NCBI RefSeq assembly: GCF_029051685.1
Contig: NZ_JAACFT010000005.1
Coordinates: forward strand, 124,001-188,000
Source: Bradyrhizobium sp. CSA207
GTDB taxonomy: Bacteria > Pseudomonadota > Alphaproteobacteria > Rhizobiales > Xanthobacteraceae
Length of the DNA stretch: 64,000 bases
Direction: 5' to 3'
Shown: positions 1 to 64,000 of the stretch, piece by piece
How the letters are laid out: every line of letters starts with the position of its first letter
Numbering within the stretch: position 1 is the first letter of the stretch
Program-made: the position numbers and the translations under genes
The notes under the pieces: model-generated
The model's database searches: none
What the model was told of the DNA's origin: nothing
Seen by the model: the letters and a program-made list of their open reading frames with translations, nothing else

Positions 1-89
1 TTGCGCTCGTTCATGGTGCGCTTGTGTCACGGGTTCCGGAATATGGCAATTTGGGCGTCCAAGGAGGCGATTTTAGCTGTCCGCCTCGG

Positions 90-118
90 TTGACTTTACC
101 CCACGGCTTCGCTCATAA
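90..118 (+). promoter_or_regulatory. candidate promoter for tRNA-Tyr
   Basis: A TTGACT box (90-95) is followed 17 bases later by TCATAA (113-118), about 100 bases upstream of the tRNA-Tyr gene. The -35 box and spacing are good and the -10 box is weak. No other gene lies between, so it would serve the tRNA. This is inference from motif and position only. Confidence 0.35.
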
Positions 119-220
119 CCGCGCCCGGTCGCGCCCCCATCCGGGCTGTCGCGGCCTTCACGTTCCATGGCCGTCTTCGGTCCGCCGGCAAGGTCCGGCC
201 CGATTGTGCTGCCGTCGAGC

Positions 221-306
221 GGGGGAGTGTCCCGAGTGGCAAAGGGAGCTGACTGTAAATCAGCCGCCTTATGGCTTCGCAGGTTCGAGTCCTGCCTCCC
301 CCACCA
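221..306 (+). tRNA. tRNA-Tyr (GTA)
   Basis: The acceptor arms GGGGGAG (221-227) and CTCCCCC (296-302) pair perfectly. The anticodon loop CTGTAAA carries GTA, and the T loop reads GGTTCGAGTCC. A long variable arm, typical of tRNA-Tyr, lies between the anticodon and T arms. Discriminator A303 is followed by a genome-encoded CCA (304-306). The antisense strand gives the familiar spurious peptide seen opposite tRNA genes, which is not a gene. Confidence 0.97.
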
Positions 307-384
307 GCCTTCGCTCGCTTCGCGAGCTACGGCTTGGCAAGCCGGCACGCATGGCTTTGGCCCGGCCAGCCCCCTATCGAGCTC

Positions 385-1356
385 TCACAGTGCCGGCCAA
401 GGCATCGGGATGTAGCTGTAGGCGTTGCCCTCACGCGTGACGTGACCGACGCCGGGGAAGGGCAAGTGCATACCGGCTACGAGTAGGCGATCGGCCGACA
501 CCATATCCAGCACCTTCTTGCGGGTGGCGACCGCAGCCGCCTGGTCCACATCGAAGGCTATCGCCCATTCCGGATGCGCGAATTGCAATGCCGATGAGTG
601 GATCACGTCCGTGAAGAGCAGCATGTTGGCGTCGCCAGAGCCGATCCGCAGGGCGAGATGTCCCGGCGTGTGGCCGGGCGCCGGCACCGCCGCGATGCCG
701 GGCGCGATTTCAACCTCGCCGCCGATCTGCCGGATCTTGCCGCGGTACGGTCCGAGCGATTTGCGTGCCATTTCGAAGAATGGCTTCATCGGATCAGGCG
801 CCTGGGACAGGATGCCGTCGTCGTGCCAGAAAGCGAATTCGACGTTGGCAACCACAATTTCAGCCGCGGGAAAAGCAGCCTCGCCGCCCGCGCCGATCAG
901 GCCGTTCGCGTGGTCAGGATGCAGGTGTGTGACGATCACGGTGTCGATCTCTTCGCGCTTGACGCCAGCCGCGACAAGCGCCTCGGGCAGGTGGCCGAGC
1001 GTTGGTCCCATCGCCGATGCCGTGCCCGTATCGATGAGTATCCGCCGGCTGCCGCGCGTGACAAGGTAGGCATTGACGGAGGTGGCGATAGTCTTCGGCA
1101 GGTACGCTCTCGTCAGCAGCGCCTCCGCGGCACCCGGATCAGCGGCGGGAAAGAGATCAAGGCCGAGATTGAGGTAGCCGTCGCTGAGCGCCGTGATTGT
1201 GAAGTCGCCGAGGGCGAAGCGATGGGCGGCGGGTAGCGGCGCGGCTGTGGTCGCATCAGGTGTTGCACCCTTCGCCGCAAAGGAGCCGGTGCCTGCAAAG
1301 GCCAAGGTACCTGCGCCAAGCGCGGCGCGGCCAAAGGTTCGGCGGTCGATCTTCAT
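385..1356 (-). CDS. MBL-fold metallo-hydrolase, Tat-exported
   Basis: This is a probable periplasmic metallo-beta-lactamase-fold hydrolase of 323 residues. The zinc-binding signature THLHPDH is at residues 143-149, and a second metal region, GHTPGH, lies further on. The N-terminus begins MKIDRRTFGR and continues into an alanine/glycine-rich hydrophobic stretch, a twin-arginine (Tat) signal. I place the start at 1356 because a GGAGATGAG ribosome site precedes it and because it puts the twin-arginine motif at the N-terminus. A longer frame upstream lacks these features. The substrate cannot be read from sequence; relatives include lactonases and other hydrolases. It stands alone, convergent with nothing obvious. 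Confidence 0.85.
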   Translation of the reverse strand: MKIDRRTFGRAALGAGTLAFAGTGSFAAKGATPDATTAAPLPAAHRFALGDFTITALSDGYLNLGLDLFPAADPGAAEALLTRAYLPKTIATSVNAYLVTRGSRRILIDTGTASAMGPTLGHLPEALVAAGVKREEIDTVIVTHLHPDHANGLIGAGGEAAFPAAEIVVANVEFAFWHDDGILSQAPDPMKPFFEMARKSLGPYRGKIRQIGGEVEIAPGIAAVPAPGHTPGHLALRIGSGDANMLLFTDVIHSSALQFAHPEWAIAFDVDQAAAVATRKKVLDMVSADRLLVAGMHLPFPGVGHVTREGNAYSYIPMPWPAL

Positions 1357-1461
1357 ATTCTCATCTCCATCAGCTCTTGTGGATGTTCGCAGGGCCACCA
1401 CTGTGCCCGTCACGACGTAATCATCTATTTGCTTGCTATTGAGAGCGGAAGTCTGTCGAAG

Positions 1462-2361
1462 TTAAATCGCCTGCCATGAAGCAGGCAGGGTATCTCGGAT
1501 CATCGCCTCGAGGCTGCTTGCCTTGACGCCGAGGAGATTTTCGGTGTCGGAGGCGTCGATCAGGAGGGACTTGTCGAACAAATAGGACATCTCGACGCCC
1601 TCGTGAAAGCCGATAGACTCCAATTCGTCCGCGGTCAGCCGATGGAGTTCGGGCGCCTCGATTTCCAGTGCAGCTGCAAATTTTCCGACGAGCTCGCGAA
1701 TTGATGCGTTCCGGCAGGGTACATGAAACGCACGTCCCCACGCTCCGGAATAGCGGCAGACTGCCACGAGCGTCCTTGCGGTGTCTTTGGTGAAGGACCA
1801 CGCGTGGGCAGCATCCAAGTCGCCCAGGAACGAGATCGCGTGACCCCGAAGCAGCGATGGAAGTGCCAGCAGGGAGAAATAGGTCACCGCGCTCTGGCCC
1901 AAATAGTCGCTGGCGCGAACCTCGATCGCAGGAACGTCGGACGCGAGAGCCCGCTGCCACATGATGTTCCTCACGGTGCCTTTTCGGGTGGTCGGATCCA
2001 ATGGCAGGGCAGCGGTCAGCGGGCTTGGGGCATTCTCCCCATAGCCATAAGCGTTGCCGAGCACGACGAGCTTGGCGCCGACGGCCTCAGCGGCCTTGAC
2101 CGTTCCGTCCATGATCGGGAAGAAGTCGGTCGGCCATCGGTGATAGGCGGCCATCGCGCACATGAAAATGGCTTCGGCGCCTTTGGCCATTGTGGCAAGC
2201 TGTTTGGGATCGCTGGCATCAGCTGAGATTGTGCGCAGACCCGCGGCACTGATCGATCCGGCGTTCCTGCTCGTCAGGACAACGTCATGCCCGTCTTCTA
2301 CCAGGAGACGTGCCGTTTCACGCCCGACCGGGCCGGCGCCAACGACGACATAAGAACTCAT
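1462..2361 (-). CDS. NAD(P)-binding epimerase/reductase-like protein
   Basis: This 299-residue protein has an N-terminal Rossmann fold. The dinucleotide-binding motif GAGPVGRETA sits near residues 8-17, followed by an atypical short-chain dehydrogenase/NmrA-like body. No classical YxxxK active site is obvious, so it may be an extended or atypical SDR acting on a small molecule. The start at 2361 has a GAGGA ribosome site 6 bases upstream. An in-frame extension upstream has no such site and would overlap the divergent AraC-type regulator. The divergent arrangement suggests the regulator controls this gene, which is inference. Confidence 0.8.
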   Translation of the reverse strand: MSSYVVVGAGPVGRETARLLVEDGHDVVLTSRNAGSISAAGLRTISADASDPKQLATMAKGAEAIFMCAMAAYHRWPTDFFPIMDGTVKAAEAVGAKLVVLGNAYGYGENAPSPLTAALPLDPTTRKGTVRNIMWQRALASDVPAIEVRASDYLGQSAVTYFSLLALPSLLRGHAISFLGDLDAAHAWSFTKDTARTLVAVCRYSGAWGRAFHVPCRNASIRELVGKFAAALEIEAPELHRLTADELESIGFHEGVEMSYLFDKSLLIDASDTENLLGVKASSLEAMIRDTLPASWQAI

Positions 2362-2475
2362 GCGATCCTCATCTGCTTTTGCGGCAACAGACGAAGTTGT
2401 GGACGTAGTCTCATTGAAATTCGCGCATGATGCGCCAAATAGTGGACACGTTCCGCCAAAGCTTCGGACACCGGC

Positions 2476-3294
2476 ATGCATTTTCAGCGCGGCCTTGCAC
2501 CAATATCGGCCGTCAGCGTCTTCTCCGCGCACCGTGAACCGGGCCCGCAGATTCTGCTTCCGATCGGGATGCATCGGATCATAGTGCACCTGAGTGCCGC
2601 TACCCGCTCGTTTTGCCGAGAGAGCGGCTACGCCGCTCTGCGCGAAGCAGGCGACATTGACCTCATCCCCTCCGGAGCAACGGGAGGTTTCGACGCGGAG
2701 AGCGCATACGATTCGCTCGAGATCCGTCTTTCGCCGGCCATGCTTGACCAAGTTGCGGCCGAGGCAAGGCGCGCGAGACCCGTTGAGAAGTTTGACGTGC
2801 GCCATCAGTTGCGGAACGAGCGCATCGTTCACCTGGCCAACGCGCTCGCAGCCGAGATACGTGCAGGGTCTCCGAGCGGCGATTTATACGCCGACAGCGT
2901 CGGCACAGCCTTGGCAATTCAGTTGCTCGGCATGACGGATCATGAGCCGCTCCGGTCGGGACGGTTGTCCAGCCAGCAGCTGAAGCGGGTATTGGACTTC
3001 ATCGACGGGCATTTGGACCATCCCCTCACGCTCGATCGATTGAGTCGCGAGGCTGGTGTCAGCAGCTCGCACCTGCGGACATGGTTCAAGGTCGCGACGG
3101 GCATGACGGTGCACCGTTACGTGTTGCGGAGAAGGCTCGAACGAGCGCGCTTTCTCATCTTAAATCGTGATCTGAGGACAAGCGAGGTTGCGCTCGAGGC
3201 CGGCTTTGCTCACCAATCCCATTTGTCGCGATGGATGCGGCGCGAGTTTGGTCATACACCGGGCGATCTGCGTCGCATGCGTGGATCCGGATGA
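2476..3294 (+). CDS. AraC-family transcriptional regulator
   Basis: This is a DNA-binding regulator of 272 residues. The C-terminal AraC/XylS domain holds two helix-turn-helix units, about residues 187-206 (LSREAGVSSSHLRTWFK) and 235-257 (TSEVALEAGFAHQSHLSRW). The second ends in the usual FGHTPGDLRR region. The N-terminal part resembles a cupin-like sensor domain but is poorly conserved. It is transcribed divergently from the NAD(P)-binding protein gene at 1462-2361, the most likely target. The start is the first in-frame ATG, has no convincing ribosome site and is uncertain. Confidence 0.85.
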   Translation: MHFQRGLAPISAVSVFSAHREPGPQILLPIGMHRIIVHLSAATRSFCRESGYAALREAGDIDLIPSGATGGFDAESAYDSLEIRLSPAMLDQVAAEARRARPVEKFDVRHQLRNERIVHLANALAAEIRAGSPSGDLYADSVGTALAIQLLGMTDHEPLRSGRLSSQQLKRVLDFIDGHLDHPLTLDRLSREAGVSSSHLRTWFKVATGMTVHRYVLRRRLERARFLILNRDLRTSEVALEAGFAHQSHLSRWMRREFGHTPGDLRRMRGSG

Positions 3295-3300
3295 CTCCGA

Positions 3301-4332
3301 CTACCCCATCATCTCCCTGACCATCGGCACCGCCTTGCGCCCATAAAGCTCGATGCTGCGCATCAGCTTCTCATGCGGCAGCGGTCCTGCCGAATACTTC
3401 AACTGAAAGCGCGAAATGCCGAGCGCCTTTGCGGTTGCCGCGATTTTTCGCGCGACGGTTTCCGGCGAGCCGACATAGAGCGAGCCGTGCTCGGCCTCGC
3501 TGACGAACTCGTCGCGGCCCATCGGTGGCCAGCCGCGCTCCCTGCCAATGCGGTCGCGCATGGCCTTGTAGTCGGGCCATAGCTCCTCGCGCGCCTCTTC
3601 ATCGGTCTCGGCGATATAGCCCGGTGAGTGCACGCCGATCGGCTTTGCCGGGCGGCCAAATTCCTTGAAGGCGCGGTGATAGAGATCGACGTAAGGCGCA
3701 AAACGCGTGGGATCGCCGCCGATGATCGCGAGCATCAAGGGCAGATCGTAATGCGCGGCGCGCACCACCGATTGCGGACTGCCGCCGACGCCGATCCAGG
3801 TTTTCAGCGCGCCGTGCTCGACCGGCGGATAGACGAGCTGGTCCTTCAGCGGCGGACGCAGCTTACCTTCCCAGGTCACGGGCTTCTGCGGCAGCAGCGC
3901 GGTGAAGAGGTCGAGCTTCTCCTCGAACAGCGCCTCGTAGGCGCGCAAGTCGAAGCCGAACAGGGGAAAGGATTCGGTGAAGGAGCCGCGGCCGAGGATC
4001 ACCTCGGCGCGTCCGTTCGAGACCGCGTCGAGCGTGGCAAAGCGCTGGAACACGCGAATGGGATCATCCGAGCTGAGCACCGTCACCGCCGAGCCGAGAT
4101 GGATGCGTTTGGTGCGGGACGCGATCGCGGCCAGCACGGTCTCGGGCGAAGAGATCGCGAAATCGGCGCGGTGATGTTCACCCAGCCCGATGAAGTCGAG
4201 GCCGAGCTCGTCGGCCAGCACCGCCTCATCGACGACATTGCGGATCACCTGCGCATGCGCAAGCATGGCGCCGGAGGCGTCCCTCGTGACGTCGCCAAAG
4301 GTATCCAGTCCGAATTCGAGCGGTGCGGTCAT
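3301..4332 (-). CDS. LLM-class flavin-dependent oxidoreductase
   Basis: This is a 343-residue luciferase-like monooxygenase. It has the family TIM-barrel layout: an N-terminal strand LEFGLDTFGD, GLDFIGLGEHH near residues 45-55, the block RVFQRFATLDAVSNGRAEVILGRG split across the central barrel, and a C-terminal segment SPETVARKIAA that helps close the FMN pocket. The family uses reduced FMN and oxygen to oxidise small carbon, sulfur or nitrogen substrates. The substrate here is unknown. The length is normal. It lies tail to tail with the AraC gene (6 bases between stops) and upstream of the helicase gene on the same strand. Confidence 0.88.
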   Translation of the reverse strand: MTAPLEFGLDTFGDVTRDASGAMLAHAQVIRNVVDEAVLADELGLDFIGLGEHHRADFAISSPETVLAAIASRTKRIHLGSAVTVLSSDDPIRVFQRFATLDAVSNGRAEVILGRGSFTESFPLFGFDLRAYEALFEEKLDLFTALLPQKPVTWEGKLRPPLKDQLVYPPVEHGALKTWIGVGGSPQSVVRAAHYDLPLMLAIIGGDPTRFAPYVDLYHRAFKEFGRPAKPIGVHSPGYIAETDEEAREELWPDYKAMRDRIGRERGWPPMGRDEFVSEAEHGSLYVGSPETVARKIAATAKALGISRFQLKYSAGPLPHEKLMRSIELYGRKAVPMVREMMG

Positions 4333-4420
4333 CGATCAGGTCTCTGCGGGGAAGATGTTCGAGACTTAATGGATGACCGCTTTGCCACAAGGCGGCTTTC
4401 GGAAATGCTCGGTTTCCGTT

Positions 4421-6529
4421 TTACCGCCACATCCCGCGCATCCGCGCGCCGATGTCGACCTTCGGGCCTTGCGCCGCGGTGCGCGCGGCGCCGGCGGCAG
4501 CCTTCGGCCAGGCGGTGCGCTCGAACAGATAAACCAGCTGCTCCGGGATGAAGCGGGTGCGCGAGGCATAGACGTGGCGGTCGCCCTTGGCGGCCTGGCC
4601 GTGGGTGAAGAAGCGCTGCGGCACGATCAGGTGCAGATCGTCCTTGGCGCGCGTCATCGCCACATAGAGAAGCCGGCGCTCCTCCTCGAGTTCGGCGCTG
4701 GTGCCGGCGCCGAGATCGGAGGGCATGCAGCCGTCGACGACGTTGAGCACGAACACCGACTTCCACTCCTGCCCCTTGGCGGAGTGGATGGTGGACAGGA
4801 TCAGGTAGTCCTCGTCGCGCAAGGGAGGCCCGGATTTGTCGCTGGTCGCATCCGGCGGGTCGAGCGTGAGCTCGGTCAGGAATTTTTCGCGCGAGACGTA
4901 GCCGCTCGCGATCTGCTCGAGCTGCATGAGATCGGCGCGGCGGGTCTCGGAATCCTCGTGGATGCGATCGAGATGCGGCGCGTACCACAGCCGCACGCGT
5001 TCGAGATCGGCCGGCCATTCCGAATAGCGCAGGTTTTCGATGGTGCGGACGAAGTCGGTCCAGTCCGCGCCGGTGCGCGGCGGCACCGGGAGCTGGCCGA
5101 GTGCGTGCAGCGGGTCGGGGCTTTCTGCCATCTGGTCGAGCACGCGCTGCGCGGTCGCCGGCCCAATGCCCGGCAACAGATGCAGGATGCGAAATCCCGC
5201 GACGCGGTCGCGCGGATTTTCGGCAAAGCGCAGCAGCGCCAGTACGTCCTTGACGTGAGCGGCGTCGAGGAATTTCAGCCCGCCGAATTTGACGAAGGGG
5301 ATGTTGCGGCGGGTCAGCTCGATCTCCAGCGGCCCCGAATGCGAAGAGGTGCGGAACAGCACCGCCTGGTGCTTGAGCAGCGCGCCTTGCTCGCGGTTGG
5401 CCAGCACCTCTTCGACGATGTAGCGGGCCTGGTCCGCCTCGTCGTGCACGGTGACGAGCTGCGGCTTTTGCGTGGAATTGCGGTCGGTCCAGAGATTCTT
5501 GGTGAAGCGCTCGCGGGCGAGGCCGATGACGCCGTTGGCCGCCGCTAGCACGGTCTGCGTCGAGCGGTAATTGCGGTCGAGCGTGATGAGCTCGGCGCGC
5601 GGCGAAAAGCTTTGCGGGAAGTCGAGGATGTTGCGCACGGTGGCGGCGCGGAACGAGTAGATCGACTGCGCATCATCGCCGACCACGGTGAGCCCGCGTC
5701 CGTCAGGCTTCAGCGCCAGCAGGATCGAGGATTGCAGGCGGTTGGTGTCCTGGTACTCGTCGACCAGCACGTGATCGAAGCGGCCGCCGATCTCCTCGGC
5801 GATCAGCGCATCGCTCATCATCTGCGACCAGTAGAGCAGGAGGTCGTCGTAGTCGAGCACGTGCTGGGCCTGCTTGGCCTCGACGTAAGATGCGAACAGG
5901 CTCTTCAGCTCGGCGGCCCAGCCCGCACACCAGGGATAATGCTGGCCGAGCACCTTCTCGATCTCCATCTCGGCATTGACGCAGCGCGAGTAGATCGAAA
6001 GACACGTGCCCTTGGCCGGAAAGCGGCTCTCGGGCTTCGACAGGCCGCGTTCGTGCCGGACCAGGTTCATCAGGTCGGCGGAATCCTCGCGGTCGTGGAT
6101 GGTGAAGGACGGGTCGACGCCGATCCGCTCGGCATATTCGCGCAACAGTCGCGCGCCGATGCCGTGGAAGGTACCAGCCCAGCTCAAGGCGCCGCGCATG
6201 ATCGCGGCATTGTTCTCGCCGAGCACTTTTCGCGCGATGCGCTCGACCCGGCCGGCCATCTCGGCCGCGGCGCGGCGGGAGAACGTCATCAAGAGGATGC
6301 GGCGCGGATCGGCGCCCGCGACGATCAGATGCGCGACGCGGTGGGCGAGCGTGTTGGTCTTGCCGGAGCCGGCGCCGGCGATGACGAGCAGGGGGGCGCC
6401 CACGGTCGACCCATCGGCCACGCCATGCTCGACGGCGCGGCGCTGCTCCGCATTGAGCGTGTCCAGATATGTCGCCACGAATCGCCCCGGTGAAAGATCA
6501 AGCGTCGGCGATTTGCTTGCGAATCGCAA
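4421..6529 (-). CDS. UvrD/Rep-type ATP-dependent DNA helicase
   Basis: This superfamily 1A 3'-5' helicase of 702 residues probably acts in DNA repair or replication restart. Visible motifs in order: Q-motif region LNAEQRRAV near residue 26; Walker A AGAGSGKT at about 51-58; motif II DEYQDT near residue 255; motif III VVGDDAQSIYSFR; motif V TIHSAKGQEW; motif VI VAMTRAKDDL near the C-terminus. It is slightly longer than Rep and similar to PcrA, but lacks the extended UvrD C-terminal tail. The name should stay at family level because Bradyrhizobia carry several paralogues. Confidence 0.92.
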   Translation of the reverse strand: MRFASKSPTLDLSPGRFVATYLDTLNAEQRRAVEHGVADGSTVGAPLLVIAGAGSGKTNTLAHRVAHLIVAGADPRRILLMTFSRRAAAEMAGRVERIARKVLGENNAAIMRGALSWAGTFHGIGARLLREYAERIGVDPSFTIHDREDSADLMNLVRHERGLSKPESRFPAKGTCLSIYSRCVNAEMEIEKVLGQHYPWCAGWAAELKSLFASYVEAKQAQHVLDYDDLLLYWSQMMSDALIAEEIGGRFDHVLVDEYQDTNRLQSSILLALKPDGRGLTVVGDDAQSIYSFRAATVRNILDFPQSFSPRAELITLDRNYRSTQTVLAAANGVIGLARERFTKNLWTDRNSTQKPQLVTVHDEADQARYIVEEVLANREQGALLKHQAVLFRTSSHSGPLEIELTRRNIPFVKFGGLKFLDAAHVKDVLALLRFAENPRDRVAGFRILHLLPGIGPATAQRVLDQMAESPDPLHALGQLPVPPRTGADWTDFVRTIENLRYSEWPADLERVRLWYAPHLDRIHEDSETRRADLMQLEQIASGYVSREKFLTELTLDPPDATSDKSGPPLRDEDYLILSTIHSAKGQEWKSVFVLNVVDGCMPSDLGAGTSAELEEERRLLYVAMTRAKDDLHLIVPQRFFTHGQAAKGDRHVYASRTRFIPEQLVYLFERTAWPKAAAGAARTAAQGPKVDIGARMRGMWR

Positions 6530-6605
6530 TGCGGCTGGACGGAACCGGATTTAGGACTTAGGGGAGAGACGGACCAAAAGTTCCAGTCCGCGAAGCCTGC
6601 CAGGA

Positions 6606-7196
6606 ATGACCGAGCTCAAGCCCGACCAGTTCGAGATGCGGCGGCTGGAGTCGCTCAGCAACACCATTTTCGGCGTCGCCATGACGCTGCTGGCCTATGA
6701 CCTGCCCAAGGCCGCCGTCTTCACCAACGCACCTGGCTGGAGCGATCTCGCACAGGTCTATTCCGGCAAGCTCGCCGGTCTGGCGCTCAGCTTCATCATC
6801 GCCGGCGTGTTCTGGATCAGCCACCACCGCCGGCTGGCGCGCCAGCCCGTGGGCAGCCGCGGCACGGTGGTGCTCAACCTGTTCTTTCTGCTCTCGATCG
6901 TGCTGCTGCCCGTGACCAACGGCCTCTACACCAATTATGCCATGAGCAGCGCGGTCGCCGTGCTCTATGGCCTGAATTTGACCGCCATCGCCGGTCTCAA
7001 TGCCTGGCTGTGGTGGAGGATTTTGGGCGGCTGGCGCCACGAGATCATGGCCTCGCTGTTTCCGCTTCTGGTGTTCATTCCGGGCACGATCGTCGCGGTG
7101 TTCGCGCCGCACGTCGCGCCCTTCGTGTGGTTCATCGCCTTCGGCGGGCTCGTGATCCAGCGCTTCTATGCCGCGCCGACCGGGGCGGACGCGTAG
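6606..7196 (+). CDS. TMEM175-family (DUF1211) membrane protein
   Basis: This is a 196-residue polytopic inner-membrane protein. The N-terminal helix carries RRLESLSNTIFGVAMTLLAYDL (residues 12-33), a divergent form of the RxxxFSD pore signature of bacterial TMEM175 potassium channels. The phenylalanine-serine-aspartate is replaced by Leu-Ser-Asn, so channel activity is uncertain. About six hydrophobic segments follow. The gene converges with the YciI-like gene downstream (9 bases between ends). Confidence 0.75.
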   Translation: MTELKPDQFEMRRLESLSNTIFGVAMTLLAYDLPKAAVFTNAPGWSDLAQVYSGKLAGLALSFIIAGVFWISHHRRLARQPVGSRGTVVLNLFFLLSIVLLPVTNGLYTNYAMSSAVAVLYGLNLTAIAGLNAWLWWRILGGWRHEIMASLFPLLVFIPGTIVAVFAPHVAPFVWFIAFGGLVIQRFYAAPTGADA

Positions 7197-7205
7197 GCCC
7201 CGCGG

Positions 7206-7592
7206 TCATCCATCCGACGGCGTCGCGCCGAACCCTTCCGCTGGCACGTAAAGCTTGACCGGGCGGATTTCGTAGACCGCGGTCGGATTGACCTGACGCA
7301 GCGTCCGCGCCGCCGCGATCGCCTCTTCGTCCGTGTCGTATTCAACGAGGTGGAAGCCGAGAAGCTGCTCCTTGGTCTCGGCAAATGGGCCGTCCAGCAC
7401 CATGCCCGCGCCGGGACCACGCAAGGTGCGGGCCTTTCGGGTCCGATCCAGACGGGCGGCCGGCCCAAAGTGTCCGCTTGCCCTCAAGGGCGCCTGAACC
7501 TCCAGGACTCTGGCCACGACCGCGGCGTCCTGCTCCGGCGTCCACGACAAAATCTCGTCTTCCACATGGTAGGCCAGGATGGCGTAGAGCAT
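7206..7592 (-). CDS. YciI-like (YCII/DGPF domain) protein
   Basis: This 128-residue single-domain protein of the YCII/DGPF family has the diagnostic DGPFAETKE at about residues 75-83 and a ferredoxin-like fold predicted from the alternating pattern. Family members are often encoded beside ECF sigma factors or used as small enzymes of unclear reaction; no sigma gene adjoins it here. The start at the ATG (7592) is chosen because GAGG lies 5 bases upstream; a GTG two codons earlier is too close to that site. The function is unknown beyond the fold. Confidence 0.82.
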   Translation of the reverse strand: MLYAILAYHVEDEILSWTPEQDAAVVARVLEVQAPLRASGHFGPAARLDRTRKARTLRGPGAGMVLDGPFAETKEQLLGFHLVEYDTDEEAIAAARTLRQVNPTAVYEIRPVKLYVPAEGFGATPSDG

Positions 7593-7785
7593 CGTCACCT
7601 CGTTCTTTTTGTTGTCGCAAGCTCAAAGGACGTATCACCGCGCCCGCTGCCGACAAAGCCGGAACACAAAATATTGCGTCGCCACGGCGCGACGAAACCG
7701 TCCCGAAACCCGATTGCCGGCCTCTGGCGTGAACGCCGCGGGACGGGGCCACGACTGATGACCACCAAGAACACTGGAGGCGGCA

Positions 7786-7971
7786 ATGTCGGGTCACACT
7801 ATCAAGATCATCTGCGATGCGCGTCGGGCGGGACAATCGGAGCCTGCCGATCTGCACGACCATGCCGGCCATCACCGCTATTACGGCAGCTCCGCCGAGA
7901 AGGGCGGCGAGCGCATCGCCGAAAGCCGACGCGGCAAGCGCCCGCGCTCGCCTAACGTCTGCGGCTTCTGA
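7786..7971 (+). CDS. small hypothetical protein, 61 aa
   Basis: I do not recognise this short frame. In its favour: a well placed GGAGG ribosome site 5 bases before the ATG, strong G/C preference at third codon positions, and the absence of any competing frame. The protein is hydrophilic and basic, rich in His, Arg and Gly, with a HDHAGHHRYYG stretch in the middle and two cysteines (ICDA near the start, NVCGF at the end). No membrane segment or signal is seen. It lies between two minus-strand genes. Confidence 0.5.
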   Translation: MSGHTIKIICDARRAGQSEPADLHDHAGHHRYYGSSAEKGGERIAESRRGKRPRSPNVCGF

Positions 7972-8000
7972 CCTTTCGCGCGTTGAACGGTTGCCGCGCG

Positions 8001-8714
8001 TCACATTCCGCTCAGCACCTGCTTGATCAGGGTTTCCCGCAACCGGGCGAGTTCGCCGCTCGCATCCATCTGCTCGATCACCTTTCCGACTTTCGGCACG
8101 AGATCGCGATGCCGTTGATGCAAATAGTGGTAGATGCTGATGCGCTCGAGTGGCGGGGAGAGCGGATGGATCCTGGCCTGAAGATTGAGTTTCCTCACCG
8201 CAACCAGCCCGCTGAAGAAGTCGGTGACCATCACGTCGAAGCGGTCGGCATCGAGCATCTTGACCATGCTCTCCAGGCTGGTGGTCGCCGTGACGCGGGC
8301 CATGCCGCGCGTACCGGCCTCCGACGAACCGACGCCGCGCACGATGCCGATGCTGTAGTCCCTGATCGAATTCCAGCCGGCGACGTCGAAATGCAGTTTC
8401 GTGGTGAAGACTGCGGGCTCGATGTAATTGATCGCAGGTGTCACCTGGATCAGCGTCGGGTAGTCGCGCGAGAGCGTTCCGATCCGCTGGATCTCGCCGT
8501 CGACCTCGCCGGCGCTCGACAGCGCGAGCGCGCGCTTGCCGGGGACGTCCTCGAATTCGAGCTTGATGTTCAGCCTGGCATAGACCGCGCGCAGCATCTC
8601 GCCGCCGACATATTGATCGGGGATGTCGGCGATGCGCGCCAGCCGGATGACCTCTTGCGCCTGCGACGGGCCGGCTGCGAGCAGCGACAGGCAGACCACG
8701 ACTATCCGCCACAT
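8001..8714 (-). CDS. periplasmic solute-binding-like protein
   Basis: This 237-residue secreted protein resembles bacterial extracellular solute-binding family 3 proteins. The N-terminus MWRIVVVCLSLLAAGPSQAQ is a Sec signal peptide with probable cleavage after Ala-Gln-Ala-like residues. The mature protein starts EVIRLARI. No transporter membrane or ATPase subunits adjoin it, so it may be an orphan binding protein or a sensor ligand-binder; the neighbouring divergent hybrid kinase is a possible partner (inference). The start at 8714 is supported by AGGGAGA upstream; a longer in-frame start would bury the signal peptide. Confidence 0.75.
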   Translation of the reverse strand: MWRIVVVCLSLLAAGPSQAQEVIRLARIADIPDQYVGGEMLRAVYARLNIKLEFEDVPGKRALALSSAGEVDGEIQRIGTLSRDYPTLIQVTPAINYIEPAVFTTKLHFDVAGWNSIRDYSIGIVRGVGSSEAGTRGMARVTATTSLESMVKMLDADRFDVMVTDFFSGLVAVRKLNLQARIHPLSPPLERISIYHYLHQRHRDLVPKVGKVIEQMDASGELARLRETLIKQVLSGM

Positions 8715-9063
8715 GGCGCGTCTCCCTGAGCGTGCCTTTTGGGCGTGCCCTGCTACCACCGGACTCCGGTGCCGCGCGATCTACCGGAGCTGGCGCCTGC
8801 GCCGGGCCGCAACGCTCACAGCGCGTTCCCGCTGTGCGGGCGGCTCCAGACTTTCACCGATGTCATTCTAGCACGCGAGGTGGTAGTTTGCCTGGGAATC
8901 CTGCTGCTGGGCGCAAGATATGACCCCGCCGACCTCAAGCCGCCCATGGGCCGACAGGATCGCTGCGCGCATCGCGCGCTGAGGGAGAGTCTCAACCGTT
9001 GAATTTGCTCGCGGCTGCGATCGGCAGGCTGAGCAGGTGCTGCCATTTTCGGGGACGTGGTGC
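8715..9063. other. intergenic region without clear features
   Basis: About 350 bases lie between the divergent solute-binding-like gene and the hybrid kinase gene. It must contain both promoters, but I see no good -35/-10 pair with 16-18 base spacing, no strong palindrome and no convincing small coding frame with a ribosome site. Confidence 0.4.
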
Positions 9064-11475
9064 ATGGGCAATGCAGGTGACGATGATCCCAAGCGCGGCC
9101 GCGCCATTGCGCCGGCGGCAGCGAAGCAGGATTTGACCGGCATCGGCGCCGCGCTCGCGGCCCCGATGTTCGCGGCGCTCCTGTCACGGATATTCAACTG
9201 GTCGCGCAGTGGCGTCGGGCCCCGCCTGCTTGCCGCCGTGCTGCTGTTCTCATCGGTCGTGACGCTGACGCTGACCGCGCTTCAGCTCTATCTGGATTAT
9301 AATCGTGAGGTCGGACTGATCGAGACACGGCTCGATGAGATCGGCCGCAGCACCACGGGCAGCCTCGGAGAGAGCATGTGGAATCTCGACCAGAACCAGC
9401 TCAAGCTCCAGCTCGACGGCATTCTGCGGCTGCCTGACATCCGTGCGGCGGAGGTCCGCGAGATCGCCGATCGGCCCAATCCGATCCGCGTCGAGGTCGG
9501 CGAGCGAAATACCCGTTCGGTCATGACCCGGGAATTTCCGCTGACCACCATGGTGCAGGGGACCTCGCGCGCTATCGGCACGCTCCGGGTCGAGGCCACG
9601 TTGACCGACGTCTATCAGCAATTGCTGAACCGGGTGCTCGTCATTCTGGCAAGCCAGGCAGCCAAGACGTTCCTCGTCTCCCTGTTCATCATCTACATGT
9701 TTCATCTGCTGGTGACGCGGCATCTCGTCGCCATCGCCGAGTACGTCGGCAAATACAGCCTCGGACGGCCGCCGCCGCCTTTGCACCTGGAGCGCCGGCC
9801 GCCCTATGATCCCGACGAGCTGGACAAGGTGATCGATGCCTTCAACGCCATGTGCGCCAATCTCGAGCGTGCCTATGGCGAGCTGCGCGAGGCCAATGGG
9901 AATCTCGATCGTGACCTGAAGATCCGCCGGCGCGCCGAGGGGGACGCACGCGCGAGCGAGCAGCGCTTCCGTGATTATGCCGAGACCGCGTCCGACTGGT
10001 TCTGGGAGACCGGATCGGACCACGTGTTCACCTACATTTCGGATCGGGCCGATGCCTTCGGCATGGACCACAATGCCCTGATCGGCAAGCGCCGTTCGGA
10101 TGCCGCCTTCGACCACGATGCCGAGCCGCAGAAATGGCGCGGTCACTTGGCGATGCTGGATCGCCACGAGCCGTTCCGGAAATTCGAGTATCGCGGCCGC
10201 GACGCGGCCGGACGCCCGCGCCATTTCAGCGTCAACGGCCAGCCGGTATTCGGCGCGGACGGACGCTTCATGGGCTATCGTGGTTCGGCCACCGACCTCA
10301 CCGAGCAGCACGAGACCGAGGAGCGGCTTCGCCAGTCGCAGAAGATGGATGCGATCGGCCAGCTCACCGGCGGCGTCGCGCATGACTTCAACAACGTGCT
10401 CACCGTCATCACCGGCACCATCGAGATCATCCGGGAGGGGCTGGCGGACAAGCCCGACCTCGCCGCGATCGCCCAGCTCATCGACGATGCGGCGTCGCGC
10501 GGCGCGGAGATCACCTCGCAGCTCCTGACCTTTGCGCGTCGCCAGCCGCTGGAGCCGCGCGAGATCGACGTCAACGGCCTCGTGCTCGAGACGGCGAAGC
10601 TGTTGAAGCCGATCCTGGGCGGAAACGTCGAAATCGTGACCTGCCTCGCGGACGACGCCTGGCCGGCGATGGCCGATCCGTCGCAGCTGTCGTCGGCGAT
10701 CGTCAATCTCGCTGTCAATGCGCGCGATGCGATGCCTGGCGGCGGCAGGCTGACGCTTGAGACCGCAAACCGGGAATTCGACGGCGCGGATGGTGCCGGT
10801 GACGGCGACGTCAAGCGCGGCGCCTTCGTCATGGTCGCAGTGGCCGACACCGGCCACGGCATCCCCGCCGACATCCGCGACCGCGTGTTCGAGCCGTTCT
10901 TCACCACCAAAGGGGTCGGTCGCGGCACCGGGCTCGGCCTCAGCATGGTCTACGGCTTCGCCAAACAGAGCGGCGGCACCGTTGCGATCGAGAGTGAGGA
11001 GGGCCGCGGCACCGTGATTCGGCTGTTTCTGCCGCGATCGGCGGGCGGGGCGCCGGCAAGGACCGGGCCGCTGCAGGCGCCCGCGGCGGCACGCGGGCAC
11101 GAGACGATTCTCGTGGTCGAGGATGATCCGCTGGTGCAGGGCTATGTCATCGCCCAGCTCGGCAGCCTCGGCTATCGCACGCTCGCAGCCGGCGACGGCG
11201 CAACCGCGCTGGCGCTGGTGGAGCAGGGCGCCAAATTCGATCTGCTGTTCACCGACATCATCATGCCCGGCGGCATGAACGGGCAGGAATTGGCCGAGGC
11301 CGTGCGGCGCCTCCGCCCGGGAATGAGGGTGCTCTACACGTCCGGCTATACCGACAACGCCCTCGACCACGAGGGCCATCTCGATCCCGGTGTGGCGTTG
11401 CTGAAAAAGCCGTACCGGAAGTCGGACCTGTCACTGAGGATCCGCGAGGTGCTCGCCGGCGAGCTGCGCGCCTGA
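9064..11475 (+). CDS. hybrid sensor histidine kinase/response regulator
   Basis: This membrane sensor kinase has its own receiver domain (803 residues from the chosen start). Order: a first membrane helix LLAAVLLFSSVVTLTLTALQ, an extracytoplasmic sensor domain of about 120 residues, a second helix around LVSLFIIYMFHLL, a PAS-like domain (DYAETASDWFWETGSD), the HisKA box with phospho-acceptor H440 in GVAHDFNN, an HATPase domain (NLAVNARDAMP, DTGHGIP, GRGTGLGLSMVYG), and a REC domain with phospho-acceptor D731 in LLFTDIIMPGG. No separate regulator adjoins it. The start is uncertain: GTG at 9037 and later ATGs are possible. Confidence 0.9.
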   Translation: MGNAGDDDPKRGRAIAPAAAKQDLTGIGAALAAPMFAALLSRIFNWSRSGVGPRLLAAVLLFSSVVTLTLTALQLYLDYNREVGLIETRLDEIGRSTTGSLGESMWNLDQNQLKLQLDGILRLPDIRAAEVREIADRPNPIRVEVGERNTRSVMTREFPLTTMVQGTSRAIGTLRVEATLTDVYQQLLNRVLVILASQAAKTFLVSLFIIYMFHLLVTRHLVAIAEYVGKYSLGRPPPPLHLERRPPYDPDELDKVIDAFNAMCANLERAYGELREANGNLDRDLKIRRRAEGDARASEQRFRDYAETASDWFWETGSDHVFTYISDRADAFGMDHNALIGKRRSDAAFDHDAEPQKWRGHLAMLDRHEPFRKFEYRGRDAAGRPRHFSVNGQPVFGADGRFMGYRGSATDLTEQHETEERLRQSQKMDAIGQLTGGVAHDFNNVLTVITGTIEIIREGLADKPDLAAIAQLIDDAASRGAEITSQLLTFARRQPLEPREIDVNGLVLETAKLLKPILGGNVEIVTCLADDAWPAMADPSQLSSAIVNLAVNARDAMPGGGRLTLETANREFDGADGAGDGDVKRGAFVMVAVADTGHGIPADIRDRVFEPFFTTKGVGRGTGLGLSMVYGFAKQSGGTVAIESEEGRGTVIRLFLPRSAGGAPARTGPLQAPAAARGHETILVVEDDPLVQGYVIAQLGSLGYRTLAAGDGATALALVEQGAKFDLLFTDIIMPGGMNGQELAEAVRRLRPGMRVLYTSGYTDNALDHEGHLDPGVALLKKPYRKSDLSLRIREVLAGELRA

Positions 11476-11496
11476 GCAGCACGCACGATACCAACG

Positions 11497-11528
11497 AAAA
11501 AGGCGCGGCGGGGAAGCCCCGTCGCGCC
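11497..11528 (-). terminator. intrinsic terminator, bidirectional
   Basis: A 12-bp stem (11502-11513 with 11517-11528, one G-U pair) and a 3-base loop are followed on the minus strand by five Ts (plus-strand AAAAA at 11497-11501). It ends the short minus-strand unit at 11663-11497. On the plus strand it is followed only by a weak T-rich run and could also stop the hybrid kinase transcript. Confidence 0.75.
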
Positions 11529-11589
11529 CGATTTCTTGCTCGCTGGTCCAGGGCCGAGAGCGCCCCGATGCCAAGCTCTTTTCAAAAGC

Positions 11590-11634
11590 TTAGCGGGCGA
11601 TCCCAGCGAGGTGACAGCGCTTGGTAAAAGACAC
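11590..11634 (-). CDS. 14-residue peptide with an extreme Shine-Dalgarno
   Basis: This tiny frame starts with GTG at 11634 and reads MSFTKRCHLAGIAR, then TAA. It sits directly behind GAAAGGAGGTGATCCAG, which is complementary over 17 bases to the 3' end of 16S rRNA. The AGGAGG-to-GTG distance is 7 bases, which is optimal. A near-consensus promoter lies upstream (11670-11698) and an intrinsic terminator downstream (11497-11528), so it appears to be the only coding element of a transcript of about 167 bases. I do not recognise the peptide. It may be a functional small protein, a leader peptide or a by-product of an RNA that pairs with ribosomes. Confidence 0.6.
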   Translation of the reverse strand: MSFTKRCHLAGIAR

Positions 11635-11669
11635 TGGATCACCTCCTTTCGTTGGTTTCGGAAGATTTC

Positions 11670-11698
11670 AATATAGGCGGCGACGCCGCTCTTGTTAA
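11670..11698 (-). promoter_or_regulatory. near-consensus sigma-70 promoter
   Basis: Reading the minus strand, TTAACA (11698-11693) is separated by exactly 17 bases from TATATT (11675-11670). Each box matches the housekeeping consensus in five of six positions, unusually good for this high-GC genome. The predicted start near 11663 gives a 29-base leader before the 14-codon frame. Confidence 0.65.
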
Positions 11699-11773
11699 GG
11701 GGAGGCGGGCTAGGGAGGAACCAGCGCTGTTCGCGAGAGCCGGGAAGGCTGCGGAAAGCCGCCTCCTGGACAG

Positions 11774-11802
11774 TTGAGACCGCCGCCCGGCCGTGTTAGG
11801 GA
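11774..11802 (+). promoter_or_regulatory. promoter of tRNA-Gly
   Basis: TTGAGA (11774-11779), a 17-base spacer and TAGGGA (11797-11802) end 9 bases before the mature tRNA 5' end. That leaves room for a transcript starting at or just before the tRNA. The boxes are moderate; spacing and position carry the call. Confidence 0.5.
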
Positions 11803-11811
11803 GCCGGTGAT

Positions 11812-11885
11812 GCGGGTGTAGCTCAATGGTAGAGCAGCAGCCTTCCAAGCTGAATACGAGGGTTCGATTCCCTTCACCCGCTCCA
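11812..11885 (+). tRNA. tRNA-Gly (TCC)
   Basis: The acceptor strands GCGGGTG (11812-11818) and CACCCGC (11875-11881) pair fully. The D arm is GCTCAATGGTAGAGC, the anticodon loop CTTCCAA carries TCC, and the T loop is GGTTCGATTCC. The discriminator is T11882 and CCA is encoded (11883-11885). The antisense strand produces well-known spurious peptides. Confidence 0.97.
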
Positions 11886-12056
11886 AATTCGGTGCCGCAG
11901 TTTTTCTGGTATTCTCCGGGACTGCTGGTCCAGTTGACGGCAGGCGCGAGGCCCGGCCGCACAGCGCGTTGGAAGCGGGAGTGAACTCTTCCACAGGAAC
12001 CTTCGCGGTAAAGACGAGTTGGCGGGTCGAGTGGACGAAATGTCACGAGGCCAACC

Positions 12057-12509
12057 GTGCAAGAAGCTGTGCGCCTGCGCTCCACCGCGCAAATCGCCGG
12101 CCATCCAATTCATCCGATGCTGGTGCCGGTTCCGATCGCGTGCTTCGTCGGCGCGCTGCTGACCGACATTGCCTATGTCGTCAGCGCTGAGATCATGTGG
12201 GCGGATTTTTCGGCCTGGCTTTTGATCGTCGGAGTCCTCTTTGGCGTGCTAGCGGCCATCGCAGGCCTGACCGATTTTCTCGGCAACCGGCTGGTGCGGG
12301 CGCAGACGCCGGCTTGGCCGCATCTGATCGGAAACGGGCTGGCGCTGATCCTGGCGATCGTCAATGCGTTGATCCACACGCGCGACGCCTGGACCTCGGT
12401 GTGGCCGACGGGGCTCATTCTTTCGGTGATCACTGTGCTGATCCTGCCCGTCACCGGCTGGCTTGGCTGGACCATGGTGTATCGCCACGGCGTGGGAGTT
12501 GCGCCATGA
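12057..12509 (+). CDS. DUF2231 membrane protein
   Basis: This is a 150-residue integral membrane protein with four hydrophobic segments. The DUF2231 signature [19 protein letters not shown] lies at residues 15-33. The family function is unknown. It starts with GTG and has GAGG upstream. The stop overlaps the ATG of the sorbosone-dehydrogenase-like lipoprotein (ATGA), so the two are almost certainly co-translated. In several bacteria DUF2231 proteins neighbour periplasmic redox enzymes, which this pairing matches. Confidence 0.82.
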
Positions 12510-13840
12510 GATCGATGCTTGCCCGCGCGCTGCTGTGCTCTTCGCTGCTGTGTCTCGCGGGCTGCGATGACGGTAGCGGCGATCCCAAGGCGCAAGTCGG
12601 CCCTAACCCGACGCTGCCTGACATCCAGCAATATCTGCTGCCGCCGATCCACATCGCGCGCATCGTCGGCTGGAAGAAGGACGAGACGCCGACGGTTGCA
12701 CAGGGCCTGCAGGCCAAGGCGTTTGCGACGGGCTTGCAGCATCCGCGATTCCTCTATGTGCTTCCCAATGGCGACGTGCTGGTGGTGGAATCCAAGGCGC
12801 CGAAGGGCGCTTCGATCAAGCGGCCCAAGGAAATCGTGATGGGCTTCGTCGAATCCTGGGCGACATCCGGCGGCGATAGCGGTCCGAGCAACCGCATCAC
12901 GCTGCTCCGCGACAGCAATGGCGACGGCGTGCCGGAGACGCAGAGCGTGTTCGTCGACCATCTCAACTCGCCGTTCGGCGTCGCGCTGGTCGGCAACGAT
13001 CTCTATGTCGCCAACACCGATGCGATCGTCAGATATCCCTATACGGAGGGCGATACCAAGATCACCGCGCCGGGCACGGTGCTGACGCCGCTGCCGGGCG
13101 GGCCGATCAACCATCACTGGACCAAGAGCCTGGTCGCGAGCCCCGACGGATCGAAGCTCTATACCGGCGTCGGCTCCAACAGCAACATCACCGAGAACGG
13201 CCTGGAGGCCGAGCACAATCGCGCCGCGATCCTCGAGGTCGATCGCGCTAGCGGCCGTTGGCGCGTCTTTGCCAGCGGGCTGCGCAATCCGAACGGCCTG
13301 AGTTTTGAGCCGCAGACCGGCGCGCTCTGGACGGTGGTGAATGAGCGCGACGAACTCGGTCCCGATCTCGTGCCCGACTACATGACGTCGGTAAAGGATG
13401 GCGGCTTCTATGGCTGGCCCTACAGCTATTACGGCCAGCATGTCGATCCCCGCGTCAAGCCGGAGCGGCCGGATCTCGTCGCCAAGGCGATCGTGCCGGA
13501 CTATGCGCTGAGCTCGCATGTCGCGCCGCTCGGCCTCGCCTTCAACACCAGCAACAGCCTGCCGAGCGCCTATCATGGCGGCGCTTTCGTCGGCGAGCAC
13601 GGCAGTTGGAACAGGCAGGTGCTGAACGGCTACAAGGTCGTGTTCGTGCCGTTCAGCGACGGCAAGCCGAGCGGACCGGCGCAGGACGTCGTCACCGGCT
13701 TCTTGAATAGCGACAATCAGGCGCGCGGCCGCCCCGTCGGCGTCGCCATCGACAAGACCGGCGCGCTGCTGATCGCCGACGACAGCGGCAACACGGTGTG
13801 GCGGGTCACCGCAGCACATCCGCAGGTCACGCAGCGATAG
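12506..13840 (+). CDS. sorbosone dehydrogenase family lipoprotein
   Basis: This 444-residue lipoprotein has a six-bladed propeller fold related to L-sorbosone/glucose dehydrogenases that use PQQ. The signal peptide ends in the lipobox LAGC with Cys20 as the lipidation site. Characteristic blocks are [40 protein letters not shown] and [10 protein letters not shown]. It is therefore an outward-facing, probably PQQ-dependent, sugar or alcohol oxidoreductase; the substrate is unknown. The start is fixed by the signal peptide and by the 4-base overlap with the upstream DUF2231 gene. A long frame extending further upstream overlaps that gene and is not used. Confidence 0.88.
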
Positions 13841-13866
13841 ACCTTGAGAACGGGAGGAGTTCGACA

Positions 13867-14070
13867 ATGGGCCTTGCTCAATACGCGGTCGTGCCGGTGC
13901 AGGACGAATGGGGCGTGCTGCACGACGGTAACGTCAACAGTAGATACGCCACCAAGGAAGCCGCGTTCGAGTCGGCGGTCGCCGCAGCATCGCTGGCACT
14001 TCGTGAGGGACATGAAGTCCATGTCAGCGTGCCCGGGCGCGAGCCGGGCGAGACTGCGCTCGGGAGTTAG
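13867..14070 (+). CDS. small hypothetical protein, 67 aa
   Basis: This short cytoplasmic protein begins MGLAQYAVVPVQDEWGVLHDG and looks like a small two-layer fold with a central helix (EAAFESAVAAASLALREG), similar in layout to DUF2188-type proteins. A GGGAGGAG ribosome site lies 8 bases before the ATG. It lies 26 bases after the sorbosone-dehydrogenase-like gene on the same strand and could be co-transcribed. The function is unknown. Confidence 0.72.
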   Translation: MGLAQYAVVPVQDEWGVLHDGNVNSRYATKEAAFESAVAAASLALREGHEVHVSVPGREPGETALGS

Positions 14071-14210
14071 TCCAGCCAGACGCACAAAGGGCACTGCTCT
14101 GCGGTGGACGCCGTCGTGCCATTCTGAACCGATATTCCCGCGAGCTGAGTCTCCGGGTAAGACATTCCGCACAGGCGTGATCCGCGCCTGCCGGGCGGGC
14201 GACGATTGGA

Positions 14211-14973
14211 ATGCGGTTCCTGAAATCTGACAGCAGGCTCGTCGGCGTCCTGCTGGTGCTGGCGATCACCCAGTTGGTCGGGTGGGGCACCATCGGGCTT
14301 CCTGCCATCGTCGGGCGCGAGATCGCGGCCGATCTCGCCATGAGCCTGCCGGCGGTGTTCGCCGGCACCTCGGTCCTCTATATCGCGATGGGGCTGTGCG
14401 CCCCTTGGCTGGCCGGGGTCTTTGCGCGGCATGGCGCGCGAAAGGTCATGATGACCGGCACGGTTCTGGCCGCACCCGGCTTCGTTCTCCTATCCTTGGC
14501 GCGCGAGCCGATGCTCTATTTCGCCGCCTGGATCATCCTCGGCATGGCTGGCAGCGCCACGCTCTCGACCGGCGCCTACATCATGCTGAACGAGGTCGCC
14601 GGGCGGCAGGCCAAGAACGCCATCGGCGCGCTGATGCTGGTGACGGGGCGATGGGACGGAATCACGACGGGCCTGGTCGCAGGCACGGCGCTGCCGGTCG
14701 CGATGCTGCTGCTGATGATGAGCGAGGGCGCGACCTGGGCGGTTGCCGTCTTCATCCTGCTCTATGGCGCCGGCAGCGGCGCGATGGCGGTGGCGCGGGC
14801 AACGATCCCGCTGGTCTTCTACGACCAGGCCAAGTTCACCAGGGCGATGTCGATGATCGCGCAGCCGCGGTGCGCTCGGTCTCACCTTTGTCTGCTCCTG
14901 CGCAACGGTGCTGATCCTGCTCCTGCTCGGCCGGCGTCGTCCCGGCGCTGTGGCTGCGGCCGGTGCGGTGTAA
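14211..14973 (+). pseudogene. decayed MFS transporter gene
   Basis: The open frame gives 258 residues, about 150 fewer than a 12-helix major facilitator protein. The first part is a normal MFS N-half, with GWGTIGLPAIVG in helix 1 and the ARHGARKVMMTG loop between helices 2 and 3. Near 14645 the helix 5 region jumps to what looks like helix 9-10 (ITTGLVAGTALPVAMLLLMM), suggesting an in-frame internal deletion. After about 14866 the frame degenerates, while the +1 frame reads GALGLTFVCSCATVLILLLL followed by GRRRP and a stop at 14973, a typical last helix. So at least one deletion and one frame shift have occurred. It is unlikely to make a working transporter. Confidence 0.75.
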
Positions 14974-15086
14974 GGATGCACCCGTAGATTGCCGGTCGCG
15001 TTTCGGGTAGGTTAGGCGGCCGCTTGTGCGGCGATATTGCCATTCGCTCTCCATTTCGGTTGCTTTGCCCGAAAGCGATTTCAGCG

Positions 15087-17336
15087 ATGACGGATTCGGT
15101 AGCACCCTCACGAGGTCCCGAGCAGTCCACAGGTCCGAACCCGGCGCCCGTGGAAGCGCAAGCCGAGCATGACCCTCCCAAGCCGCCGCCGAGCCCGCCG
15201 GCATTTGCATCCAAGGCCAACGACCTTGAGGCGCTACGCAGCGCGGTCGTCGATGCCGCAAACGTTAGCGCCGGACTTTGGCTTAGCTATCTCTTTGCGT
15301 TGCTCTATCTCGCTATCGCCGCCGGCAGTGTGACCCATCGCGATCTTCTGTTCGAAAAGTCGGTCAAGCTGCCGTTCCTCAATGTCGAGCTGCCGCTCGT
15401 GCCTTTCTTCGTGATGGGGCCGGGTCTCTTCCTCGTCGTGCACGCCTATGTGCTGCTGCATTTCATGCTCCTCGCCGACAAAGCGGGGGCCTTCCACCAG
15501 CAGCTCCGGCAGCAGATCGAGGACGAGGACACCAGGGCCGGTCTGCGCCGCCAACTGCCGAGCAATATCTTCGTTCAATTCGTTGCAGGCCCGCCCGGCG
15601 TCCGTTCCGGCGGGGTTGGCCTGATGTTTCGCGCGATTGCACAGATCAGCCTGATCGTGCTGCCGATCGGGCTGTTTGTGCTGTTTCAGCTTCAGTTCCT
15701 GGCCTACCATAGCGAACCCGTCACCTGGTGGCAGCGGGTCGCGGTTGTGATCGACCTTGCTCTCATCTGGGTCCTCTGGCCTTCCATCAATCGCGGCGAG
15801 ATATCACGGCTTGAGTTACGCGATTTCCTGCGCTGGCGGGTTGCCGCGTCGGCTTTCGCGAGCCTGCTGACCATTCTCATGGTCGGTACGATCGCCACCT
15901 TCCCGGGTGAATGGCTTCACACAGCGTTGCCCTCCGTTCCGGTAGTGCCGACGACGCGATTGGCCGACGAGCCCTATGAGGAGGGCTGGAATTTGGCGCC
16001 GACCCTGGCGGTAGATGCAGGACCGTTCGAGCGCTGGCGCTTCGCCTTCTTGAGCAGGATCGAAGACCTCCTTCTCAATGTCAAATTCAGATCCCTCCAT
16101 ACGTTGCTGATCGCCGGAGACGTTGATCCGGTGACGCGGCGGCCGATGAGTCTGTGGTCCAACCGGCTTGTGCTGCCAGAGCTGAATGCGGCATCGCCGT
16201 CGAGCGAACCCCTGTCGCTGCGAGGCCGTCGACTGGAAGGGGCCGTGCTGACTGCCGCTCGCATGGCCGGCGTCGATTTCACGGGGGCGTATCTCCAGGA
16301 AGCCAATTTTGACGGAGCTGATTTACGGAGCGCGCAGTTCGGATGCGGTGAGGCCACGCTGAGAGCAAAGGCAGATCCCGCCGACGTAGCCAAATCGGAA
16401 ACCCGCTTCCGGTTAGACAACGTAACCTTCAGGACCTTCAAGAATGCGTATATCAGGCACGACTGCGCCCGATTGCAGGGGGCTTCTCTAAGAAACGCGT
16501 CGCTGCAGGGCGCGATGCTGGAGAGGAGCAATATGCAAGGTGCGGACTTGACGCGTGCCCGTCTGCACGGTGCATCAATGGATGATGCTTGGCTATGGTA
16601 CGTCCTCCTGACGCAGGCGGAACTATATGGAGCCTCTCTGGAGCACGCAAAGCTGGATGGTGCGGATTTGGCTTCGGCAAAGCTGTATGGTGCAATCCTT
16701 ACTGGAGTGAGCATGTCGCGAGCCGAGTTGCGGCGGACGGAGCTGCAGGGGGCTCAGCTTGGCGATGCGTCCATGGAGGGGGCCAATCTTGACGACGTTT
16801 ACATCTGGCGAAGTGATCCTCCGCGACCGGAAGAGCGCCCGTTCATAGATAACCTGGTCTTTGAGGCGCGCTATGAACACCAGCGGTTCGCGACATGCAA
16901 ACAGGATCGTGACGAGCGATGCCTGTGGACGGCCGAGACCTTTGAAGCGCTGAAGCTGTCGCTTCAGGAGAACGTAACAGATGCCAGACGTCGCAATGTT
17001 GCTCTCCAGCGCATCAGCCGCCTCGATCCCCATCTGGCGGAACAGCAGTCCGACGGAATGGCGGTCTGGCGCAATCTCGCTAAGGCGTCGCCGACCAGGG
17101 GCGACGATGACGACAAGAAGCGACGCGACGGTCTGCGGTGGGCTTGGTGCTGGACCGACGATGCTCCTTACATCGTGCATGCATTGCTCAAACGACATCC
17201 AAACGTATACGGACTAGAGGAGCTGGCCGGCGATCTTCTCGACGAAAGCGCGTGCCCAGCGAGTCGCGAGCTGTCAAGGGAGGACAGGCGGTTTCTGGAG
17301 AAGATCAAGTTGGGAAAGGCCAGCTCCAAACGATAG
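15087..17336 (+). CDS. membrane-anchored pentapeptide-repeat protein
   Basis: This 749-residue protein couples a membrane domain to a right-handed quadrilateral beta-helix. Residues 1-60 are proline-rich and hydrophilic. About five hydrophobic segments follow (for example LWLSYLFALLYLAIAAG and ISLIVLPIGLFVLFQ) up to roughly residue 290. From about residue 380 to 590 there are A(D/N)LxX repeats such as EGAVL, TGAYL, EANFDGADL, QGASL, QGAML, QGADL, YGASL, DGADL and EGANL, interrupted by one loop with cysteines. The C-terminal 170 residues are helical and charged. No enzymatic motif is seen. The family can act as a scaffold or channel-linked sensor. The start at the second ATG is a guess. Confidence 0.8.
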   Translation: MTDSVAPSRGPEQSTGPNPAPVEAQAEHDPPKPPPSPPAFASKANDLEALRSAVVDAANVSAGLWLSYLFALLYLAIAAGSVTHRDLLFEKSVKLPFLNVELPLVPFFVMGPGLFLVVHAYVLLHFMLLADKAGAFHQQLRQQIEDEDTRAGLRRQLPSNIFVQFVAGPPGVRSGGVGLMFRAIAQISLIVLPIGLFVLFQLQFLAYHSEPVTWWQRVAVVIDLALIWVLWPSINRGEISRLELRDFLRWRVAASAFASLLTILMVGTIATFPGEWLHTALPSVPVVPTTRLADEPYEEGWNLAPTLAVDAGPFERWRFAFLSRIEDLLLNVKFRSLHTLLIAGDVDPVTRRPMSLWSNRLVLPELNAASPSSEPLSLRGRRLEGAVLTAARMAGVDFTGAYLQEANFDGADLRSAQFGCGEATLRAKADPADVAKSETRFRLDNVTFRTFKNAYIRHDCARLQGASLRNASLQGAMLERSNMQGADLTRARLHGASMDDAWLWYVLLTQAELYGASLEHAKLDGADLASAKLYGAILTGVSMSRAELRRTELQGAQLGDASMEGANLDDVYIWRSDPPRPEERPFIDNLVFEARYEHQRFATCKQDRDERCLWTAETFEALKLSLQENVTDARRRNVALQRISRLDPHLAEQQSDGMAVWRNLAKASPTRGDDDDKKRRDGLRWAWCWTDDAPYIVHALLKRHPNVYGLEELAGDLLDESACPASRELSREDRRFLEKIKLGKASSKR

Positions 17337-17472
17337 CGCCCATCGAGGGTGCATTGCGGAGGATGGCGGCATGCCGCCAGTGCAGGGCTCAGACGTCTGA
17401 AATAGTGTATCCGCAGGGAGCGCAGGCGCTACGAGCCGCCGCGCCAAGACCCAGTTCCCGGAGGAAATCGAC

Positions 17473-18702
17473 ATGTCGGCCCTGCCGCTTTCAGGCATCA
17501 AGATCCTTGACCTCACGCGCGTGCTCGCGGGGCCCTTGTCGGCCCAGATGCTGGGCGATCTCGGTGCGGAGGTGATCAAGATCGAGCGGCCCGGCACCGG
17601 CGACGACGCGCGCGCCTTCGGCCCGCCATACCTGACCGATCCCGAGGGTAAGGCGAACAACAACAACTCGTTCTATCTCTGCGCCAACCGCAACAAGAAG
17701 TCGGTCACCGTGAACATCGCCAAGCCCGAAGGGCAGGCGATCATCCGTGAGCTTGCCAAAGACGTCGACGTCTTCATGGAGAACTACAAGGTCGGCGATC
17801 TCAAGCGCTACAGGCTCGACTACGAGGCGATCAAGGCAATCAATCCAGGCATCATCTATTGTTCGGTGACCGGCTTCGGCCAGACCGGCCCCTACGCGCC
17901 GCGCGCGGGCTATGACGCCATCCTGCAGGCGATGGGCGGCCTGATGAGCGTCACCGGCCATATGGATGGCGAGCCAGGCGAGGGACCCATGAAGGTCGGC
18001 CCCTCCATCGTCGACTACATGACCGGCATGAATACCTCGATCGGGATTCTCTCGGCACTCTACCATCGCGACGCCAATGATGGTGTCGGACAGCACCTCG
18101 ACGTCTGCCTATTCGACACCGTGATTGCCTCGCTCAGCCACTGGCTGCAGATCTACCTCGTCAACGGCACAACCCCGCCGCGGCGCGGCACCTGGGGCAA
18201 TGGCGGCATGCCGGCCGGCGTGTTCCGCTGCACTGACGGCGAGCTGATGCTGGTGGTCGGCAATGACGGCCAGTTCCAGCGTACCTGCGCGGTGCTCGGG
18301 GAGCCCGAGCTTGCCAATGACAAGCGCTTCCTCAAGAACAACGACCGCGTCGTGCACGGCAAGGAGATCATGGCGATCTTCGCCGGCCTGTTCCTGAAAA
18401 AGCCGGTGGCCTACTGGCTCGATGAGCTCGAGAAGGCCGGCGTGCCCTCGGGCCCGATCAACGATTTTTCGCAGGTATTTTCCGATCCGCACGTGCAGGA
18501 ACGCGGCATGCGGGTGAAGACGAAGCACAAGTTCGAGCCGGAGCTGTCGCTAATCCGCAACGCGCTGACCTTCTCGGAGACGCCGATCGAGACCTACCGC
18601 GCTCCGCCGCTGCTCGGGGAGCACACCCAGGAGGTGCTCGGAAGCAAACTCGGCTATGATGCCGGCAAGATCGAGACGCTGAAGCAGCAGGGCGTGATCT
18701 GA
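17473..18702 (+). CDS. CaiB/BaiF CoA-transferase family protein
   Basis: This class III CoA transferase of 409 residues moves CoA between acyl-CoA and a carboxylic acid. It opens with LSGIKILDLTRVLAGPLSAQ-type residues (6-25), then LGADVIKIE-like GDLGAEVIKIERPG, and the block KVGPSIVDYMTGM, where Asp181 is the probable catalytic aspartate that forms the mixed anhydride. A GGAGGAAA site precedes the ATG. It is followed in the region by TetR, acyl-CoA dehydrogenase and dehydrogenase genes, in keeping with acyl-CoA catabolism. The substrate acid is unknown. Confidence 0.9.
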   Translation: MSALPLSGIKILDLTRVLAGPLSAQMLGDLGAEVIKIERPGTGDDARAFGPPYLTDPEGKANNNNSFYLCANRNKKSVTVNIAKPEGQAIIRELAKDVDVFMENYKVGDLKRYRLDYEAIKAINPGIIYCSVTGFGQTGPYAPRAGYDAILQAMGGLMSVTGHMDGEPGEGPMKVGPSIVDYMTGMNTSIGILSALYHRDANDGVGQHLDVCLFDTVIASLSHWLQIYLVNGTTPPRRGTWGNGGMPAGVFRCTDGELMLVVGNDGQFQRTCAVLGEPELANDKRFLKNNDRVVHGKEIMAIFAGLFLKKPVAYWLDELEKAGVPSGPINDFSQVFSDPHVQERGMRVKTKHKFEPELSLIRNALTFSETPIETYRAPPLLGEHTQEVLGSKLGYDAGKIETLKQQGVI

Positions 18703-18918
18703 CGCTTTTTGTCCCCTTATTATGGGAGAGGGTGGCTCGCCGCGGCGATGAAAAGCCTCGGCGCGCCCGTCGCGACCGCGCATGATGCACGCGCGATGCT
18801 CGGGCTTGCCTGAGGCTTGCGCGCAATCCCCAGATAAACCCGGTCCGTACTCACACAGGCTTCCGCTTCGTGCCCGACTCTGATTCGATCCTCCATACTC
18901 AATCCGGGGAGGGAACCA

Positions 18919-19134
18919 ATGTCCTACACGATCGGGTTTCAAGCCAAGAACCAGAAGGCAATCCTGGCGACCGAGGCGGCAACCGCCAACCAGGCCGTCG
19001 CGATCATTGCCGCGCTGCGGCAAAGCGCCGACGAGATAAAGTTCATCCGCTCGCCGCAGGAAGGCGAGATGGGCATCGAGATGCTGCTGCTGCTCGCCAA
19101 GGAAGAGGCCGAGGAGATGCCGCAGCACGCCTAG
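18919..19134 (+). CDS. small hypothetical protein, 71 aa
   Basis: This is a short soluble protein with a beta-start (MSYTIGFQAKNQKAILATEA), a helix (TANQAVAIIAALRQSADEIK) and an acidic C-terminal helix (LLLLAKEEAEEMPQH). GGGGAGGGA precedes the ATG by about 5 bases and third-position GC is high. I do not recognise the family. It is followed at once by a GATCATGC-type palindromic repeat. Confidence 0.65.
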   Translation: MSYTIGFQAKNQKAILATEAATANQAVAIIAALRQSADEIKFIRSPQEGEMGIEMLLLLAKEEAEEMPQHA

Positions 19135-19135
19135 C

Positions 19136-19201
19136 GCATGATCCGGACCCGAAGGGCCGCGCTCGCGTAAAATGTGCAGCGGTTTTCCGAAGGGATCATG
19201 C
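19136..19201. repeat. GCATGATCC palindromic intergenic repeat, copy 1
   Basis: GCATGATCC (19136-19144) and GGATCATGC (19193-19201) are inverted around about 48 bases. Copies of the same boundary motif occur at 21714-21770 and 62771-62815 in this window. It overlaps nothing coding and starts 2 bases after the stop of the small gene at 18919. Confidence 0.7.
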
Positions 19202-19333
19202 TCAAACAATAAGCTAAAGCGCGATTCCATCGCGCGTTAGTCTGGCGAATACACTTCGATCAGAAGCGAAGCATGCCGGCTGCGAGATTGTGTAGTCAGG
19301 CGCTGTTCCCGCTCGAACCGAAGGTAGCCGCCC

Positions 19334-19541
19334 ATGAAACGCGAAGCACTCCGCGTCGGGCGCCAGCCTCGACAACGTCATGAAGTGCAACGTCTACTGC
19401 ACCTCCGTGAAGCATTTCGCCGCATTCAACGCGGTTTATGCCCGCTACTTTCCGCTGGATCCACCGGCGCGGATCTTCGTCTGCACGCCGGAATGGTTCG
19501 GCCCCTTCGATGTCGAGATCGACTGCACCGCGATGATATGA
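19334..19541 (+). pseudogene. RidA-family remnant with internal deletion
   Basis: The first seven codons read MKREALR, the usual start of rhizobial RidA-family imine/enamine deaminases. The frame is then lost, and from 19356 another frame reads SGASLDNVMKCNVYCTS, then ARYFPLDPPARIFVCTP and FDVEIDCTAMI, ending in TGA at 19539-19541. That is the normal C-terminal third of the family. About 70 codons that should lie between, including the first strands, are missing. The deletion and the frame change make this a dead gene. The call relies on remembered family sequence. Confidence 0.7.
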
Positions 19542-19548
19542 GCGGGCG

Positions 19549-20220
19549 CTAACGCGCGTCTCTCGCCAGTGCGCGCGCCGGCGTCTTGGCCTCGATCTTT
19601 CCCGCCGTCAGTGCCATCGTCGCGACGCTGACTACGCGCGCAACCACGTCCTCGACGTCGTCGAGATCGCATTTGCCTTCCGACAGCTTCGTCAGCCGCT
19701 CGCTCTCGCGGATGGTGTGGTGCGCCATCGCGAGCGCAAAATTCAGGCCCCAATAGATCTCTACGTCGCTGCGGTCGGGCAGGGACCGTCGCATCGCGCC
19801 GATGAATTTTCGCAGATGGTCGATCTCGCGGTTCTTGATGCGGCGGATCGGCGGCACGGATTCGATCGAGGCGCGGATCATGAAGCGCGCCGCGGTCGAG
19901 CGCTGGTTCTGCGGGCCCAGGCAGCCGCGCAAGGTCGGTCCGACCAGGGCGCGCAAGATCACGTCGATCGGCGCGCGGCCGCCGCCTTGCTCTTCGGCCG
20001 TTTTCAATTCGTGCAGGCGCTCGCGGTTGGTGGCGATCGAGCGGGTGACGAACAGTTCCGCGATTAATTCGTCCTTCGAGCCGAAATGATAGTTCACTGC
20101 CGCCAGGTTGACATTGGCCTCCGCGACGATGTCGCGCAACGTCACGTCGCCGAAACCGCGGTCGGCATACAGCCGCTCGGCGGCGGCGAGAATGGACGTC
20201 CGGGTCTGATCGCTGGCCAT
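19549..20220 (-). CDS. TetR-family transcriptional regulator
   Basis: This 223-residue repressor has the N-terminal TetR helix-turn-helix at residues 7-50 (ILAAAERLYADRGFGDVTL, then DIVAEANVNLAAVNYHFGSK). The C-terminal ligand domain is longer and of the CerR-like/DUF1956 type. It is divergent from the acyl-CoA dehydrogenase gene, and the spacer holds an inverted TTCAAAC/GTTTGAA element. It probably represses that operon and itself until an acyl-CoA-like effector binds (inference). Confidence 0.9.
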   Translation of the reverse strand: MASDQTRTSILAAAERLYADRGFGDVTLRDIVAEANVNLAAVNYHFGSKDELIAELFVTRSIATNRERLHELKTAEEQGGGRAPIDVILRALVGPTLRGCLGPQNQRSTAARFMIRASIESVPPIRRIKNREIDHLRKFIGAMRRSLPDRSDVEIYWGLNFALAMAHHTIRESERLTKLSEGKCDLDDVEDVVARVVSVATMALTAGKIEAKTPARALARDAR

Positions 20221-20245
20221 GGAAGCCCTCTGGGAGGGAGTTGCA

Positions 20246-20277
20246 TTTCAAACAGTTGTATGAAACTATCGTTTGAA
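20246..20277. promoter_or_regulatory. candidate TetR operator
   Basis: TTTCAAAC at 20246-20253 faces GTTTGAA at 20271-20277 with a 17-base centre that includes AGTT/AACT. It lies 26 bases upstream of the TetR start codon and 160 bases upstream of the acyl-CoA dehydrogenase gene, where an autoregulatory site would be expected. The same TTTCAAAC word appears twice at 26746-26765. Confidence 0.45.
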
Positions 20278-20435
20278 GGCCGGGAAAAGTCAATCCGCAA
20301 CAGAGAACCCGTCGCAACTGCGACAAGGTTTCTCGGCAGGCCGCAGGCGATGCATTCGCGCTTGCGGACCGGTGCAAGCGGGAGGACAGTCCGGCGCAAA
20401 AGAGCTTTGCAAAAGAGAGAGACGAGGAGCGTCCC

Positions 20436-21671
<1,236 letters not shown>

Positions 21672-21713
21672 GAGGGAGACCCTGCTGGCGCTCCCGACCT
21701 AAGAAACGACAGG

Positions 21714-21770
21714 GCATGATCGGCGACCGCTTGACGCAAGTGCGTCAGCGGTGACCGGTTAGGATCATGC
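21714..21770. repeat. GCATGATC palindromic repeat, copy 2
   Basis: GCATGATC (21714-21721) and GATCATGC (21763-21770) enclose a second internal hairpin (TTGACGCAAGTGCGTCAG). The repeat lies between the acyl-CoA dehydrogenase and phosphotransferase-like genes. Confidence 0.7.
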
Positions 21771-21809
21771 TTGACCTAAAAAGGTTTGGACTGAAGAGGG
21801 AGCGTCATC

Positions 21810-22868
21810 GTGGCTGACGGCGTCAGGAAAGACGAAGAATTCTCGGGCACCAAGCCGGTGGAGGAGCGTCATCGCTTCGACGAATTGCGGCTCGAAGCCT
21901 GGCTGCGTGATCACGTCGAAGGCTACGAAGGGCCGCTGGTCGTGCTCCAGTTCAGGGGCGGCCAGTCCAACCCGACCTACCGGCTCGACACGCCGAAGCG
22001 TTCCTATGTGATGCGCCGAAAACCATTCGGCAAATTGCTGCCGTCGGCGCATGCGGTCGACCGCGAATACCGGGTGATCGCAGCGCTCGGCAAGCAGGGT
22101 TTTCCGGTCGCGCACGCCTATGCGCTGTGCCAGGACGACAGCGTCATCGGTGCCGCCTTCTACATCATGTCGATGGAGGAGGGCCGAGTATTCTGGGATC
22201 CGTCGCTGCCGAGCCAGACGCCGGAGGATCGCCGCAAGATTTTCACCAGCAAGATCGAGACGCTCGCCAAGCTGCACCTGTTCGATCCCGTCGCGATTGG
22301 CCTTGGCGAGTTCGGCAAGCCCGGCAATTACTTCGCGCGCCAGATCGACCGCTGGACCAAGCAGTACAGGGCGTCCGAGACCCAGCACATTCCGGAGTTC
22401 GAGAAGGTCGCCGAATGGCTGCCGAGGACGGTGCCGGAGCAGGCGCGGGTCTCGATCGTCCATGGCGACTATCGCCTCGACAACATGATTTTCCACGCAA
22501 CGGAACCGCGCGTGCAGGCCGTACTGGACTGGGAGCTGTCGACACTCGGCGATCCCATGGCCGACTTCACCTATCTGTTGATGCAGTGGGTGATGCCGGG
22601 ATTGCAGGGCGTCGATCTCAAGGCGTTGAACATTCCCAGCGTCGAAGAGGCGGCGCAGATCTATTGCAACGTCACCAAGATGAACGTGCCGGACCTCAAT
22701 TGGTATTTCTCCTACAATCTGTTCCGCCTCGCCGGCATCACGCAAGGAATTGCCGGCCGCATCCGCGACGGTACCGCCGCCAACGCCAAGGCCCTCGAAT
22801 CCGCCAAGCGCACCGTGCCGCTGTCGAAGGCATCATGGGAATATGCGCAGAAGGCGGGAGCGGTTTAA
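21810..22868 (+). CDS. APH-like phosphotransferase (acyl-CoA pathway)
   Basis: This kinase-fold protein of 352 residues belongs to the aminoglycoside phosphotransferase/choline kinase clan. The catalytic loop HGDYRLDNMIF is near residue 217, followed by LDWELSTLGDPMADF with the metal-binding aspartate. An N-terminal GGQSNPTYRLD resembles the nucleotide-binding loop. Next to an acyl-CoA dehydrogenase it corresponds to the kinase half of ACAD10/11-type proteins and likely phosphorylates a hydroxyacyl-CoA for removal by the dehydrogenase. It starts with GTG behind GAGGGAG. Confidence 0.87.
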   Translation: MADGVRKDEEFSGTKPVEERHRFDELRLEAWLRDHVEGYEGPLVVLQFRGGQSNPTYRLDTPKRSYVMRRKPFGKLLPSAHAVDREYRVIAALGKQGFPVAHAYALCQDDSVIGAAFYIMSMEEGRVFWDPSLPSQTPEDRRKIFTSKIETLAKLHLFDPVAIGLGEFGKPGNYFARQIDRWTKQYRASETQHIPEFEKVAEWLPRTVPEQARVSIVHGDYRLDNMIFHATEPRVQAVLDWELSTLGDPMADFTYLLMQWVMPGLQGVDLKALNIPSVEEAAQIYCNVTKMNVPDLNWYFSYNLFRLAGITQGIAGRIRDGTAANAKALESAKRTVPLSKASWEYAQKAGAV

Positions 22869-22876
22869 GGAATGCG

Positions 22877-22904
22877 AAGGCGCGGCCATGTGGCCGCGCC
22901 TTTT
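22877..22904 (+). terminator. intrinsic terminator after phosphotransferase gene
   Basis: AAGGCGCGGCCA (22877-22888) pairs with TGGCCGCGCCTT and a run of Ts follows. It begins 8 bases after the stop codon. It should isolate the upstream operon from the GIY-YIG element that follows. Confidence 0.8.
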
Positions 22905-22916
22905 GCTATCCCGTCT

Positions 22917-22970
22917 CGTGTCCCGGACGCGGTGCAGCACGAAGTGATGCACCGCAGAGCCGGGACCCAG
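22917..22970 (+). repeat. 54-bp hairpin repeat, left copy
   Basis: This unit begins CGTGTCCCGGACGCGGTGC and ends GCCGGGACCCAG. It is self-complementary: GTCCCGG with CCGGGAC, and GCGGTGC with GCACCGC. It is repeated in inverse orientation at 23337-23390 with 50 of 54 positions identical. Its right edge abuts the stop codon of the GIY-YIG gene. Confidence 0.85.
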
Positions 22971-23267
22971 TCACGTCGCCAAGGAATTCAGCTCTTCCGT
23001 GAGATCGCGCCAATCCGGATTGAGTTCTTCAATCAGCTTGAGCTTCCAGGCACGTCGCCAACGCTTCAGCGAATGTTCGCGCGCGCGAGCTTCCAGCACC
23101 GAGTCGAAGGATTCGAAATAGACCAGCAGAGTCACGCCATATTGCCGTGCGAAGCCGGGTATGAGTTTGGCCTTATGCTCGGCCATTCTGCGAGCAAGGT
23201 CGTTAGTGACCCCGACATAAAGCGTTCCGTTTCGCTTGCTCGCGAGGATGTACACGAAGTAGGGCAT
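22971..23267 (-). CDS. GIY-YIG nuclease family protein
   Basis: This stand-alone GIY-YIG domain has 98 residues (UPF0213/YhbQ size). The signature strands are YFVYILASKRNGTLYVG (residues 3-19), with the second tyrosine in LYVG, followed by the catalytic-type arginine in TNDLARRMAEH. The conserved glutamate lies in VLEARAREHSLKRW (about residues 59-72), and the C-terminal PDWRDL motif is present. All catalytic-type positions are intact, so it may cleave DNA. It carries no DNA-binding extension. It is tightly flanked by inverted hairpin repeats, unlike a normal housekeeping gene. Confidence 0.88.
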   Translation of the reverse strand: MPYFVYILASKRNGTLYVGVTNDLARRMAEHKAKLIPGFARQYGVTLLVYFESFDSVLEARAREHSLKRWRRAWKLKLIEELNPDWRDLTEELNSLAT

Positions 23268-23336
23268 TCGAATGCAACCCGAGTTGACGAGATGTGCTAT
23301 CTAAGATTGCATATTCGGACAAGGCTGCCAATCGTT

Positions 23337-23390
23337 CTGGGTCCCGGCTCAGCGGCGCGTCACTTCGTGCCGCACCGCGTCCGGGACACG
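23337..23390 (-). repeat. 54-bp hairpin repeat, right copy
   Basis: This is the inverted partner of the unit at 22917-22970, differing at four positions. Two of the differences fall at paired stem positions and preserve self-pairing in each copy. It lies 69 bases upstream of the GIY-YIG start codon. Confidence 0.85.
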
Positions 23391-23417
23391 ACATAATGCG
23401 ACGAGAGAGCTCACAGC

Positions 23418-24044
23418 ATGATCGACCGCACCACCCTCATCACCTACATCCTCATCGTGCTCGGCTTCGTTTTCATTCCTGGGCCGGCCACGCTTCTCAC
23501 CATGGCGCGCGCCGCGAGTTCCGGAACGAAGGCCGGCATCGCGACAGGCGCGGGGATTGCTGCGGGAGACATCGTCCACACCACCATGGCAATCGTCGGC
23601 CTCTCGGCGATCATCGCCACGTCCGCGCTGCTGTTCAGCATCATCAAATACGCGGGCGCAGCGTTTCTCATCTATCTCGGCATTCGCGCGATACTCGACA
23701 AAGTCCCGATCGAAATGGCCGCTCGCGCACCGTCGATCAGTGCTGCCCGCGCATTTCGGCAAGCCGTGCTCACCGAGGTGCTCAACCCGAAGACTGCGCT
23801 GTTCTTTCTCGCTTTCCTGCCGCAATTCGTCCGGCCGGAGAACGGCTCGACCGTACTTCAGCTCGCCGTCCTCGGCGTTCTCTTTGTGCTGCTTGGCCTG
23901 CTGAGCACGGTCGTCTTCGCCGTCGGCGCCGGCCGTCTCGGCAATCTTCTCCGCCGTCACTCCGCCATCGCAAGATGGCAAGGCAAGGTGGTCGGGAGCA
24001 TCTATTGCGCGATCGGCGTGCGGCTGGCATTGCAGGAGCGCTGA
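23418..24044 (+). CDS. LysE-family amino-acid exporter
   Basis: This inner-membrane translocator of 208 residues (LysE/RhtB family) has about six hydrophobic helices. The signature PGPATLLTMARAAS follows the first helix (residues 16-29), with GTKAGIATGAGIAAGDIVHT after it and NPKTALFFLAFLPQFV in the central region. The family exports basic or neutral amino acids and homoserine lactones using ion gradients. The substrate is unknown. The gene stands alone and is followed by palindromic repeats. Confidence 0.9.
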   Translation: MIDRTTLITYILIVLGFVFIPGPATLLTMARAASSGTKAGIATGAGIAAGDIVHTTMAIVGLSAIIATSALLFSIIKYAGAAFLIYLGIRAILDKVPIEMAARAPSISAARAFRQAVLTEVLNPKTALFFLAFLPQFVRPENGSTVLQLAVLGVLFVLLGLLSTVVFAVGAGRLGNLLRRHSAIARWQGKVVGSIYCAIGVRLALQER

Positions 24045-24065
24045 GGCAAGCGATGCAGCCGCAAG

Positions 24066-24093
24066 CCCCGGGTGAGCGAAGCGACACCCGGGG
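24066..24093. repeat. short CCCCGGGTG inverted repeat
   Basis: CCCCGGGTG (24066-24074) and CACCCGGGG (24085-24093) flank 10 bases. It follows the LysE-family gene by 21 bases and may act as a terminator-like hairpin, although no T run follows. Confidence 0.5.
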
Positions 24094-24150
24094 ACAGAGG
24101 TCCCGCCTGTCGCTTCGCTATCATGGGTTACCGGCGTTTGCCACACACTC

Positions 24151-24237
24151 CGTCATTGCGAGCGAAGCGAAGCAATCCAGACTATCTCCGCGGCGGCAGC
24201 TTGGATTGCTTCGTCGCCAGAGCTCCTCGCAATGACG
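24151..24237. repeat. CGTCATTGCGAGC palindromic repeat, copy 1
   Basis: The outer arms CGTCATTGCGAG and CTCGCAATGACG and the inner arms GAAGCAATCCA and TGGATTGCTTC form a long imperfect palindrome. The same family is at 25731-25810. The two copies bracket the acetylornithine-deacetylase-like gene. Confidence 0.8.
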
Positions 24238-24247
24238 AGGAGGCACT

Positions 24248-25420
24248 CTAGCCCTTCACACAATGCGCGATGAGCTTCTCGACAAACCCTGCGCATTTCA
24301 GCAATTCCGACATCTCCACGAACTCATCAGGCGTATGCGCCTGCGCGATTCCGCCAGGGCCGATCACGACCGACGGCACGCCGGCCATGCTGACGAACAG
24401 GCCGGCCTCGGTGCCGAAGGCGACCTTGGCGTGGTCGTTGCGGCCCGCGAGGCTTTTGGCGAGCGTGACGATGGCGGCGTCGGCCGCGGTGTCGAGGGCG
24501 GGGTAGTCGAGGATCTCCTCGAACGCGATGCCGCACTCGGGATTTTTCGCCTTCATCGCGGGCTCGATCTCGGCCTTGGCCCAGGCGATGATCGCATCGG
24601 TCACCTGCTTGGACTCGGTGATGCCGATGCCGCGGCATTCGAACTCGACGGTGCACTGGTCCGGCACGATGTTGAGCGCGGCGCCACCATGCACGATGCT
24701 GGTGAGCAGGGTGGTGTGGGGGACGTCGTAGAGCTCGTCACGCGCGCCTTCGCTTGCAAGCTGCACGGCATGGCGGCGGATCTCGGTGATCAGCTCGGCG
24801 GCATATTCGATGGCGTTGACGCCATCGGGCGCGATTGAGGAATGGCGGGCGAGCCCCTTGAACGTCGCGCGAACGCCGTGTTTGCCCTTGTGGCCGATGA
24901 TGACCTGCATTTGCGTCGGTTCGCCGACGAAGCAACCGAGCGGCTTGACGCGCTTCTTGGCGACCTCGCCGAGCATCGGCCGCACGCCAACGCAGCCGAT
25001 CTCCTCGTCATAGGAGATCGCCAGATGAATCGGCGTCGACAGCTTCGCCTCCAGCATCTCCGGCACCATCGCGAGGCACACCGCGACAAATCCTTTCATG
25101 TCAGTGGTGCCGCGGCCGTACAGCTTGCCGTCACGCTCGATCAGCTTGAACGGATCGTGGCTCCAGTGCTGGCCCACGACGGGCACCACGTCGGTGTGAC
25201 CCGACAGCACCAGGCCGGGCTGGTCTTCCGGCCCGATCGTGACCCACAGCGACGCCTTCTGTCCGGTCTCGTCGACGATGCGCTCGCCCTTGACGCCGAG
25301 CGAGGCGAGATAGTTTTCGATATGGGCGATCAGGGGCAGGTTGGAGCGATCGCTGACGGTGTCGAAGGCAACGAGGTCGGCGAGCAGTTTGCGGATACGG
25401 TCGGGTCTTGAGCTTGGCAT
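24248..25420 (-). CDS. argE: acetylornithine deacetylase
   Basis: This M20-family metallopeptidase of 390 residues predicted to hydrolyse N-acetyl-ornithine to ornithine in arginine synthesis. Metal-site regions are LSGHTDVVPVVGQHW (His/Asp), RGTTDMKGF (bridging Asp), then YDEEIGCVG with the general-base Glu pair, and GPGGIAQAHTPDEFV near the C-terminus with the last histidine. A dimerisation lid lies between. The start is at the ATG after which MPSSRPDRIRKLLADLV aligns with the family. The upstream frame extension has no ribosome site. Related M20 enzymes such as succinyl-diaminopimelate desuccinylase cannot be excluded from sequence alone. Confidence 0.85.
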   Translation of the reverse strand: MPSSRPDRIRKLLADLVAFDTVSDRSNLPLIAHIENYLASLGVKGERIVDETGQKASLWVTIGPEDQPGLVLSGHTDVVPVVGQHWSHDPFKLIERDGKLYGRGTTDMKGFVAVCLAMVPEMLEAKLSTPIHLAISYDEEIGCVGVRPMLGEVAKKRVKPLGCFVGEPTQMQVIIGHKGKHGVRATFKGLARHSSIAPDGVNAIEYAAELITEIRRHAVQLASEGARDELYDVPHTTLLTSIVHGGAALNIVPDQCTVEFECRGIGITESKQVTDAIIAWAKAEIEPAMKAKNPECGIAFEEILDYPALDTAADAAIVTLAKSLAGRNDHAKVAFGTEAGLFVSMAGVPSVVIGPGGIAQAHTPDEFVEMSELLKCAGFVEKLIAHCVKG

Positions 25421-25511
25421 TGTCACGTTCTTGTCAGAGAATTGCGGAGGCGCACGCCGCTTGCATGAACCATACCAATATTGCGGCCGGTCGGGCAAAT
25501 GAAGCCGCAGC

Positions 25512-25618
25512 CGTCATTCCGGGGCGATGCGCAGCATTGAGCCCGGAATCCATCGGGCGGCATCACGCGCGGTGAAATGGATTCCGGTTTCGCGACTTCG
25601 TCGCGCCCCGGAATGACG
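25512..25618. repeat. CGTCATTCCGGGGCG palindromic repeat
   Basis: The outer arms CGTCATTCCGGGGCG (from 25512) and CGCCCCGGAATGACG (to 25618) are perfectly inverted. Inner arms include GGAATCCAT and ATGGATTCC. It occupies the 490-base gap between argE and the next gene together with the repeat at 25731-25810. Confidence 0.8.
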
Positions 25619-25730
25619 CAGCAGGGCGACAAGACTTTGCATTGCCCGTCGGGCGAAACGCGCCGCGAGCATGCGAAGCTGTGTCTGCGTTCTGAAATGC
25701 GAATTGAAGGAGCGATGTCCTTCCCCCACT

Positions 25731-25810
25731 CCGTCATTGCGAGCGTAGCGAAGCAATCCAGACTGCCACCGCGGGAGGATTCTGGATTGCTTCGCTACGC
25801 TCGCAATGAC
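25731..25810. repeat. CGTCATTGCGAGC palindromic repeat, copy 2
   Basis: This is an 80-base near-perfect palindrome with 31-base arms (25731-25761 and 25780-25810) and an 18-base loop. It differs from the 24151-24237 copy mainly in the central bases and in GCGTAGC/GCGAAGC. Such symmetric units are typical of REP-like families dispersed in rhizobial genomes. Confidence 0.82.
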
Positions 25811-25912
25811 GGTGTTGATGCAGGCGCGCGCGAAAACTCCACCCTCCGCACCGGACGCAGCGCCGCAACGCGAAGGGCGTTGCAGCGCGTGCGGGACACG
25901 AGAGAGCCCGTG

Positions 25913-26698
25913 CTAAACCGGCTTGCCCGCATACGGCATCGACGCGGTCAGCCCGCCGTCCACCGGGAACGCCTGTCCATTGACATACGACGCCTCGTCG
26001 CTCGCGAGGAACAATCCCATCGCGGCGAGCTCGTGCGGCTGGCCGGGGCGCTTGAGCGGATTGAGCTGGCCGATCTTGTCGGCGGTGCCGCGCTCCTTGG
26101 CGCGGTCGAAGATCGGCTTCGTCATGCCGGTTTCGATCAGGCCCGGGCACACCGCGTTGATGCGCACGCCGGTGCCTGTGAGTGAGTAGGCCGTCGTCTG
26201 CACCAGCGAGATCACGCCGGCCTTGCTTGCCGCATAGGGATGCCCGCTTGCGCCGGCCTTGAGGCCTGCGACGGACGCGGTCAGCACGATCGCGCCGGAC
26301 TGCTGCTTGACCATGTGCGGCATCGCATATTTCACGGCGAGGAACGGCCCGATCAAATTGACCCGCAAAACCTCCTGCCAATGCTCCACGGTCTGCTCGG
26401 CGAGCGGAACGAGCCCGCCGGAGACGCCGGCATTGGCCCAGATCACGTCGAGCCGGCCGTGCGTCGCCACCGCCTTGTCGATGACGGCGATGACATCTTT
26501 CTCGGAACCTGCGTCCGCGATCATCGCTTCGGCGACCCCGCCGGCCTTCCTCACCTCGTCGACAGTCTCCTTGACCGCTTCGGTGCGATCGACCGCGATC
26601 AGTCTTGCGCCTTCCCTGGTGAACAGCAGCGCAGCCGCGCGACCGATGCCGCTGCCGGCGCCGGTGATGATGACGGATTTGCCTTGCAGGCGGCCCAT
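25913..26698 (-). CDS. SDR-family oxidoreductase
   Basis: This classical short-chain dehydrogenase/reductase of 261 residues has the cofactor loop TGAGSGIGR (residues 12-20), the NAG region WANAGVSG, the catalytic serine in LTASVAGLK and the YxxxK site in YAASKAG. It should oxidise or reduce an alcohol/ketone, possibly a 3-hydroxyacyl intermediate given its neighbours. The start is fixed by GGGAGAAA upstream. It is divergent from the histidine phosphatase gene, and the shared region carries two TTTCAAAC words. Confidence 0.9.
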
Positions 26699-26745
26699 GC
26701 GTTTCTCCCTTGTGCTGCTCGCGCAACGCTTGCCGCGCGACGGAA

Positions 26746-26765
26746 TTTCAAACAAGATTTCAAAC
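26746..26765. promoter_or_regulatory. tandem TTTCAAAC elements
   Basis: TTTCAAAC occurs at 26746-26753 and again at 26758-26765, spaced 12 bases start to start, in the divergent promoter region between the SDR and histidine phosphatase genes. The word is identical to the left half of the candidate TetR operator at 20246-20277. That suggests a shared regulator, which is not proven. Confidence 0.3.
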
Positions 26766-26832
26766 GGTAAAGTGTCTTGAGGCACGTTCGCTACTGACGT
26801 ACAGCGACATCACACGGGATGGAAGGGTTTCG

Positions 26833-27531
26833 ATGGCAGGCGCAGACAAGGCGAATGTGGTCACGACACGATGGTGGTGGGTCCGTCACGCGCCGGTGCG
26901 CAACGACGGCGGCAACATCTACGGCCAGTCCGACATCGCCTGCGACATCAGCGACACCTATGTGTTCAATGCTGTTGCCAAGGTGTTGCCACGCAAGGCG
27001 GTCTGGTATTCGAGCAATCTGATGCGCACGCACCAGACCGCAGAAGCGATCTGGGCGGCCGGCTTCCCCCGGCCTGCGTCAATGAAGTGGGAAGCGGATC
27101 TCGCCGAACAGAATCTCGGTCGCTGGCAGGGCATGAACCGCGCCACCTTCATCGCGAGCCGCCCCGTCGGCACGAGCTGGTTCGCCGACATCAACGAGCC
27201 CGCGCCCGGCGGCGAAAGTTTCATGGATCTCTACAATCGCACGCGCCGCACCATCGAGCGCATCAACAATGAGGCGGCAGGGCAGGACGTGATCGCGGTC
27301 GCCCATGGCGGCACGATCAAGGCCGCACTCGGCCTCGCGCTCGACGGCCAGCCGGAGCGGGGACTATCGTTCGACATCGACAATTGCTCGGTGACGCGGC
27401 TCGATTATTTTGCAAGTCCCGAGCGCACGGTCTGGCGATTGCCGATGGTCAACCAGCAGCCGTGGATCGCGGACGATGCGCACGCGGCGATGCATCAGCC
27501 GGCGGGACCGGAAGTCAAGAAGCTCGCGTGA
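26833..27531 (+). CDS. histidine phosphatase family protein
   Basis: This 232-residue member of the phosphoglycerate mutase-like branch has the phosphohistidine motif VRHAPV (RHxP form, residues about 18-23) and the second catalytic histidine in AHGGTIKAAL (about 157-166). GGRW-type motifs near LGRWQGMN help bind phosphate. It could dephosphorylate a sugar, nucleotide or pathway intermediate; related cofactor enzymes are known, but the substrate is not readable. GGAAGG precedes the ATG. It is followed 72 bases later by another SDR gene. Confidence 0.85.
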   Translation: MAGADKANVVTTRWWWVRHAPVRNDGGNIYGQSDIACDISDTYVFNAVAKVLPRKAVWYSSNLMRTHQTAEAIWAAGFPRPASMKWEADLAEQNLGRWQGMNRATFIASRPVGTSWFADINEPAPGGESFMDLYNRTRRTIERINNEAAGQDVIAVAHGGTIKAALGLALDGQPERGLSFDIDNCSVTRLDYFASPERTVWRLPMVNQQPWIADDAHAAMHQPAGPEVKKLA

Positions 27532-27603
27532 TGCGGTGATTGTATCGTCGCGCAATCGCGGCGTAAGCTTGCGAAAACGAAATCGTCACACTGGGAGAGA
27601 AAC

Positions 27604-28371
27604 ATGACGTTGTTCGACATGAAGGGAAAAGTCGCCGTCATCACCGGCTCGACGCGCGGCATCGGGCTTGCGATTGCCGAGCGCATGGCCGAGCACGGCG
27701 CCAAGGTGGTGATCTCCTCGCGCAAGGCCGATGTCTGCGACGGGGTCGCGAAGGGCATCAACGACAGGTTCGGCAAGGGCACGGCGGTGGCGATCGCCGC
27801 GAACATCTCGTCCAAGGAAAATCTGCAAAACCTCGTCGACGAGAGCAACCGCGCCTTCGGCCGGATCGACGTGCTGGTCTGCAATGCCGCGTCGAACCCG
27901 TATTACGGTCCGCTCGCCGGCATCTCCGACGATCAGTTCCGAAAAATTCTCGACAACAACATCGTCGCCAACAACTGGCTGATCTCGATGGTGGTGCCGC
28001 AGATGATCGAGCGCAAGGACGGCTCGATCATTATCGTGTCCTCGATCGGAGGCTTGAAAGGCTCGACCATACTCGGCGCCTACGCGATCTCGAAGGCCGC
28101 CGACATGCAGCTCGCGCGCAATCTCGCCTGCGAATACGGCAAGGACAACATCCGCGTGAACTGCATCGCGCCGGGCCTGATCAAGACCGATTTCGCCAAG
28201 GCGTTGTGGGACAATCCGGAGAATCTGAAAGCCTCGACCGCACGCTCGCCGCTCTTGCGCATCGGCATCCCCGACGAGATCGCCGGCGCGGCCGTGTTCC
28301 TGGGCTCGAAGGCCGGCGACTTCATGACCGGCCAAACCATGGTGATCGACGGCGGCGCGACGATTAGTTGA
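27604..28371 (+). CDS. SDR-family oxidoreductase
   Basis: This is a second classical SDR, 255 residues long. Its cofactor loop is TGSTRGIGLAIA, NNAASNP-like VCNAASNPYYG forms the NAG region, and the catalytic residues are in VSSIGGLKGS and YAISKAADMQ. The C-terminal GQTMVIDGGATIS is typical of FabG-like enzymes. It follows the histidine phosphatase gene on the same strand and likely shares its transcript. The ribosome site GGGAGAG is well placed. Confidence 0.9.
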   Translation: MTLFDMKGKVAVITGSTRGIGLAIAERMAEHGAKVVISSRKADVCDGVAKGINDRFGKGTAVAIAANISSKENLQNLVDESNRAFGRIDVLVCNAASNPYYGPLAGISDDQFRKILDNNIVANNWLISMVVPQMIERKDGSIIIVSSIGGLKGSTILGAYAISKAADMQLARNLACEYGKDNIRVNCIAPGLIKTDFAKALWDNPENLKASTARSPLLRIGIPDEIAGAAVFLGSKAGDFMTGQTMVIDGGATIS

Positions 28372-28409
28372 GGCGTCAGCGCGGGACGCGATGTTGCCTT
28401 ATACTCGGT

Positions 28410-28509
28410 GTCATCGTCCGCGAAGGCGGACGATCCAGTACTCCGCGGCAGGCGTGATTGAATCGAGACGCCGCGGCATACTGGATGCCCCGCCTTCGCG
28501 GGGCATGAC
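28410..28509. repeat. GTCATCGTCCGCG palindromic repeat
   Basis: GTCATCGTCCGCGAAGGCGGACGATCCAGTA in one arm and TACTGGATGCCCCGCCTTCGCGGGGCATGAC in the other are related as an imperfect inverted repeat. The outer GTCAT/ATGAC and inner CCAGTA/TACTGG match exactly. It fills the gap between the convergent SDR and serine hydrolase genes. Confidence 0.75.
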
Positions 28510-28550
28510 AGTAAGGGTGGGGACGCAGCGCCGCGCCTAAGCGAAGGACC

Positions 28551-29774
28551 TCAATCCACCGCCGCGTAAACCAAATCCCGCACCAGCGTGCGCGTATAGT
28601 CGCGCTGTCCCGGGCCTTGGCTCATGAACACCGCGAACAGATCCTCTTTCGGATCGATCCAGAAGAACGTTCCCGCAATACCGCTCCAGAAATATTGGCC
28701 GACGCTGCCGGGGAACGGGGCAATGCCGGGCTCTCGGCGCACGGCGAAACCGAGGCCAAAGCCGTGTCCCGGGGAGAGCAGGGTGCCGTTGGTCACAACG
28801 CCAGGCCCGAGGTGATCGGAGGCCATCAATTCCAGCGTCTTGCGGCCGATGATCCTGTTGCCGTCGAGCGTGCCGCCGTTGCGCAGCATCAGGCAGAAGC
28901 GGGCATAATCCATCGTGGTCGAGACCAGGCCGCCGCCGCCGGACTCCATCGCCGGCTGTTCCAGCATGTTGAAGAGGGCGATCTTGTCGCCGGTCCAGGG
29001 ATCTGCCGCGAACGGTTCGGCGAGCCGGCCGGCATTGGTCTCAGCGGTCGAAAAGCCGGTCTCGGCCATCTGGAGCGGGGCGAGGACGCGCTCAGTCAGG
29101 AAGTTGCCGAGGGATTTGCCGCTGACGATTTCTATGATGCGGCCGAGGATGTCGGTGGAGCGGCTGTAGTTGAACTCCTCGCCCGGGTGGCAGACGAGCG
29201 GGAAGCTTGCGACCAGTGCGGCATGCTCAGCGTTGCTGATCTTGCGGCTGCGCACCCGCGAGTCCTGGTAGAGCTTGTGCACGGGGCCGTCGCCCTGGTG
29301 CTCATAGGTCAGGCCTGAGGTGTGGCGGAGCAGGTCCTGCACCGTCATTTGCCGTTTGGCCGGAACCAGTTCCAACTCGTCGCCACTGACGATGCCGACC
29401 TTCTGATTGGCGAACTCCGGGATGAATTTGGCGACCGCGTCGCTCAGGAGCAGGTGGCCGTCCTCGATCAGCGTTATGATACCGATCGACACGATCGGCT
29501 TGGTCATGGAGAAGATCCGGAAGATCGAATCATGCGCCATCGGCGCGGAGCCGGTTGGGCTCTGCCGCCCAAGCGCCTCGAACCAGCCGACCTGGCCGCG
29601 CCGCGCCACCAGCACGGTAATTCCGGGAACGGTTCCCTTGTCGATCTCGCGTTTGAACGCATCCGACATCGCCTGGAGGCGGGGTCGGGACAGGCCCAGC
29701 GTTTCCGGCTTGGCCTCGGGCAGGGACGGGGTTTTCGGCGTGATCGCGGCTTGAGGGACGGCTGTAGCGGTCAT
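28551..29774 (-). CDS. beta-lactamase-family serine hydrolase
   Basis: This class C beta-lactamase-like serine hydrolase or esterase has 407 residues. The nucleophile motif SxxK is SMTK in FSMTKPIVS (about residue 95), followed by the YxN-like YSRS and the C-terminal strand block VGQYFWSGIAGTFFWIDP. There is no export signal, so it probably acts in the cytoplasm on esters or amides; the family includes EstB-type esterases. The start at 29774 follows GGGAGTGACC. A much longer upstream frame is not supported. Confidence 0.87.
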   Translation of the reverse strand: MTATAVPQAAITPKTPSLPEAKPETLGLSRPRLQAMSDAFKREIDKGTVPGITVLVARRGQVGWFEALGRQSPTGSAPMAHDSIFRIFSMTKPIVSIGIITLIEDGHLLLSDAVAKFIPEFANQKVGIVSGDELELVPAKRQMTVQDLLRHTSGLTYEHQGDGPVHKLYQDSRVRSRKISNAEHAALVASFPLVCHPGEEFNYSRSTDILGRIIEIVSGKSLGNFLTERVLAPLQMAETGFSTAETNAGRLAEPFAADPWTGDKIALFNMLEQPAMESGGGGLVSTTMDYARFCLMLRNGGTLDGNRIIGRKTLELMASDHLGPGVVTNGTLLSPGHGFGLGFAVRREPGIAPFPGSVGQYFWSGIAGTFFWIDPKEDLFAVFMSQGPGQRDYTRTLVRDLVYAAVD

Positions 29775-29860
29775 GGTCACTCCCGGCTGTTCATTATTGT
29801 CGGGATGAACTGTGGCCCAGAAGCCGCGGCACAAACAAGCGAAGCCAGCGCGCTTCACCC

Positions 29861-29886
29861 TTGCAATCCGGCCTTGCAATCCGGCC
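29861..29886. repeat. 13-bp tandem duplication
   Basis: The unit TTGCAATCCGGCC occurs twice in direct tandem (29861-29873, 29874-29886), upstream of tRNA-Trp. It is a small slippage-type duplication of no known function. Confidence 0.7.
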
Positions 29887-29936
29887 GCCCCCTGTGCTTG
29901 AAAGCGCGCCTGACCCTGAGGCGACGCAGGGTCCGT

Positions 29937-30012
29937 AGGAGTGTAGCTCAATTGGTAGAGCACCGGTCTCCAAAACCGGGGGTCGCAGGTTCGAGCCCTG
30001 CCACTCCTGCCA
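29937..30012 (+). tRNA. tRNA-Trp (CCA)
   Basis: The acceptor strands AGGAGTG (29937-29943) and CACTCCT (30002-30008) pair. The D arm is GCTCAATTGGTAGAGC, the anticodon loop CTCCAAA carries CCA, and the T loop is GGTTCGAGCCC. G30009 is the discriminator and CCA is encoded at 30010-30012. It is adjacent to secE, as in most bacteria. Confidence 0.97.
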
Positions 30013-30140
30013 GCTAATTCCCGACGCCTGAGATCAGAACGCCCGGAAGCTCGCGCCGCGGTTCATCGGGGCCGGGTAAGCTATTGATCCCGATCAGGTC
30101 CGTCGGCCGTGGCGCGCAAGCCGGCCAGCCGGCCTCCACC

Positions 30141-30169
30141 TTGACCTTTGGCCCCATCCGCAGTATCTA
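30141..30169 (+). promoter_or_regulatory. promoter of the secE-nusG operon
   Basis: TTGACC (30141-30146), a 17-base spacer and TATCTA (30164-30169) form a near-consensus promoter 170 bases upstream of secE. The 328-base gap between tRNA-Trp and secE holds no coding frame. The predicted start is near 30177. Confidence 0.55.
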
Positions 30170-30340
30170 CGCCGCACTCGCAGCCGGCCCGTTAGACGCG
30201 GATCTCCGGCGCGGCTTTGAAATCCCCGAACAATCGAGCCCGGTTTCCGGCTCATCCTTCACGAGAGGGCTGGGCCAACGGCGGCTGTTCGGATCCCTGA
30301 AATTCATTCGCGTCTGTCGACGGACGTTGGACATCAAACG

Positions 30341-30532
30341 ATGGCAGTCAGCCCGTTCAAGTTCTTGCAGGAGGTCCGCTCGGAGACCGCGAAGGTCACC
30401 TGGCCGACCCGCCGCGAGACGACGATCACCACCATCATGGTGTTCGTCATGGTCGCCGTGGCGTCGATCTTCTTCTTCGCCGCCGACCAGATCATCCGTT
30501 ACCTCATCACCTTCCTTTTGGGCATTCACTGA
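30341..30532 (+). CDS. secE: preprotein translocase subunit SecE
   Basis: This 63-residue essential component of the SecYEG protein-conducting channel belongs to the short, single-helix form of SecE. The cytoplasmic amphipathic segment includes VTWPTRRETT, with the conserved Trp-Pro, and one membrane helix follows (TTIMVFVMVAVASIFFF). The stop codon shares its last base with the nusG start codon (TGATG), so the two are translationally coupled. Confidence 0.96.
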   Translation: MAVSPFKFLQEVRSETAKVTWPTRRETTITTIMVFVMVAVASIFFFAADQIIRYLITFLLGIH

Positions 30533-31089
30533 TGGCAACAGCCGCCGCAACCCAATCGTCCGACAAGCGCTGGTATATCGTCCACGCCTATTCGAACTTC
30601 GAGAAGAAGGTCGCCGAATCGATCCGCGAGCAGGCCAAGCAACGCGGGCTCGAGGAACTGTTCGAGCTGGTGCTGGTGCCGACCGAAAAGGTCACGGAAG
30701 TGCGCCGCGGCCGCAAGATCGACGCCGAGCGCAAGTTCTTCCCGGGCTATGTGCTGGTGAAGATGAAGCTGACCGACGAGGCGTTTCATCTGATCAAGAA
30801 CACGCCGAAGGTGACGGGCTTCCTCGGCGCCGAGAACAAGCCGATGCCGATCTCGGAATCCGAGGCCATGCGCATCCTGCACCAGGTGCAGGAGGGCGTG
30901 GAACGGCCGAAGGCGTCGGTGTCGTTCGAGATCGGCGAGAACGTGCGCGTGGCCGACGGCCCGTTCGCTTCGTTCTCGGGTGTGGTCGAGGAAATCGACG
31001 AGGCGCGCTCGCGCGTGAAGGTCGCGGTGTCGATCTTCGGCCGCGCCACGCCGGTCGAATTGGAATTCGGTCAGGTCGAGAAGGTCTGA
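30532..31089 (+). CDS. nusG: transcription factor NusG
   Basis: This 185-residue NusG has the N-terminal NGN domain starting KRWYIVHAYSNFEKKVAE. It also contains the RGRKIDAERKFFPGYVLVKM segment and the C-terminal KOW domain (residues about 135-185) that contacts S10 or Rho. It links transcription to translation and to Rho-dependent termination. It overlaps secE by one base and lies upstream of rplK in the normal order. Confidence 0.97.
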   Translation: MATAAATQSSDKRWYIVHAYSNFEKKVAESIREQAKQRGLEELFELVLVPTEKVTEVRRGRKIDAERKFFPGYVLVKMKLTDEAFHLIKNTPKVTGFLGAENKPMPISESEAMRILHQVQEGVERPKASVSFEIGENVRVADGPFASFSGVVEEIDEARSRVKVAVSIFGRATPVELEFGQVEKV

Positions 31090-31119
31090 TCGGGTACGCG
31101 GGAAGCGAAGGGCTTCGCG

Positions 31120-31222
31120 CGAAACTAGGCCGTGGGAGGGAGAGGGCGGTCGCCAACCGCACCCGACCCAGACCACGAACCTGAAACCGCCGGCGCATCC
31201 GCCGGCACAACAGGAGTGATAC
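31120..31222 (+). promoter_or_regulatory. candidate L1-operon leader
   Basis: Between nusG and rplK there are two compact hairpins. One is GGGCGGT-loop-AACCGCACCC. The other is GCCGGCG (31189-31195) with CGCCGGC (31200-31206), ending a few bases before the rplK ribosome site. In many bacteria L1 represses translation by binding a leader hairpin here. The structure fits, but the L1 loop consensus was not verified. Confidence 0.35.
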
Positions 31223-31651
31223 ATGGCAAAGAAAGTGACCGGATACCTGAAGCTTCAGGTCCCGGCCGGTGCGGCGAATCCCTCGCCCCCGATCGGTCCC
31301 GCGCTTGGTCAGCGCGGTCTCAACATCATGGAGTTCTGCAAGGCGTTCAACGCCCAGACCCAGAAGGAAGAGAAGAATACCCCGATTCCGGTGGTGATCA
31401 CGATCTACGCCGATCGTTCGTTCACCTTCGAGATGAAGACGCCCCCGATGTCGTTCTTCCTCAAGCAGGCTGCCAAGATCCAGTCCGGCTCGAAGGCGCC
31501 GGGCCGTGACAAGGCCGGCGCGGTGACCAAAGCGCAGGTGCGCGAGATCGCCGAGAAGAAGATGAAGGATCTCAATTGCGACTCGATCGAGTCGGCCATG
31601 AAGATGGTCGAGGGCTCTGCCCGTTCGATGGGCCTGGAAGTGGCGGGGTAA
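31223..31651 (+). CDS. rplK: 50S ribosomal protein L11
   Basis: This 142-residue protein has the N-terminal proline-rich loop of the GTPase-associated centre ([18 protein letters not shown]). The C-terminal RNA-binding domain continues with [19 protein letters not shown]. It is full length. The rplA gene follows after only six bases. Confidence 0.97.
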
Positions 31652-31657
31652 ACGGTC

Positions 31658-32350
31658 ATGGCAATCGGAAAGCGTTTGAACAAAGCCCGCGAAGGTGTTG
31701 ACCGCGAAAAGCTTTATCCGCTCGCGGACGCCATCAAGATGGTCAAGGAACGCGCGAAAGCGAAGTTCGACGAGACCATCGAGGTCGCGATCAATCTCGG
31801 CGTCGATCCCCGCCACGCCGACCAGATGGTCCGCGGCGTCGTCACCCTGCCGAACGGCACTGGCCGTACGCTCCGCGTCGGCGTGTTCGCCCGCGGCGCC
31901 AAGGCGGACGAAGCCAAGGCTGCCGGTGCCGACGTCGTCGGTGCTGAAGACCTGGTCGAGAAGGTGCAGAACGGCACGATCGAGTTTGATCGCTGCATCG
32001 CCACCCCCGACATGATGCCGCTGGTCGGCCGTCTCGGTAAGGTGCTCGGCCCGCGCGGCCTGATGCCGAACCCGAAGATCGGCACCGTGACCATGGACGT
32101 CACCGGTGCGGTGAAGGGTGCCAAGGGCGGCTCGGTCGAGTTCCGCGTCGAGAAGGCCGGCATCTTGCAGGCCGGCGTCGGCAAGGCCTCGTTCTCCGAG
32201 GACAAGCTGGTCGAAAACATCAAGGCGCTCGCGGACGCGGTCTCGAAGGCGAAGCCGGCCGGCTCCAAGGGCACCTACATCCAGCGCGTTGCGGTGTCCT
32301 CGACGATGGGCCCCGGCGTGAAGGTCGAGCCGGGCACCATTCTCGGTTAA
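31658..32350 (+). CDS. rplA: 50S ribosomal protein L1
   Basis: This 230-residue component of the mobile L1 stalk includes the [20 protein letters not shown] segment of domain 1 and [16 protein letters not shown] in domain 2. It binds 23S rRNA and, in many species, its own mRNA. It is the last gene of the rplK-rplA pair before the terminator at 32404. Confidence 0.97.
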
Positions 32351-32403
32351 GGCTTGCCTGGGCTAAGGCTTGCCTCGGCTGAGGTTTAAAAATTGCATGA
32401 GGC

Positions 32404-32440
32404 GAGGGGCGGAATTGGGCAACCGATTCTGCCCCTCGTC
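32404..32440 (+). terminator. intrinsic-like terminator after rplA
   Basis: GAGGGGCGGAAT (32404-32415) pairs with ATTCTGCCCCTC (32426-32437) with one G-U pair, followed by a mixed T-rich run GTCGTTT. It ends 33 bases before the next gene's start codon and should separate rplKA from the dehydrogenase gene. Confidence 0.6.
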
Positions 32441-32472
32441 GTTTGTGGCGGCGTTCATCGGAAACAAGAACA

Positions 32473-33426
32473 ATGGCTGACAAGGTCCTGATCTACTCGC
32501 GCTTTCCGAAGACGATGTTGGCGCGTTTCGCCGAGCGTTTTGAGCTGCTCGACACCGGTGGCAAGCCGGCGCGGGAATTGTTCTCGTCCGACGAACTCGG
32601 CGGCATTCGCGCGATGCTGACCGCGGGCGGCACGCCGCTCGATGCGGAGGCGATGGACTTGTTTCCGAAGCTCGGTGCAATCGTCTGCTACGGTACGGGC
32701 TATGACGGCATCGACCTGAAGGCGGCGGCCGCGCGCAACATCGCGGTCGGCCACAGCCCCGGGGCCAATGCTGCCTCGGTCGCCGACATCGCCATGACCC
32801 TGATGCTGGCGACGACGCGGCGAATCCTGGCCGCCGACCACTATGTCCGCAGCGGCGATTGGGCATCCTCAAAACAGTCGCCGATGATGCGGCCGCAGGC
32901 AGGCATGCCCGGCCGCCGCATCGGCGTCTACGGCATAGGCGAGATCGGCCGCAAGATCGCTGCGCGCTGCGCGGCGTTCGAGAGCGAAGTCGGCTATTTC
33001 AGCCGCAGCCAGCACAATGTGCCCTATCAATATTTCGCGACGCTGGAGGCGCTCGCCGACTGGTGCAGCGTGCTGATGATCGCGGTCCGCGCCGGCCCCG
33101 AGACCCAGCATGCCGTCAACGCCGGTATCCTCAAGCGCCTGGGCGCGGATGGCTATGTCGTCAACATCTCTCGCGGCTCGGTGATCGACGAGAGGGCCCT
33201 CGTTGCGGCGCTGATCGACAAGAGCATCGCCGGCGCCGGCCTCGACGTCTACGAGACGGAACCGCACGCTCCTGATGCGCTGACGGCGCTGCCCAACGTC
33301 GTGCTGGCCCCACATATCGGCGGCCACACCCTCGAATCGCACGTCGCCATGCAGAACTGCGTGCTGGCGAACCTGAGCGCGTTCTTCCAGGCCAAGCCGC
33401 TGCCGCACGCGGTCAAAACGGCCTGA
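32473..33426 (+). CDS. D-2-hydroxyacid dehydrogenase family protein
   Basis: This NAD(P)-linked reductase of 317 residues interconverts 2-keto and D-2-hydroxy acids. Its Rossmann motif GIGEIGRKIAARC is near residue 155. The three catalytic residues are visible as Arg in SRGSVIDERAL, Glu in DVYETEPHAPD and His in LAPHIGGHTLES. The start ATG at 32473 is chosen over an in-frame upstream ATG because AACAAGAAC precedes it and the protein then begins MADKVLIYSR. It sits inside the ribosomal cluster between rplA and rplJ, an unusual place for a metabolic enzyme, although the pathway is unknown. Confidence 0.88.
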   Translation: MADKVLIYSRFPKTMLARFAERFELLDTGGKPARELFSSDELGGIRAMLTAGGTPLDAEAMDLFPKLGAIVCYGTGYDGIDLKAAAARNIAVGHSPGANAASVADIAMTLMLATTRRILAADHYVRSGDWASSKQSPMMRPQAGMPGRRIGVYGIGEIGRKIAARCAAFESEVGYFSRSQHNVPYQYFATLEALADWCSVLMIAVRAGPETQHAVNAGILKRLGADGYVVNISRGSVIDERALVAALIDKSIAGAGLDVYETEPHAPDALTALPNVVLAPHIGGHTLESHVAMQNCVLANLSAFFQAKPLPHAVKTA

Positions 33427-33822
33427 ATCGGTCCTTTTCGGCCGCGTCAGGTCCGGCCGGCAATCGATTGGAACTGGTGTGAATTTTGCTCTTGGCAAGC
33501 AGGCAGAGAGCGGTTAAAGAACCGCTTCCGGGCGTGCTGGCCATGGCTAGCGCGTCCGTGCACGCATTCCGAAAACCCGACACGACAGGAGATCATTCCT
33601 TTTCAGGACGTCCGCAAGGATTTGCCGGGAAAGGGAGGAAAACCATCGGGTGGTGGGATGCGGGCAGAGGTCGGGCGGTTCGCCGGCTGACCTTGTCCTG
33701 TCCAAGACTGCAGGCGCCGGCGGGAAGTTTCGATTTCCCAATGGCTTAATCGCATGGCCTGCATAGACGGGTGAAGACCGGATTTCACATCGCATTCCGC
33801 TTTCGGGCAGGTGCGAAATGGG

Positions 33823-34002
33823 TTTGGTTCGGACCTCGACACCCCGTGGGCCCAAAAGGCTTCGGGAGGGCAGGCTTTAATCGTTGTCTCGCCCCGGCGT
33901 GTCCAAAGGGTTTTGGCCCAGAGGTTCAGGTTTGGGTGGGACGATGGGTGCAACCCGGCGGTCCCGCTTGTCGCGACGACTGCCAACCGGAAAGAGCTTG
34001 CT
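33823..34002 (+). promoter_or_regulatory. candidate L10 (rplJ) leader RNA
   Basis: The 576-base gap before rplJ has a structured last third. The segment GGGCCCAAAA (33848-33857) pairs with TTTTGGCCC (33911-33919), enclosing GC-rich stems, and more GC-rich paired segments follow up to the GAAAGAG site before the GTG start. The L10-L12 complex regulates this operon through a leader in many bacteria. The remaining upstream part of the gap (33427-33822) shows no coding frame I can support. Confidence 0.4.
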
Positions 34003-34521
34003 GTGGAACGAGCGGCAAAAAAAGAGGCGGTCGAACAGCTCAATGGGGTCTTCAAGGCCACGAGCGTCGCGGTCGTTGCTCAATATTCCGGCCTCACCGT
34101 TGCCCAGATGCAGAAGCTGCGGACGCAGATGAAGCTGGCGGGCGCCTCGGTGAAGGTCTCGAAGAACCGTCTCGCCAAAATTGCTCTTGAAGGCACTGAC
34201 GTCGTTGCCATCGGCCCCATGCTGAAGGGGCCGACCGTGATCGCGACTTCGAACGATCCGGTAGCGGCGCCAAAGGTCGCCATCGAATTCGCCAAGGCGA
34301 ACGAGAAGTTCGTCATCGTCGGCGGCTCGATGGGGAAGACCGTCCTGAATGTCGACGGCGTGAAGGCTCTTGCCTCGCTGCCGTCGCTTGACGAACTGCG
34401 TGCCAAGATCGTCGGCCTCATCGTGGCCCCGGCGACCAAGCTGGCCCAGCTCGCCAATGCGCCCGCGGGCAAGCTCGCGCGCGTCATCCAGGCTCATGCC
34501 TCAAAGGGCGAAGCGGCCTGA
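34003..34521 (+). CDS. rplJ: 50S ribosomal protein L10
   Basis: This 172-residue stalk base protein anchors L7/L12 dimers. The start is the GTG at 34003, which gives the family N-terminus [21 protein letters not shown] and the typical length; the upstream in-frame ATG would add 64 unrelated residues. The conserved [12 protein letters not shown] and the C-terminal L12-binding helix with [16 protein letters not shown] residues are present. It is followed 54 bases later by rplL. Confidence 0.96.
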
Positions 34522-34575
34522 CGCCCTTCGCAAAACTCAAACCCGAACCAGACTTACACGTAAGGAAACTGAACA

Positions 34576-34947
34576 ATGGCTGACCTGCAGAAGATCGTTG
34601 ACGACCTTTCGAGCCTCACCGTGCTCGAAGCTGCCGAACTCGCGAAGCTCCTCGAAGAGAAGTGGGGCGTGTCCGCCGCTGCCGCCGTCGCGGTGGCCGG
34701 CCCGGCCGCTGCTGCCGCCGCTCCGGCCGAAGAGAAGACCGAGTTCTCGGTCGTTCTCGCCGCCGCCGGCGACAAGAAGATCGAAGTCATCAAGGAAGTC
34801 CGCGCCATCACCGGCCTGGGCCTGAAGGAAGCAAAGGACCTCGTCGAGGGTGCGCCGAAGCCTGTCAAGGAAGGCGTGAACAAGGACGAGGCCGACAAGA
34901 TCAAGGCCCAGCTCGAGAAGGCTGGCGCGAAGGTCGAACTCAAGTAA
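34576..34947 (+). CDS. rplL: 50S ribosomal protein L7/L12
   Basis: This 123-residue stalk protein recruits elongation GTPases. An N-terminal dimerisation domain (1-32) is followed by a very alanine-rich hinge (about 33-50). The globular domain starts [19 protein letters not shown] and contains [13 protein letters not shown], the factor-contact helix. It is full length. Confidence 0.97.
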
Positions 34948-35104
34948 GCGAAGCTTGCTTGCGCGAGATCCCGGGGCGAGCGTCAACAAGGCTTGGGATC
35001 CCGACTCGCAGTTTGGGCGGCCGGCATCCGGCCCCGAAGAGGCGGGTCGAATGCAAAAGGCGTGCGACGGAACGTCCCGACGCAGGCCGAACACGAAAAA
35101 GTGT

Positions 35105-35135
35105 GGGGATTTGAGGGTTTACCCCTCGAATCTCC
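35105..35135 (+). promoter_or_regulatory. hairpin in the rplL-rpoB gap
   Basis: GGGGATTTGAGGG (35105-35117) and CCCTCGAATCTCC (35123-35135) form a 13-bp stem with two G-U pairs and a five-base loop. The 504-base gap between rplL and rpoB is where E. coli carries an attenuator and an RNase III cleavage site. This stem is a plausible equivalent. No run of Ts follows it. The rest of the gap shows no gene. Confidence 0.5.
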
Positions 35136-35451
35136 ACTATTGTCGCCCCATATCGGGTCGACAGCACGAAAGCGCGGTGGCGGGGATAGCGCAATTCCCT
35201 GTAAGCCGTTGGGAGAGCAGGCTATTTCGGGCTTTTTCAGTCCGTGAAGAGGATCGTTGTGACGGGCGGGCGCGCCACTGCGCCCCGCGCGTCGTTTTGC
35301 GTTTTGAAGGTCTGAAGAACAGATTCAGGACATGACGGTCTGAAACTGGACTTTCGATCCCCAAAACGGGTTCGAAAAATTCAACCCGGGGAGCGGCGGC
35401 AGCTGCGTCCTGGACGGCGCGCCCAGGCGGGCGACGAAATGAGAGGCCACG

Positions 35452-39567
<4,116 letters not shown>

Positions 39568-39579
39568 CGCGATCCATCA

Positions 39580-39602
39580 TGCCCGGCCGGCTCGGCCGGG
39601 CA
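39580..39602 (+). promoter_or_regulatory. rpoB-rpoC intergenic hairpin
   Basis: TGCCCGGCCG (39580-39589) pairs perfectly with CGGCCGGGCA (39593-39602) around a three-base loop, 13 bases after the rpoB stop. A second palindrome, GCGGGGCGCCCCGC, is at 39629-39642. Both could be RNA processing or stability elements. Confidence 0.45.
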
Positions 39603-39695
39603 GCGGTGCTCCACCCTGGGACTTGAGGGCGGGGCGCCCCGCAGTGTGATTTTCGAATTTGCTGCCGAAGGCGACCGGCACGCGAGGAGAAGACG

Positions 39696-43892
<4,197 letters not shown>

Positions 43893-43923
43893 TGGTTCAT
43901 CCGTAGGAATACCGAGGACAATG

Positions 43924-43950
43924 AAAAGGCCGGCGAAAGCCGGCCTTTTT
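43924..43950 (+). terminator. strong intrinsic terminator after rpoC
   Basis: AAAAGGCCGGC (43924-43934), a GAAA tetraloop and GCCGGCCTTTTT (43939-43950) form a stem of 11 bp running into a T tract, a textbook Rho-independent terminator. It isolates the polymerase operon from the flavoprotein gene downstream. Confidence 0.92.
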
Positions 43951-44084
43951 GCTGCTTTGTTTGCTTGTTGCGATGCAGGATCAACCTTTGTTCATCTTTC
44001 CTTCAGGCTGGAAAGGGCTTCTGCTAAGGGAGCTTAGACCGGTGGTCCCGTGGCAGGGGCAGGGCCGGAGACCACGGAACTTAC

Positions 44085-46145
44085 ATGCTTGATCTTGCAA
44101 TCGTAGGCGGCGGCCCCGGCGGGCTGATGAGCGCCTGGTATCTGAAGCGCAAGCTCGGCGACCTCTGCCGCGTCACCATTTATGAGGCGTCCGACCGGCT
44201 CGGCGGCAAGATCGTGACGCGCAAATTCGATTCCGCGCCCGCGATGTATGAGGCCGGCGTTGCCGAGATCTACGACTACTCGATGACCGGACCCGACCCG
44301 CTGCGCGAGCTGATCCAGCATTTCGGTTTGCAGACGATTCCGATGGACGCAGAACAGGTGCAGTTCGGCGGCGAGCTGCTCGATGACGTGGCCGGCATGC
44401 GCCGCAAATACGGTGCCAAGACCGCGGCTGCGATCGAGGCGTTCCGCAAGCGCTGCGCCGAGCAGATGTCGCCGATCGAATATTACGAAGGCGTCGGCGC
44501 GCACGACAACGAGAACCCCTGGGCCTACAAGACCGCCGAGCAGGTGCTCGACGAGGAGGTCGAGGACGAGACCGCAAAACGCTTCTTCAAGGTGATGGCA
44601 CGCTCCGATATCGCCACCGAGAGCCACAACACCAACGGACTCAACGCCCTCAAGAATTACCTGATGGATGTCGACGGCTATATCAGCCTCTATTCCATCC
44701 AGAACGGCAATGAGCAGATCATCGAGTGCCTCCAGTCCGAGGTCAACGCCGACATCCAGCTCGATCACCGCGTGCTCACCGTGGGCAAGGCGCCGAGCGG
44801 CCGCTATCAGCTCAGAATGATGAACGGCAAGGGGCCGGAGACGCGCGACTTCGACCTCGTGCTGGTCTGCCTGCCGCATTCATGGCTTGCGACCGTCGGC
44901 TGGGAGGGCGAGCAGCTCCGCAAGTCGATGGTCAAGCACGTGTCCTATTTCGATCGTCCGGCGCACTATCTACGCGTCTCGATCCTGTTCGACACGCCAT
45001 TCTGGGGTGACAGGATTTCCGGCGCCTGGTTCATGTCGGAAGCCTTCGGCGGCTGCTGCGTCTATAACGAGGGCGCGCGCCACGATGTCGGCAAGCACGG
45101 CGTCCTGAACTGGCTCATTCCCGGCTCCGATGCGCTGGCCTTCGCCAACCTGTCGGACCAGGAGCTGATCGACGCCGCGCTGAAATCGCTGCCGGTTTCG
45201 CTCGGTGATGCGCGCGCGCATTTCATGGAAGGCAAGATCCACCGCTGGCTGTCGTCGGTGAACGCGATTCCGGGCGGTCTGCCCGTGCGCGACGTGATGA
45301 CCAATCATCGGCCCGACCCGAAGGAGCACCCCGGCATCGTGCTGGTCGGCGACTATCTGTTCGACTCCACGCTGAACGGCCTGCTCGACTCCTCGGATGC
45401 GGCGACCGACATCATCCTGAGCGAGATGATGCGGCTGCGCCGCGAGCGTTCGCAGGGCGACAAGCCGCTCTCCGACAAGATCGACCGCGACTATTTCGAA
45501 AGCTATCGCGGCCTCGGCCCCTATAGCGAGGCATGGCGCGAATTCACCGATCCCGACTACCTGACGAAGCTCATTGGCATCGTCTGGGGCAAGGCCACGG
45601 GCGCCAAGCTGCTGGTCGCGGGCTCGGCCAGCGGCGAGCTGGTTGGCGCGCTGCGGGAGCGCGGCATCGACGCCTGGGGCGTCGAGAACAACCGGGCCAT
45701 CCACGCCAAGACGCCGAAGGCGCTGAAGAAGTACAACAAGCTCGGTTCGATCCTCGACATGCCGTTCAAGGACGGCGCGTTCGATTTCGTGTTCGAGACC
45801 AGCCTCTGCCATGTTTCCCCGAAACAGGTGGTTCGCGCAATCCGGGAGTTGAACCGCGTGGTCAAGACCGGACTCGTGTTCGGCTCGATCACCTCCGACA
45901 TGGCGCCTGCGCTGATCGACCGCTACGACCTGTTGCGCGGGGTCAAGAAGCTCGGCACCTGGTGGGAATGGTCGGAACTTTTCTTCGGCAACGGCTTCGA
46001 TCTGTCGATGCACCGCAAGGACTGCACCGATGCGCTCTGGGAGGCGACGCTCGCCGCCAACAAGGGCCCGGGCCAGTGGTATGCCGACGCAGACAGCCTG
46101 CGTTATTCCTTCTTCGACAAGGTCGATGACGAGGACGACGACTAG
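44085..46145 (+). CDS. FAD oxidoreductase fused to a methyltransferase
   Basis: This is a 686-residue fusion. Residues 1-455 form an amine-oxidase/protoporphyrinogen-oxidase-like flavoprotein: IVGGGPGGLMSAWYL (FAD loop), YEASDRLGGKI and a C-terminal VLVGDYLFDSTLNGLLDSS flavin-closing segment. Residues about 470-675 form a class I SAM methyltransferase: LLVAGSASGELVGALRERG gives motif I (an unusual variant of GxGxG), GVENN the ribose-binding position, and ILDMPFKDGAFDFVFETSLCH motifs II-III. The last nine residues are acidic. The combined activity suggests oxidation and methylation of the same small molecule; the substrate is unknown. The ribosome site is weak. An ABC exporter gene follows. 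Confidence 0.85.
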   Translation: MLDLAIVGGGPGGLMSAWYLKRKLGDLCRVTIYEASDRLGGKIVTRKFDSAPAMYEAGVAEIYDYSMTGPDPLRELIQHFGLQTIPMDAEQVQFGGELLDDVAGMRRKYGAKTAAAIEAFRKRCAEQMSPIEYYEGVGAHDNENPWAYKTAEQVLDEEVEDETAKRFFKVMARSDIATESHNTNGLNALKNYLMDVDGYISLYSIQNGNEQIIECLQSEVNADIQLDHRVLTVGKAPSGRYQLRMMNGKGPETRDFDLVLVCLPHSWLATVGWEGEQLRKSMVKHVSYFDRPAHYLRVSILFDTPFWGDRISGAWFMSEAFGGCCVYNEGARHDVGKHGVLNWLIPGSDALAFANLSDQELIDAALKSLPVSLGDARAHFMEGKIHRWLSSVNAIPGGLPVRDVMTNHRPDPKEHPGIVLVGDYLFDSTLNGLLDSSDAATDIILSEMMRLRRERSQGDKPLSDKIDRDYFESYRGLGPYSEAWREFTDPDYLTKLIGIVWGKATGAKLLVAGSASGELVGALRERGIDAWGVENNRAIHAKTPKALKKYNKLGSILDMPFKDGAFDFVFETSLCHVSPKQVVRAIRELNRVVKTGLVFGSITSDMAPALIDRYDLLRGVKKLGTWWEWSELFFGNGFDLSMHRKDCTDALWEATLAANKGPGQWYADADSLRYSFFDKVDDEDDD

Positions 46146-46175
46146 CCGCAGGATCGGATGGATTCGCCAATTGCT

Positions 46176-46204
46176 TTGCCGAATTGATCCTGATCGCATA
46201 GAAT
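46176..46204 (+). promoter_or_regulatory. candidate promoter of the ABC exporter gene
   Basis: TTGCCG (46176-46181), a 17-base spacer and TAGAAT (46199-46204) lie 75 bases upstream of the exporter start codon. The -35 is only fair. It may give the second gene its own transcript in addition to read-through from the flavoprotein-methyltransferase gene. Confidence 0.35.
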
Positions 46205-46278
46205 CGGTGCGATAGCGGCTCTGCGCTATTTCCCTGCTTTCTCTGCGGTCATGCCGGCCGTCAGCATCGGTTGGTTTC

Positions 46279-48300
46279 ATGGCGTCCAAGCCTCTTTCGC
46301 CCGACAAACAGAAGCTCGCTGCGGAAGAGGCGGCTGAGCTCAAGGACAAGCTCGTGGCCGATGACAAGCCCGAGCTGGAAGACGACGAGGACGACGAAGG
46401 CGAGGACGACGAACTGGAGCTCGACGACGACGATGAGGACGAAGACCTCGTCGTCTTTACCGCGCGCGAAGCCGCCGGCGCGCTTGCGACCATCCTGGGT
46501 TTCGTCAAACCTTATCTGACGAACTACAAGCGAATGCTGGCATTCGTGGGGTTCGGCGTCGTCATCGAGACGCTGTTCAACGTCATCATGCCGCTCAGCC
46601 TGAAATACCTGATCGACGACGCACTGGGTGAGGAAGACTTCCAGGCCCTGTACAAGATCCTCGGCGTGCTCGCGGCCGCAGGCATCTTCACATCGATCGT
46701 GGCGGTCTGGTACGAGCGCTGGGACGCGCGGTTAGCTGCCTGCATCATTTCCGACGTGCGCAAGCGCCTGTTCGAGCACGTTCAGGACCTGCCGGCGGCC
46801 TATTTCGGCCGCACCAAGCGCGGCGAGATCCTGTCGCGTTTCTCGGTCGACCTCTCGGCCTTCGAAGGCTCGGTCAAGACGTTTGCCAACAGTGCGGCGC
46901 TGCCGTTCCTGGAGTTGATCGCCGGCATCATCCTGATGTTCTTTTTGAACTGGCAGCTTGCGGTGGTCGCACTGCTGGTGTTTCCGATCACCCTAATCGG
47001 CCCGCGGATGCTCACGCCGAAAGCGGTGCAGGCGAACTACGAGCAGAAGCTCAACGAGTCCGCGCTGCTCGGCATGGTGCAGGAGAACGTGGCGGCGCAG
47101 GCCGTGATCAAGGCGTTCAGCCTGCAACGCAGGATGTTCGGCTTCTTCAACTTCCGCAACGACGAGACGCGCAGGAAGATCGCCTCGGCCGCGTTCCTCT
47201 CGACCATGGTGGAGCGGACGGTCACCATCTCGGTGCTGCTTCTGCACCTCGTCGTGCTGGCGATCGGCGCCTATCTCGCAACCAAGGGCCAGATCACCAT
47301 TGGCACCTTCGTCACCTTCGAGAGCGCGTTCTGGGAAGTCTCCTACAACATCGCCCATGTGATGCATTTCGTGCCGGTATCGATCTCCTCGGCCGCCGCG
47401 ATCCGCCACATCCAGGAGCTGCTCGACGAGCCGACTCGCGGCGCCGATCGTGCCGGCGCGCCAGATCTGCCGCGCGTCACCCACGACATCACCTTCGACC
47501 GCGTGACGTTCCAGTACGAAGGCAGCCAGACGCCGGTGCTGGATAATCTCAGCCTCAAGCTCGATGTCGGCAAGCGGATCGCCATCGTCGGTCCGAGCGG
47601 CTCCGGCAAGAGCACGCTGCTCAATCTGATCCTGCGGCTCTACGTGCCGGACGAGGGGCGCGTCACCATCGACGGCGTCGATGTCCGCAAGGTGACGCTG
47701 GACTCGCTGCGCCGGAGCATGGCGGTCGTGTTCCAGGAGAACATGCTGTTCAACATGTCGATCCGCGAGAACATCCGTCTCGGCAAGGAGGGTGCCACCG
47801 ACGAAGAGGTGGAGGAGGCTGCCAGGAAGGCCGAGATCCACCGTTACATCATGAGTCTGCCGCAGCGATACGACACGCCGGTCGGCGAGCGCGGCGATAC
47901 CCTGTCCGGCGGCCAGCGCCAGCGCATCGCAATCGCGCGCGCGATCATCCGCAATCCCTCCGTACTGCTGCTGGACGAGGCGACCTCGGCGCTGGACCAG
48001 ACCACGGAGGCCGCGATCAACCGGACTTTGTTGAAGGTCGCCAAGGGCCGCACCATGATCTGGTCGACCCACCGCCTGACCTCGGTGGTCGAGATGGACG
48101 AGATCATCGTGATCTCAGGGGGCAGGGCGATCGAGCGCGGTTCGCATGCCGAGCTGCTGGCCAAGGCCGGCACCTATCGCAAGCTGTGGGACGACCAGAC
48201 CCACCAGCCGCATGGTGCCGCAGCTCATGCCGACGATGACGCCGAAGATGACGATGACGACAATATCGAGAATGATGAGGACGACGACGAGGAGGAATGA
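46279..48300 (+). CDS. ABC exporter (permease-ATPase) with acidic ends
   Basis: This 673-residue half-transporter of the MsbA/lipid-exporter type has a permease domain in residues about 70-340 with roughly six helices. The ATPase domain carries GPSGSGKST (Walker A), the signature LSGGQRQ, LLLDEATSALD (Walker B) and STHR (H-loop). Residues 25-60 and the last 25 are polyacidic (DDEDDEGEDDE and DDDAEDDDDDNIENDEDDD). No separate partner is encoded, so it should act as a homodimer. It follows the flavin-methyltransferase gene, which also ends in acidic residues, and probably moves its product or substrate. Confidence 0.88.
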   Translation: MASKPLSPDKQKLAAEEAAELKDKLVADDKPELEDDEDDEGEDDELELDDDDEDEDLVVFTAREAAGALATILGFVKPYLTNYKRMLAFVGFGVVIETLFNVIMPLSLKYLIDDALGEEDFQALYKILGVLAAAGIFTSIVAVWYERWDARLAACIISDVRKRLFEHVQDLPAAYFGRTKRGEILSRFSVDLSAFEGSVKTFANSAALPFLELIAGIILMFFLNWQLAVVALLVFPITLIGPRMLTPKAVQANYEQKLNESALLGMVQENVAAQAVIKAFSLQRRMFGFFNFRNDETRRKIASAAFLSTMVERTVTISVLLLHLVVLAIGAYLATKGQITIGTFVTFESAFWEVSYNIAHVMHFVPVSISSAAAIRHIQELLDEPTRGADRAGAPDLPRVTHDITFDRVTFQYEGSQTPVLDNLSLKLDVGKRIAIVGPSGSGKSTLLNLILRLYVPDEGRVTIDGVDVRKVTLDSLRRSMAVVFQENMLFNMSIRENIRLGKEGATDEEVEEAARKAEIHRYIMSLPQRYDTPVGERGDTLSGGQRQRIAIARAIIRNPSVLLLDEATSALDQTTEAAINRTLLKVAKGRTMIWSTHRLTSVVEMDEIIVISGGRAIERGSHAELLAKAGTYRKLWDDQTHQPHGAAAHADDDAEDDDDDNIENDEDDDEEE

Positions 48301-48429
48301 CCGAGGAAGTTCGGTTCGATATGCAACGTTCCTCCAAGCGGCCGCAGCGGCCCCTGAGCCGATCAGGCAATCAAGCGCGCCCAGCTGAGCGGAGGTCGAA
48401 CGCCTTCGCCCCCGCCGTTGGCGAGCCGG

Positions 48430-48779
48430 ACCTTCTACCGTCACGAACTCCGTCTCGGGGATTTCGTCACGGACGGCGTTGACGAGCGAATCATAGAGCA
48501 TGTTGAACTGCCGGCTTGGCGCCTTGTCGAGCAGGCGGCCGAATCGCGCAATCCAGTTCTCGCCGGCAATGTCGCGCGGCGTAGCACCGATTCTCCGATC
48601 CCGGTGTTCAGGAATCGCTCGATCTGGACCTGGCCGCTGAGTTTTTCGACGCGAAAATCGGCCGGATAGGTCTCGTGCGGGTCAATTAACACGGTCGAAA
48701 TGCCGGCATGACCGAGCATCGCGGCGGCAGTCAAGCCGGAGAAGCCCCCGCCGATGATGGCAACGTCAGTGTACCGCAT
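48430..48779 (-). pseudogene. decayed FAD-dependent oxidoreductase gene
   Basis: Residues 1-70 from 48779 read MRYTDVAIIGGGFSGLTAAA and continue with DPHETYPADFRVEKLSGQ and IERFLNTGIGESVL, a normal N-terminal flavoprotein domain. Near 48575 the frame is lost, and a second frame continues with ENWIARFGRLLDKAPSRQFN and YDSLVNAVRDEIPETEFVTV down to about 48432. Beyond that no homology remains. The gene therefore has a frame shift and lacks its C-terminal part. It lies antisense to the exporter gene's tail and close to the fused flavoprotein gene. Confidence 0.72.
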
Positions 48780-49420
48780 GGCGCTAAACTCTGCCCAAGA
48801 AGGCAGTTTGACGCATCAACATGAAAAAAAGCCTTAGCGTTGGTTATAAAAGTATATTTCTCCCGGGTATAAATCGCTCGCGCGGTGGCGAAGCAGGCGC
48901 TTCGTTCCCACACCCGGAAGACACGGAGAGGCGACCAAACGGTGGTTTTCTCCGAGCGCGAGAAGCGCTTCGTGCCCGTCGTTTCGCCTTGACTTGATCG
49001 ACACCCACTTATAGAAAGCGCCTCACTTAACGACAGGCGGTGAGCATCGCCAGCGTCGGAACGGGCCACCCGTTTGATCCTCTAGGGGGCGCAGGACGGG
49101 CACCAACCTCGACGAATGCCGCTCAAACGCTGTCGCTCATAGCTAGGCAATGCCAGGCGATTTTAGTTCTCTTGAGCACTTTCTCTTGAGATCGAACTCG
49201 GATGCATGACCTCGGTGCGCGGACTGCGGCGTTTTCGCCGATCGGTCCAAAGACTGCGGTCCTCTGTGGCGTCGAAACGCTTTCCGCTCATTGATGGAGC
49301 GGTTGGCGCAATTTCGCTTTGTGCGGATTGTTCCGTGCAGGGCGGCCCCTCGGGCGGGTAGTCCGGAACGAATTTGCGGACCCGGCGACGGGCCGCGGCA
49401 GAAAAAGGGTGAAGGCCAGG
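48780..49420. other. 640-base gap before rpsL
   Basis: No coding frame is supported here. The left part is AT-rich for this genome (TTATAAAAGTATATTTCTCCCGG near 48842-48872, written here only in part) and may hold the minus-strand promoter of the decayed flavoprotein gene. The right half follows the str promoter at 48989 and forms a long leader of about 400 bases before rpsL. Confidence 0.5.
48989..49017 (+). promoter_or_regulatory. promoter of the str operon
   Basis: TTGACT (48989-48994), 17 bases and TAGAAA (49012-49017) make the best plus-strand promoter in the gap before rpsL. The predicted transcript start is near 49025, giving a leader of almost 400 bases. Confidence 0.45.
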
Positions 49421-49792
49421 ATGCCGACGATCAACCAGCTGATCGCACAACCGCGGGAAGTGCAGAAGTCGCGCAAGAAGGTGCCGGCGCTGCAGCAGTC
49501 GCCGCAGAAGCGCGGCGTTTGCACGCGCGTCTACACCACGACGCCGAAGAAGCCGAACTCGGCGCTTCGTAAGGTCGCCAAGGTGCGCCTGACCAACGGC
49601 TTCGAGGTGATCGGCTACATCCCCGGCGAGGGCCATAACCTCCAGGAGCACTCGGTGGTCATGATCCGCGGCGGTCGCGTCAAGGATTTGCCGGGCGTGC
49701 GCTACCACATCCTCCGCGGCGTTCTGGATACCCAGGGCGTCAAGAACCGTAAGCAGCGCCGTTCGAAGTACGGCGCCAAGCGTCCGAAGTAA
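49421..49792 (+). CDS. rpsL: 30S ribosomal protein S12
   Basis: This 123-residue decoding-centre protein has the loop [11 protein letters not shown] with Lys43 and the loop [12 protein letters not shown] with Lys88, both in the streptomycin-sensitive form. The start ATG at 49421 gives the family N-terminus MPTINQLI; a longer frame upstream is non-coding leader. It is the first gene of the str operon. Confidence 0.98.
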
Positions 49793-50278
<486 letters not shown>

Positions 50279-50310
50279 CAGCGAAGCCAACGGACTCGCA
50301 AGGAACGCCC

Positions 50311-52383
<2,073 letters not shown>

Positions 52384-52423
52384 TTGTCGTCGGTCTCGAA
52401 CTGACGATTGAACGGAGAGTCAA

Positions 52424-53614
<1,191 letters not shown>

Positions 53615-53635
53615 TCAAGCGAATAGGGAATGGCG

Positions 53636-53680
53636 AGTGGCGAGTGGATGAAATCCATTCGCTATTCGCTACTCGCCACT
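53636..53680. repeat. AGTGGCGAGT inverted repeat between tuf and rpsJ
   Basis: AGTGGCGAGT (53636-53645) and ACTCGCCACT (53671-53680) are perfectly inverted. Outside the arms GAATAGGGAATGG and TCGCTATTCGCT also partly match. The gap between tuf and rpsJ is otherwise only 85 bases. Variable repeats of this type occur in related genomes, and one inside the ribosomal operon may act as a hairpin in the mRNA. Confidence 0.65.
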
Positions 53681-53699
53681 CACTAAGAAAGACACGGCA

Positions 53700-54008
53700 A
53701 TGAACGGCCAAAATATTCGTATCCGTCTCAAGGCGTTCGACCATCGTATTCTCGATACGTCGACCCGAGAGATCGTGAACACGGCGAAACGTACCGGCGC
53801 GCAGGTTCGCGGACCCATTCCGCTGCCCACCCGCATCGAGAAGTTCACCGTCAACCGTTCGCCACACGTCGACAAGAAGAGCCGCGAACAGTTCGAGATG
53901 CGCACTCACAAGCGCCTGCTCGACATCGTCGATCCGACCCCGCAGACCGTCGATGCTTTGATGAAGCTCGATCTGGCCGCCGGTGTCGACGTCGAGATCA
54001 AGCTCTAA
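53700..54008 (+). CDS. rpsJ: 30S ribosomal protein S10
   Basis: This 102-residue protein is also the NusE partner of NusG and of antitermination complexes. It begins [19 protein letters not shown] and carries the loop [14 protein letters not shown] and [20 protein letters not shown]. It is the first gene of the S10 cluster. Confidence 0.97.
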
Positions 54009-54061
54009 GATTTTTGGATCACGTTCGCGACTTGCGGACAGAAAGAACAGGAAGCACGCCG

Positions 54062-54778
54062 ATGCGCTCCGGAGTGATCGCACAAAAGGTCGGGATGACG
54101 CGGGTCTTTACAGAGGCCGGCGAACATATCCCCGTGACCGTGCTGAAGCTCGGCAATTGCCAGGTCGTAGGCCACCGCACCGAAGAGAAGAACGGTTACG
54201 TCGCGCTCCAGCTTGGTTCTGGCAGCCGCAAGACCGTCTACTTGCCCAAGGCAGAGCGCGGCCAGTTCGCGGTCGCCAAGGTCGAGCCGAAGCGGCAGGT
54301 CGAGGAATTCCGCGTCTCCGCGGATGCCATGATCCCCGTCGGCGCCGAGATCCTCGCGGATCACTTCGTCGTCGGCCAGTTCGTCGACGTCACCGGCACC
54401 TCGGTCGGTAAGGGCTTTGCGGGCGGCATGAAGCGCTGGAACTTCGGCGGTCTGCGCGCCACCCACGGCGTGTCGGTTTCGCACCGTTCGATCGGTTCGA
54501 CCGGTGGCCGTCAGGATCCCGGCAAGACCTGGAAGAACAAGAAGATGCCCGGCCACATGGGTGTCGATCGCATCACCACGCTCAACCTTCGCGTCGTCCA
54601 GACCGATGTCGAGCGCGGCCTGATCCTCGTCGAAGGCGCCGTTCCCGGCTCCAAGGGCGGCTGGATCCGCGTGCGCGACGCCGTCAAGAAGCCGCTGCCG
54701 AAGGAAGCTCCGAAGCCCGGCAAGTTCAAGGTTGCGGGTGGCGAAGCCGAGGCTGCGGCCCAGCAGGAGGGTGCGTGA
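54062..54778 (+). CDS. rplC: 50S ribosomal protein L3
   Basis: This 238-residue early-assembly protein near the peptidyl transferase centre starts [20 protein letters not shown]; an in-frame ATG 48 bases upstream is not used. The long internal extension has [20 protein letters not shown] (the methylated Gln region). The C-terminal tail is glutamate- and alanine-rich. It overlaps nothing; rplD follows one base after the stop. Confidence 0.96.
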
Positions 54779-54779
54779 G

Positions 54780-55400
54780 ATGGAATTGAAGGTCACGACC
54801 CTCGAGGGCAAGGAAGCCGGCTCGGTCCAGCTTTCGGACGCCATTTTCGGCCTTGAGCCGCGCCAGGACATCATTGCGCGTTGCGTGCAGTGGCAGCTTA
54901 ACAAGCGCCAGGCCGGTACCCACAAGGCCAAGGGCCGCGCCGAGATCTGGCGCACCGGCAAGAAGATGTACAAGCAGAAGGGCACCGGCGGTGCTCGTCA
55001 CGGCTCGGCCCGCGTGCCGCAGTTCCGCGGCGGCGGCCGTGCCTTCGGTCCGGTGGTGCGTTCGCACGCGACCGACCTGCCGAAGAAGGTCCGCGCGCTT
55101 GCACTCAAGCACGCGCTGTCGGCCAAGGCCAAGGACGGCGATCTCCTGGTGATCGACAAGGCTGCGCTGGAAGCCGCCAAGACCAAGGCGCTGCTCGGTC
55201 ATTTCTCGGGACTCGGGCTCACCAACGCGCTGATCATCGACGGCGCCGAGCTCAACAACGGCTTTGCCGCTGCGGCCCGCAACATCCCGAACATGGACGT
55301 GCTGCCTATCCAGGGCATCAACGTCTATGACATCCTGCGCCGTCAGAAGCTCGTTCTGACCAAGGCCGCCATCGATGCGCTGGAGGCGCGCTTCAAATGA
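54780..55400 (+). CDS. rplD: 50S ribosomal protein L4
   Basis: This 206-residue protein has an extended loop, [24 protein letters not shown], that lines the peptide exit tunnel. It begins [20 protein letters not shown]. The start at 54780 is 1 base after the rplC stop. The C-terminal end overlaps the rplW start by four bases. Confidence 0.95.
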
Positions 55401-55699
55401 CGAAGAACATCGAGCCTCGCCACTACGACGTGATCGTAGCTCCCGTCGTCACCGAAAAGGCGACGCTGGCGTCCGAGCACAACAAGGTCATGTTCAAGGT
55501 GGCCTCGAAGGCGACCAAGCCGCAGATCAAGGAAGCGATCGAGAAGCTGTTTGACGTCAAGGTCAAGAGCGTCAACACGCTGGTCCGCAAGGGCAAGACC
55601 AAGATCTTCCGCGGCAATCTCGGCTCGCAGTCGAACACCAAGCGCGCGATCGTGACCCTCGAAGAGGGTCATCGGATCGACGTGACCACCGGTCTGTAA
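55397..55699 (+). CDS. rplW: 50S ribosomal protein L23
   Basis: This 100-residue protein lies at the tunnel exit and is the docking site for trigger factor and the signal recognition particle. It begins [20 protein letters not shown] and contains [18 protein letters not shown]. It overlaps rplD by four bases (ATGA). Confidence 0.96.
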
Positions 55700-55711
55700 G
55701 GTCCTACGACG

Positions 55712-56545
55712 ATGGCACTGAAGACATTCAATCCCACGACGCCGGGCCAGCGCCAGCTGGTCATGGTCGATCGTTCGGCGCTCTACAAGGGCAAGCCGGT
55801 CAAGGCGCTCACCGAAGGCAAGCACTCCTCGGGCGGTCGCAACAACACCGGCCGCATCACCGTGCGGTTCCGCGGCGGCGGTCACAAGCGGACGCTGCGC
55901 ACCGTCGACTTCAAGCGTGAGAAGATCGACGTTCCCGCGACCGTCGAGCGGCTGGAATACGATCCGAACCGCACCGGCTTCATCGCGCTGATCAAGTACG
56001 AGGACGGTGAGCAGGCCTACATCCTGGCGCCGCAGCGCCTGGCCGTGGGTGACACCATCATCGCCGGCAACTACGTCGACGTGAAGCCGGGCAATGTCAT
56101 GCCGCTCGGCAACATGCCGGTCGGCACGATCATCCACAACATCGAGACCAAGATCGGCAAGGGCGGCCAGCTCGCCCGTTCGGCGGGAACCTACGCCCAG
56201 CTCGTCGGTCGCGACCATGATTACGTGATCATCCGCCTGAACTCGGGTGAGCAGCGCCTGGTGCACGGCCGTTGCCGCGGTACGATCGGCGCGGTGTCGA
56301 ACCCGGATCACATGAACACCTCGATCGGCAAGGCCGGCCGCACGCGTTGGCTGGGCCGTCGCCCGCACAACCGCGGCGTCTCGATGAACCCGATCGACCA
56401 TCCGCACGGCGGTGGTGAAGGTCGTACCTCGGGCGGTCGCCACCCGGTCACCCCGTGGGGCAAGCCGACCAAGGGCAAGAAGACCCGCACCAACAAGTCG
56501 ACCAACAAATTCATTCTCCTAAGCCGCCACAAGCGGAAGAAGTAA
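55712..56545 (+). CDS. rplB: 50S ribosomal protein L2
   Basis: This 277-residue peptidyl-transferase-region protein is among the most conserved in the cluster. HPHGGGEGR near residues 230-238 contains the conserved histidine near the catalytic centre. It begins [20 protein letters not shown]. rpsS follows 12 bases after the stop. Confidence 0.97.
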
Positions 56546-56557
56546 GGAACGCCGGAC

Positions 56558-56836
56558 ATGGTTCGTTCAGTCTGGAAAGGCCCGTTCGTCGAAGGCTCTC
56601 TGCTCAAGAAAGCAGATGCCGCGCGCGCGTCCGGCCGTCACGACGTCATCAAGATCTGGAGCCGTCGCTCGACCATCCTGCCGCAGTTCGTCGGCCTGAC
56701 CTTCGGCGTCTACAACGGTCAGAAGCACGTGCCGGTGGCGGTCAACGAGGAAATGGTCGGTCACAAGTTCGGCGAGTTCTCGCCGACCCGGACCTTCCAT
56801 GGCCACTCCGGCGACAAGAAAGCCAAGAAGGCTTGA
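56558..56836 (+). CDS. rpsS: 30S ribosomal protein S19
   Basis: This 92-residue protein contacts the A-site tRNA and L5. It begins [20 protein letters not shown] and contains the conserved [16 protein letters not shown]. It is full length. rplV follows after a 10-base gap. Confidence 0.97.
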
Positions 56837-56846
56837 GGATTATACG

Positions 56847-57233
56847 ATGAGCAAACCTAAGCGCGAACGGAGCCTCGCCGACAACGAGGCCAAGGCGGTC
56901 GCCCGGATGTTGCGGGTGAGCCCGCAGAAGCTCAATCTGGTCGCCCAGCTCATTCGCGGCCGGAAGGCATCTGCCGCGCTCGCCGACCTGCAGTTCTCGC
57001 GCAAGCGGATCGCGGTCGACGTCAAGAAGTGCCTGGAATCGGCGATCGCCAACGCCGAGAACAACCACGACCTGGACGTCGACGATCTCGTCGTGACCCA
57101 GGCGTTCGTCGGCAACGGCCTCGTGATGAAGCGATTTGCGCCGCGCGGCCGTGGCCGTTCTGGCCGTGTCTACAAACCATTTTCGCAGCTGACGATCATT
57201 GTTCGTCAGGTCGAAGCCGAAGCAGCGGCTTAA
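56847..57233 (+). CDS. rplV: 50S ribosomal protein L22
   Basis: This 128-residue tunnel-lining protein starts [20 protein letters not shown] at 56847; an in-frame ATG 48 bases upstream lies inside rpsS and is not used. The beta-hairpin loop reads [19 protein letters not shown]. It is full length. Confidence 0.95.
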
Positions 57234-57251
57234 GGAACGCAGGAGCAAACG

Positions 57252-57974
57252 ATGGGTCAAAAGATCAATCCGATCGGTCTGCGTCTGGGCATCAACCGGA
57301 CCTGGGATTCCCGCTGGTTCGCCGGCAAGCAGGAATACGGCAAGCTTCTGCACGAGGACGTCAAGATCCGCGAGATCCTGCACAAGGAGCTCAAGCAGGC
57401 CGCCGTCGCCCGCATCGTGATCGAGCGTCCGCACAAGAAGTGCCGCGTCACCATTCACTCGGCCCGTCCGGGCGTTGTGATCGGCAAGAAGGGCGCGGAC
57501 ATCGACAAGCTGCGCAAGAAGGTGTCCGACATCACCTCGTCCGACGTCGTCATCAACATCGTCGAGATCCGCAAGCCGGAGCTCGATGCGACGCTGGTGG
57601 CCGAGTCGATCGCGCAGCAGCTCGAGCGCCGCGTGGCGTTCCGCCGCGCCATGAAGCGCGCCGTGCAGTCGGCGATGCGTCTGGGCGCCGAAGGCATCCG
57701 CATCAACTGCTCGGGTCGCCTGGGCGGTGCGGAAATCGCGCGCATGGAGTGGTACCGCGAAGGTCGCGTGCCGCTGCACACGCTGCGCGCGGACATCGAT
57801 TACGGCGTTGCGACCGCGTTCACGACTTTCGGCACCTGCGGCGTCAAGGTCTGGATCTTCAAGGGCGAGATCCTCGAGCACGATCCGATGGCCCAGGACA
57901 AGAGAATGGCCGAAGGTGACATCGGTGGCGGTGGTGGCGGCGGCCGGCAGCGCCGTGACAACGCTGCGGCCTGA
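57252..57974 (+). CDS. rpsC: 30S ribosomal protein S3
   Basis: This 240-residue mRNA-entry protein has a KH-type RNA-binding domain ([17 protein letters not shown], residues about 73-90) and the conserved [18 protein letters not shown]. The C-terminus is rich in glycine and arginine. It begins [20 protein letters not shown], as expected. Confidence 0.97.
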
Positions 57975-58006
57975 CGCCAGCACAGAGAATTTGAGGGCTT
58001 GAAGCC

Positions 58007-58420
58007 ATGATGCAACCTAAGAAAACGAAGTTCCGGAAGGCGCATAAGGGCCGTATCCACGGCGTGGCGACTTCGGGCGCGACGTTGGCGTTCGGCCAGT
58101 TCGGCCTGAAGGCGACCGAGCCTGAGCGCGTCACCGCGCGCCAGATCGAGGCCGCCCGCCGCGCGCTGACCCGCCATATGAAGCGTGCCGGCCGCGTCTG
58201 GATCCGCGTGTTCCCCGACGTTCCCGTGTCGAAGAAGCCTGCCGAAGTCCGCATGGGCTCCGGCAAGGGCTCGCCGGAGCTGTGGGTCGCGCGCGTCAAG
58301 CCGGGCCGGGTGCTGTTCGAGATCGACGGCGTCAACACCCAGACGGCGCGTGAAGCGCTGACCCTGGCGGCCGCCAAGCTGCCGATCAAGACGCGCTTCG
58401 TCGAGCGCATTGCGGAGTAA
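58007..58420 (+). CDS. rplP: 50S ribosomal protein L16
   Basis: This 137-residue protein near the A site begins [20 protein letters not shown] and contains [20 protein letters not shown]. The stop shares its last base with the first of two in-frame rpmC ATGs, so translation is coupled. Confidence 0.97.
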
Positions 58421-58425
58421 TGGCC

Positions 58426-58632
58426 ATGGCCCAGATGAAGATCGAAGACATCCGCGCGTTGAGCCCCGACCAGCAGGATGACGCCATCCTGAACCTGAAG
58501 AAGGAGCGCTTCAACCTGCGCTTCCAGCGTGCCACCGGGCAGCTCGAGAACACCTCGCGCCTGCGCGAAGCACGCCGCGACATCGCCCGGATCAAGACCA
58601 TCGCCGCGCAGCAGCGCGCGAAGAAGAAGTAA
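58426..58632 (+). CDS. rpmC: 50S ribosomal protein L29
   Basis: This 68-residue two-helix protein beside the tunnel exit reads [20 protein letters not shown] to start, with the helix [20 protein letters not shown]. An ATG six bases earlier overlaps the rplP stop; I prefer 58426 because GGAG lies eight bases before it. The protein would be 70 residues with the earlier start. Confidence 0.9.
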
Positions 58633-58645
58633 GAGGCTTACGAAG

Positions 58646-58894
58646 ATGCCGAAACGTACTTTGCAGGGCGTGGTCGTCAGCGACAAGACAGCCAAGACGG
58701 TCGTTGTGCGCGTCGATCGCCGCTTCACGCACCCGATCTACAAGAAGACGATCCGCCGTTCGAAGAACTACCACGCGCACGACGAGAGCAACGAGTTCAA
58801 GCCGGGCGATATGGTGTGGATCGAGGAATCGAAGCCGATTTCGAAGTTGAAGCGCTGGGTCGTGATCCGGGGCGAACACAAGAAAAGCGCCTGA
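58646..58894 (+). CDS. rpsQ: 30S ribosomal protein S17
   Basis: This 82-residue OB-fold protein begins [20 protein letters not shown] and carries [16 protein letters not shown]. The start at 58646 gives the family length; an upstream frame overlaps rpmC and is not real. It is full length. Confidence 0.95.
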
Positions 58895-58977
58895 TCTGTT
58901 GGCCCTGGCCGACTGACTTCGGGAAAATGTTGAGCGCCGGCTAGGCTGGCGCAAATAGAAGAGGACGAGGTGCATCA

Positions 58978-59346
58978 ATGATTCAGATGCAGACCAACCT
59001 CGACGTGGCCGATAATTCTGGCGCACGCCGTGTCATGTGTATCAAGGTGCTCGGGGGCTCCAAGCGCCGCTACGCCACGATCGGCGACATTATCGTCGTC
59101 TCGATCAAGGAAGCGATTCCGCGTGGCAAGGTGAAGAAGGGCGACGTGATGAAGGCTGTCGTGGTGCGTGTCCGCAAGGACATCCGCCGCGCCGACGGTT
59201 CGGTCATCCGTTTCGACCGCAACGCCGCCGTCCTGATCAACAACCAGGCCGAGCCGGTCGGCACCCGTATCTTCGGGCCCGTGCCGCGCGAGCTGCGCGC
59301 CAAGAACCACATGAAGATCATCTCTCTCGCGCCGGAGGTGCTGTGA
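58978..59346 (+). CDS. rplN: 50S ribosomal protein L14
   Basis: This 122-residue protein at the subunit interface begins [20 protein letters not shown] and contains [20 protein letters not shown]. Its stop TGA shares an A with the rplX ATG (TGATG), so the two are coupled. The 83-base gap after rpsQ has no recognised feature. Confidence 0.97.
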
Positions 59347-59660
59347 TGGCTGCGAAGATCCGCAAGGGCGACAAGGTCATCGTGCTGACCGGCCGCGACA
59401 AGGGCCGCACCGGCGAGGTGTTCGAGGTGCGTCCGGACGCCGGCACGGCACTCGTGCGCGGCATCAACATGGTCAAGCGTCACCAGAAGCAGACGCAGGC
59501 CCAGGAGGGCGGCATCATCTCGAAAGAGGCGCCGATCCAATTGTCCAACGTCGCCTATGTCGGCAAGGACGGAAAGCCGACGCGCGTCGGATTCAAGATT
59601 CTGGCGGACGGCAAGAAAGTTCGCATCGCCAAGAGCTCGGGAGCTGAGATCGATGGCTGA
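59346..59660 (+). CDS. rplX: 50S ribosomal protein L24
   Basis: This 104-residue KOW-domain protein nucleates 50S assembly. It begins [20 protein letters not shown], has the KOW motif in its first 35 residues and ends [18 protein letters not shown]. It overlaps rplN by one base and rplE by eight. Confidence 0.96.
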
Positions 59661-60210
59661 GACCGCTTACACCCCGCGCCTGCGCGCGGAATATGACGCG
59701 AAGATCCGGACGGAGATGACCGAGAAGTTCGGTTATGAGAACGTCATGCAGGTTCCGCGGCTGGACAAGGTCGTGCTGAACATGGGCGTTGGCGATTCCG
59801 TCAACGACCGCAAGAAGGCCGAGAACGCTGCTGCCGAATTGACCCAGATCGCCGGCCAGAAGGCGATCGTGACCTATTCGCGCATCGCGATCGCGACCTT
59901 CAAGCTGCGTGAGAACCAGCCGATCGGCTGCAAGGTCACGCTGCGCAAGGCCCGCATGTACGAGTTCATCGATCGCCTGGTGACGGTCGCGCTGCCGCGC
60001 GTCCGCGACTTCCGCGGCCTGAACCCGAAGAGCTTCGACGGCCGCGGCAACTATTCGCTCGGCATCAAGGAACACATCATTTTCCCCGAGATCGACTTCG
60101 ACAAGGTCACCGAGGCCCGCGGTATGGACATCACCGTCTGCACCACGGCCAAGACCGACGACGAGGCGAGGGCCTTGTTGACCGCTTTCAATTTCCCGTT
60201 CCGGCAGTGA
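59653..60210 (+). CDS. rplE: 50S ribosomal protein L5
   Basis: This 185-residue 5S rRNA-binding protein reads [20 protein letters not shown] to start and contains [18 protein letters not shown] and [18 protein letters not shown]. The start at 59653 overlaps the rplX stop by eight bases; a longer frame would run through rplX. Confidence 0.95.
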
Positions 60211-60256
60211 GACGCTGACCTAAAGCCTCTCAAACGCGGATACCCAGGAGCCAAGC

Positions 60257-60562
60257 ATGGCAAAGAAGAGTTCAATCGAGAAGAACAACCGGCGCAAGCG
60301 GATGGCGAAGAACGCCGCCCCCAAGCGCGAACGGTTGAAGGCGATCATCGCCGACAAGACGCTGCCGATGGAGGAACGGTTCGCCGCGACCCTGAAGCTC
60401 GCCGAGATGCCGCGCAATTCGTCGGCGACCCGCATTCGTCTGCGCTGCGAGCTGTCGGGCCGTCCGCGCTCGAACTACCGCAAGAACAAGCTGTCCCGTA
60501 TCGCGCTGCGCGAACTTGGCTCCAAGGGCATGGTCCCGGGCCTCGTGAAGTCGAGCTGGTAA
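60257..60562 (+). CDS. rpsN: 30S ribosomal protein S14
   Basis: This 101-residue S14 is of the zinc-independent type, because only one cysteine (in RLRCELSG) is present and no CxxC pairs are seen. It ends GLVKSSW. It begins [20 protein letters not shown]. Confidence 0.96.
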
Positions 60563-60576
60563 GGAGGGTCGTTTAG

Positions 60577-60975
60577 ATGTCTACGCACGATCCAATCAGC
60601 GATCTGATCACCCGCATCCGCAACGCGCAGATGCGCTCCAAGAACAAGGTCTCCACGCCTGGCTCGAAGATGCGCGAGAACGTGCTCGAGGTGCTCAAGT
60701 CCGAAGGCTACATCCGCGGTTACGCCACGCTCGAGCATTCCTCCGGGCGCAGCGAGATCGAGATCGAGCTGAAGTATTTCGACGGCGAGCCCGTCATCCG
60801 CGAGATCGAGCGGGTCTCCAAGCCCGGGCGCCGCGTTTACGCCTCGGTGAAGAACCTGCCGCGGGTCAATAACGGACTCGGTATTTCGGTGTTGTCGACG
60901 CCGAAGGGGATCATGGCCGACCACAGTGCGCGTGAAGCGAACGTGGGCGGTGAAGTCCTCTTCACGGTGTTCTGA
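60577..60975 (+). CDS. rpsH: 30S ribosomal protein S8
   Basis: This 132-residue 16S central-domain protein is the usual translational repressor of the spc operon. It begins [20 protein letters not shown] and ends [20 protein letters not shown] plus a short strand. It is full length. Confidence 0.96.
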
Positions 60976-60991
60976 GAAGGATTTTTGATCC

Positions 60992-61525
60992 ATGTCACGT
61001 GTTGGCAAAAGGCCGGTAGCGGTGCCGTCGGGTGTGACCGCGACCGTCGACGGGCAGACCGTCAAGATGAAGGGGCCGAAGGGCCAGCTTCAGTTCGTCG
61101 TCCATGACGACGTCGAGGTGAAGCTCGATAGCGGCCAGGTCAAGGTCAAGCCGCGGTTCGAGACCAACCGCGCGCGGGCGCTGTACGGTACCGCTCGCGC
61201 CCAGGTCGCGAATCTGGTCGAAGGCGTCACCAAGGGCTTCGAGAAGAAGCTGGAAATCACCGGCGTCGGTTACCGCGCCGCGATGCAGGGCAAGAACCTG
61301 CAGCTCGCGCTCGGTTACAGCCACGACGTGGTTTATGCGATCCCGGAAGGGATCACGATCACGGTGCCGAAGCCGACCGAGATCACGGTGACGGGCAGCG
61401 ACATCCAGCGCGTCGGCCAGGTTGCGGCCGAAATCCGCGCCTATCGCCCGCCGGAGCCCTACAAGGGCAAGGGCGTGAAGTATGTTGGCGAATTCATCTT
61501 CCGCAAGGAAGGCAAGAAGAAGTAA
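60992..61525 (+). CDS. rplF: 50S ribosomal protein L6
   Basis: This 177-residue two-domain protein near the sarcin-ricin loop contains [20 protein letters not shown] and ends [19 protein letters not shown] plus a basic tail. It begins [20 protein letters not shown]. It is full length. Confidence 0.97.
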
Positions 61526-61536
61526 CGGAGCCGGTC

Positions 61537-61899
61537 ATGTCGAAAGCCAAGGTTACGAATGCCCGGCGCAAACGGAGTGTGCGGCTCAAGCTGCGCCGCT
61601 CCGGTGGCGGCCGTCCGCGCCTGTCGGTGTTCCGCTCGTCCAAGCACATCTACGCCCAGGTCATCGACGACCTCAAGGGCGAGACGCTGGCCTCCGCCTC
61701 CTCGCTCGAGAAGTCGATGCGCGACGGCGGCAAGACCGGCGCCGACATGGATGCGGCGAAGGCGGTCGGCAAGCTGCTCGCGGAGCGCGCCGCGGAGAAG
61801 GGTGTCAAGGAAGTCGTGTTCGATCGCGGCAGCTACCTCTATCACGGGCGCGTCAAGGCACTGGCCGACGCGGCGCGTGAGAGCGGGCTGAGCTTCTAA
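61537..61899 (+). CDS. rplR: 50S ribosomal protein L18
   Basis: This 120-residue 5S rRNA-binding protein begins [20 protein letters not shown] and contains [17 protein letters not shown] and the C-terminal [20 protein letters not shown]. It is full length. Confidence 0.96.
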
Positions 61900-61946
61900 C
61901 GGAATTTGAGGATTGAGGCGCAAGCCTTTGAAGGATTGGAAAAACC

Positions 61947-62540
61947 ATGGCAGCTGAACGCGAACAACGTGGTGGACGCGATCAACGCGGCGGACGTGAC
62001 CGCCAGCAGCGCGAGGAGCGCGACAGCGAGTTCGTCGACAAGCTGGTCCACATCAACCGCGTGGCCAAGGTCGTCAAGGGCGGCAAGCGCTTCGGTTTCG
62101 CCGCGCTGGTCGTGATCGGCGACCAGAAGGGCCGCGCCGGCTTCGGTCACGGCAAGGCGCGCGAAGTGCCCGAGGCGATCCGCAAGGCAACCGAATCCGC
62201 CAAGCGCAACCTGACCCGCGTGTCGCTACGCGAGGGCCGCACGTTGCACCACGACATCGCCGGCCGTCACGGCGCGGGCCGTGTCTACCTGCGTGCCGCC
62301 CCGGCCGGTACCGGCATCATCGCCGGTGGTCCGATGCGCGCCGTGTTCGAGACGCTCGGCGTCCAGGACGTGGTGGCGAAGTCGATCGGCTCGTCGAACC
62401 CCTACAACATGGTGCGCGCGACCTTCGACGCGCTCAAGCACCAGGATTCGCCGCGTTCGGTCGCAGCCCGCCGCAACATCAAGGTGTCCACCCTGCAGGC
62501 CCGCCGCATCGGCGGCGACGCCGAGGTGGCTGCCGACTAA
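61947..62540 (+). CDS. rpsE: 30S ribosomal protein S5
   Basis: This 197-residue accuracy protein has an arginine- and glycine-rich N-terminal extension (about residues 8-25), then [19 protein letters not shown] and [19 protein letters not shown]. The N-terminal extension is longer than in E. coli, as is normal for this order. Confidence 0.96.
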
Positions 62541-62564
62541 CGGAAGCTTTTGGAGTAGACCACC

Positions 62565-62762
62565 ATGGCCAAGAGTGCCGCAAAGACGATCAAGCTTGAG
62601 CAGACCGGCAGCGCGATCCGCCGCCATCACTCGCAGCGTTCGACGCTGATCGGGCTCAAGCTCAACAAGATCGGCCGCGTCAGCGAACTGCCGGACACCC
62701 CGGCGGTTCGCGGCATGATCGAGAAGGTTCACCATCTCGTCCGCATCGTCGACGAGAAGTAA
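62565..62762 (+). CDS. rpmD: 50S ribosomal protein L30
   Basis: This 65-residue small 50S protein contains [20 protein letters not shown] and ends [15 protein letters not shown]. It is full length. A palindromic repeat separates it from rplO. Confidence 0.95.
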
Positions 62763-62770
62763 GACAGAGC

Positions 62771-62815
62771 GCGTGATCCCGAAAGGCGGGTACCGGTTTT
62801 CGGCCGAGATCATGC
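62771..62815. repeat. GCATGATC-type palindrome, copy 3, between rpmD and rplO
   Basis: GCGTGATC (62771-62778) and GATCATGC (62808-62815) are related to the two copies at 19136-19201 and 21714-21770. A GGCGGGTACCGGTTTTCGGCC core lies inside. The repeat lies within the spc operon, an uncommon place for an interspersed repeat. Confidence 0.65.
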
Positions 62816-62837
62816 GCAAGAAACAAGGAGAAGGGCG

Positions 62838-63323
62838 ATGAAGCTCAGCGATATCGCCGACAACGCCGGCTCGCGCAAGAAGCGTATGCGCGTCGGCCGC
62901 GGCATCGGTTCGGGCAAGGGCAAGCAGGCCGGCCGCGGTGGCAAGGGCCAGACCGCGCGTTCGGGCGTGCGCATCAAGGGTTTCGAAGGCGGCCAGATGC
63001 CGATGCATCGCCGTCTGCCTAAGCGCGGCTTCAACAACATCTTCCGCATCGAGTTCGCCGAGATCAATCTCGACCGGCTCCAGGAAGCGGTCGATGCCAA
63101 GAAGATCGACGCCGGCAGCGTCGTGAACGTCGAGGCCCTGGTCAAGGCCGGCGTGCTGCGGCGCGCCAAGGGCGGCCTGCGGCTGCTCGGCCGCGGCGAG
63201 CTCAAGGCCAAGCTCAACATCGAAGTGCATGGCGCCTCGAAGACCGCGATTGAGGCGGTTGAGAAGGCCGGCGGCTCGGTGAAGATCCTCGCGCCCGCCA
63301 AGGAAGAAGGCGAGGCGGCGTAA
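62838..63323 (+). CDS. rplO: 50S ribosomal protein L15
   Basis: This 161-residue protein has a long basic, glycine-rich N-terminal arm ([20 protein letters not shown] and following) reaching into the 50S core and a globular C-terminal domain ending [14 protein letters not shown]. It is full length. Confidence 0.96.
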
Positions 63324-63336
63324 CAACTGCGTCATT

Positions 63337-63358
63337 GGCCCGCGGCTCGCGGGCCTTT
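63337..63358 (+). terminator. hairpin between rplO and secY
   Basis: GGCCCGCG (63337-63344), a GCT loop and CGCGGGCC (63348-63355) are followed by TTT. It lies 13 bases after the rplO stop and 114 bases before secY. With only three Ts it is more likely a partial terminator or attenuator than a full stop, because secY needs to be expressed. Confidence 0.5.
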
Positions 63359-63471
63359 ACGCATGCGGGACGATGGACTTATCGAAGCCGAGCACCAGAT
63401 AATGTCCGGCGTCCGCTAAAACGCCCGGCCGCGGGTATGACGGCGCAAAAGGCGGCGGGAGAAAGTCCAAG

Positions 63472-64000
63472 ATGGCCTCAGCAGCGGAACAACTGGCAGC
63501 CAACCTTAATTTCGGCGCGTTCGCCAAAGCCGACGAACTGAAGAAGCGCATCTGGTTCACCCTGGGCGCGCTGCTGGTCTATCGACTCGGCACCTACATC
63601 CCGCTGCCGGGCATCGATCCCAACATCTGGGAGCAGGTGTTCCGCTCGCAGGCGGGCGGCATCCTCGGCATGTTCAACATGTTCGCCGGCGGCGGCATCC
63701 ACCGCATGGCGATCTTCGCGCTGAACATCATGCCGTACATCTCGGCCTCGATCATCATTCAGCTCCTGACCACAGTCTCGCCGCAGCTCGAGGCGCTGAA
63801 GAAGGAAGGCGAGTCCGGCCGCAAGACGCTGAACCAGTACACCCGCTACCTCACAGTGATCCTGGCAGCATTCCAGTCCTATGGCATCGCGGTCGGCCTC
63901 GAGGGGGCCGGCAACGTCGTCAGCGACCCCGGCCTGTTCTTCCGCCTCTCCACCGCGATCACGCTGACCGGCGGCACCATGTTCCTGATGTGGCTGGGCG
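63472..64000 (+). CDS. secY: protein translocase subunit SecY (partial)
   Basis: This is the first 176 residues of the SecYEG channel; the rest lies beyond the window edge. It begins MASAAEQLAANLNFGAFAKA. The first membrane helix is IWFTLGALLVYRLGTYIPLPG, with the plug region following (GGILGMFNMFAGGGI). A second region, NIMPYISASIIIQLLT, is diagnostic of SecY. GGCGGGAGAAAG is a reasonable ribosome site upstream. The truncation is due to the window, not to mutation. Confidence 0.96.
   Translation, partial: MASAAEQLAANLNFGAFAKADELKKRIWFTLGALLVYRLGTYIPLPGIDPNIWEQVFRSQAGGILGMFNMFAGGGIHRMAIFALNIMPYISASIIIQLLTTVSPQLEALKKEGESGRKTLNQYTRYLTVILAAFQSYGIAVGLEGAGNVVSDPGLFFRLSTAITLTGGTMFLMWLG

Follow-up and report, generated by a model that had tools for sequence, protein, structure and literature searches.

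The small gene at 11497–11698 on the minus strand of the window, a 64,000-nucleotide stretch of DNA from Bradyrhizobium sp. CSA207, is a copy of rreB, a mini-gene that had already been published. Predicted structures and energies suggest that its message probably masks its own start and is opened mainly by 30S subunits whose 16S tail out-pairs the mask.

The gene has a compact layout. A sigma-70-like promoter, TTAACA-N17-TATATT, is located at 11670–11698 (TTAACA at 11698–11693, TATATT at 11675–11670). It was the only sigma-70-like site found when 11400–11900 was scanned (shuffles averaged 0.1), and its -10 region is kept across the aligned rreB-type loci. The 17-nt Shine-Dalgarno (SD) sequence, GAAAGGAGGTGATCCAG, occupies 11634–11650 and leads into an ORF at 11590–11634 that starts with GTG (11634–11632), encodes MSFTKRCHLAGIAR and ends with TAA (11592–11590). 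An intrinsic terminator at 11497–11528 consists of a GC-rich 12-pair stem (11528–11502) and a T5 tail (11501–11497); the terminator scan listed the stem for the plus strand only, and the minus-strand T5 was read from the letters. The hairpin is near-symmetric, with five T in eight in its plus-strand tail, and may serve, on its far side only, the convergent plus-strand gene ending at 11475. Read from the sequence, the predicted transcript, running between promoter and terminator, would be about 165 nt long and monocistronic, with a GTG start and a 14-aa ORF.

The promoter, leader match, ORF and terminator with T5 that the first-pass annotation had described on the minus strand are all present. 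It had placed the 17-mer and the GTG one after the other; both elements exist, but they are not separate, the last G of the 17-mer being the G of GTG. Its view that the gene is monocistronic and not an attenuator of a neighbor also holds, as there is no same-strand gene close downstream and the ORF at 9037–11475 (plus strand) is convergent. Upstream lies a divergent tRNA-Gly (TCC) at 11812–11885 on the plus strand. Of 11 rreB-type loci scanned, the window's own among them, 10 have this tRNA-Gly no more than 250 nt from the gene, and in the eleventh it is 2.4 kb away; a tRNA scan of 3 kb found none at four loci of other genera.

The 17-mer at 11650–11634 and the 3’ end of the genome’s own 16S gene, GCGGCTGGATCACCTCCTTTCTAAGG, are exact reverse complements, so the complementarity first proposed from the letters extends over all 17 positions. 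Exact 17-mer sites in the 8.44-Mb genome number two, the rreB locus and the 16S gene, as compared to about 0.001 expected at uniform base composition, and a chance origin was rejected; four further sites carry two mismatches. An antisense 16S fragment was also rejected, the only Rfam hits within the window at gathering thresholds being three tRNAs.

The locus corresponds to the rreB of Hahn et al. 2017 (RNA Biol 14:1353, doi 10.1080/15476286.2016.1256534), a publication of which the first-pass annotation was unaware. In Bradyrhizobium, rreB is said to comprise a 17-nt SD, a GTG, a 14-aa ORF and a 165-nt mRNA, and its transcript reportedly associates or co-sediments with 30S subunits. Translation is said to be weak, with both the long SD and the GTG start holding it back, and a stop codon in place of the start reportedly stabilizes the transcript, linking its decay to ribosomes. 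Similar ribosome binding sites reportedly precede sORFs in several alphaproteobacterial orders, and rreR of the Rhodobacter/Roseobacter lineage is said to have a long anti-16S SD as well; the abstract is not known to mention SD-masking codons. Two functions had been proposed for the window’s gene from its letters, a highly expressed micropeptide and an RNA that titrates or probes free 30S subunits. An RNA that probes free 30S subunits is the better proposal, whereas a highly expressed peptide was rejected in view of the reportedly weak translation. Also against it, a small protein of 14 aa from B. japonicum and one of 18 aa from Dinoroseobacter shibae are both listed as unstructured in a paper that cites Hahn et al. 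2017 (PMC7217052). The former is very likely the rreB peptide.

A feature overlooked in the first reading is the complementarity between the coding sequence and its own SD. The comparison of codons 1–14 across relatives found the frame open in all 114 rreB-type loci and codons 6, 9, 10 and 13 identical in every one; codons 7–8 are changed in two loci and codon 3 occurs in nine forms. It had been allowed that relatives might keep no more than the terminator, but the codons and the match to 16S are conserved along with it. TGT and GCT are invariant in these loci and GGG is near-invariant, although each is rare in the ORFs of the window (11%, 5% and 7%, respectively), and their third bases fall inside predicted helices.

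Three such helices were considered. In the RNAfold structure of the window transcript, GAGGUGA of the SD pairs with UCACCUC of codons 7–9, and codon 6 pairs with the start codon. This helix, H1, uses codons 6–9 (CGCTGTCACCTC, 11608–11619) and is predicted to pair the SD core (11645–11639) with 11614–11608, and 11636–11632, including the start codon, with 11619–11615. RNAalifold on 62 loci returned H1 again, together with pairing of codons 10–11 with the 3’UTR. As a further option, pairing of GGUGAUCC-AGUG of the SD region with codons 9–13 was tested. In this predicted helix, H2, the arm from the third base of codon 9 to codon 13 (CGCTGGGATCGCC, 11596–11608) would pair with the 3’ half of the SD and the start codon (11643–11632), with one bulged G in codon 11; covariation supports it. 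H3, predicted and supported by the alignment, would join codons 9–11 (CTCGCTGG, 11603–11610) to a 3’UTR arm (CCAGCGAG, 11539–11546) whose last seven bases are identical in all 62 aligned loci. All three helices use codon 9 and would therefore compete.

Calculated energies favor the 16S tail over either mask. The duplex between the 17-nt SD and the 16S tail was calculated at -32.4 kcal/mol (-29.7 if the tail is taken as GGATCACCTCCTTTCT), as compared to -13.7 for H1, -14.9 for H2 and -9.5 for an ordinary AAGGAGG:CCTCCTT pairing. Opening the SD and start codon of the window transcript would cost 15.2 kcal/mol, whereas 200 synonymous recodings averaged 7.0 (p 0.015). Net of the opening cost, these bare-RNA energies would leave about -17 kcal/mol for the long SD and about +6 for an ordinary one; by this model, such a mask demands a long SD.

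Covariation within rreB was assessed in an alignment of 62 loci, in which the window’s own locus is joined by 61 of the 109 further rreB-type regions that are non-identical. For H2, the column pair 48–87 is A-U in 41 loci, G-C in 17, G-U in 4 and broken in none. The number of H2 cells changed on both sides was 18, as compared to a shuffled mean of 6.6, and none of 500 shuffles reached that number; slid versions of H2 each pair at 50% or less. The H2 pair 51–84 is unpaired as written in 12 of the 62, although it would re-form if the bulge were shifted by one base. For H3, the column pair 84–201 is G-C in 44 loci, A-U in 12, G-U in 5 and broken in 1. On two of the five measures, the double-changed pair count and the pair-type count, neither H2 nor H3 exceeded shuffles (313 and 499 of 500 as high). 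In the case of H1, no pair is changed on both sides, and the helix is partly broken in 2 of 62 loci. The covariation in rreB amounts to one pair per helix, perhaps reflecting one or two events.

The H2 covariation extends to all 114 rreB-type loci, in which base 11 of the SD and the second base of codon 12 are A/T in 93, G/C in 17 and G/T in 4. Most loci with the SD G belong to a single genus, where the 16S end is still GGATCACC in all nine genomes with a match (17 searched). In this genus, therefore, the SD change weakened the match to 16S, while the match to the codons was kept.

The pattern is widespread. Of 391 genomes searched in the family, at least 277 carry the 17-nt SD followed by TG with no more than one mismatch, as do 29 of 143 in the class, and a reversed control gave 0 in every row of both searches. 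Among the matches listed for the genus, own genome included, 107 of 107 have a single copy. Four genera of the family with near-complete genomes (g41, g24, g14 and g7) have no SD-TG among the matches listed with one mismatch allowed. The scan of named genomes comprised at least 119 stretches, and 250 loci were read, yielding 168 distinct ORFs; five sites from the 17-mer search of the own genome, which lack the SD-GTG pattern, were left out. These ORFs were sorted as rreB-type (40, with 14 or 17 codons), rreR-type (35, with 18 codons), MSHC (71, with 14–33 and mostly 20–26 codons, for example in Methylobacterium, Bosea and Brevundimonas), MSSE (12, with 22–26 codons), Azospirillum-type (3, with 57–59 codons) and other (7). 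MSHC, MSSE and MSHG are labels coined from peptide starts, and the rreR-type loci are those that resemble rreR. The seven others form a mixed control of four non-alphaproteobacterial records, two alphaproteobacterial records and one further record.

Codon 2 is TCN in most members of the five groups and in none of the seven others, which makes a single family with diverging peptides likely. The AAC of the leader barely discriminates, as it is present in 156 of 161 distinct loci of the groups and also in 5 of 7 others. A terminator-like hairpin is present in 37 of 40 rreB, 21 of 70 MSHC, 19 of 35 rreR, 8 of 11 MSSE and 6 of 6 other distinct loci, and in the promoter scan by group MSHC was near the shuffled null. 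These counts confine the case for a single-gene transcript to rreB.

The rreR-type and rreB genes are alike in their long anti-16S SD, but the rreR ORF has 18 codons and a different peptide, and its predicted hairpin covers the start codon and the end of the SD but usually leaves the GGAGG core free. Unlike rreB, the rreR-type gene sits behind a transporter-like gene. Of the 35 distinct rreR-type loci, 34 (for example L144, L094 and L037) have a same-strand ORF that ends 53–174 nt before the SD and, judged by eye, resembles a queuosine-precursor transporter (YhhQ-like).

Several other observations were made among the relatives. At seven loci of the MSHC, MSSE and rreB types (L047 included), a same-strand ORF was found at a median distance of -63 nt. 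Judged by eye, it is acetyl-CoA-synthetase-like, and its recurrence hints at a single ancestral site. At L082, L110, L121, L273 and L305, the long SD is followed by ORFs of 55–59 codons that resemble secreted small proteins and have in common a C-S/T-x-S-H stretch past the predicted signal. One genome (G399) has two differing members, of the MSHCH type (L270) and the MSHGS type (L271), each with an altered SD. Two Phycisphaerales loci among the matches listed (L045 and L103) carry an identical 19-base SD-GTG word before ORFs of 11–12 codons, with CTCGACGGAG downstream in both and without the alphaproteobacterial codon 2.

The groups differ in how strongly the ORF matches the SD. The duplex between ORF and SD was stronger than in shuffles (p<=0.05) in 30 of 40 rreB, 37 of 71 MSHC, 4 of 12 MSSE and 2 of 7 other ORFs, whereas no excess was seen in rreR (4 of 35 at p<=0.05) or in the MSHG/Azospirillum group (0 of 3). 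Synonymous recoding was applied with minimum energies to 194 ORFs, all of them no longer than 120 nt and with a stop codon within the sequence examined. The native opening cost exceeded the recoded mean in 40 of 40 rreB, 31 of 35 rreR, 9 of 12 MSSE and 18 of 30 SD-variant ORFs, with no such excess in MSHC (34 of 71) and 1 of 6 among the others; p was 0.05 or less in 22 rreB, 11 rreR, 6 MSSE, 8 SD-variant, 12 MSHC and 0 other ORFs. In these models, the evidence for masking at the RNA level is strong for rreB and fair for rreR and MSSE. MSHC is not supported by the recoding test; its key word is usually an in-frame TGG, which cannot be recoded.

Genomes with a changed SD provide a further comparison. 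Immediately ahead of the start codon, 30 of 387 genomes have an SD that deviates from the 16S complement; the set of variants comprised 38 distinct sequences, including L162 from the window’s family, with the TTG-start variant L267 left out. Across these 38 sequences, each SD word was compared with permuted ones for its fit to the ORF, and the true pairings came out better (mean z -0.32, p 0.005). With kinship ignored, variants with T at SD base 15 (SD ATCCT, coding AGGAT) carry their own 5-base word in 6 of 9 distinct sequences versus 6 of 178 others (Fisher 1.3e-6) and those with G in 4 of 17 versus 7 of 170 (Fisher 0.011), while C variants display no excess (1 of 5 versus 36 of 182, Fisher 0.67). 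The own matched word is present in 11 of 31 SD-variant loci and absent from 20. A GATCCTG in the SD stands opposite CAGGATC at L260, L282 and L289–L291, which represent two families, CGGATC stands against GATCCG at L258, L278 and L268, and CGGGATC against GATCCCG at L257. In the case of L162, AGG replaces the Trp codon TGG of its relatives, opposite a change of SD base 15 from A to T. The 16S end was recovered for 1 of 12 and then 1 of 14 SD-variant genomes, and that of G620 is the usual one. Within MSHC, the mimic word lies in one frame in 53 of 71 ORFs and in other frames in 5 (L096, L113, L149, L064 and L092), with 13 lacking it. In MSSE, 11 of 12 ORFs lack the word, and no matching of an ATG or GTG start to T or C in the mimic was visible.

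Other functions were weighed against self-masking. The RNA could act in trans as a decoy that holds or titrates 30S subunits, or touches 16S 3’-end maturation, with masking tuning its affinity and translation being incidental. The 17-nt match and the reported 30S co-sedimentation agree with such a role, as do the five MSHC loci that keep the mimic in another frame, so that the peptide is not what is kept there. A pure decoy, however, has no need for ORF segments complementary to its own SD or for SD variants that lower the 16S match yet keep the codon match, and the gene also retains a start, an ORF and a stop; we consider it unlikely. Less probable still is a functional micropeptide, with the 14-aa peptide as the product and the long SD securing its translation. 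The frame is open throughout the rreB-type loci and KRCHLAxxAR is almost constant, but synonymous sites are fixed too, rare codons included, and L162 alters its Trp codon in step with the SD. Moreover, the other groups keep the SD although their peptides differ in both length and sequence, and a peptide of such size is listed as unstructured (PMC7217052).

That the gene is an attenuator of a neighbor or a type I toxin-antitoxin mRNA is very improbable. An attenuator would require a regulated gene downstream on the same strand, and none was found, the downstream gene being convergent and the upstream tRNA-Gly divergent. The toxin-antitoxin reading draws on AapA3 of Helicobacter pylori, in whose mRNA an anti-SD within the ORF (aSD2) competes with further helices that mask the SD, including one formed with the 3’ end, and the competing in-ORF and 3’ helices of rreB resemble this arrangement (PMC6733600). 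A scan of 11400–11900 limited to sigma-70-like promoters found none on the plus strand, and the peptide is charged (K, R, H, R), without the hydrophobic stretch or helix of a toxic peptide.

An anti-SD within the ORF is described for AapA3 and, with covariation, predicted for rreB; AapA3 differs in its ordinary SD, antisense antitoxin, toxic peptide and lack of a 16S extension (PMC6733600). A second parallel is the leader uORF of duf1127 in Sinorhizobium meliloti, where the ribosome binding site and the first 10 codons form a hairpin when the ribosome is late (PMC12218461). Unlike rreB, that leader controls a downstream gene through premature termination, and no long 16S match is mentioned in the portion of the report available (PMC12218461). 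By analogy with these accounts, rreB would work like both, yet it belongs to neither class because it has no toxin-like peptide and no downstream gene.

Self-masking, the preferred reading, would proceed as follows. After transcription, the SD and GTG would be closed by codons 6–9 (H1) or 9–13 (H2), and the 16S tail would find its toehold in the first bases of the SD (at least GAAAG), which stay free. As branch migration extends the duplex to 17 pairs, codons 9–11 would be released to pair with the 3’UTR (H3). A 30S subunit would open the mask because 17 pairs beat it, which an ordinary SD would not. The resulting 17-pair complex would be long-lived, and initiation would need its partial melting; the last pair uses the G of GTG, which would account for weak translation. 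In this way the RNA may report, or modestly hold, free 30S subunits. CHLAGIA would be encoded mainly because this sequence is required at the RNA level, and the peptide is probably secondary.

More tentatively, and with appreciably greater doubt than for rreB itself, the genes might form a class of alphaproteobacterial ‘ribosome locks’. Their codons would mimic the 16S 3’ end and shut their own SD, which only an authentic 16S tail, with 15–17 matching bases, could open by strand displacement. Acting in cis, they would sense 30S subunits that are free or newly matured, with peptides as by-products of the mimicry, and SD and mimic would coevolve despite the cost to the 16S match.

No report of SD masking by 16S-like codons was found in the open-licence literature, a scope outside which the full rreB paper lies; the gene is published, and the logic is not in print as far as searched. 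If this logic is true, it would explain why the long SD reportedly reduces translation instead of enhancing it. Many alphaproteobacteria would then hold a natural gauge of free 30S subunits, and mimicry of rRNA, not the encoded peptide, would have shaped the coding sequence.
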